Virus record (IMG/VR): IMGVR_UViG_3300045007_000300
Coordinates: 1-28,683 of that record
Strand: one strand, 5' to 3'
Source of the DNA: a virus
Length of the DNA: 28,683 nt
Shown: piece by piece, positions 1 to 28,683 of the stretch
How the letters are laid out: each line of letters begins with the position of its first letter
How positions within the stretch are numbered: position 1 is the stretch's first letter
The notes under the pieces: model-generated
What the model saw: the letters and a program-made list of their open reading frames with translations, nothing else
Told to the model about the DNA's origin: nothing
The model's database searches: none
Made by a program: the position numbers and the translations under genes

Positions 1-1
1 G

Positions 2-532
2 TTCTTCCCACAGTTCAAGTTGTTCGTGGCAGGCAACCACAAACCGGCCATCCGCAACATCGACGAGGCAATGAAGCGGCGGCTGCACTTGATCCCGTTC
101 ACGATCACCGTGCCGCCCGAACGCCGCGACAAGCATCTCCAGCAGAAATTGCTGGCAGAGCGTGACGGCATTCTGGCTTGGGCAGTGCAGGGCTGCCTGG
201 ACTGGCAGCGTCTTGGGCGGCTAGATCCACCGCAGCAAGTCGTAGATGCAACCGAGGAGTATTTCGAGGCCGAGGATGCGCTGGGACGCTGGCTGGACGA
301 ACGTTGCGTGCGCGAGCCCAACGCCAAGTCACTGACAGCCGAACTGTTCAACGACTGGAAACAGTGGGCCGAAGCGGCAGGCGAATTCATTGGTGCGCAA
401 CGTCGCTTCTCCGATCTGCTGATCACGCGGGGTCTGGAGAAATGGCGCAACGGGATGGGCGTGCGCGGATTTCAGGGGATCGGCCTCAAAAACCCGCCGA
501 CTGCCGCTTACACCCCCTACGCGGACAACTGA
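2..532 (+). CDS. Phage P4-type primase/SF3 helicase, C-terminal part (5' truncated)
   Basis: This is the last 176 codons of a protein whose start lies left of the window; the frame is open from base 2. Near the visible N-terminus, LFVAGNHKP followed by IRNIDEAMKRRL is the usual end of the superfamily 3 helicase core of P4-like and DUF5906-type phage primases: the motif C asparagine, then an arginine-rich segment that serves as arginine finger in the family. The rest, with GILAWAVQGCLDW and EYFEAEDALGRWLDERC, is the helical C-terminal region seen in the same family and thought to help bind the origin. The role is initiation of phage DNA replication by primer synthesis and unwinding. The primase domain itself cannot be checked because it is outside the window. 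The gene ends with TGA and is followed by a 142-nt gap rich in repeats. Confidence 0.88.
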   Translation, partial: FFPQFKLFVAGNHKPAIRNIDEAMKRRLHLIPFTITVPPERRDKHLQQKLLAERDGILAWAVQGCLDWQRLGRLDPPQQVVDATEEYFEAEDALGRWLDERCVREPNAKSLTAELFNDWKQWAEAAGEFIGAQRRFSDLLITRGLEKWRNGMGVRGFQGIGLKNPPTAAYTPYADN

Positions 533-552
533 CCCCCTATGAAAACCATGCC

Positions 553-650
553 GTCTGACGCAGCTGACGCAGTTTGTCGTAACTCTTACGCGTGCGCGTG
601 CGTGCGCGCCTCATGGAAGGTTTCGACATCCCGTGTCAGCTGCGTCAGAC
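553..650. repeat. 16-bp inverted repeat with internal alternating purine-pyrimidine tract; candidate replication or regulatory site
   Basis: GTCTGACGCAGCTGAC at 553-568 is repeated as its exact reverse complement at 635-650, 66 nt apart. The left arm overlaps a tandem 9-bp direct repeat, CTGACGCAG at 555-563 and 564-572. Between the arms, 587-609 is a 23-nt uninterrupted alternation of pyrimidine and purine, mostly CG and TG steps, a composition that favours Z-DNA. The site directly follows the primase gene, where phage replication origins are often found. That it is an origin, or an operator, is inference; the repeats themselves are plain in the sequence. Confidence 0.6.
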
Positions 651-674
651 CGAGAGCGAAAAAGGACTGAACAC

Positions 675-1139
675 ATGAACACGACGATATTGGCCCTCGA
701 TCTGGGTACGACCACTGGGTGGGCGCTGCACCACTTGGATGGCAGCATCATCAGCGGCACGGAATGCTTCAAGCCGCAGCGATTCGAGGGGGGCGGAATG
801 CGCTTCCTCAGGTTCAAGCGCTGGCTCAACGAACTGCTGTCAGCAAGCTGCTCGATCAACGCGGTGTACTTCGAAGAGGTGCGACGACACGCGGGAGTCG
901 ATGCCGCCCACGCCTACGGGGGGTTCATGGGACACCTGACTGCGTGGTGCGAGCACCAGAACATTCCCTATCAGGGCGTTCCAGTGGGCACGATCAAGAA
1001 GCACGCCACCGGCAAAGGCAATGCCGGAAAGGACGAGATGATCATCGCAGCACGGTCACGCGGTCACGACCCCAAGGACGACAACGAAGCCGATGCCCTG
1101 GCACTGCTGCACTGGGCCATCGAGACGCAGGAGGTGTGA
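675..1139 (+). CDS. RuvC-like Holliday-junction resolvase
   Basis: A 154-residue protein with the RNase H-like fold signature of RuvC-type resolvases. ILALDLGTTTGWA near the N-terminus supplies the first catalytic aspartate, VYFEEVRRH around residue 60 supplies the glutamate, and DDNEADALALLHW near the C-terminus supplies the last acidic pair. The length fits the phage members of the family, which cut branched DNA during recombination or before packaging. I chose ATG at 675 because AAGGA lies about eight bases upstream; an in-frame GTG at 633 would run through one arm of the inverted repeat and has no ribosome site. The next gene starts one base after the stop. Confidence 0.85.
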   Translation: MNTTILALDLGTTTGWALHHLDGSIISGTECFKPQRFEGGGMRFLRFKRWLNELLSASCSINAVYFEEVRRHAGVDAAHAYGGFMGHLTAWCEHQNIPYQGVPVGTIKKHATGKGNAGKDEMIIAARSRGHDPKDDNEADALALLHWAIETQEV

Positions 1140-1140
1140 C

Positions 1141-1344
1141 GTGAAGATCCCGGCACAGCAATATCGCTGCCCTCTCGGCCGCCTGCAACCGCAGACCACC
1201 GACCTGGGAACCATCAAGCAAACCGGCTGGCGTGACCAGCACATCCTCGTGGTGTCCGAGGAGGACGCGCGGCTGGATTTCGTCGAGCGTGAATTCGTGC
1301 GGCGGATTGGAGAACGCCTGTACGGAGGGAAACGTCATGGCTGA
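1141..1344 (+). CDS. Small phage protein of unknown function
   Basis: A 67-residue protein with a GTG start preceded by an excellent AGGAGGT at 1129-1135, five bases upstream. The previous gene stops at 1139 and the next gene starts at 1337, inside this one, so the three are probably translated as a coupled set. I recognise no domain. The sequence is charged, with acidic and basic residues mixed in the second half (EEDARLDFVEREFVRRIGERL), suggesting a short amphipathic helix, and has no membrane segment or signal peptide. Its position between a resolvase and an HTH protein suggests a DNA-transaction or regulatory accessory role, but that is only context. Confidence 0.7.
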   Translation: MKIPAQQYRCPLGRLQPQTTDLGTIKQTGWRDQHILVVSEEDARLDFVEREFVRRIGERLYGGKRHG

Positions 1345-1735
1345 ATGGACGATGGATGACGTGGCGGCGCGGTTTGCCGAGGCTGCCGAGACGGGGCGGC
1401 GACTGCCTCCGGTCAGGGTGCAGGGTTACTTCAGCGTTTGGCCCGCCTTCGTGCGCAAGGAGTGGGAAGGCTTCGCCGACAAGGATTACGAGTACCGGCC
1501 ACTCCCGCCAACGCCAGAGGCCATTGACCGGATGCTGGAAGCGATGCGCTGGGTGCAATGGCTGGAGGAGGAGCAGCGCCACCTAATTTGGATGCGTGCC
1601 AAGCAACGCGAGTGGAAGGATATCTGTCGCCGCTTCGGATGCGACCGCACGACTGCGTGGCGGCGGTGGCAGAAGGCGTTGCAGGCGGTCGCCGACAGGC
1701 TCAACGAGCCAACTTGTCGCGCCGTAGCGTTTTGA
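1337..1735 (+). CDS. DUF6362-type phage HTH protein
   Basis: A 132-residue protein beginning MAEWTMDDVAARFAEAA, with the central PVRVQGYFSVWPAF that I associate with the DUF6362 family of phage proteins. The C-terminal third (DICRRFGCDRTTAWRRWQKA) reads as a helix-turn-helix with a basic recognition helix, so DNA binding is likely. GGAGGG lies just upstream of the ATG, and the start overlaps the previous gene by eight bases. Such proteins sit at the end of the early or replication region, just before the packaging region, a position that suits a late-gene regulator or a packaging-linked DNA-binding protein. The exact role is not established by the sequence. Confidence 0.75.
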   Translation: MAEWTMDDVAARFAEAAETGRRLPPVRVQGYFSVWPAFVRKEWEGFADKDYEYRPLPPTPEAIDRMLEAMRWVQWLEEEQRHLIWMRAKQREWKDICRRFGCDRTTAWRRWQKALQAVADRLNEPTCRAVAF

Positions 1736-1945
1736 CCTTTATTAGCTGCAATGCGCTTGCAAGGTAGGCATTCAGCGGCAATGAGCGCTTTTTCGGCGTG
1801 CAACATCTGGGCAGGTTTTTGGGTAGGATGGCCGCTATGATCTGGACAGCGGTGCGGGCAGTGAAGGTCACTCGAATCAAGAGGGGTCCTTCCTTCCCAA
1901 AATCCCATGCGGGGGGCGCGAGCGCGGCGCTTTTCTAGCGTCAGG

Positions 1946-1983
1946 GTGCGAACCTAGGTTCGCACGGTTCGCAGTTCGCACCC
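1946..1983. repeat. 20-bp perfect palindrome plus tandem GTTCGCA repeats
   Basis: GTGCGAACCT at 1946-1955 is followed at once by its reverse complement AGGTTCGCAC at 1956-1965. The right half is then repeated: GGTTCGCA occurs at 1957-1964 and 1966-1973, and GTTCGCACC at 1974-1982. In addition GGGTGCGAAC at 1944-1953 is complementary to GTTCGCACCC at 1974-1983, giving an alternative larger hairpin. A perfect palindrome with half-site repeats is typical of a site bound by a dimeric protein. Candidates encoded nearby are the small terminase, the DUF6362 protein and the HTH/alpha-CTD-like protein. Confidence 0.7.
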
Positions 1984-2007
1984 CGCCAAGTTCGCGCTAA
2001 CCACACC

Positions 2008-2045
2008 AACCCGCCCACGGTTTTCCGTCGGCGGGTTTTGCTTTT
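2008..2045 (+). terminator. Intrinsic (Rho-independent) terminator
   Basis: AACCCGCCCACGG at 2008-2020 and CCGTCGGCGGGTT at 2025-2037 form a 13-position stem with one mismatch around a TTTT loop, followed by TTGCTTTT. It sits 12 bases before the first methyltransferase start, so it would end transcription arriving from the replication genes and separate that transcript from the late region. Confidence 0.8.
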
Positions 2046-2057
2046 GGAACTTCCACA

Positions 2058-3470
2058 GTGAACATGCTCAACGTCGAGTACCGCAAGGTCGAGACGCTGA
2101 TCCCCTACGCCCGGAATCCGAGGACGCACAACGACGAGCAGGTGGCCAAGATCGCCGCCAGCATCGTCGAGTACGGCTGGACTAATCCGATCCTGGTGGA
2201 CGGCGACAACGGCATCATCGCCGGCCACGGTCGGCTGGCGGCCGCGCGCAAGTTGGAGCTGACCGAGGTGCCGGTCATCGAACTGGCTCACCTGTCGCCC
2301 ACCCAGAAGCGCGCCTACGTGATTTCCGACAACCGCCTGGCGCTCGACGCCGGATGGGACGACGCGATGCTGGCGCTGGAACTGGCCGAGTTGTCCGAGG
2401 CCGGGTACGACCTCGCGCTCACCGGCTTCGACGATGCCGAGATCGAAGAGTTGCTCGCCACCGACGTCGCAGTCGGGGACGAAGCGGACGACGCACAGGA
2501 GAGCGATGAGACCGATGCGGCTGACGATGTCCCGGACGCTCCGGCGACGCCCGTCTCGCGTCCGGGTGACGTCTGGCAGCTGGGCGCGCATCGCGTCATC
2601 TGCGGTGACGCAGCCGATGCCAAGGTGGTCGCGGCCCTGATGGCTGGCGAGCAGGCGGCGCTCTGCTTCACCTCACCGCCCTACGGCAACCAGCGCGACT
2701 ACACGAACACCATCATCGATTGGGATGCCCTGATGCGCGGCGTATTCGCCCAGCTGCCGATGGCCGCCAACGGCCAGTTGCTGGTCAATCTCGGACTGAT
2801 TCACCGCGAACAGGAGGTCGTCCCGTACTGGGATGGATGGCTCGACTGGATGCGGACTCAAGGCTGGCGGCGCTTTGCCTGGTACGTATGGGATCAGGGG
2901 CCGGGACTGCCCGGCGACTGGAACGGTCGGCTCGCGCCGGCCTTCGAATTCGTCTTCCACTTCAACCGGAAGGACAGCGAGGCGCGCCGCCCCAACAAGA
3001 TCGTGCCCTGCATCTACGCCGGGCGCGACACCCATCTGCGCGGCGACGGCACCAGCGCGGGTGGCATGCGCAACAAGGACGGCAGTAAGACGGCGTGGAA
3101 TCACGTCGGCACCGTCACTCAGGATTTCCGCATCCCAGATTCGGTGGTTCGCATCATGCGGCACAAGGGCAAGATCGGTCAGGACATCGACCACCCGGCC
3201 GTCTTCCCGGTGGCGCTGCCCCAGTTCGTGCTGGAGTCCTACACCGACGAGGGCGAGATCGTGTTTGAACCGTTCTGTGGCTCGGGCACGACCCTCCTTG
3301 CCGCCCAGCGTACCGGGCGACTGACCCGGGCGACGGAGATCGCGCCCGAGTACGTCGATGTGACGGTCAAGCGCTTCCGGCAGAACTTCCCCGATGTGCC
3401 GGTGGCCCTGGCGGCCACCGGGCAGACCTTTGAGGAAGTTGCCGCCGAACGATTGGGAGCACAGGTATGA
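2058..3470 (+). CDS. ParB-like domain/DNA methyltransferase fusion (first of a tandem pair)
   Basis: A 470-residue two-domain protein. Residues about 5-100 are a ParB/sulfiredoxin-like domain with IIAGHGRLAAARKL and YVISDNRLALDAGW. An acidic linker follows. From about residue 175 comes an S-adenosylmethionine-dependent amino-methyltransferase domain of the circularly permuted type: SPPYG at 206-210 (motif IV), and FEPFCGSGTT at 403-412 (motif I) close to the C-terminus. SPPY is found in N4-cytosine and some N6-adenine enzymes, so the target base is uncertain. No cognate restriction gene is nearby. In phages such solitary enzymes usually modify the phage DNA against host restriction or tune packaging and transcription. 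GTG at 2058 is chosen because GGAA lies eight bases upstream; ATG at 2064 is the alternative. Confidence 0.85.
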   Translation: MNMLNVEYRKVETLIPYARNPRTHNDEQVAKIAASIVEYGWTNPILVDGDNGIIAGHGRLAAARKLELTEVPVIELAHLSPTQKRAYVISDNRLALDAGWDDAMLALELAELSEAGYDLALTGFDDAEIEELLATDVAVGDEADDAQESDETDAADDVPDAPATPVSRPGDVWQLGAHRVICGDAADAKVVAALMAGEQAALCFTSPPYGNQRDYTNTIIDWDALMRGVFAQLPMAANGQLLVNLGLIHREQEVVPYWDGWLDWMRTQGWRRFAWYVWDQGPGLPGDWNGRLAPAFEFVFHFNRKDSEARRPNKIVPCIYAGRDTHLRGDGTSAGGMRNKDGSKTAWNHVGTVTQDFRIPDSVVRIMRHKGKIGQDIDHPAVFPVALPQFVLESYTDEGEIVFEPFCGSGTTLLAAQRTGRLTRATEIAPEYVDVTVKRFRQNFPDVPVALAATGQTFEEVAAERLGAQV

Positions 3471-4795
3471 GCATCTCCTGGCTTGCCGACAAGATCGAGC
3501 AGTGGCCGACCAACCGGCTCGTGCCCTATGCCCGGAACGCGCGCACCCATACCGAATCGCAGGTGGCGCAGATCGCAGCCTCGATTGCCGAGTTCGGTTT
3601 TACCAATCCGATCCTCGCCGGCAGTGACGGCGTGATCGTCGCCGGGCACGGACGGCTAGCCGCCGCACAGAAGCTCGGCATCGAAATCGTGCCGGTGGTG
3701 GTGCTCGACCACCTGACACCAACCCAGCGCCGGGCGCTGGTGATCGCGGACAACCGGATCGCCGAGAACGCCGGCTGGGACGAGGCGATGCTGCAGGTGG
3801 AATTGGCAGCCCTGCAGGATGACGACTTCGATCTGACCCTGACCGGCTTCGACGCCGATGCCCTGGCCGATCTACTCGCCGGCGGCGAGACGACCACCGA
3901 GGGGCAGACTGACGAGGATGCCGCCCCCGAGGTGCCGGAGACGCCGGTGTCACGACCGGGCGATGTCTGGATCTGCGGCGAGCACCGTGTGCTCTGCGGC
4001 GACGCCACCGATGCCGATGCCTACGCCACGGTGCTGGGCGACGAGTTGGCCGGCATGGTGTTCACCGACCCGCCCTACAACGTGAACTACGCCAACAGTG
4101 CGAAGGACAAGATGCGCGGCAAGAACCGCGCGATCCTCAATGACAATCTCGGCGAGGGTTTCTACGATTTCCTGCTGGCGGCACTGACGCCGACGCTGGC
4201 CCACTGTCGTGGCGGCATCTATGTAGCGATGTCCTCCAGCGAACTCGACACCCTGCAATCAGCCTTCCGGGCTGCCGGCGGCCACTGGTCGACGTTCATC
4301 ATCTGGGCGAAGAATACCTTCACCCTCGGGCGTGCCGATTATCAGCGCCAGTACGAGCCGATTCTTTACGGCTGGCCGGATGGTGGCGAGCGCCACTGGT
4401 GCGGCGACCGCGACCAGGGCGACGTCTGGCAGATCAAGAAACCGCAGAAGAACGATCTGCACCCGACGATGAAGCCGGTGGAACTGGTGGAGCGGGCGAT
4501 TCGGAATTCCAGTCGCCCGGGTGACGTGGTGCTCGACCCGTTCGGCGGATCCGGCAGCACACTGATCGCCGCCGAGAAGTCGGGACGGCGGGCGCGGCTC
4601 ATCGAACTCGACCCGAAGTACGTGGATGTGATCGTGCGCCGCTGGCAGGCATGGACAGATAGAAGTACAGTGCGTGAACAAGATGGCGTCGCCTTCGATG
4701 ACCTGCTGGTGAATGCCTTGCCCGTTCCTGCCACCTCGATTGATCACGATGGAGTCCATTGCCACCCAACGGTTGCACCGTCGCAAACGCGATGA
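3467..4795 (+). CDS. ParB-like domain/N6-adenine DNA methyltransferase fusion (second of a tandem pair)
   Basis: A 442-residue protein overlapping the previous stop by ATGA. It has the same architecture as its neighbour: an N-terminal ParB-like domain (VAGHGRLAAAQKL, VIADNRIAENAGW), then the near-identical linker pattern PVSRPGDVW and HRVLCGDA, then a methyltransferase. The catalytic motif is DPPY at 201-204, typical of N6-adenine enzymes, and LDPFGGSGST at 356-365 is the SAM-binding motif. The N-terminal halves of the two proteins align throughout while the catalytic halves have diverged, which indicates duplication followed by specialisation, probably to different target sites. The last ~40 residues after the methyltransferase fold are not recognisable. 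Confidence 0.87.
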   Translation: MSISWLADKIEQWPTNRLVPYARNARTHTESQVAQIAASIAEFGFTNPILAGSDGVIVAGHGRLAAAQKLGIEIVPVVVLDHLTPTQRRALVIADNRIAENAGWDEAMLQVELAALQDDDFDLTLTGFDADALADLLAGGETTTEGQTDEDAAPEVPETPVSRPGDVWICGEHRVLCGDATDADAYATVLGDELAGMVFTDPPYNVNYANSAKDKMRGKNRAILNDNLGEGFYDFLLAALTPTLAHCRGGIYVAMSSSELDTLQSAFRAAGGHWSTFIIWAKNTFTLGRADYQRQYEPILYGWPDGGERHWCGDRDQGDVWQIKKPQKNDLHPTMKPVELVERAIRNSSRPGDVVLDPFGGSGSTLIAAEKSGRRARLIELDPKYVDVIVRRWQAWTDRSTVREQDGVAFDDLLVNALPVPATSIDHDGVHCHPTVAPSQTR

Positions 4796-5123
4796 AGCCA
4801 TGATCGCTGCCCATGCGGCAGGCAAGACCTATGCGGAAATTGCGCGTGAGTTTGGGGTCAGCAGCAGCCTGGTGTCCCAGCGAATCCAGTACACCCTGCG
4901 CCAGCAGCAGATCGAGCAGAGCACGGATCCCTTCGAACGCATCCAGCCCCATACCGCACGCGTGCTGAAATTGGCAGGACTGGATACCGTCGAGCAGGTT
5001 CTGGAGAAGTATTTCGCCGAAGAACTTCTCCAAATACGTGGTTTCGGCAGCAAGGCACTGCGCGACGTGGAAAAGCACTTCCTGCCATTTCACTATCGCA
5101 ACTTCAAACGCAGCCCTCCGTAG
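4749..5123 (+). CDS. HTH protein fused to an RNA polymerase alpha-CTD-like helix-hairpin-helix domain
   Basis: A 124-residue protein in two parts. Residues about 10-50 form a helix-turn-helix of the sigma-70 region 4/resolvase kind (IAAHAAGKTYAEIAREFGVS, then SLVSQRIQ). The rest resembles the C-terminal domain of RNA polymerase alpha: a leucine-rich helix ending in LAGLDTVEQVLE, then LLQIRGFGSKALRDVEKHF, where the hairpin GFGSKAL matches the alpha-CTD pattern that binds DNA and activators. A role in late transcription, recruiting or mimicking host polymerase parts, is plausible but inferred. In-frame ATGs occur at 4713, 4749 and 4800, none with a strong ribosome site; 4749 is a compromise. 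The first part overlaps the methyltransferase gene, and the last 20 bases overlap the convergent gene on the other strand. Confidence 0.72.
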   Translation: MESIATQRLHRRKRDEAMIAAHAAGKTYAEIAREFGVSSSLVSQRIQYTLRQQQIEQSTDPFERIQPHTARVLKLAGLDTVEQVLEKYFAEELLQIRGFGSKALRDVEKHFLPFHYRNFKRSPP

Positions 5124-5475
5124 CATCGTCGACGATTTCGCAGTGAATCACAAAGCCCGTTAGGTAGGGCAGGCCCTTGGGGATGCCGTAGTCCTTGCTG
5201 GTCTGGCGGCCAATCGTCCAGCCCATCCACCGCGCTACTGCGGCATCGATGGCCTGCTTGATGTCGTGGCCCCGCAGCATCTCGTTCAGGACATCGTCGG
5301 CAAAGTGCCGCCCGTGGCGGCTGTCGAGGAAGGCCCTGACCGACTCGAGGGGCTGGTAGGTGGCGTCGGAGATCGCGGTCATCGCGATGGGCCAGGCGGC
5401 TTGGGCGTCGTTGTTCATCGTGCCCCAAAAGCCCCAGGCATCGTTTTGGGTTGCTGGGATGTTGTTGGTGGTCAT
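5104..5475 (-). CDS. Conserved small protein of unknown function
   Basis: A 123-residue protein read on the reverse strand, third and last of a co-oriented cassette. GAAGGAG lies seven bases upstream of the ATG at 5475, which decides the start; the frame stays open further upstream but without a ribosome site. I recognise no domain. Visible features are an Asn/Ala-rich N-terminus, a helical middle (FADDVLNEMLRG, IKQAIDAAVARWMGW) and a C-terminal part with IPKGLPYLTGFVI. It has no signal peptide and no membrane segment. The gene ends 20 bases inside the opposing HTH/alpha-CTD-like gene. It shares its leader repeat with the two upstream genes, so it is probably expressed under the same control. 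Confidence 0.72.
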   Translation of the reverse strand: MTTNNIPATQNDAWGFWGTMNNDAQAAWPIAMTAISDATYQPLESVRAFLDSRHGRHFADDVLNEMLRGHDIKQAIDAAVARWMGWTIGRQTSKDYGIPKGLPYLTGFVIHCEIVDDATEGCV

Positions 5476-5511
5476 CGTTTTCTCCTTCGGGTTGATCGTT
5501 GCGACACCCGT

Positions 5512-5542
5512 ATGAACGCGCTGTTCGATTGAGAAGCCAAGC
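5512..5542 (-). repeat. Leader repeat copy 1 (upstream of the gene starting at 5475)
   Basis: A 31-nt element also found at 6190-6220 and 6460-6490. All three keep ATGAACGCGCTGT at one end and GAAGCCAAGC at the other, with four or fewer differences between any pair. This copy ends 36 nt before the start codon of the reverse-strand gene. On the reverse strand it contains GAAC-AGCGC-GTTC, a possible small hairpin, and TTGGCT, which could be a -35 box, though no good -10 follows. Confidence 0.85.
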
Positions 5543-5562
5543 TCGTTCTGAATCATTTTTGG

Positions 5563-5586
5563 GGGGCGGCCAGATATCGCCGCCCC
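5563..5586 (-). other. Strong GC hairpin between two reverse-strand genes
   Basis: GGGGCGGC at 5563-5570 and GCCGCCCC at 5579-5586 form an 8-bp stem around an 8-nt loop. It lies just after the stop of the DUF3489 gene and before leader repeat copy 1. No U-run follows on either strand, so it is a weak terminator at best. It may instead protect the 3' end of the upstream transcript. Confidence 0.5.
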
Positions 5587-5594
5587 GTTGTTGA

Positions 5595-6155
5595 TCACGC
5601 AATTTTGTAGATGCGCTCGCCGCCTTCGGGCTTCTCCGAGGTGATGGTGAGTCCGAGTTTCTTCTTGAACGCGCCGGCAAAGGTGCCGCGCACCGTGTGC
5701 GCCTGCCAGCCGGTGGCCGCGCAGATCTGGTGGATGGTGGCCCCCTCCGGGCGCTGCAGCATCTGGATCACGGCGGCCTGCTTGCTGTTCTCGCGGGTGC
5801 GGGGCTTGCCCTCGACGCCGACCTTGAGCAGTCGCTTGGCCGCGTCCTGTTTTTCTTGCTCCCCGTCTTTTGCCCATTGGGCCTCTGCGGCCGACACGGC
5901 GGCCTCGACCTCGGGGTCGGGGTGAAGGGGAGCCGGCGTCGGCCGGGCGCGCCCCAGGGCGTCGTAGCCCTCGGCGGCGACGAACCAGTCGGTGCTGTCG
6001 CGGGTGATCAGGGCTCGATTGAAAAGGCCCTCCAGCACCTTGGTGCGGGCACCGCCCTTGATGTTGTCGGGGATCCATTCGATCTTGCCGCCAGTGTGTT
6101 CGATGGCGTAGGCGAGGATGGCGTGCTGGGCCGGGGTCAGTTGGATGGTGGTCAT
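5595..6155 (-). CDS. DUF3489 family protein
   Basis: A 186-residue reverse-strand protein. The N-terminal 60 residues (LTPAQHAILAYAIEHTGG, then KVLEGLFNRALIT) look like a small winged-helix domain. The middle is a charged Ala/Glu-rich linker. The last 65 residues (SKQAAVIQMLQRPEGATIHQ, GWQAHTVRGTFAGAFKKKLG) match the DUF3489 pattern, a second winged helix expected to bind DNA. Proteins of this family are common on plasmids, integrative elements and phages of Proteobacteria, with no firm function. AAGGAG lies six bases upstream of ATG 6155 and sets the start, although the reading frame remains open for another ~970 bases upstream. The likely role is a regulator, possibly of this cassette. Confidence 0.85.
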   Translation of the reverse strand: MTTIQLTPAQHAILAYAIEHTGGKIEWIPDNIKGGARTKVLEGLFNRALITRDSTDWFVAAEGYDALGRARPTPAPLHPDPEVEAAVSAAEAQWAKDGEQEKQDAAKRLLKVGVEGKPRTRENSKQAAVIQMLQRPEGATIHQICAATGWQAHTVRGTFAGAFKKKLGLTITSEKPEGGERIYKIA

Positions 6156-6189
6156 TTGATGCTCCTTCGTGGTGGTTGATGGTGTGGTC

Positions 6190-6220
6190 ATGAACGCGCT
6201 GTTCGAGAGTGAAGCCAAGC
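6190..6220 (-). repeat. Leader repeat copy 2 (upstream of the DUF3489 gene)
   Basis: Second copy of the 31-nt element, differing from copy 1 at three positions and from copy 3 at three. It ends 34 nt before the DUF3489 start. The similarity continues toward the gene: the leader between repeat and ribosome site shares ACCATCAAC with copy 3. An A-run lies on the far side (reverse strand), as with the other copies. Confidence 0.85.
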
Positions 6221-6235
6221 GCTTTACGCTTTTTT

Positions 6236-6424
6236 TCAGCCCTGCTTCGCGGCCTGCCGGCCCGCCTCGTAGGCGGCTATCAGGGCGCTCTTGACGCCCC
6301 AGACGCTGACCTCGTGGAAGTCCATCCGGTCGCTGTTGCGGGTTTCCAGGGTTTCGATGAACAGGTGGTCCAGCGCGATCTGCTGGAGCAGGGTTTCGAG
6401 GGCTTTGTCGGTTTGCTTGCTCAT
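6236..6424 (-). CDS. DUF6900 family small protein
   Basis: A 62-residue reverse-strand protein with LLQQIALDHLFIETLETRNS and DFHEVSVWGVKSALIAAYEAG, the conserved blocks I associate with DUF6900. It is all-helical in appearance, without signal peptide or membrane segment. AAGGAG lies six bases before ATG 6424. It is the first gene of the reverse cassette and faces away from the small terminase gene, whose start is 106 bases away. Function unknown; the family is found on mobile elements together with DUF3489 proteins. Confidence 0.8.
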   Translation of the reverse strand: MSKQTDKALETLLQQIALDHLFIETLETRNSDRMDFHEVSVWGVKSALIAAYEAGRQAAKQG

Positions 6425-6459
6425 GTGCGTCTCCTTGTGGCGTCGTTGATGGTGATGGC

Positions 6460-6490
6460 ATGAACGCGCTGTCCCAGAGAGAAGCCAAGC
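6460..6490 (-). repeat. Leader repeat copy 3 (upstream of the DUF6900 gene)
   Basis: Third copy of the 31-nt element, 35 nt before the DUF6900 start. It differs from copy 1 at four positions. In the possible small hairpin (reverse strand) GAAC becomes GGAC, which still pairs with GTTC through a G-U wobble, so the changes do not break the fold. Confidence 0.85.
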
Positions 6491-6530
6491 TGATTTTTAG
6501 GAAATCACGAACAAATGATTGAAGGTGCTC

Positions 6531-7067
6531 ATGGGACTCTCGATTCGCGCCTATGCGCGCCACCGGGGCGTTTCCGACGCGGCGGTGCGCAAGGCCATCG
6601 CGGCGGGTCGGATCACCCCGGAGGCTGACGGCACGCTGGATGCCGAACGGATTGACGCCGAGTGGGCGCGCAATACCGAAGCGCCCCGTAACGGCACGCG
6701 TGCCAAACCGGTGCGCGTGGCCGTACCGACGGAACCTGCATCGGCAGGCGACAGCCAAGCTGTGCTGCCCGCAGGCGGTACATCCCTGCTGCAGGCCCGC
6801 ACCGTCAACGAGGTGGTCAAGGCGCAGACCAACAAGGTGCGTCTGGCCCGCCTCAAGGGCGAACTGGTCGACCGGCCCCAGGCCATCGCCCACGTATTCA
6901 AGCTGGCGCGGGCCGAGCGGGATGCCTGGCTCAACTGGCCGGCGCGCATCTCGGCGCAGATGGCGGCGAAGCTCGGCGTCGATGTCCACACCCTGCACGT
7001 CGCGCTGGAGACCGCCGTGCGCGAACACTTGCAGGAGTTGGGCGATGTTCGCCCGAGGGTGGACTGA
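6531..7067 (+). CDS. Terminase small subunit
   Basis: A 178-residue protein directly before the large terminase, which it overlaps by TGATG. The N-terminus (SIRAYARHRGVSDAAVRKAI) is the winged HTH typical of Nu1-like small terminases that bind the phage packaging site. The middle is a Pro/Ala-rich linker. The C-terminal third, with ARTVNEVVKAQTNKVRLARL, REHLQEL and several Leu/Arg helices, is expected to contact the large subunit and form the oligomer. GAAGG five bases upstream supports ATG 6531 over the in-frame TTG at 6519. This is the first gene of the long forward morphogenesis operon; the palindrome cluster at 1946-1983 is a possible binding site. Confidence 0.88.
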   Translation: MGLSIRAYARHRGVSDAAVRKAIAAGRITPEADGTLDAERIDAEWARNTEAPRNGTRAKPVRVAVPTEPASAGDSQAVLPAGGTSLLQARTVNEVVKAQTNKVRLARLKGELVDRPQAIAHVFKLARAERDAWLNWPARISAQMAAKLGVDVHTLHVALETAVREHLQELGDVRPRVD

Positions 7068-9031
7068 TGCTGGATGCGGATTACGAAGGTGGGCTCGACA
7101 TCGAGCGCGCCTGGCGGGAGGGGCTGACACCCGATCCCTTGTTCACGGTATCGGAGTGGTCGGATCGCCACCGGATGCTCTCCAGCAAGGCATCGGCCGA
7201 GCCGGGCCGCTGGCGCACCAGCCGCACGCCGTACCTGAAGGCAATCATGGATTGCCTGTCGCCGATGTCGGCGGTGGAGCGGATCGTGTTCATGAAGGCG
7301 GCGCAACTGGGCGCGACTGAGATGGGCAACAACTGGATCGGCTACGTGATCCACCACGCCCCCGGCCCGATGATGGCGGTGTCGCCCACCGTGGAGATGG
7401 CCAAGCGCAACTCCAAGCAGCGGATCGACCCACTCATTGAGGAGTCGCCGGTGCTGGCTGAACTGATCGCACCGGCCCGCAGCCGTGATGCCGGCAACAC
7501 GATTCTGGCGAAGGAGTTTCGCGGCGGCGTGCTGGTGATGACAGGCGCGAACAGCGCCGTCGGCCTGCGTTCGATGCCGGTGCGCTACCTGTTCCTGGAC
7601 GAGGTCGATGGCTACCCGTCCGACGTCGATGGCGAGGGCGATGCGATCTCACTTGCCGAGGCGCGCACCCGCACCTTCGCGCGGCGCAAGATTTTTATCG
7701 TCTCGACGCCGACGATTGCCGGGGCGAGCAGCATCGAGCGGGAGTACGAGGCCAGCGACCAGCGCCGCTACTTCCTGCCGTGCCCGCATTGCTCTCACCG
7801 GCAGTGGCTGCGCTTCGAGCAGCTGCGCTGGGAGAAGGGGCAACCGGAGACGGCGGCCTACGTCTGTGAGGCGTGCGACGAGTCGATTCCAGAGCAGCAC
7901 AAGACCTGGATGCTGGAGCACGGCGAATGGCGTGGGCTGGTTCCCGAGAACGGGGCCAAGACCGCCGGCTTCCACCTCTCGTCCCTGTACAGCCCGGTGG
8001 GCTGGCGTAGCTGGCGGGAGATCGCCGCCGCCTGGGAGAGTGCAGTGAACAAGGAATCCGGATCGGCCGCCGCCATCAAGACGTTCAAGAACACCGAGCT
8101 TGGCGAGACTTGGGTCGAGGAAGGCGAAGCCCCCGACTGGCAGCGCCTCATCGAGCGGCGCGAGGAGTATCCCATCGGTCGCATCCCGGCTGGCGGCCTG
8201 CTGCTGGTCGGCGGGGCCGACGTGCAGAAGGATCGCATTGAGGCCTCGATCTGGGCCTTCGGTCGCTGCAAGGAATCGTGGCTCGTCGAGCACCGTGTGC
8301 TGATGGGCGATACCGCCCGCGATGCGGTGTGGAAACGCCTCGGTGAGTTGATCGCCGAGACGTGGTCGCACGAGTCGGGCGCGCAGTTGCCGCTCGCCCG
8401 GTTCGCCCTGGACACAGGTTTCGCCACTCAGGAGGCCTACACCTTCGTGCGGCTGGTACGCGATCCTCGCGTGATGGCAGTCAAGGGCGTGCCCAAGGGC
8501 GCGGCCCTGGTGGGCACGCCAACGGCGGTCGATCTCTCGCAGGGCGGCAAGAAGCTGCGCCGTGGCATCAAGGTGTTCTCGGTCGCGGTCGGCATCGCCA
8601 AACTGGAGTTCTACAACAACCTGCGCAAGGCGGCAGATGTGCTGGAGGACGGCGTCACGCTGCGTTACCCCACCGGCTTCGTGCATCTGCCCAAGGTCGA
8701 TGCCGAATTCGTGCAGCAGCTGTGCGCCGAGCAGTTGATTACGCGGCGCGACCGCAACGGCTTCGCCATCCGCGAGTGGCAGAAGATGCGCGAGCGCAAC
8801 GAAGCCCTGGACTGCTACGTGTATGCCCGTGCAGCGGCGAGTGCTGCCGGCCTCGACCGCTTTGAGGAACGACACTGGCGCGAACTGGAACGACAGATCG
8901 GACTCTCGCCGCCTGGCGATCCCGATCTGCAAATCGAGCAACCCACTGAGGCCACCCAACGCGGTGGCCTCGCTGTTTCTGGAACCCCAAGAACGGGCCG
9001 GCGCGTGATTCGCAGTCGCTGGTTCAGTTGA
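7067..9031 (+). CDS. Terminase large subunit (lambda gpA type)
   Basis: A 654-residue packaging motor of the GpA family. The ATPase part has the unusual Walker A-like AAQLGATE at residues 78-85 and Walker B YLFLDEVDGYP, with Asp178 and Glu179. A zinc-ribbon-like CPHC at 239-242 with a second CEAC at 267-270 follows, as in many GpA relatives. The nuclease half starts around residue 380 with GGADVQKDRIEASIWAF, which supplies an active-site aspartate. It cuts concatemeric DNA and pumps it into the prohead. The length agrees with lambda gpA (641). GpA-type terminases usually generate cohesive ends, which supports looking for a cos site. Confidence 0.96.
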   Translation: MLDADYEGGLDIERAWREGLTPDPLFTVSEWSDRHRMLSSKASAEPGRWRTSRTPYLKAIMDCLSPMSAVERIVFMKAAQLGATEMGNNWIGYVIHHAPGPMMAVSPTVEMAKRNSKQRIDPLIEESPVLAELIAPARSRDAGNTILAKEFRGGVLVMTGANSAVGLRSMPVRYLFLDEVDGYPSDVDGEGDAISLAEARTRTFARRKIFIVSTPTIAGASSIEREYEASDQRRYFLPCPHCSHRQWLRFEQLRWEKGQPETAAYVCEACDESIPEQHKTWMLEHGEWRGLVPENGAKTAGFHLSSLYSPVGWRSWREIAAAWESAVNKESGSAAAIKTFKNTELGETWVEEGEAPDWQRLIERREEYPIGRIPAGGLLLVGGADVQKDRIEASIWAFGRCKESWLVEHRVLMGDTARDAVWKRLGELIAETWSHESGAQLPLARFALDTGFATQEAYTFVRLVRDPRVMAVKGVPKGAALVGTPTAVDLSQGGKKLRRGIKVFSVAVGIAKLEFYNNLRKAADVLEDGVTLRYPTGFVHLPKVDAEFVQQLCAEQLITRRDRNGFAIREWQKMRERNEALDCYVYARAAASAAGLDRFEERHWRELERQIGLSPPGDPDLQIEQPTEATQRGGLAVSGTPRTGRRVIRSRWFS

Positions 9032-9055
9032 TCACCACCACTGGAGAACCCCACC

Positions 9056-9547
9056 ATGAGTCTGCAAACCCAACTCAACAGCTTCGTCCTGCGCGTCGCC
9101 GAGGAATTTAACACCGTCAAGGGACGCACCGGTACGCTGACCGCGCTGACCACCACCGACAAGTCGAGTCTGGTTGCGGCGATCAACGAACTGAAGGCCG
9201 CGATCATCACGGCGGTGGCCATCGACGATCTTCAGGTCTCGACGACGAGTACGTATTCGTCGAACAAGGTCGTCACCCTGCTCGATGCGCTGAAGGCCGA
9301 CATCTTGGGCGGTGCCGACCCGGCCTACGACACCCTGCTGGAACTCCAGCAGGCGTTGCAGAACGACCAGACCGGCATCGCCGCGCTCACGGCGGCCATC
9401 GACAAGCGCGTGCGCTTCGATGCGGTGCAAACGCTGACGGTGCCCGAGCAACAGCAGGCCCGCGACAACATCGGCGCGGTCGCCGCTACTGACATCGGCG
9501 ACACCACCACCGACTTTGTGGCGATCTTCAACGCCGCCCTGGTGTAA
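9056..9547 (+). CDS. Virion fibre-like protein, N-terminal anchor type
   Basis: A 163-residue protein with a good GGAG ribosome site. The start (MSLQTQLNSFVLRVAEEF) resembles that of the following gene and of many phage fibre proteins. The middle has DKSSLVAAINELKAAI, a repeated heptad-like pattern, and the end has QTLTVPEQQQARDNIGAV, a short motif common in tail-fibre repeats. I expect a trimeric coiled-coil fibre or head-attached appendage. It lies between the large terminase and the gpW connector, an unusual place for a fibre gene. It may be a head fibre or neck whisker. No enzymatic motif is seen. Confidence 0.6.
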   Translation: MSLQTQLNSFVLRVAEEFNTVKGRTGTLTALTTTDKSSLVAAINELKAAIITAVAIDDLQVSTTSTYSSNKVVTLLDALKADILGGADPAYDTLLELQQALQNDQTGIAALTAAIDKRVRFDAVQTLTVPEQQQARDNIGAVAATDIGDTTTDFVAIFNAALV

Positions 9548-9550
9548 GCA

Positions 9551-9943
9551 ATGAGTCTCGTCGCGCAACTATCGGCGCTCGCCACCCGTATCGGCACCGA
9601 GATCAAGGGGCTGATTCGTCCCGACCATCCGGGGCTTGCCCGGGCGTGGGCGAATTTCGGCTACGTCGGCAGCGCGGTCGAGCTGCGGGCCGCCCACAAC
9701 GTGGCGTCGGTATCACGCCTCGCCGCCGGTCGCTACCGCATCACCTTCGCCACGCCCTTCGTAGACGTCAACTACTGCTGGGTAGCGACCGGTCGCAGCA
9801 ATGTTGCCACTGGCACGATCCGGTACGCCGCCGCTCGTTCCACCACCGATGGCAAGACGACCACGACGCTCGACATCGTGTGCATCACCAGTGCCGGTTC
9901 GCTTGCCGACACCACGGAAATCAACGTGGTGGTCTATCGATGA
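9551..9943 (+). CDS. Fibre-tip-like virion protein
   Basis: A 130-residue protein whose N-terminus (MSLVAQLSALATRIGTEIK) is related to that of the previous protein. The rest, beginning ARAWANFGYVGSAVELRAAH and with GRYRITFATPFVDVNYCWVA, is a beta-rich domain common at the tip of phage tail and head fibres. It probably forms the distal, ligand-binding end of the appendage built with the protein at 9056. It overlaps the next gene by ATGA. Ribosome binding is weak, so its translation may be coupled to the gene upstream. Which surface it binds cannot be read from the sequence. Confidence 0.65.
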   Translation: MSLVAQLSALATRIGTEIKGLIRPDHPGLARAWANFGYVGSAVELRAAHNVASVSRLAAGRYRITFATPFVDVNYCWVATGRSNVATGTIRYAAARSTTDGKTTTTLDIVCITSAGSLADTTEINVVVYR

Positions 9944-10170
9944 GCATCCCGACCTACACCGAAGCCCAGTTGCAGGCGCTGCGTGATGCCTTGGCCAAGG
10001 GCGAGAAGCGCGTGAGCTTCGGCGACAAGACGGTCGAGTACCGCACTGTCGAGGAACTGAAGCAGGCCATCGCCGAAGTCGAAGCCGCGATGCACAAGGA
10101 TGCCGTGGCCACTGGTCTATATCCGCGTGCGCCGCGCCAGATCCGGGTGACCACCGGAAAGGGGTTCTGA
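9940..10170 (+). CDS. gpW-like head-tail connector protein
   Basis: A 76-residue protein of the lambda gpW family, which stabilises packaged DNA and prepares the portal for tail joining. It shows the two-helix, small beta-hairpin order: helix with LQALRDALAKGEKRV, hairpin SFGDKTVEYRT, helix VEELKQAIAEVEAA, then a basic tail ending in VTTGKGF. The length is close to lambda gpW (68). It overlaps both neighbours (ATGA and TGATG) and sits directly before the portal gene, as in lambda. Confidence 0.85.
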   Translation: MSIPTYTEAQLQALRDALAKGEKRVSFGDKTVEYRTVEELKQAIAEVEAAMHKDAVATGLYPRAPRQIRVTTGKGF

Positions 10171-11645
10171 TGAGCTGGATGACTCGAATCCGCACCCTGT
10201 TCGGCGGCGCTCCGGCGCACGAGGTTGCCGGGCGTGGTCGTCGCGCGCTCGCGTGGATGCCGGGAAACCCCGGTGCGGTGGCGGCGATGCTCGCCACCTC
10301 CAACGAACTGCGCGTGAAGTCCCGGGATCTGGTGCGCCGCAATGCCTGGGCCAACGCCGGCATCGAGGCCTTCGTCGCCAATGCCGTCGGCACCGGCATC
10401 AAGCCGCAGTCGATGGCGCAGGACGAAACCTTCCGCGTCGCCGTGCAGGTGCTCTGGCGCGACTGGACGGAAGAAGCCGACGCCACCGGTCAGACCGATT
10501 TCTACGGCTTGCAGTCCCTGGCGGCCCGGGCGATGTGCGAGGGCGGCGAGTGCTTCATCCGCCTGCGTCCTCGCCGCCCCGAGGATCGGCTGGCTGTGCC
10601 GCTTCAACTGCAGTTGCTGGAAGCCGAGCACCTGCCGCTGACGCTCAACACGGAATTGCCCTCGGGCAACGTGGTGCGTTCTGGCATCGAGTTCGACGCG
10701 ATGGGACGGCGTGTCGCCTACCACCTCTACCGCTCGCACCCCGAGGACGGTCGGCTCTCGCCGATGTCGGGTCAGGGCGGACAGGACACCGTTCGGGTGC
10801 CGGCGGTCGAGATCATGCACCTCTATCGTGTGCTTCGGCCCGGCCAGATTCGCGGCGAGCCGTGGCTGGCCCGCGCGCTGGTGAAATTGAACGAGCTCGA
10901 CCAGTACGACGACGCCGAACTGGTGCGCAAGAAGACCGCCGCGATGTTCGCCGGCTTCATCACGCGGCTCGCCCCAGAGGACAACTTGATGGGCGAAGGC
11001 CTGTCGGATGCCGACGGCGTGGCGCTCGCCGGCCTGGAGCCGGGCACCTTGCAGATTCTGGAGCCGGGCGAGGACGTGAAATTCTCCGACCCCGCCGACG
11101 TTGGTGGCAGCTACGCGGAGTTTCTGCGCACCCAGTTCCGGGCGGTAGCCGCCGCCATCGGCATCACCTACGAGCAACTGACCGGCGACCTGACGGGCGT
11201 GAACTACTCGTCCATCCGCGCCGGGTTACTGGAGTTTCGCCGGAGGATGGAGGCCATCCAGCATGGCGTGATCGTCCATCAGCTGTGCCGCCCGGTGTGG
11301 AATGCCTGGCTGGATCAGGCCGTGCTCTCCGGTGCTGTCACAGCGCCCGGGTTTGCCCGCCGCCGCCGCGAGTACGCCGCCTGCAAATGGATTCCCCAGG
11401 GCTGGCAGTGGGTCGATCCGGAGAAAGAGTTCAAGGCGATGCTGCTGGCGATTCGTGCCGGCCTGATGTCCCGCTCGGAAGCAATCTCGGCCTTCGGCAT
11501 GGACGCCGAAGACGTCGACCGCGAGATCGCTGCCGACAACGCCCGGGCCGATGCGCTCGGGCTGATCCTCGATTCCGACCCGCGCAAGGCGGCACAGGGT
11601 AACAGCGCCGCTACGGCAACCCCGCCGCCCCCACCTCAGGACTGA
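10170..11645 (+). CDS. Portal protein (lambda gpB type)
   Basis: A 491-residue portal protein of the lambda B family, which forms the dodecameric gate at one head vertex. Supporting sequence includes the early VKSRDLVRRNAWANAGIEAF, the conserved central CEGGECFIRL and LQLLEAEHLPL, then VPAVEIMHLYRVLRPGQIRG with the AMFAGFITR segment. The C-terminal YEQLTGDLTGVNYSSIRAGL is a hallmark of this family. It is followed by a Pro-rich tail (PPPPPQD). Its length is near lambda gpB (533). The protease gene begins five bases after its stop. Confidence 0.95.
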   Translation: MSWMTRIRTLFGGAPAHEVAGRGRRALAWMPGNPGAVAAMLATSNELRVKSRDLVRRNAWANAGIEAFVANAVGTGIKPQSMAQDETFRVAVQVLWRDWTEEADATGQTDFYGLQSLAARAMCEGGECFIRLRPRRPEDRLAVPLQLQLLEAEHLPLTLNTELPSGNVVRSGIEFDAMGRRVAYHLYRSHPEDGRLSPMSGQGGQDTVRVPAVEIMHLYRVLRPGQIRGEPWLARALVKLNELDQYDDAELVRKKTAAMFAGFITRLAPEDNLMGEGLSDADGVALAGLEPGTLQILEPGEDVKFSDPADVGGSYAEFLRTQFRAVAAAIGITYEQLTGDLTGVNYSSIRAGLLEFRRRMEAIQHGVIVHQLCRPVWNAWLDQAVLSGAVTAPGFARRRREYAACKWIPQGWQWVDPEKEFKAMLLAIRAGLMSRSEAISAFGMDAEDVDREIAADNARADALGLILDSDPRKAAQGNSAATATPPPPPQD

Positions 11646-11649
11646 CCCC

Positions 11650-12900
11650 ATGAACCTGTTGCCCCATATGGCGGCGCGCCTCTTCGGTGCGCCGCTGATG
11701 ATCCATCGTCCAAAGCTCGAGGTGATCCTCGCCGTGCTGGGCCCGCGCATCGGTCTGCCGCAGGCGGCTGTGCCGAGCGATGCCATTCCGGATCGAGTCG
11801 CCACGCCGACCGGTGCTACCGGCATCGCCGTATTGCCGGTCTACGGCACGCTGGTGCGCCGCACGGTTGGACTGGAAGCCGAATCCGGCCTTGCCAGTTA
11901 TCAGGGCGTCGCCACGATGCTGGATGCAGCGGTGGCCGACCCGAATGTGGCGGCGATCATGCTCGACATCGACAGCGCCGGAGGCGAGTCGGGCGGCGTG
12001 TTCGACCTGGCCGACCGGGTGCACGCCGCGACCAAGGTCAAACCGGTCTGGGCGCTGGCCAACGATATGGCCTTCTCGGCGGCCTATGCCATTGGCTCGG
12101 CCGCCAGTCGTCTCATCGTCACGCGCACCGGCGGTGTCGGCTCCATCGGTGTCATTGCGATGCACGCCGACCAGTCGGTGAAGGATGCCCAGGACGGCGT
12201 GCGCTACACGACCGTCTTCGCCGGGGCGCGCAAGAACGATCTCAACCCGCACGAGCCGATCTCCGACGAAGCGCACGCCTTCCTCAAGGCCGAGGTCGGG
12301 CGCGTCTATGAACTGTTCGTCGATACCGTCGCCCGCCACCGGAATCTCTCGGCGGACGCGGTGCGGGCCACCGAGGCCGGCATCTATTTCGGGGCCGACG
12401 CAGTTGCCGCCGGTCTGGCCGATGCCGTCGGCACCTTCGACGACGTGCTGCTCGAACTCACCGATTCGCTTTCCCAACGTCTTGTGTTGCCGGCTGCCGT
12501 TTCCACGGTGGCGGTCGCGCAGGGCACTTCCTCGCAACTCAGACTGGAGACCTCCATGAATGAACCCGCAACCCCTGCTGCTGATGGGACTGGCGTTGAT
12601 CCTGATCGCGCTGCTCCTGCGACGCCCACCCCGGCAATGACCATCGACGACGCCCAGGAGGTCGCCGAACTCTGCGCGCTGGCCGGCTGCCCCGAACGCA
12701 TCCCCGGCTACCTCGCCGCGCGCACGTCGCCGGCCAAGGTGCGCAGCCAACTGCTGACTGCCCGCGCCGACAGCCCGGAAATCACCAGCCACATCGCACC
12801 GGATGCTGCCAAGCCGAATCCCCAATCCCTCAACGACAACCCGCTGGTGATGGCCGCGCATTCCCGCGCAAATTCGGCCCGCGCCGGCAAGGAGAACTGA
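11650..12900 (+). CDS. Head maturation protease, S49/SppA family (lambda gpC type) with scaffold-like C-terminus
   Basis: A 416-residue protein. Residues about 55-275 are an S49 peptidase domain: LDIDSAGGESGG, then NDMAFSAAYAIGSAA with the nucleophile Ser143, and RTGGVGSIGVIAMH. Lys195, in GARKNDLNP, is the expected general base, as in SppA. The C-terminal ~115 residues are Pro/Ala-rich, then helical (DDAQEVAELCALAG, SPAKVRSQLL). They probably act as the internal scaffold during prohead assembly and are then digested, as in lambda gpC/Nu3. A second start at 12556 may make the scaffold alone. The decoration-protein gene begins one base after the stop. Confidence 0.92.
   Translation: MNLLPHMAARLFGAPLMIHRPKLEVILAVLGPRIGLPQAAVPSDAIPDRVATPTGATGIAVLPVYGTLVRRTVGLEAESGLASYQGVATMLDAAVADPNVAAIMLDIDSAGGESGGVFDLADRVHAATKVKPVWALANDMAFSAAYAIGSAASRLIVTRTGGVGSIGVIAMHADQSVKDAQDGVRYTTVFAGARKNDLNPHEPISDEAHAFLKAEVGRVYELFVDTVARHRNLSADAVRATEAGIYFGADAVAAGLADAVGTFDDVLLELTDSLSQRLVLPAAVSTVAVAQGTSSQLRLETSMNEPATPAADGTGVDPDRAAPATPTPAMTIDDAQEVAELCALAGCPERIPGYLAARTSPAKVRSQLLTARADSPEITSHIAPDAAKPNPQSLNDNPLVMAAHSRANSARAGKEN
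12556..12900 (+). CDS. Possible nested scaffold protein (Nu3-like in-frame internal start)
   Basis: Inside the protease gene, in the same frame, ATG at 12556 is preceded by GGAG at 12545-12548, seven bases upstream. This is as good a ribosome site as those of the capsid genes. The product would be the last 114 residues of the protease polypeptide: a Pro/Ala-rich start followed by helices. In lambda the scaffold Nu3 is made the same way within gene C. The arrangement is visible; that the internal start is used is inferred. Confidence 0.45.
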   Translation: MNEPATPAADGTGVDPDRAAPATPTPAMTIDDAQEVAELCALAGCPERIPGYLAARTSPAKVRSQLLTARADSPEITSHIAPDAAKPNPQSLNDNPLVMAAHSRANSARAGKEN

Positions 12901-12901
12901 A

Positions 12902-13279
12902 ATGCCCGCCATTACCGAAGGACTCAACCTTGGCGACCTTCTGAAGTACGAAGCGCCGAACCTGTTTTCCCGCGACCAGGTGACTGTCGCTTCCGGCCAG
13001 ACGCTGCCCTTGGGCGCTGTGGTCGGCATCGTGACCGCCACCGGCAAGGTCAAGCAGATTGACCCGAGCGCCACCGACGGCAGCCAGTACGCCGCAGGTG
13101 TCCTGATGCAGCCGTGCGACGCGGCGCTCATCGACCGCGAGGACGGACTGATGGTGGCGCGTCACGCCATCGTCGCCGACCACGCCCTGACCTGGCCTGC
13201 CGCCATCACCGTCGCCGAGAAGCAGGCCGCCGTCCTGCAGCTGAAGAGCCTCGGCGTCCTCATCCGCAAAGGAGTCTGA
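12902..13279 (+). CDS. Head decoration protein (lambda gpD type)
   Basis: A 125-residue protein of the HDPD family. The signature segments are LLKYEAPNLFSRDQVTVASG, LPLGAVVGIVTATGK, GSQYAAGVLMQPCDA and the C-terminal LKSLGVLIRKGV. It binds as trimers to the expanded capsid and stabilises it. The position between the protease and the major capsid protein is the same as in lambda, and the length is close to gpD (110). The next start follows two bases after the stop, with AAGGAG positioned over the end of this gene. Confidence 0.93.
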   Translation: MPAITEGLNLGDLLKYEAPNLFSRDQVTVASGQTLPLGAVVGIVTATGKVKQIDPSATDGSQYAAGVLMQPCDAALIDREDGLMVARHAIVADHALTWPAAITVAEKQAAVLQLKSLGVLIRKGV

Positions 13280-13281
13280 CC

Positions 13282-14286
13282 ATGAACAACCCCTTCGACA
13301 ATCCGTCGTTCTCGATGTCGGCGCTGACCGCCGCCATCAACATCCTGCCCAACAACTACGGCCTCATGGAAAGCATGGGCCTGTTCCCGACCAAGCCGGT
13401 GCGCTTCCGTTCAGTGGTGGTGGAGGAGAAGAACGGCATCCTGACCCTGCTGCCGACGATGCCTGTCGGCTCGCCCGGTACCGTCGGCAAGCGCGGCAAA
13501 CGCAAGCTGCGCTCGTTCGCCATCCCCCACATCCCGCACGACGACGTGGTGCTGCCCGAGGAAGTCCAGGGCATCCGCGCCTTCGGTTCGGAAACCGAGG
13601 TTCAAACCGTAGCCTCCGTGATGGCCGAGCATCTCCAGACGATGCGCAACAAACATTCCATCACCCTGGAGCATCTGCGCATCGGCGCGCTCAAGGGCAT
13701 CATCCTCGATGCTGACGGCTCGGAACTCTACAACCTGTTCGACTTGTTCGAGATCACACCCAAGGTGGTCAACTTCCAGCTCACCAACGCGGCGACGGAC
13801 GTGAAGAAGAAGTGCCTCGATCTCAAGCGCTACCTTGAGAAGAACCTCAAGGGCGAGCGGATGAACGGGGTGCACTGCCTGGTTTCCGAGGAGTTCTTCG
13901 ACGCGCTGACCAGCCACGACAACGTCAAGGCTGCCTACGACCGCTGGCAGGATGGTCTGGCGCTGCGTTCCGATCTGCGCACGGGCTTCACCTTCGCCGG
14001 CATCACCTTCGAGGAATACTCGGGCGAAGCCAGCGACGGCGACGACAACGTGCATCGCTTCATCGCCGCCGGCGAGGGTCACGCCTTTCCGCTCGGCACG
14101 GTGGACACCTTCGCTACCTACTTCGCGCCCGCCGACTTCAACGAGACGGCGAACACGCTGGGCCAGCCGCTGTACGCGAAGCAGGAGCCGCGCAAGTTCG
14201 AGCGCGGCACCGATATCCACACCCAGTCGAACCCGCTGCCGATGTGTCATCGTCCGGCGGTGCTGGTGAAGGTGCTGGCGTCCTGA
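13282..14286 (+). CDS. Major capsid protein (lambda gpE type)
   Basis: A 334-residue major capsid protein with an HK97-type fold, gpE family. Recognisable parts are FSMSALTAAINILPNNYGLM at the start, the Gly/Lys-rich segment SPGTVGKRGKRKLRSFAIPH that corresponds to the extended loop, IRAFGSETEVQTVASVMAEH of the long helix, and the C-terminal TVDTFATYFAPADFNETANT. The length matches lambda gpE (341). AAAGGAG lies nine bases before the ATG. A longer in-frame reading starting upstream is an artefact within the decoration gene. It shares TGATG with the next gene. Confidence 0.96.
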   Translation: MNNPFDNPSFSMSALTAAINILPNNYGLMESMGLFPTKPVRFRSVVVEEKNGILTLLPTMPVGSPGTVGKRGKRKLRSFAIPHIPHDDVVLPEEVQGIRAFGSETEVQTVASVMAEHLQTMRNKHSITLEHLRIGALKGIILDADGSELYNLFDLFEITPKVVNFQLTNAATDVKKKCLDLKRYLEKNLKGERMNGVHCLVSEEFFDALTSHDNVKAAYDRWQDGLALRSDLRTGFTFAGITFEEYSGEASDGDDNVHRFIAAGEGHAFPLGTVDTFATYFAPADFNETANTLGQPLYAKQEPRKFERGTDIHTQSNPLPMCHRPAVLVKVLAS

Positions 14287-14570
14287 TGGCCTTCGTCGAA
14301 GACATCTACGACGCGGCGGCGCGCTCAAACCTGCTCACGCGGGCAATCGTCGGGGGCACGGAGGTCATGGTCGACTTCCGTGCTCCCGATGAGGACGTGC
14401 TCGACGGTCTGGGCGTCTCGCGCAACCACACCATCCGCTATCCGGTCAGCCGGCTGCCTGGCCTCACCGCCGGCAACACGCTGGAAATCGCGGGCCAGAC
14501 CTATCGCGTGCGAGAAGTGACCGCGATGGGCGATGGCACCGAGGCTCGCGCCTCGCTCACCCGACTGTAG
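14286..14570 (+). CDS. Head-tail joining protein (lambda FII-like)
   Basis: A 94-residue protein placed directly after the major capsid gene, which is where FII-like head-tail attachment proteins are found. It is beta-rich: GGTEVMVDFRAPDEDV, then TIRYPVSRLPGLTAGNTLEI and GQTYRVREVTAMGDGTEARA, ending with a short strand. This agrees with the small beta-barrel that forms the connector ring between portal complex and tail. Translation is coupled to the capsid gene by the TGATG overlap. The family call rests on both sequence pattern and position. Confidence 0.8.
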   Translation: MAFVEDIYDAAARSNLLTRAIVGGTEVMVDFRAPDEDVLDGLGVSRNHTIRYPVSRLPGLTAGNTLEIAGQTYRVREVTAMGDGTEARASLTRL

Positions 14571-14578
14571 GACTGGTC

Positions 14579-15022
14579 ATGTCCAACTCGATCCGCGAGC
14601 AGATTCTGCAAGCGGTGACGGGGCTTCTTGCACCCGTCGCCACCGCAGCCGGGGCACAGGTGCGGCGCTCGCCGCCGACTGGCATCACGCGCGAGCAGTC
14701 GCCGGCACTGCTGGTGTTCCCGGAGTCGGATGCCATCACCCAGCGACCCAACGACCGTGTCGAGCGGCAACTGGTCGTTCGGGTGGTAGCGCTGGCCCGC
14801 GAAACCGGAAGCGAAGCGCCGGAGGTGATCACCGACCGATTGATGGTGGCCGCCCACGCGGCACTGCTGGCCGACGTCAATCTCGGCGGCCTGTGTCTCG
14901 GCATCCGCGAACTGGACTGCGAGTGGGATGTGGAGGACGCCGATGCCACAGCCGCCGCCATTCCGGCTCGCTACCAGATCACCTACCGCACGCTGGCCGC
15001 CGATCTCTCAACCCGAGGATGA
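14579..15022 (+). CDS. Tail terminator-like protein (lambda gpU/gpZ position)
   Basis: A 147-residue alpha/beta protein with ATG 14579 preceded by AGGA. The segments IREQILQAVTGLLAPV, SPALLVFPESDAITQRPNDR and RYQITYRTLAADL follow the helix, strand, strand order of the tail terminator/minor tail protein fold, a ring protein that caps the finished tail and docks on the head connector. In lambda the Z and U genes lie here. Only one such gene is present in this phage, so it probably serves the terminator role. The assignment is by fold pattern and order rather than by a diagnostic motif. Confidence 0.65.
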   Translation: MSNSIREQILQAVTGLLAPVATAAGAQVRRSPPTGITREQSPALLVFPESDAITQRPNDRVERQLVVRVVALARETGSEAPEVITDRLMVAAHAALLADVNLGGLCLGIRELDCEWDVEDADATAAAIPARYQITYRTLAADLSTRG

Positions 15023-15026
15023 ACCT

Positions 15027-15206
15027 ATGCCCAACCAAACCATTGAACTGCTGAAACCCCACACGCACACCGGCATCGTCTACCCACCGGGCGCGGTCAT
15101 CGCGCTCGACGACGACCTGGCGAAGTGGCTGGTCGATGCCGGCATCGCCCGGATCGTGCAGCCGACCCCGAAACCCATCCCCCGCAATGAGGAGAAATCC
15201 AAGTGA
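15027..15206 (+). CDS. Small tail-operon protein of unknown function
   Basis: A 59-residue protein starting at ATG 15027, with GAGGA upstream. It contains LKPHTHTGIVYPPGAVIALD, DDLAKWLVDAGIARIV and a basic, Pro-rich end. Small proteins of this form, a strand-rich half followed by one helix, occur just before the tail-tube gene in many siphophages, where their function is not known. The stop overlaps the GTG start of the tail-tube gene. Confidence 0.75.
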   Translation: MPNQTIELLKPHTHTGIVYPPGAVIALDDDLAKWLVDAGIARIVQPTPKPIPRNEEKSK

Positions 15207-15955
15207 GCTACTACGCATCCTTCCAAGGCCGGGTCTATCTCGGCAAGCGCGACATCAACGGCCTGCCCATCGAGGTGCGCAGCCCCGGCAACGTCGCCGA
15301 CCTGAAGCTATCCCTCAAAACCGAAGTGCTGGAGCACTACGAATCCCAGTCTGGCCAGCGCTCGCTCGACCACCGGATGATCAAGAGCAAGTCGGCCACG
15401 ATCAACCTGGCCATCGAGGAATTCACCAAGGAAAACCTCGCGCTCGCCCTCTACGGCACCCATGTCGCCACGACCGGCGGTACGGTGACCGACGAGCCGG
15501 TGGGCGGCGCGGCCCCGGTCGTGGGCGACCGCTATTTCCTCGCCCACCCCAAGGTGTCGACACTGGTCGTCAAGGATTCCGCCGGCACGCCGGCCACGCT
15601 GACGCTCGGCACGCACTACACCGCCGACACCGACTTCGGTGCCCTCCAGTTTCTGGATACCACCGGCCTCACCGCGCCGTTCAAGGCCAGCTACGCCTTC
15701 GGCGATGTCTCGGAGATCGGCATCTTCACGCAGCCGCTGCCCGAGCGTTACCTGCGCCTGGAGGGACTCAACACAGCCCAGGGCAACGCCAAGGTGCTGG
15801 TTGAGCTCTACCGCGTGGCCTTCGATCCGCTGAAGGAACTGGCGCTGATCTCGAACGAGTACAACAAGTTCGATCTGGAAGGCTCGCTCCTGGCCGACTC
15901 GACGAAACCCTACGACGCGGTGCTCGGCCAGTTCGGTCGCATCGTGCAGATCTGA
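15203..15955 (+). CDS. Major tail tube protein
   Basis: A 250-residue tail-tube protein. The start is GTG at 15203, with AGGAGAAATCC upstream and a GTGA overlap with the previous stop. Early segments (YASFQGRVYLGKRDINGLPI, LKLSLKTEVLEHYESQSGQ) are those of the tube proteins of lambda gpV-like and related siphophages. The C-terminal LALISNEYNKFDLEGSLLAD is also common to the family. Hexameric rings of this protein stack around the tape measure to form the tail. Position before the tail-assembly chaperone pair agrees. Confidence 0.9.
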   Translation: MSYYASFQGRVYLGKRDINGLPIEVRSPGNVADLKLSLKTEVLEHYESQSGQRSLDHRMIKSKSATINLAIEEFTKENLALALYGTHVATTGGTVTDEPVGGAAPVVGDRYFLAHPKVSTLVVKDSAGTPATLTLGTHYTADTDFGALQFLDTTGLTAPFKASYAFGDVSEIGIFTQPLPERYLRLEGLNTAQGNAKVLVELYRVAFDPLKELALISNEYNKFDLEGSLLADSTKPYDAVLGQFGRIVQI

Positions 15956-15957
15956 TC

Positions 15958-16380
15958 ATGGACGCGCAGACCTTCGCGGCGCTGCCGCCGGTACCCGAGA
16001 CCGTGATCATCGGCGGCGAAACCCTCGACATCACGCCTCTCAAGGTGGGCGAACTGCCGATCTTCGCCCGCACCGTGCGTCCCATCGCCGGCAAGCTCGG
16101 CCCCGATCCCGACTGGTTGCGCCTGCTGTCCGAGGATGGCGAGTCGGTGATTCTGGCACTGGCCATTGCCTGCCGCCGACCGCCGGAGTGGGTGTCGGGC
16201 CTGGCCCTAGACGACGCGATCCGGCTGGCCGAAGCGGTGTTCGGGGCGAACGCGGATTTTTTTATCCGCCGCGTGGTGCCGGAGATCACACGGGTGAGCC
16301 AAACCCTCGGCACGCTGATCCCTGGTCAGATGCCCTCCAGCGGCTCATCCGATCCGGCCACCGTTACCCCGACGTCCTGA
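15958..16380 (+). CDS. Tail assembly chaperone, short product (lambda gpG-like)
   Basis: A 140-residue protein, the same length as lambda gpG, lying between the tail tube and tape-measure genes as the chaperone does in most siphophages. The N-terminal half has ETVIIGGETLDITPLKVGEL, an opening common to these proteins, and the second half is helical with VFGANADFFIRRVVPEI. Codons 101 and 102 are TTT TTT and form a T7 slippery run with the base before them; all other Phe codons in this gene are TTC. Ribosomes that slip back one base would enter the frame that ends at 16529 and make a longer G-T type product of about 190 residues. Confidence 0.82.
   Translation: MDAQTFAALPPVPETVIIGGETLDITPLKVGELPIFARTVRPIAGKLGPDPDWLRLLSEDGESVILALAIACRRPPEWVSGLALDDAIRLAEAVFGANADFFIRRVVPEITRVSQTLGTLIPGQMPSSGSSDPATVTPTS
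16257..16263 (+). promoter_or_regulatory. Slippery heptamer T-TTT-TTT for programmed -1 frameshift
   Basis: In the frame of the chaperone gene the bases read GAT TTT TTT ATC, so 16257-16263 is an ideal X-XXY-YYZ heptamer made only of T. It is flanked by GCGGAT and ATCCGC, which could pair into a 6-bp hairpin with the T-run in its loop. The -1 frame downstream is open to 16529. No other heptamer of the right phase is present before the chaperone stop. Confidence 0.75.
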
Positions 16381-16529
16381 CCTACACGCTCGCGCAGCTG
16401 CGGGTGTTTCTCGCGGCCATCGACCGTGACGAACGCGACGATCTGGCGGCGCAGTTCGCCTTGCTGGTTACTGCCCAACGCGGCGGCAGCGCCGAGATCA
16501 AACAGCTGCTGAAGGAACTCTCTCGATGA
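16263..16529 (+). CDS. Tail assembly chaperone frameshift extension (lambda T-like)
   Basis: This frame has no plausible start codon of its own near its conserved part, yet it encodes sensible protein: LQRLIRSGHRYPDVLTYTLA followed by QLRVFLAAIDRDERDDLAAQ, a helical domain of the kind found after the chaperone in related phages. It ends KQLLKELSR, with an ATGA overlap to the next gene. After a -1 slip at the T7 run the fusion would be 102 chaperone residues plus 88 from this frame. As in lambda gpGT, the extension would bind the tail tube subunit or tape measure during assembly. The fusion is inferred. Confidence 0.7.
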   Translation, partial: YPPRGAGDHTGEPNPRHADPWSDALQRLIRSGHRYPDVLTYTLAQLRVFLAAIDRDERDDLAAQFALLVTAQRGGSAEIKQLLKELSR

Positions 16530-17179
16530 AACTCTCGCTCACCACCTCGGGCTTGCTCGAACCGAAGCGGCTCGACAGCTGGGTGCCAGAGAAGCGTCGG
16601 GCGATCCGGAAGGCGGTCGAGGCCGGGATGAAGGTCGCAGGCAAGGAGATCGTCCAGGCGGCCCAGTCCCGGATGCAGTCGGCCTTCAAGGTAAGGAAAG
16701 CCGGCTTCGTGAAGTCGATGCGCCACAAGCTCTACGCCGGCAGTCCCGAGAAATTCCCGGCGCTGCTGGTCGGCTCGCGCATTTCGTGGCTGGGCATCCA
16801 CGTCCGTGGAGGCACCATCGGCGGGCGACTCCTGATTCCGCTCCTGCCCGAGCACCAGCGCATCGGCCGCAAGGCGTTCCGGCGCGTGATCGACGGCCTG
16901 ATGCGTGCCGGCAATGCCTTCTTCATCGAGAGGAACGGCAAGGTGATCCTGATGGCCGAGAACATCAAGGACAACACCAGCGAACTGCGCCGTTTCAAGC
17001 GTGCCGAACGCGGCCGCACCGGCGCGAAATCGATCAAGCGTGGCCAGGAGATTCCCATCGCCGTGCTGGTGCCGAGTGTGACCCTGCGAGGTCGCTTTGA
17101 CCTGCCGGGGCTCGTGCGCTCGCAAATGCCCAAGCTCTCCACCGCGATCCTGCAACAACTCAACGCACAAGGTTTGTAA
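16526..17179 (+). CDS. DUF6441 family tail protein
   Basis: A 217-residue basic protein between the chaperone pair and the tape measure. EAGMKVAGKEIVQAAQSRMQ near the N-terminus, then LIPLLPEHQRIGRKAFRRVI and FFIERNGKVILMAENIKDN, fit the pattern I associate with DUF6441, a family found at this position in tail clusters. It has many Arg/Lys and no membrane segment. By position it may be a minor tail or assembly protein; its role is not established. The start overlaps the frameshift product by ATGA. Confidence 0.72.
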   Translation: MKLSLTTSGLLEPKRLDSWVPEKRRAIRKAVEAGMKVAGKEIVQAAQSRMQSAFKVRKAGFVKSMRHKLYAGSPEKFPALLVGSRISWLGIHVRGGTIGGRLLIPLLPEHQRIGRKAFRRVIDGLMRAGNAFFIERNGKVILMAENIKDNTSELRRFKRAERGRTGAKSIKRGQEIPIAVLVPSVTLRGRFDLPGLVRSQMPKLSTAILQQLNAQGL

Positions 17180-17182
17180 CCC

Positions 17183-20143
17183 GTGGCATCCGACCGCGCC
17201 CAAATCCTCATCACCGCCATTGACCAGACCAAGGCGGCGCTCGCCTCGGTGAAGGCGAATCTGGAGGGCCTGTCGTCGGCCGCTAGCAAGGTCAATGGCG
17301 TGCTGGCGGGACTGGGCGCAGCCTTGTCGCTGGGCGCGCTCGTTGCCGCTGGCAAGGCCGCCCTCGATACCGCCGACAACCTCTCCAAGCTCTCGCAGAA
17401 GACCGGCATTTCCGTCGAGTCGCTGTCGCTGCTGAAACCCATCGCTGAGCAGTCCGGGATTTCGCTGGAGGGACTGGCCAAGGGGATGCAGAAGCTGGCG
17501 ACCGCAATGGTCGAGGCGGCGGGCGGATCGAAGGAACAGGTCGAGGCCTTCAGCCGGTTGGGCGTTTCCGTCAAGGATGCCGCCGGCCAGTTGCGCCCGA
17601 CCGAAGAGGTGCTGCTCGATCTGGCCGATGCCTTCGCGGCGATGCCGGATGGGGCCGAGAAATCGGCGCTGGCCGTCAAACTCTTCGGCAAGAGCGGCGT
17701 CGAGCTGATCCCGTTCCTGAACCAAGGCCGGGCCGGCATCGAGGAACTCAAGCGGAAGTTCAAGGAGCTTGGCCTCGAGATCAGCGGCGACACCGCGAAG
17801 GCCGCCGAGAAGTTCAACGATACGCTGGACACGGTGAAGCAGGCTCTCTCCGGCATCGCCATGAAGGTGGCGGAAGCCGCGCTTCCGGCTCTGCAGGCGC
17901 TGGCCGACGCACTGGTGGCCCTGGCCAGCCACGGCGAAGAGATCATGACCGTGCTGCGGGTACTCGGGGAGATCATCGTCGCTGTGCTGGCCGTCAAGGG
18001 CGTCGCGGCGGTGGCTGCGTTGGGTAGTGCCTTGGCGGTACTGAAGGCAGCCTTCATGCGTTTCCTGCCGGTGCTCGCCGCCGTCGCGGTCTGGGAGATG
18101 GGGCGCGGCATCGTCAACATGGTGCAGGACATCCGCGAGACCAACCGCGCCATTGATGAGATGAACCGGCAGCGCCAGCAGCTAGAACAGCTGACCGCCG
18201 CGATGGAGGAACTGGCCAATACCGGCACGCTCTCCGTCAAAACCCAGATGATGCTGGCCGCGCAGGCCGCCGAGCGACTCAAGGCCGCATTGCCCGGTAC
18301 GGCAGACGCGCTGCGCGCCATCCAGGGCGCGGCCACTCAGGCTGGCGAAGCGATCCGGCAGGCGCTCGATGCCGAGACCAAGAAGGCCGCCGAAACCGTC
18401 AAGCAACTCTCAGCCAGCTACAAACAGGTCGCCGCCGACATCAAGGCGATCTGGGATGCGCGCGTTGCCGAGATCGAGTCGAACTACAAACGGCAGGAAG
18501 CGGCGGCGCAGAATGCGGCGCGCTCCGAAGCCGCCGCCATCCGCGAATCTGCCCAAGCATTACTCTCTGCCGAACGCGAGAAACTCGTGGCGGTGGAAGC
18601 CGGTGCGCGGCAGATGGAGTCGGCCTGGAAGGCCACCTACGGTCAGGCCGTGGCGCTCGCCCGCGCTGCCGGTCAGGACGTGCAAGCCATCGAGCGGCAG
18701 GCAGTCGAGGCGCGCATCGCCATCTACTCGCAACTGGAGTCGGCCTATCGTGCCACGGTCGACCGGCTGATCGCCGAGGAGCAGCGCCATCTGCAGGCCG
18801 CCAAGGCGGCCGACGAAGCACGGCTCAACCTGCGCCTGTCGGTCGAGGATCGCATCCGCGAACTGACACGCAAGGGGATGGACGAGTACGCGGCCTATCA
18901 GGATCGGCTGCGCCAGATCGACGAGAAGCAGGCGCAGGCCCGCGCGGCACTCGCCGCCGGCAACTACGAGCAGGCACGGAAACTCGCCGAGGAAGCCATC
19001 GCCCTGGCCGAGCGTACCGCCTCGGCGGTGACTCGCCAGGTCGAGCAGAACGGAAAGACGGTCACCCAGACCGTGGTGTCGGAGGGACAGGCGGCGGCGA
19101 CCGCCATCGGTGAGATCAAAGAGGCCGCCGGCATTGCCGATGCCGCCTTGAAGGGCTTGGGCGACGCGCACAAGCAGGCTGCCAGCGCCGCTGGCCAGGG
19201 TGCCGACGAGGCCAAACGTGCTCTTGCTTCCGTGTCCGACGAATTGGATAAGCTGCGCCAGCAGTTGCTCGCGCAGGACAAGCTCAAGCTCGAGGTCGAC
19301 ATCGAGGCCGCGAAAGCTGGCATCGAAAAGCTCAAGGCGCTGACCGAGGCGCAGCAGCTCGTCGCCAAGATTCAGGCTGACACCCAGGAGGCACAGGCCT
19401 CTCTGGAGAAACTGAAGTCCGACGCCGACAACCTGCAACTACTCGCCAAGGTCGAGGCCGACACCAGCCAGGTCATTGCCGATATCGACCGGCTCAAGGG
19501 CACACTTTCCAGCGCCAACGTGGAAATCCCGGCGCTGGTGTCCTTCGATCAGCCCCGCCAGCAGCTGGCGTCGTTCGCGCAGGATGCCAAAACGGTGCTG
19601 TCGGCCCCCACCTCGGCCACGCACACCGTGCAGCCTGACCTGAATCAGTACCGGGCTGCAGTGTCGGAACTGCTGCGCCCGACCTCCAGCACCCACACGA
19701 TCTACGTCACCAAGGTCTACACCAATGCCCAGGGTGGCCTGATCCAGAAGCTGGCTGAAGGTGGGCAGGCTGTGGCTGATGGATTTCGTCGAATGTCGGG
19801 GCGCATTTTCGGGCCGGGTACCGAAACCTCGGATTCGGTGCCGGCGCTGCTCTCACACGGCGAATTCGTGATCCGGGCGGCCAGCGTGCGCAAGTTCGGC
19901 GAGGCCTTCTTCGCTTCGCTCAACGCGGGCTTTCTGCCCGCCATGCCGCGCTTCGCCGCTGGAGGGGCGGTAGGCAATGCCGTGAGCCAGATGGCGATGA
20001 TGGCGGGTGACAACGGCACGCCGGCCCGCGATGTGGTCGACCTGCGCTTCCACGTCGGCGGCAAGCCGCACACGGTGCAGTCCTCGCGCGAGACGGCGAT
20101 GCAACTGGCGCAGGCGCTGCGCGAATTGTCGCGGGGGGTGTGA
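17183..20143 (+). CDS. Tail tape measure protein
   Basis: A 986-residue protein, the longest in the window, that sets tail length. It starts at GTG 17183 with a weak AAGG upstream. The N-terminal 220 residues carry LSKLSQKTGISVESLSLLKP and LADAFAAMPDGAEKSALAVK, a block conserved in tape measures. A hydrophobic region at about 260-310 probably inserts into the host membrane on DNA entry. From about 310 to 850 it is almost entirely Ala/Glu/Lys/Gln coiled coil with repeated KLK and EAQ blocks. The C-terminus has a Gly-rich region (LLSHGEFVIRAASVRKFGEA) typical of the proteins' distal end. Using the lambda proportion of about 0.15 nm per residue, the tail would be of the order of 150 nm, a rough estimate. 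Confidence 0.95.
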   Translation: MASDRAQILITAIDQTKAALASVKANLEGLSSAASKVNGVLAGLGAALSLGALVAAGKAALDTADNLSKLSQKTGISVESLSLLKPIAEQSGISLEGLAKGMQKLATAMVEAAGGSKEQVEAFSRLGVSVKDAAGQLRPTEEVLLDLADAFAAMPDGAEKSALAVKLFGKSGVELIPFLNQGRAGIEELKRKFKELGLEISGDTAKAAEKFNDTLDTVKQALSGIAMKVAEAALPALQALADALVALASHGEEIMTVLRVLGEIIVAVLAVKGVAAVAALGSALAVLKAAFMRFLPVLAAVAVWEMGRGIVNMVQDIRETNRAIDEMNRQRQQLEQLTAAMEELANTGTLSVKTQMMLAAQAAERLKAALPGTADALRAIQGAATQAGEAIRQALDAETKKAAETVKQLSASYKQVAADIKAIWDARVAEIESNYKRQEAAAQNAARSEAAAIRESAQALLSAEREKLVAVEAGARQMESAWKATYGQAVALARAAGQDVQAIERQAVEARIAIYSQLESAYRATVDRLIAEEQRHLQAAKAADEARLNLRLSVEDRIRELTRKGMDEYAAYQDRLRQIDEKQAQARAALAAGNYEQARKLAEEAIALAERTASAVTRQVEQNGKTVTQTVVSEGQAAATAIGEIKEAAGIADAALKGLGDAHKQAASAAGQGADEAKRALASVSDELDKLRQQLLAQDKLKLEVDIEAAKAGIEKLKALTEAQQLVAKIQADTQEAQASLEKLKSDADNLQLLAKVEADTSQVIADIDRLKGTLSSANVEIPALVSFDQPRQQLASFAQDAKTVLSAPTSATHTVQPDLNQYRAAVSELLRPTSSTHTIYVTKVYTNAQGGLIQKLAEGGQAVADGFRRMSGRIFGPGTETSDSVPALLSHGEFVIRAASVRKFGEAFFASLNAGFLPAMPRFAAGGAVGNAVSQMAMMAGDNGTPARDVVDLRFHVGGKPHTVQSSRETAMQLAQALRELSRGV

Positions 20144-22524
20144 TGAAGGCGTCACTGCCCATCGAATTCTTCACCTGCACCTGGCAGAGCGCGCAGGACG
20201 AAGTGCGCCAGCAGCGTGACTGCGACTGGTGGATCTACGACTGGCCGAACGTGGATTTCTACTGGCTGTTCGGCAACAACTACTGGTGGATTCAGCCGCA
20301 GCCGGATCACAGTCCGCTGGCGCGTCGCTACTACGATCAGGTCGTCAGCGATCTCAACAACGCCACGAGTCAGGCGTACAGCCAGTGCGAGAGTCGTCAC
20401 TACGCATCGCAGTCGGAACCGGAGCCCGGCCTGCGTCTCACTGTTTCCAGCCGCCTCGACCGGGGTGCGGCGATACGCGGTAGCAGCACCGAGTCCAGCG
20501 GCATCGAGGCCCGGCTGTCCGTACCATTCGCGGGCGGGACGACCCCGCCGCCGCCCACGCCCTGTCCGATGCTGCGGCGCGAGCTCTTCGCTAGGCCGGT
20601 CGACTTCAACTACGTGCTGCATGGGCCAGGGGGCGGCAACTTCCGCTGGGAGTGGCGGGATCAGCAGGCCGTGACGCCTGACCCGTATTTCGAGCTTTAC
20701 GGTCGTACCCTGAAATTCTCCGGTAGCAGCGGCTCGCAGTTCCTCGGCAGCCTGCATCTCATCATCGACCGGGTCGCCGATCTGTGGGTGCGCTTCGAGT
20801 CTCGACCGATTCCGGCAACCGTCGCGGATCGGGTCGATCCAGCCCAGCCGCTCTCCTATCAGGTCAGCACCGGCGGCGGCTACTTCGGCATCGCGGCCGT
20901 GATCGAAGTGCTGCACGTCGAGTCGGGCCAGATCTGGTACCAGAGCGTGCACGGCTCGAACTACTCGCCCGGTCAGATGACCACGTACAGCTGGTGGCCG
21001 AGTGGCTGGGAACAGATGTCGATGGACGCCAACGGCATCATCCGGCACTACAACGTGGACTGGTTCTACTGGTTCAACACCATCGACCCTGCCAGCATCG
21101 GGCTGCCGACAACCGGCACCTACCGGATGCGCTACATCCTGCTGGCCTACGGCTACCAGACCTACAGCCGCTCGGTGAGCAGCAACGCGCTGGGCCTCTC
21201 CGGCGATACGCGGATGTCGTGGAAATCGATCTGGCTCTCGCACATGCCGTCGCTGATCAGCTACACGCCCGGGATGACCGACGGCATCATCCCCCCGTTC
21301 GAGGTGACCTACACGCGCAGTCCGGTGCTCTATCCGTGGCCGGCGAACGGAACCGGCATCCTGTTCGATGCCGTGTTCGACATGAAGAACATCACCACCT
21401 TCCGCTTCGTGATCAAGGTGGGCAACACTTTCGATTTTGCCGTCGGACTGGTGGTGCAAGCCTCGGGCTGGCAGGCGTGGGTGCATCTGGAGCCGGGCGA
21501 GATGAAATACCTGGCCGGCGGCGTGTCGATTTCCGGGATGGCGAACTGGAATGCCTACCCGCTGCATCCGCAGTCGCCGAATTACGGGTGGCAAGGCAAC
21601 TGGGGCAGCAGCTACATTTCGATGTACAACGGCCAGTGCTCGATCTCGTTCAGCCTGTTCCTGACCGCGCCCGATAATCCGGAAACGACGCCGGCCAACC
21701 TACCGGCAAAGCGGGCGACGCAGCGCTGGTATTGGGACCTGGCGAGTTTCGGCCCGCAGTACGAACCGGAGTGGGGCGCGATCAAGAAATACGCCCCGGA
21801 CGGGCGTTACGACTACGAGTACGTGCTCCAGCAATACAACCTGAATGCGGTGGCGATCACGAGCATCAACCGTTCGATCACCAAGCCAAGCTACCAGCCG
21901 CTGATCAATCCGGCCACCTACTTCGTGACCGGCTACCAGACCGTGCTCTACGACTGGAGCAGCCCGTGGCACAAGCGCCCTTGGCCGGGCTACTCGGGGT
22001 GGGGCAGCCTCTCCGCGCCGATCATGATCAACGGCGAACGCCTCACCTGGAACGGATCCCAAAACGTCTGGGTGCCGGTGGAGGCGGTGTCGATTTCGCT
22101 CACCCGCACGATGATGCAGCAGGTGGCGGCAATGCTCGGTGTCGTCGAATACGTGGTGATGGATGGCGATGACATTCGCTGGTTCGTGCCGGTCACCTAC
22201 AGCCCACCGACCTATCCCGAGTCGTTCTCGAACGTCTTGTGGATCGACCGCTTCTACACGCGGGGCGGGGCGCTGATCGACGACGCGGCGATGCGATCCG
22301 CCTTCCAGACGGTGATTGCCAACAACGCCGCCAGTTGGTCGAACTACCGGAACATCGTCATCCATCCTTCTGTGCGCTTCGGCAGTTTCCTCGACAACGG
22401 CGGTTTCGAGGTGGGCGACTACCTGCTGGGGCCGAACGGCGACATGGTCGAGGTGGGAAGCCTCGCCGCGCTCAGTTCAGTCAGCACGCGCTTCCTCTAC
22501 TACATCAAGCCCGAGTTCCGGTAG
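20143..22524 (+). CDS. Large tryptophan-rich tail-tip protein, family not recognised
   Basis: A 793-residue protein directly after the tape measure (TGATG overlap). I recognise no domain. It is exceptional in composition: about 36 Trp by hand count (some 4.5 percent) and very many Tyr, often in clusters such as CDWWIYDWPNVDFYW and NNYWWIQP near the N-terminus, and NVDWFYWFN in the middle. A Pro-rich linker (TTPPPPTPCP, about residue 140) separates an N-terminal part from a long beta-rich body. The C-terminal part has FLDNGGFEVGDYLLGPNGDM. There is no signal peptide. The position is that of distal tail or tip proteins, so it probably belongs to the tail tip and could be a receptor- or carbohydrate-binding part. 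GTG 20140 is an alternative start. Confidence 0.8.
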   Translation: MKASLPIEFFTCTWQSAQDEVRQQRDCDWWIYDWPNVDFYWLFGNNYWWIQPQPDHSPLARRYYDQVVSDLNNATSQAYSQCESRHYASQSEPEPGLRLTVSSRLDRGAAIRGSSTESSGIEARLSVPFAGGTTPPPPTPCPMLRRELFARPVDFNYVLHGPGGGNFRWEWRDQQAVTPDPYFELYGRTLKFSGSSGSQFLGSLHLIIDRVADLWVRFESRPIPATVADRVDPAQPLSYQVSTGGGYFGIAAVIEVLHVESGQIWYQSVHGSNYSPGQMTTYSWWPSGWEQMSMDANGIIRHYNVDWFYWFNTIDPASIGLPTTGTYRMRYILLAYGYQTYSRSVSSNALGLSGDTRMSWKSIWLSHMPSLISYTPGMTDGIIPPFEVTYTRSPVLYPWPANGTGILFDAVFDMKNITTFRFVIKVGNTFDFAVGLVVQASGWQAWVHLEPGEMKYLAGGVSISGMANWNAYPLHPQSPNYGWQGNWGSSYISMYNGQCSISFSLFLTAPDNPETTPANLPAKRATQRWYWDLASFGPQYEPEWGAIKKYAPDGRYDYEYVLQQYNLNAVAITSINRSITKPSYQPLINPATYFVTGYQTVLYDWSSPWHKRPWPGYSGWGSLSAPIMINGERLTWNGSQNVWVPVEAVSISLTRTMMQQVAAMLGVVEYVVMDGDDIRWFVPVTYSPPTYPESFSNVLWIDRFYTRGGALIDDAAMRSAFQTVIANNAASWSNYRNIVIHPSVRFGSFLDNGGFEVGDYLLGPNGDMVEVGSLAALSSVSTRFLYYIKPEFR

Positions 22525-22533
22525 GAGACCAAC

Positions 22534-22914
22534 GTGATCATCTTGGACGGCATTCAACTGCCGGCGGGCCTGCTTTGGTCCGACGAATGGACAAGCAGCC
22601 GCGTCGCGCAGACCGTGCGCCGCACCCTGGACGGGTCGGTGGTGGTGTTCTACGGCCAATTGCAGGCCGGGCTGCCCATCACCCTGGAATCCGAATCCGA
22701 CGCTGGCTGGTTCACACGCGCCCAGATCGAGGCACTGGCCTTGCGCGCGGCGAGCCCCGGCGGCGTCTACAGCCTGACCCTGCGCGGCGAGTCGCGGCAG
22801 GTGATGTTCCGCCACCAGGACGCACCCGCCTTCGAGGCTCGACCGCTGGTGTCAGTGGCCAATCCACAAGCCGGCGATTTCTATCTCGCCACCCTGAAGC
22901 TCATGACCGTTTGA
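22534..22914 (+). CDS. Small tail-tip protein
   Basis: A 126-residue protein with GTG 22534 after a good TAGGAGACC site. The start IILDGIQLPAGLLWSDEW, then SRVAQTVRRTLDGSVVVFYG and LESESDAGWFTRAQIEALAL, followed by VYSLTLRGESRQVMFRHQ, recalls a family of minor tail proteins seen after the tape measure in non-lambda siphophages and some transposable phages. It is mostly beta. I expect a baseplate ring or distal-tail component. The family resemblance is from memory of the pattern and should be taken as tentative. Confidence 0.7.
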   Translation: MIILDGIQLPAGLLWSDEWTSSRVAQTVRRTLDGSVVVFYGQLQAGLPITLESESDAGWFTRAQIEALALRAASPGGVYSLTLRGESRQVMFRHQDAPAFEARPLVSVANPQAGDFYLATLKLMTV

Positions 22915-22923
22915 GAGGAACCT

Positions 22924-23934
22924 ATGCCCATTCTCGACAATGAAATCGTCTGGCGGCCAGCCGCCCTGATGTCCGATGTGACGCCCGCGCAGAACGGCGG
23001 GCGGATGACCTTCTCGCAACTGGTGTCCGGGGTGAAAAACAATCTCTTCCCCGACGTGTCGCAGTCCGAGCGACTGGCCGGCGCGGTGAAGTGGCGCAAA
23101 GCCTTCATTCACGTCAACAGTGCGCAGGACACAGCGCTCCTGAACGTGCGCCTGTTCCTCGATAGCCTGACGCCTGCCGGCGACTTCGTGGTGTTCCAGC
23201 CGGGCACACAGACTGACACAGAGGATCAGATCGCCGGGCGGACCTATGGCATCGGCACGCTTTACGCACCCATCGTCGGTGGGGCCGTCCAGATTCAGGT
23301 GGCCTGCGAACACAACGCCGAGTACGCCACCCTGCAACCGCTTCGGGTCGGCGACGTGCTGCGCGTCTCGGATCGACCGAGCACCGGTGGTGCCGGCAAC
23401 GAGGAGTGGGTCAGCGTCACCGGCATTGCCTACGGCGTAGATTTCGCCACGGTGGATGTCTCACCCGCGCTCGTGAACAGCTACGCCACGTCGAACACGT
23501 TGGTGTCCAGCGTGCTGGAACTGCCGAGTGCCGTGGCCAGCGTGAGTGGCGTGTCGGTCACCAGCGGTGGCGGTAGCTTCGATTCCGCCACCGTCGGCAA
23601 CCTCGTCGCCCACAACAAGGGCGCGGTGGAAGAGAGTTGGACGCTGATCTTCACAAGCGCCACCACCTTCACGGTGTCGGGCAACACGGTCGGCACACTG
23701 GCCAGCCCGGGATCGGTCAGCGCCGACTACGCGCCTCTGAACCCGGCGACTGGTACGCCGTACCTCACCATCAAGGCCATCGCTTGGACTGGCACGTTCC
23801 AAACGAATGACACAGTGACCTTTGCAACGCAGCCTGCCGCGATCCCGATCTGGTATCGCCGCCAGGTGCCGGCGGGGACATTCAGCCTGGCGAACGACTT
23901 CACGTCGTTGGCCATTCACGGGGAGAGTGCGTGA
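22924..23934 (+). CDS. Tail-tip structural protein, beta-rich
   Basis: A 336-residue protein with GAGAGGAACCT directly before ATG 22924. The first 100 residues contain IVWRPAALMSDVTPAQNGGR and VKWRKAFIHVNSAQDTALLN; later segments are Ser/Thr/Val/Gly-rich (ASVSGVSVTSGGGSFDSATV, TFTVSGNTVGTLASPGSV), which suggests stacked beta-sandwich domains. No enzymatic motif, coiled coil or membrane segment is visible. It lies in the tail-tip gene set and overlaps the next gene by TGATG. A role as a minor tail or adhesin-supporting protein is inferred from place and composition. Confidence 0.7.
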   Translation: MPILDNEIVWRPAALMSDVTPAQNGGRMTFSQLVSGVKNNLFPDVSQSERLAGAVKWRKAFIHVNSAQDTALLNVRLFLDSLTPAGDFVVFQPGTQTDTEDQIAGRTYGIGTLYAPIVGGAVQIQVACEHNAEYATLQPLRVGDVLRVSDRPSTGGAGNEEWVSVTGIAYGVDFATVDVSPALVNSYATSNTLVSSVLELPSAVASVSGVSVTSGGGSFDSATVGNLVAHNKGAVEESWTLIFTSATTFTVSGNTVGTLASPGSVSADYAPLNPATGTPYLTIKAIAWTGTFQTNDTVTFATQPAAIPIWYRRQVPAGTFSLANDFTSLAIHGESA

Positions 23935-24785
23935 TGGCCCGGGTCGGCTTCAAAAAAACCTTCGCCACCGGCACCTTCGACAAGGCCGGTGTGCAGGCCC
24001 TGTTCGGCCACATCAAGAGCACACTCGTGGCGGCCGGGTTCCAGGTCATTCTGGACACCCCGGATGCCATCGACGTCATACCGATAGGCGCGAACCCTGC
24101 CTTGCCAAACGACGACACGCCGCACTGGGCACTCAACCTTCAGGATGCAGATACCACCGCGTACATTCGAGGCATTCCTGTGTTCGGTGCGAACTACCTC
24201 GATGGGGGAGCCCTCGCGGACAACGGCTTCATCATCGTCAATCCGAACTGGCGCTGGCAGGATCAGAACGCGGAAATCACGTTCTGGTTCGCCGCTGACA
24301 GCGTGGCGGGCTGGTGGTGGCTGCACGCCATCTCGCCCGACATCAACAGCAGCAATGGCCAGACGATGAGCTATGCGTGTGCAGCCGTTACGACGCGCCG
24401 CTACCCCGCCGATCAGCATCAAGGACTCTCGACCCGCTACGGTCTGTGGGACCCGTGGGGCGACTTCTATCCGGCCTACGCGATGGAGACGGATGGGACG
24501 CAGAACCGTTGGCCCTGGACGGGTACCTGGTCGCCCTTCGGCGAGGGATGGGATTTCAATGGAAAGCGCCATCCCGGTTCGCCACTGCCCAAAATGGCCG
24601 TGCCTCAGTTCCCGAATCGGGATGGCGGTGCCGTGTGCATCTACGGAGAGATCAATGAGATTCTGATCCTCACCGATGGCTATGCGCAGGAGGAACAGGT
24701 GTTGCCGGGCTGGGTGGCGATGACCGGCGATGACTGGGATCAACCCTACGCCGTGCCAGCGCCTGCCAGCTTCACCGTGCTATGA
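23934..24785 (+). CDS. Tail-tip structural protein, aromatic-rich
   Basis: A 283-residue protein, ATG 23934 with GGGAGAG upstream. It starts GFKKTFATGTFDKAGVQALF and includes WRWQDQNAEITFWFAADSVA, GWWWLHAIS and RWPWTGTWSPFGEGWDFNG, so it shares the strong Trp/Tyr bias of the large protein at 20143. The remainder is beta-rich. I do not recognise a family. The similar composition suggests the two proteins pack together or bind the same type of ligand at the tail tip. It overlaps the next start by ATGA. No catalytic motif could be picked out. Confidence 0.7.
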   Translation: MARVGFKKTFATGTFDKAGVQALFGHIKSTLVAAGFQVILDTPDAIDVIPIGANPALPNDDTPHWALNLQDADTTAYIRGIPVFGANYLDGGALADNGFIIVNPNWRWQDQNAEITFWFAADSVAGWWWLHAISPDINSSNGQTMSYACAAVTTRRYPADQHQGLSTRYGLWDPWGDFYPAYAMETDGTQNRWPWTGTWSPFGEGWDFNGKRHPGSPLPKMAVPQFPNRDGGAVCIYGEINEILILTDGYAQEEQVLPGWVAMTGDDWDQPYAVPAPASFTVL

Positions 24786-26317
24786 CCATTGGCATTTCGC
24801 TCGCCATTACGCTGGGGGCGGGACTCTACGTTGACTCGGGGCCAACCGTCCTCAAGCGCCGCTTCGAGGCGGCGTGGGGCAAGACGGAAGTTTTCGTGGC
24901 CAATGCCACGCCGTGGGATATGAACCGTGTGCGCGCGTGGCAGTACGCGGAAATCTGGTCGATCCGCTTCGCGCAAAACCATCAGTCATCCTACGGACTG
25001 CGGCTGGAAGGTGGAAGTCGGTATCCCTACGGCGACATGCGCCAGCACCGCCGGATCATCTTGGCAGCTTGGGGCGACGTGCAGCAGACCAAGGCCCGCC
25101 ACGTCATCCCGTACACCGATCTCGGCACCTGCTGGAAATCGATGCGGGTCGCGTACTGGCTGACCCAGCAGGTCGCGGCCAGGCAGGTGCTCGGGTACGA
25201 CGTGACCAACGTCGATCCGGTTGCCAAGCGGCTAACGGCATCCTGGTCGATCCTCGATGACGCCAGACTGCAGGCGGTGGTGAACAGCCCGGAACTCGTC
25301 TGGCACGACCAGCGGATTCGAATCGTTGAGGCGACCCTTTCCTGCGACGAGGAGAGCCCGGTCTGGATTGCGCGGGTCGAGATCGCGGCCATCACCGATT
25401 TCGCCACCATCGGAATCGGCGACACGATCACCCTTGCCTTGGGGCTGGAAATTTTTGTGCTGGTGGTCGATGGCAAGACGCTGTCGCGCACCTCGGTCGC
25501 CGAACAACGGATGGAACTGACGGCAGTCTCGCCCGTGGCGCTGCTCGACGCGCCCTTTGCCGGCACGAGCCGCTACTACGAGGCTGGTGCTGTTTCCGCG
25601 CGTGCGGCGGTGGAGTTCCTGATCGGCTCGGTCGACTGGAGTCTTCCCAGCTGGATCATTCCGGCAGGCCGGCTGATGCTGGAAGGGGCGACACCGCTGG
25701 CAGCCGCCCGCAACATCGTCGCGGCCATCGGCGGCATCGTCGAGAGCAACCCGGATGGCTCGGTGGTTTGCCGCCGCCAGCATCCGGTCAGCATTCCGCA
25801 GTACGGTGCTGCCACAGTCGCGCACAGTCTGTTCGACGCCGACGTGATGTCGGCGCAGGCGCAGATCGCGCCGGTGCGTGGTTTCAATCGGGTGACCATC
25901 GCCAACGAGGAAGGCGGTGCGGGCACGTCCGCTGACCGGATCGAGTACGTGGCCGATGCCGATGATGCCTATCGTGGTACGGTGCGCGCCTATCTCGCCA
26001 GCACCCGTGCGGTGGTGCTGGCCCACACCGGGCATCCGTCCACGGTTATCGCGAGCCTCGGCGCAGTCACCCGCACCGAGAGTGAAACGGTCGAGTTTAT
26101 CGAGGGGCAGGCGAGCACCCGATACCCGGTGACCACCATTGTGAACCTCGCCTGGCAGCACACCGGCCTGGGCGATGTGACCGCCTCGGGCCAGAGCCTC
26201 ACGGCGGCCACCAGCGGTTACAGCCTGCTTCGAATCACCTACACCACCACGTCGCTCGACTGGCGCGTGGCGCTTCCCATCGACGAGGAAGTGCAGTTCG
26301 TGCTGGTCGATGCCTGA
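24782..26317 (+). CDS. Putative tail hub/baseplate-like protein
   Basis: A 511-residue protein that I read as the tail hub. The first 160 residues have IWSIRFAQNHQSSYGLRLEG and SWSILDDARLQAVVNSPE. The central and C-terminal parts are beta-rich and contain GDTITLALGLEIFVLVVDGK, then VEFLIGSVDWSLPSWIIPAG, LAAARNIVAAIGGIVESNPD, GSVVCRRQHP and VRGFNRVTIANE. The ordering of a beta-barrel domain with an inserted alpha/beta domain that handles a 'potential and basis' pattern resembles hub proteins of Mu gp44 or T4 gp27 type, here shared by siphophages. It is the best candidate for the central tail-tip ring. Assignment is moderate. Confidence 0.65.
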   Translation: MTIGISLAITLGAGLYVDSGPTVLKRRFEAAWGKTEVFVANATPWDMNRVRAWQYAEIWSIRFAQNHQSSYGLRLEGGSRYPYGDMRQHRRIILAAWGDVQQTKARHVIPYTDLGTCWKSMRVAYWLTQQVAARQVLGYDVTNVDPVAKRLTASWSILDDARLQAVVNSPELVWHDQRIRIVEATLSCDEESPVWIARVEIAAITDFATIGIGDTITLALGLEIFVLVVDGKTLSRTSVAEQRMELTAVSPVALLDAPFAGTSRYYEAGAVSARAAVEFLIGSVDWSLPSWIIPAGRLMLEGATPLAAARNIVAAIGGIVESNPDGSVVCRRQHPVSIPQYGAATVAHSLFDADVMSAQAQIAPVRGFNRVTIANEEGGAGTSADRIEYVADADDAYRGTVRAYLASTRAVVLAHTGHPSTVIASLGAVTRTESETVEFIEGQASTRYPVTTIVNLAWQHTGLGDVTASGQSLTAATSGYSLLRITYTTTSLDWRVALPIDEEVQFVLVDA

Positions 26318-26326
26318 GGACACATC

Positions 26327-26833
26327 ATGGCCAATGCCACCATTCGCGTTCAATTCGGCAACCCGGACGGCTCGGGTTCGGACGGTCACCTCTCTGCCGA
26401 GGTCGACACCCGTCCCGATGGCCTCAACGGCGGCCGCAGTTCCTTCAGCCCAGGCGAAACCGCCTACATCCTCGTCTACAAGTCCGACAACGTCAGCATC
26501 ACCGACACCATCTGCTCGGCGGGATCGCTCTCGGCACAGGGCAGCGCCGTGGTGACGGTGACCGAGGAACTGATGTTCGAGGATGCCGATACGGCGACGC
26601 TCGGCAAGCCGGCGCGTTCGGCAATTTCGCAGGCTGTTTGGTACGGGCGCAGCCTCGGCGGCCTCACGCTACAGTCCGACAAGGTCACGGTGAAGGCATC
26701 GAGCAAGGGTGTGGCGGTGGCCAAGGTTACCTACGATGCGCTGGCGCTGGTCTATGCCCTGTCGTCGCCCTCCACGCTCAACGGGGAGACGGACTTTTCC
26801 ATCTTGGCCCTGATCAAGGGGACGGCATCGTGA
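26327..26833 (+). CDS. Tail-tip structural protein of unknown family
   Basis: A 168-residue beta-rich protein with GAGGACACATC before ATG 26327. The N-terminus has TIRVQFGNPDGSGSDGHLSA, followed by SSFSPGETAYILVYKSDNVS, and the C-terminal half has VAKVTYDALALVYALSSPST. It has no membrane segment. It follows the hub-like gene and is translationally coupled to the next by GTGA, which places it in the tail-tip set. No further role can be read from it. Confidence 0.7.
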   Translation: MANATIRVQFGNPDGSGSDGHLSAEVDTRPDGLNGGRSSFSPGETAYILVYKSDNVSITDTICSAGSLSAQGSAVVTVTEELMFEDADTATLGKPARSAISQAVWYGRSLGGLTLQSDKVTVKASSKGVAVAKVTYDALALVYALSSPSTLNGETDFSILALIKGTAS

Positions 26834-27126
26834 TCATCGAGGTTTATCGGGGCGACGGTGCGCGCGAGGGGTCGCCCATCGTCGAGCCGCTGCTCGCCGA
26901 CGATGCGCTGATCCATCGGGGCGTGGCCGAGATGGACGCCAATGCGCACGCCTTCAACCGGCTCGAGATGGCGGTGGTTTTTCGGCCAGGGATTCGTCTC
27001 GGTCAGATCGTCGAGGCGACCGACCCGTCCACGGCGAGCCCGTATCGCGCCAAGGTGACCGGCATCCAGATCACGGTGTCGGAAGCCGCCATCGAAACCC
27101 AACTCACCCTGGAGCAGCCGCGATGA
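26830..27126 (+). CDS. Small tail-tip protein of unknown family
   Basis: A 98-residue protein. GTG 26830 overlaps the previous stop, with AAGGGG about eight bases upstream. The sequence IIEVYRGDGAREGSPIVEPL, LIHRGVAEMDANAHAFNRLE and FRPGIRLGQIVEATDPSTAS, then YRAKVTGIQITVSEAAIETQ, is almost all strand, and the middle part resembles a segment of baseplate hub proteins dealing with position and basis changes. It may be a split-off hub domain acting with the 511-residue protein. That is inference from order and pattern. Confidence 0.7.
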   Translation: MIIEVYRGDGAREGSPIVEPLLADDALIHRGVAEMDANAHAFNRLEMAVVFRPGIRLGQIVEATDPSTASPYRAKVTGIQITVSEAAIETQLTLEQPR

Positions 27127-27341
27127 GTTTCGCCTTGAAGGAGCTCACTCGGCTACTTGCGCCGGAGCAAACGGTAGTGGGCGCGGTGGTCGGCATCGAT
27201 GGGGCCGTGGTGCGCGTGGCCACCGAGCGCGGTGCCGTCACCGCCCGGACGCTCGATGCCGTGGCCGTCGGCGACCGGGTGCAGATCAAGAACGGCATCG
27301 CCACCAAGGCACCGGTGGCCAAGCAGGTGTTTCCCGTCTGA
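27123..27341 (+). CDS. Small OB-fold-like tail-tip protein
   Basis: A 72-residue protein beginning at ATG 27123, which overlaps the previous stop by ATGA. After a short helix (FALKELTRLLAPEQ) there are five predicted strands, VVGAVVGIDGAVVRVATERG, AVTARTLD, VAVGDRVQIKNGIATKA. The pattern of Val-rich strands with the GDRVQI turn is that of small OB-like barrels found in baseplate hubs and spikes. It probably completes the tail tip. It is the last gene of the coupled tail set; a 20-nt gap follows. Confidence 0.65.
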   Translation: MSFALKELTRLLAPEQTVVGAVVGIDGAVVRVATERGAVTARTLDAVAVGDRVQIKNGIATKAPVAKQVFPV

Positions 27342-27361
27342 CGACAATTGGAGGAATCGAA

Positions 27362-27595
27362 ATGAAGCAAGCGACGACATTTCTGGAGCGGGTGCGACCC
27401 GTCATCGACGCCCTGCCCGATGGGGCCGACAAGGACACGTTGCTGGCCCTGGCCGAGGCACAGGACACCATCGAGCGCGGTGACGTGCATCCGAAGCAGC
27501 GCGCGCAGGCCATGCGCCGGCTGGTAGGCGGCGCTGCCGTCGTGGCCAGCAGGAAGGCCGGGCGTCTGGCCCAAGGACGCGGCAAGAAGCCGTAG
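27362..27595 (+). CDS. Small helical protein of unknown function
   Basis: A 77-residue protein with GGAGGAATCGAA just before ATG 27362, a strong ribosome site. It is all helix in appearance: FLERVRPVIDALPDGADKDT, LLALAEAQDTIERGDV, then a basic C-terminus (SRKAGRLAQGRGKKP). No membrane segment is evident, though AVVAS is mildly hydrophobic. It lies between the tail-tip set and the lysis genes. I do not recognise the family. Confidence 0.7.
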   Translation: MKQATTFLERVRPVIDALPDGADKDTLLALAEAQDTIERGDVHPKQRAQAMRRLVGGAAVVASRKAGRLAQGRGKKP

Positions 27596-27621
27596 CACCA
27601 AGGCAACCCAAATTCACACCC

Positions 27622-27649
27622 GCGAACCCGCCCAAGAGGCGGGTTTCGC
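27622..27649 (+). terminator. GC hairpin, possible weak terminator or attenuator before the lysis genes
   Basis: GCGAACCCGCC at 27622-27632 pairs with GGCGGGTTTCGC at 27638-27649 around a CAAGA loop, with one bulged base. The stem core AACCCGCC/GGCGGGTT is the same as in the terminator at 2008-2045. Only three T follow the core and these are part of the stem, so termination would be partial at best. The hairpin lies 19 bases before the start of the next gene. Confidence 0.5.
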
Positions 27650-27668
27650 ATTTCTGGAGGACGAAAAC

Positions 27669-27962
27669 ATGGATTCCACCCAAATGGAGCGGCGGAAGAT
27701 GGTGACCATCCCGCAGGAAGAATTCGAGGCGATGCTGGAGCGGGCAGCCGAACGCGGTGCCCGGCACGCGCTCGCCGACGTTGGCCTCGATGGGCCGGAG
27801 GCAGCGCACGACATCCGGGAATTGCGCGGTCTGCTCGACGCATTCAACGAGGCCAAGAAAACCGCCGGCCTGACCATCGTGAAGATGCTGGTCACCGGCC
27901 TGGTGATGGCGCTGCTGGCCGGCGCGTTCCTGAAGCTCAAACTGTTCGGAGGCGGGCAATGA
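27669..27962 (+). CDS. DUF6127-type membrane protein, lysis cassette
   Basis: A 97-residue protein with TGGAGGACGAAAAC before ATG 27669. IPQEEFEAMLERAAERGARH followed by ALADVGLDGPEAAHDIRELR is the pattern I associate with DUF6127. One membrane segment lies near the C-terminus (residues about 69-88, IVKMLVTGLVMALLAGAFL) with a short basic tail after it. One segment and the place before the holin suggest an accessory of lysis, such as an antiholin, but this is only inference. It overlaps the next gene by ATGA. Confidence 0.78.
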   Translation: MDSTQMERRKMVTIPQEEFEAMLERAAERGARHALADVGLDGPEAAHDIRELRGLLDAFNEAKKTAGLTIVKMLVTGLVMALLAGAFLKLKLFGGGQ

Positions 27963-28435
27963 TCGAGACTCTGCTTGGCGGCCTCCTAGGCGGGGCCTTC
28001 CGGCTCGCCCCGGAAATTCTGAAATGGTTCGACCGCAAGGGTGAGCGCAGCCACGAACTGGCGATGCAGGATAAGGCGCTGGAGTTCGAGAAACTGCGCG
28101 GGGCGCAGCGGATGGCAGAGATCGGTGCCGCCGCCGATGCTGCGTGGAATACCGGAGCTATCGATGCCCTGCGTGAGGCCGTCGCGGCGCAGGGGCAGCG
28201 ATCCGGTGTGCGTTGGGCCGATGCCCTGTCGATCAGCGTGCGCCCAGTGATCACCTACTGGTTCATGGCGCTCTACTGCGCGGCCAAGACGGCGGCGTTT
28301 GCGGCTGCCGTCACTGCCGGGGCTGGTTGGGGCACGGCGATCCTTCACGCCTGGACGGAGGCCGATCAGGCGCTGTGGGCGGGGGTGTTGAACTTCTGGT
28401 TCCTGGGGCGCGTGTTCGACCGGGTGCGGCCGTGA
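27959..28435 (+). CDS. Three-TM-type holin
   Basis: A 158-residue protein that fits the gene-transfer-agent/3TM holin family. The N-terminus has a short hydrophobic stretch (LLGGLLGGAFRLAPEILKWF), then a charged helix with EKLRGAQRMAEIGAAADAAW. The last 60 residues have two strongly hydrophobic segments, VRPVITYWFMALYCAAKTAA with following residues, and ALWAGVLNFWFLGRVF. Such holins make holes in the inner membrane that release the endolysin. The endolysin starts at the last base of this gene (TGATG), and it has no signal peptide, so it would need these holes. Confidence 0.8.
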   Translation: MIETLLGGLLGGAFRLAPEILKWFDRKGERSHELAMQDKALEFEKLRGAQRMAEIGAAADAAWNTGAIDALREAVAAQGQRSGVRWADALSISVRPVITYWFMALYCAAKTAAFAAAVTAGAGWGTAILHAWTEADQALWAGVLNFWFLGRVFDRVRP

Positions 28436-28683
28436 TGGAGGTGCCGCAAGCCGCCATCGATCTGGCCAAGCGCTTCGAGGGGTTCGAGCGCAAGGTGAAG
28501 CGAGGTACGGAAATTACCGCCATCCCCTACATCTGCCCGGCAGGGTTCTGGACGATTGGCTACGGCCATCTCTGTGACCCGAAGCATCCGCCAGTCACCG
28601 AAGCCGAGGCCGAGGTCTATCTGACGCGCGATCTGCACACGGCGCTGACGGCGACCCTGCGCTATTGCCCGTCGTTGGCCACT
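28435..28683 (+). CDS. Endolysin, GH24 (T4-type) lysozyme, 3' truncated
   Basis: The first 83 codons of a muramidase that cuts the glycan chains of peptidoglycan; the gene runs off the right edge. RFEGFER supplies the catalytic glutamate (Glu15) and the motif CPAGFWTIGYGH supplies Cys34 and Thr40 at the positions of Asp20 and Thr26 of T4 lysozyme. A Cys in place of the Asp is common in phage members. The loop between Glu15 and Cys34 is about ten residues longer than in T4 lysozyme. No signal peptide or signal-anchor is seen, so it is a cytoplasmic enzyme released by the holin. Confidence 0.93.
   Translation, partial: MEVPQAAIDLAKRFEGFERKVKRGTEITAIPYICPAGFWTIGYGHLCDPKHPPVTEAEAEVYLTRDLHTALTATLRYCPSLAT

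Follow-up and report, generated by a model that had tools for sequence, protein, structure and literature searches.

Judging from sequence, the 31-nt element described here is probably a phage-specific promoter, of which one copy would serve each transcription unit and which would be reused by unrelated small accessory (moron-like) genes. The window, that is, the whole 28.7-kb stretch of DNA that was analysed, is a phage record with terminase, portal and tape-measure genes. Three leftward genes form a small island between methylase-like genes and the terminase, namely, a DUF6900 gene (6236..6424, minus strand; 62 aa; PF21841, E 1.7e-26), a DUF3489 gene (5595..6155, minus strand; 186 aa; PF11994, E 6.5e-33), and a gene of unknown function of family phrog_8020 (5104..5475, minus strand; 123 aa; 75% identity to Gp28 of the published phage AcaML1). 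The two methylase-like genes of the window are likewise 62% and 80% identical to the AcaML1 DNA methylases Gp24 and Gp25, respectively.

Each island gene is preceded, on the minus strand, by one copy of the element. First, copy A (5512..5542), before the phrog_8020 gene, ends 36 nt from the ATG, with a -35-like TTGGCT at 5540-5535, a -10-like GTTCAT at 5517-5512 and a predicted transcription start around 5505. Second, copy B (6190..6220), before the DUF3489 gene, ends 34 nt from the ATG, with TTGGCT at 6218-6213, GTTCAT at 6195-6190 and a predicted start around 6183. Third, copy C (6460..6490), before the DUF6900 gene, ends 35 nt from the ATG, with TTGGCT at 6488-6483, GTTCAT at 6465-6460 and a predicted start around 6453. 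This fixed spacing, the near identity of the copies (28, 27 and 28 of 31 positions in pairwise comparison) and the lack of relationship between the genes, whose proteins belong to the separate families phrog_8020, DUF3489 and DUF6900, had all been proposed in a sequence-only reading of the window, and all of them hold. The same reading saw the similarity running on into the leader; copies B and C have ACCATCAAC in common, and copy A reads CGATCAACCCGAAGGAG. The next best agreement anywhere in the window is at 20 of 31 positions for the minus strand and at 21 for the plus strand. The core pattern, present three times in the window, is found in none of 100 shuffles.

Spread of the element

A search for the element in relatives, at its fixed distance to start codons, had been proposed as a check, and the element does recur. 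Written as GCTTGGCTTC-N6-GAACAGCGCGTTCAT, the motif is present in 629 distinct copies in 317 loci, and thus the window copies are not due to chance. A copy was counted when at least 20 of the 25 fixed letters agreed, and copies identical over the element and the next 60 nt were counted once. The loci comprise at least 119 viral stretches and at least 117 stretches of bacterial genomes, both found with exact patterns, 79 loci reached through DUF3489, the window and its copy. Since the viral and genome loci are a sample picked by exact patterns, the invariance of the pattern letters, including the T at -11 discussed below, is partly selected. All 317 loci hold at least one copy, including every one of the 79 fetched through DUF3489 (L121-L199). 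A start codon follows 33-37 nt downstream in 464 of the 572 copies with a clear gene; the remaining 57 of the 629, which include contig ends, GTG starts and small ORFs, among others, are not followed within 120 nt by an ATG gene that has a ribosome site.

The N6 gap is constant. Other gap lengths gave scattered near-noise matches, with one exception at 23 of 25 letters, once shifted sites were set aside, and the exact pattern with one extra base was found in 0 of 40 records. With the correct gap, all 49 records chosen for the element or for DUF3489 have one to six copies each, and the reversed control has none. The same geometry is observed in loci that were not selected by the motif. Relatives of DUF3489 were fetched by protein, and in 71 of the 79 loci with enough upstream sequence the element lies before the DUF3489 start, with a gap of 6 in all 71. 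These copies agree at 25 letters in 51 cases, at 24 in 19 and at 23 in one, and AGCGCGTT is retained in every one of them (71/71); in the other eight loci, another gene ends just upstream.

Host titles, among the matches listed, are mostly those of beta- and gammaproteobacteria, and also include Nitrospira defluvii, Geobacter and metagenome-assembled genomes (MAGs) titled Alphaproteobacteria, Elioraea and Chloroflexi; the Acidithiobacillus phage AcaML1 has three copies. What surrounds the element in bacterial genomes is phage-like. At least one island, methylase-like, terminase or portal gene was found in 87 of the 117 genome loci, in the pieces examined and among the matches listed, and the N. 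defluvii locus (L223) combines the island with methylase-like, terminase and portal genes. In each of seven host genomes that were picked because they carry the element, the copies all lie on one contig and within 35 kb. Across the family of one host, 71 copies were found in 24 of 299 genomes, with none in the reversed control, and across the phylum of N. defluvii the element is present in two of 198 genomes, one of them N. defluvii itself. The absence of any copy from 275 of the 299 host-family genomes makes a host regulon unlikely, and the element looks like a phage signal without one.

Putative transcription units and anatomy of the proposed promoter

The genes that follow the 572 copies fall into 35 clusters, 20 of which have at least two members. 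Ten cluster representatives were scanned, which gave one Pfam match (DUF2924) and four PHROG matches, the latter all without known function. For 17 gene clusters, the element lies directly upstream in 598 of 645 occurrences, when counted at 19 or more of 25 letters and omitting occurrences less than 400 nt from a contig start and identical contexts. Among the other 47 occurrences, 41 abut an upstream gene that has the element, and six show neither arrangement. These loci were partly chosen by the motif; the exceptions were not so chosen, and 41 of the 47 still obey the rule. In the loci compared, the element marks putative transcription units, not single genes. This position is promoter-like, as a translation signal would be expected with each gene. 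The element also offers a sequence handle on these uncharacterised small phage genes, since any gene that follows it can be counted among them regardless of its own sequence.

The likeness of the N6 spacer is 0.50 within a gene family across loci versus 0.34 between families in one locus, and that of the fixed letters is 0.94 and 0.92, respectively. This contrast implies that the fixed letters are held by selection and not by homogenisation, and gene conversion as the cause of the conservation is accordingly unsupported. The dependence of spacer likeness on the family indicates that gene and promoter tend to travel together.

To describe the anatomy of the element we built a family-weighted logo from 215 non-redundant copies of 569, representing the 35 clusters, and numbered it from the predicted start. 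A-rich stretches (A at 0.38-0.55 versus 0.20) lie at about -65 to -61, -54 to -51 and -44 to -40, with the spacing of one helical turn known from UP elements; besides these tracts, the 40 nt upstream of the element are little conserved. Within the element, TTGGCTT occupies -35 to -29 and ACAGCGC-GTTCAT occupies -19 to -7. The start region has C or T at -1, a purine at +1 (81%) and a pyrimidine at +2 (95%). The fixed spacing, the unit-head rule, the UP-like A-tracts and the initiator-like start together support the promoter or operator part of the sequence-only reading, which had seen a shared cis element over a small regulon; its two other parts, a structured leader RNA and control through DUF3489, fared worse, as detailed below. 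A point against a promoter is the start-codon distance, which is kept within narrower limits than most promoters would require.

As a promoter, the logo reads TTGGCT-17 bp-GTTCAT, which fits the -35 hexamer in part and the -10 hexamer poorly. A T is found at -11 in 98% of the 215 weighted copies and in 623 of the 629 copies, and an AGCGC block at -17 to -13 is nearly invariant (609 of 629). A TATAAT-like -10 of the housekeeping sigma-70 type, with A at -11, was thus not found in the element, and a sigma-70 scan of positions 5000-6700 picked up none of the three copies; the single site it lists is on the plus strand. Nor is the element known to fit sigma-54, sigma-32, sigma-E, EcfG or T7-type promoters. 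Because of the poor -10, with T in place of A-11, and the near-invariant AGCGC, help from a phage-encoded factor seems quite possible, short of probable.

A strongly conserved moron promoter read by the ordinary host sigma-70, for which no phage factor would be needed, is a variant of the promoter reading that we consider possible yet rather unlikely. It would account for the TTG at -35, the 17-bp gap and the phased A-tracts, for the presence of the element in hosts of more than one phylum, and for variants from Eleftheria that, aligned by eye, are only TTG-like at -35. It does not account for T-11 and AGCGC, which depart from the sigma-70 consensus in almost all copies, nor for the 275 host-family genomes without a copy.

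The imperfect palindrome GAAC-N5-GTTC over the -10 region, together with the invariant spacing, could reflect an operator through which a phage repressor silences the small genes during the prophage state, their release leading to coordinated expression upon induction. This would be compatible with a promoter, but we regard it as clearly unlikely, since one half of the palindrome is better conserved than the other and the two vary independently. LexA-type operators have the form GAAC-Nx-GTTC with two equally conserved half-sites; such an operator was rejected, as the outer pair is intact in 417 of 629 copies and GAAC is more variable than GTT.

The same letters had suggested, in the sequence-only reading, a hairpin between GAAC and GTTC in a leader RNA. 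The lone change in the arm that preserves pairing through G-U does exist (copy C, GGAC), and it is not borne out in the other copies. The outer pair is standard in 417 of the 629, the next pairs in 559, 602 and 585, and over all four pairs just one cell is changed on both sides. The 31-nt element folds no better than its shuffles, with a mean z-score of +0.45 (80 sampled copies), and of -0.23 with the leader. In comparison with Rfam, no match was found in the window at the gathering score and none at E up to 1 within 5450-6540. On covariation, folding and Rfam, the hairpin was rejected.

A broader form of this idea, namely, a leader RNA that is structured or bound by a protein, starts upstream of the element and controls translation or attenuation, strikes us as improbable. 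The tight distance to the start codon agrees with it, and protein binding to unstructured RNA is compatible with the sequence. In addition, 40 nt upstream plus the element fold with a mean z of -0.67, and z is below -2 in 24% of 80 copies. This signal goes with an inverted repeat, GAAGCCAAGC, which lies just upstream with 9 or 10 of its 10 letters in 121 of 627 copies versus one of 627 shuffles, and which could pair with the 5' part of the element, GCTTGGCTTC. The repeat is common in some gene families only, and at eight or more letters its loops are mostly of 3 or 7 nt. Uncompensated variation of the arms, the z-scores of the element and its leader and the lack of an Rfam match all speak against such an RNA. 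So does the observation that the element stays with the first gene when another gene is second in the unit, and, as the 40 nt upstream show little conservation besides the A-tracts, there is no sign of another promoter there.

A leader peptide, in the frame TTG-GCT-TCN, was also ruled out, as an in-frame stop is present in the spacer of some copies, for example TTGGCTTCCTGATTG, and start distances of 34, 35 and 36 nt are about equally common (138, 115 and 145).

Returning to the promoter, its working may be pictured as follows. RNA polymerase would be held at -35 by TTGGCTT and farther upstream by the A-tracts around -63, -52 and -42, and transcription would start about 7 nt past the element. 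The resulting leader would be of some 28-30 nt and would contain the Shine-Dalgarno site. The promoter would have a phage-encoded partner, most likely the sigma-region-4-like DUF6362 protein.

Candidate phage-encoded factors

The DUF6362 gene of the window (1337..1735, plus strand; 132 aa) lies between a RuvC-like gene and the methylase-like genes. Its product matches PF19889 (E 1.1e-41), and its C-terminal half resembles sigma region 4, as judged from weak Pfam and PHROGs matches (Sigma70_r4_2, E 0.0011, under the cut-off). The solved structures closest to a model of the protein (mean pLDDT 75.8) are mostly sigma factors, with Foldseek E values of 0.39 and above. The weak matches are to what we take to be sigma-region-4-like late regulators of the RinA, ArpU and Q-like kinds. 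DUF6362 is similar to these in being a small phage protein with a -35-binding-like domain, encoded beside a RuvC-like gene, a likeness predicted from sequence that leaves its membership putative.

DUF6362 is present in 41 of the 49 records with the element versus two of 21 related records without it, the latter being 20 loci hand-picked from 80 fetched by DUF3489 plus RcDormio. Among the eight element records without DUF6362, three (G022, G029 and G034) end before its place and two (G041 and G042) are 24-kb records. AcaML1, G045 and G046 have exact elements and no DUF6362, and are true exceptions. At the corresponding place, AcaML1 and G045 encode Gp20 and G046 a relative of it; a relationship of AcaML1 Gp20 to DUF6362 is not supported (hhalign probability 2.5%). 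Conversely, RcDormio and G563 have DUF6362 and lack the element. From the DUF6362 side, 32 of 68 loci, namely those with 6 kb downstream, could be used: elements are present in 30 of these, lying in the island in 29 and solely on the opposite side of DUF6362 in one (L359), and are absent from two (L338 and L389). DUF6362 is thus the best, imperfect candidate for the acting factor, and we propose it tentatively. Its association with the element may reflect common descent alone, and the records are not a random draw.

The sequence-only reading had named the DUF3489 protein as a possible regulator, which would bind the element before its own gene and the others. This protein has a C-terminal domain that is helix-turn-helix-like (HTH_23 match under its cut-off), it is encoded in 47 of the 49 element records, the other two being the 24-kb records, and its gene is itself behind the element in 71 of 79 loci. 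It is also absent from RcDormio, which has no element. These points are outweighed by a set of 80 loci, also fetched by DUF3489, that are all without the element (none reaches 20 of 25 letters, the best having 19), and by the helix-turn-helix stretch, which is much alike in the groups with and without it. Control through DUF3489 is therefore weakened, and we hold it to be very doubtful. Another protein of the window (4713-5123, plus strand) shows weak matches to Sigma70_r4 and to the RNA polymerase alpha-CTD, an unusual combination that few relatives have. As the factor it was rejected, since only five of 318 loci match, three of these being the window sequence or an identical one.

A shared element before unrelated small genes suggests a coordinated set under a viral factor, and whether prophage accessory genes act as one regulon or one by one is now testable. 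The element is, moreover, a candidate portable promoter, whose factor could be searched for by simple reporter tests. It is tempting to speculate, as a conjecture more likely wrong than right, that these phages would be a lineage that crosses phyla with an initiation code of its own. Such a code would consist of a -10 class other than that of sigma-70, read only together with a sigma-4-like phage partner (DUF6362 or its replacement at the same place), and would turn on a modular accessory set of gene-plus-promoter cassettes.

Related systems and diverged copies

Repeated promoter motifs are a known kind of phage signal; the element studied here differs in its letters, its constant gap, the missing start-associated sequence (SAS) and its occurrence across phyla. 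The closest known kind are the extended start-associated sequences (ESAS) of cluster K mycobacteriophages, short motifs repeated before unrelated genes. They consist of imperfect inverted repeats of 15-17 bp whose gap varies, and are found at about half of the genes that have the 13-bp SAS at the ribosome site (PMC3203893, PMC12699233, PMC11373665). In 2024 they were interpreted as SigA-like promoters whose hexamers lie 17-18 bp apart, and their role was still called unclear (PMC3203893, PMC12699233, PMC11373665). Like ESAS as described there, our element is a short motif repeated before several unrelated genes of one phage, mostly in one orientation. Unlike ESAS, it has its own sequence, a fixed 6-nt gap and no SAS, and is spread over more than one bacterial phylum. 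For 628 of the 629 copies the 70 nt that follow were scored against the SAS, GGGATAGGAGCCC; the highest score is 10 of 13 letters, and 605 copies have eight or fewer. The inverted repeat near our element, GAAGCCAAGC, is another than that of ESAS and is confined to the 121 of 627 copies given above.

Lambdoid moron genes are accessory genes with their own promoter, outside the main operons and opposite to their neighbours. The genes studied here are alike in these respects, and differ in that one conserved sequence serves at least 17 gene families, whereas the promoters of lambdoid morons are generally individual. In phages P2 and Mu, the late promoters have a common site for one phage activator, Ogr and C, respectively, and the targets are virion operons. 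Several phage promoters sharing one site is the point of likeness, and another sequence, another position and small accessory genes as targets are the differences. In the open-access literature searched, we found no description of the element, nothing specific on repeated phage promoters or morons, and no mention of DUF6362 by name; DUF3489 is named in one paper. The element letters gave, among the matches listed, only the short and unspecific CTTGGCTTC, with none of these matches on phage promoters.

Sequences that resemble diverged elements were seen in several places. On an Eleftheria terrae plasmid (L415), the four island genes of a prophage-like region each have a diverged element, in which, aligned by eye, a TTG-like -35 and, after 17-18 nt, GCGTTCAT or GCGTGAAT are the only parts retained. 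Translations of G020 at 29000-35000 (L322) suggest a row of diverged copies, reading for example GCGTACAT, which would be useful for finding the truly invariant letters. In RcDormio (L395, 955-2003), the genes flanked by a ParB-like gene and the terminase point leftward and lack the element, and appear, by eye, to have a more ordinary AT-rich promoter upstream.

The element also corrects gene starts in AcaML1. A phrog_57 (terminase small subunit) match in this phage is Gp23, and Gp33, annotated as 'terminase small subunit' (L317 5443-5904 and 5713; record 22018-22479), appears to be the antisense shadow of a missed DUF6900-like gene, which has the element 34 nt upstream. Gp30 has been annotated with a start that precedes its element, and the frame of Gp29 runs across another copy.

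Finally, in some phages one more copy lies at a distance of 20-35 kb from the island. In G012, G016, G036, G037 and G005 this second-place copy precedes proteins that begin similarly (cluster 6 or like it), cluster 6 being a small family found after a lone element far from the island, for example in L319, L321 and L323. The second copy of G012 lies about 20 nt after a lysozyme-like gene, which is a classical position for a moron. Two loci (L214 and L252) have copies with no clear gene behind them, the one in N. defluvii about 34 kb from its island; the downstream sequence is similar in both and possibly contains a small ORF or RNA.

Follow-up and report, generated by a model that had tools for sequence, protein, structure and literature searches.

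The tail assembly chaperone gene of the virus investigated here very probably encodes two proteins, a G-like chaperone and a GT-like fusion, by way of a programmed -1 ribosomal frameshift at the heptamer T TTT TTT. On the basis of sequence comparisons, the probability of this reading is estimated at about 0.93. The window, by which is meant the complete 28,683-nucleotide stretch that was analysed (positions 1 to 28,683 of the IMG/VR virus record IMGVR_UViG_3300045007_000300), provides a further example of a trick that is known from phage lambda and has already been noted in related Pseudomonas phages. The relevant features are as follows.

15203..15955, plus strand: major tail protein (phrog_807, E=3e-81), the expected partner of the domain encoded in the -1 frame
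15958..16380, plus strand: tail assembly chaperone read in the zero frame, 140 aa and lambda gpG-like (phrog_1442 'tail assembly chaperone', E=5e-28)
16243..16246, plus strand: Shine-Dalgarno-like GGGG (GAGG in most relatives), 10 nt before the heptamer; a proposed 5' stimulator, weak in the window
16257..16263, plus strand: slippery heptamer T TTT TTT, from the third base of codon 100 to codon 102, in phase and conserved
16263..16529, plus strand: -1 frame extension (lambda T-like part), which contributes 88 residues past the slip and has its stop codon at 16527-16529 (phrog_13355, E=1e-10)
15958..16529, plus strand: predicted gpGT-like fusion, 190 aa, comprising 102 zero-frame residues and 88 from the -1 frame
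16526..17179, plus strand: DUF6441 protein (PF20039, E=8e-82), the ATG of which overlaps the -1 frame stop (ATGA)
17183..20143, plus strand: tape measure protein (several PHROG tape measure families, e.g. phrog_8462, E=7e-47), the expected client of the chaperone pair

In the zero frame, the codons GAT (16255), TTT (16258), TTT (16261), and ATC (16264), preceded by GCG, constitute codons 100-103 of the 140-codon chaperone ORF. The T7 run is therefore in phase as T TTT TTT, just as an earlier note on this DNA had read it. That note had also stated that every other Phe codon in the gene is TTC, and indeed the remaining three are. Across the predicted genes of the window TTC is used 210 times and TTT 27 times. 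Three T7 or A7 runs are observed in the window versus 0.48 expected, and the one at 16257-16263 is the sole in-phase all-T or all-A slippery heptamer among the predicted genes. An A7 run at 23952-23958 on the plus strand, near the start of ORF 23931-24785, reads TTC AAA AAA ACC and thus has the phase C AAA AAA, which is not slippery.

Beyond the heptamer the zero frame continues for 38 codons. The -1 frame stays open as far as 16529, in agreement with the earlier note; the overlap of the two frames amounts to 120 nt. A comparison of the predicted fusion with phrog_14432 (191 positions) reveals a match that is collinear over the junction, with residues 63-188 aligned to positions 61-188. This is as would be expected if the members of that family are joined gpGT proteins.

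According to the PHROG assignments, the gene order is tail terminator (phrog_4204), major tail protein, chaperone, -1 ORF, DUF6441, and tape measure. As in a G/GT pair, the overlapping ORFs sit between the major tail protein and tape measure genes, and the first of them is a tail assembly chaperone as judged by both phrog_1442 and fold matches. The DUF6441 gene (16526-17179, plus strand) separates the chaperone pair from the tape measure gene. Elsewhere in the window there are two tandem overlapping ORFs on the plus strand, 2058-3470 and 3467-4795, each with a weak match to ParB_N and a strong match to an N6_N4 DNA methylase domain. A leader of ~30 nt, TTGGCTTCNCTCTNGNACAGCGCGTTCATG, is present in three copies on the minus strand (5511-5540, 6189-6218, and 6459-6488), each positioned a few tens of bases 5' of a minus-strand start, where none would be expected by chance. 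The copies may represent a shared promoter or leader element.

Relatives were collected from viral contigs, genome contigs, and named phages, and yielded, with the window included, 142 distinct sequences extending to ~30% identity. In 77 of these the heptamer reads T TTT TTT and in 65 T TTT TTC; it is disrupted in none and is followed in 142/142 by a -1 ORF with the conserved domain. The alignment of homologues that the earlier note had proposed as a check was thus carried out, and the T-run passed it. In all 142 sequences the codon preceding TTT TTY ends in T. Outside the site, by comparison, the same genes contain 365 TTC to 88 TTT codons for Phe and 550 GAC to 348 GAT codons for Asp. On the tree, neither GAT nor the first TTT undergoes any third-position change, whereas most other codons show 10-35. 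The window comes from an IMG/VR-type virus record rather than from an isolate, and errors of sequencing or assembly, or gene decay, might be suspected; the identical arrangement in 142 distinct sequences, isolate genomes among them, renders such an origin so improbable as to be negligible.

The larger scans employed a peptide motif containing Phe-Phe in which all codons were allowed, a design that introduces no bias towards TTT but would miss homologues without Phe-Phe. Because of this motif bias, extra scans took the downstream domains of two further members as their starting point, with single sequences serving as queries. In the distinct loci found from the downstream domain alone, the in-phase heptamer was present in 34 of 34; a conserved in-phase slippery site within the overlap is a further property of G/GT pairs. 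The distant homologues B3 and JBD67 (both Beetrevirus) and Fc02, which were located by tblastn with no motif, contain C CCT TTC at the equivalent site, followed by a -1 ORF of ~90 codons. It is therefore the slipperiness that has been kept and not the Phe-Phe sequence, and altered letters with slipperiness retained are what selection for frameshifting would predict. The earlier note had named homologues that lack the T-run and yet carry the same overlap as evidence that would speak against it; in B3, JBD67, and Fc02 the run is replaced by this other heptamer. The downstream frames of D3112 (L276:980-1108, orf43) and B3 (L277:1025-1156, B3ORF45) are annotated as separate small ORFs; in both phages, nonetheless, a slippery heptamer lies in phase and the -1 frame runs on without interruption.

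These same sequences bear on the idea that it is RNA polymerase that slips on the T-run, with the edited mRNAs being translated normally. The T7 run is a homopolymer, and one additional base in the mRNA would join the two frames in the same way. Six Ts only are present in 65 of the 142 sequences (T TTT TTC), however, the Beetrevirus C CCT TTC is not a homopolymer, and the phase and tandem-codon pattern are kept throughout. Polymerase slippage is accordingly considered very unlikely.

With respect to how the -1 frame is entered, its stop codons over the 142 sequences number 134 in the 60 codons upstream of the heptamer and 0 in the 60 codons downstream. In one relative, L039, the nearest upstream stop of the -1 frame is a TGA directly before the T-run. 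Among 25 close relatives, substitutions peak at codon position 3 upstream of the overlap, are mixed within it, and peak after it at zero-frame position 2, which corresponds to position 3 of the -1 frame. Specifically, the changes per codon at positions 3 and 2 are 5.17 and 0.42 before the overlap and 1.05 and 4.05 after it. This movement of the peak demonstrates that both frames are coding, and the domain encoded by the -1 extension is conserved in all relatives.

An alternative is that the downstream frame is a separate gene with its own start, in which case the T-run would be incidental. A GTG is indeed present in the -1 frame of the window at 16188, and a start codon occupies this position in many relatives as well. 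This GTG, however, is a by-product of an invariant zero-frame Trp codon and is missing in many relatives, and the next ATG, GTG, or TTG, at 16404, already lies inside the conserved domain. Moreover, 51 of the 142 sequences are devoid of any ATG, GTG, or TTG in the -1 ORF ahead of the conserved domain, and a start codon within the linker after the heptamer occurs in only 2 of the 142. Given in addition the stop right before the run in L039 and the invariance of the run itself, a separate gene is extremely unlikely. The earlier note's claim that the -1 frame lacks a good start is borne out, and the independent downstream start that it had listed as grounds for rejection is contradicted by the 51 sequences that have none. 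A second ORF without its own start, reached by a -1 shift, is again what characterizes a G/GT pair.

AlphaFold2 models were obtained for both products. In that of the zero-frame protein (mean pLDDT 80), the last helix is formed by residues 84-120 and is broken by the frameshift at 102. The model of the -1 part (mean pLDDT 79) begins with a low-confidence linker, which is followed by helices. Since the fusion drops the second half of the last helix, the whole G fold may not persist in it. The best viral matches for the chaperone from Foldseek included tail assembly chaperones and a 'Pre-tape measure frameshift protein G', with TM values of ~0.4-0.5. Solved structures provided no match to the chaperone by sequence or by fold, the fold search with the -1 domain gave no significant match, and a search of NCBIfam gave no matches.

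A shift elsewhere in the 120-nt overlap would leave intact the last helix of the chaperone, which is predicted to extend to residue 120, and the zero frame is in fact constrained for ~12 codons past the heptamer. Against this, no other in-phase slippery heptamer common to the relatives was found in the overlap, the -1 frame is without stops from the heptamer onwards in the 142 sequences, and public annotations place the slip at the T TTT TTY heptamer. A different shift site is thus regarded as extremely improbable.

Upstream of the heptamer by ~10 nt, a GAGG, GGGG, or GGAG core is observed in 133 of the 142 sequences. In a test of synonymous bias with 46 representatives that are <85% identical, for which the p and z values ignore residual relatedness, Gly at the Shine-Dalgarno (SD)-like codon is specified by GGR in 8/9 cases versus 27/147 elsewhere (p=2e-5), Glu by GAG in 34/35 versus 155/276 (p=2e-7), and the predicted anti-SD pairing at the element is stronger than in synonymous shuffles (z about -5). 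For these 46 representatives, it is the shuffles that show the stronger anti-SD pairing at ~20 nt upstream. The SD stimulators of -1 frameshifting are spaced by 9-14 nt, with the sequence just upstream being without competitor SDs (PMC5009743), and the element of the family falls within this spacing. The window itself contains GGGG only, with an anti-SD energy of about -5 kcal/mol. The conserved SD-like GAGG/GGGG element is new in this analysis for the chaperone family, in which, at 10 nt upstream, it probably stimulates the slip.

No conserved stem-loop, the other type of stimulator sought, was found downstream of the site in the relatives, and the excess folding just after the site is weak (mean z about -1.2). 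A candidate with an RNAalifold consensus energy of -9.9 kcal/mol over ~155 nt displayed scattered covariation and no conserved structure, and was rejected. The small palindrome reported in the earlier note, GCGGAT and ATCCGC flanking the site, is present in the window but in only 18 of the 142 sequences; it is not conserved, and as a functional hairpin it was dismissed as incidental. There is some chance, albeit less than even, that the product ratio is set mainly by the upstream SD-like element and not by 3' structure, and that the early slip swaps the second half of the last helix for a flexible Pro/Gly-rich linker. If this swap does occur, the long form is an alternative ending rather than a simple extension.

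The following scheme for the frameshift is proposed. Most ribosomes would read 15958-16380 and produce the 140-aa G-like tail assembly chaperone. In a minority, both tRNA-Phe molecules, paired with TTT TTT in the P and A sites, would move back by one base to identical codons; these ribosomes would continue in the -1 frame to 16529, thereby producing the 190-aa GT-like fusion. The rate of slipping, probably boosted in the family by the SD-like sequence, would set the ratio of the two products. By analogy with lambda, from which the roles of the two chaperone products are transferred (PMC5009743), the shared N-terminal part would bind the tape measure protein and the helical domain encoded in the -1 frame would recruit the major tail protein. 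Counting against the scheme, U UUU UUU was less shift-prone than A AAA AAG in Escherichia coli constructs (PMC5009743).

The family described here constitutes an additional broad clade of phages and prophages, mostly environmental, whose second chaperone product is likely overlooked in annotation. It also offers a natural poly-U slip site that is well conserved and has a putative stimulator upstream of it. The way in which phage tail assembly is generally understood does not change.

The lambda G/GT system, in which the slippery heptamer is G GGA AAG, resembles the window in its order of major tail protein, G/GT, and tape measure genes, in its -1 frameshift, and in its G-like and extended products. 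This likeness is one of gene order and frameshifting, and the lambda slip site, unlike that of the window, is near the 3' end of G (PMC5009743). The earlier note had remarked that the slip in the window, 39 codons before the zero-frame stop, comes much earlier than in lambda. The position is, in fact, not peculiar: PaMx73 has a T TTT TTC slip 43 codons before the stop (PMC4378225), and an early slip is implied for SPP1, which uses UUUUUUC and in which gp17.5 shares 112 of its 173 residues with gp17.5* (PMC6316719). The SPP1 pair is thus like that of the window in being chaperones related by a -1 shift well before the zero-frame stop, although SPP1 is a phage of Bacillus subtilis with a longer extension (297-aa product) and is compared here by arrangement. 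A search of the literature for TTTTTTT in connection with tail assembly chaperones gave no match. The Beetrevirus chaperones (B3, JBD67) have a corresponding slip position and a similar -1 ORF, but differ in their heptamer, C CCT TTC.

Among the closest counterparts is also the gpG/gpGT pair of Casadabanvirus (MP22, MP38, MP42, D3112, PaMx73, and JBD30), which shares with the window a homologous chaperone, T TTT TTY at the same place, the -1 shift, the downstream domain, and a slip ~40 codons before the zero-frame stop. The link passes through an intermediate, VW-6B, at ~30-40% identity: by tblastn the window matches VW-6B at 39.5% (E=5e-9), and VW-6B matches MP38 at 41%. The A-site codon is TTC in Casadabanvirus and TTT in the window, and in the window the DUF6441 gene separates the pair from the tape measure gene. 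The same -1 event is annotated, on bioinformatic grounds, in the records of MP22, MP38, and MP42, and those of MP22 and MP42 give TTTTTTC as its slippery site.
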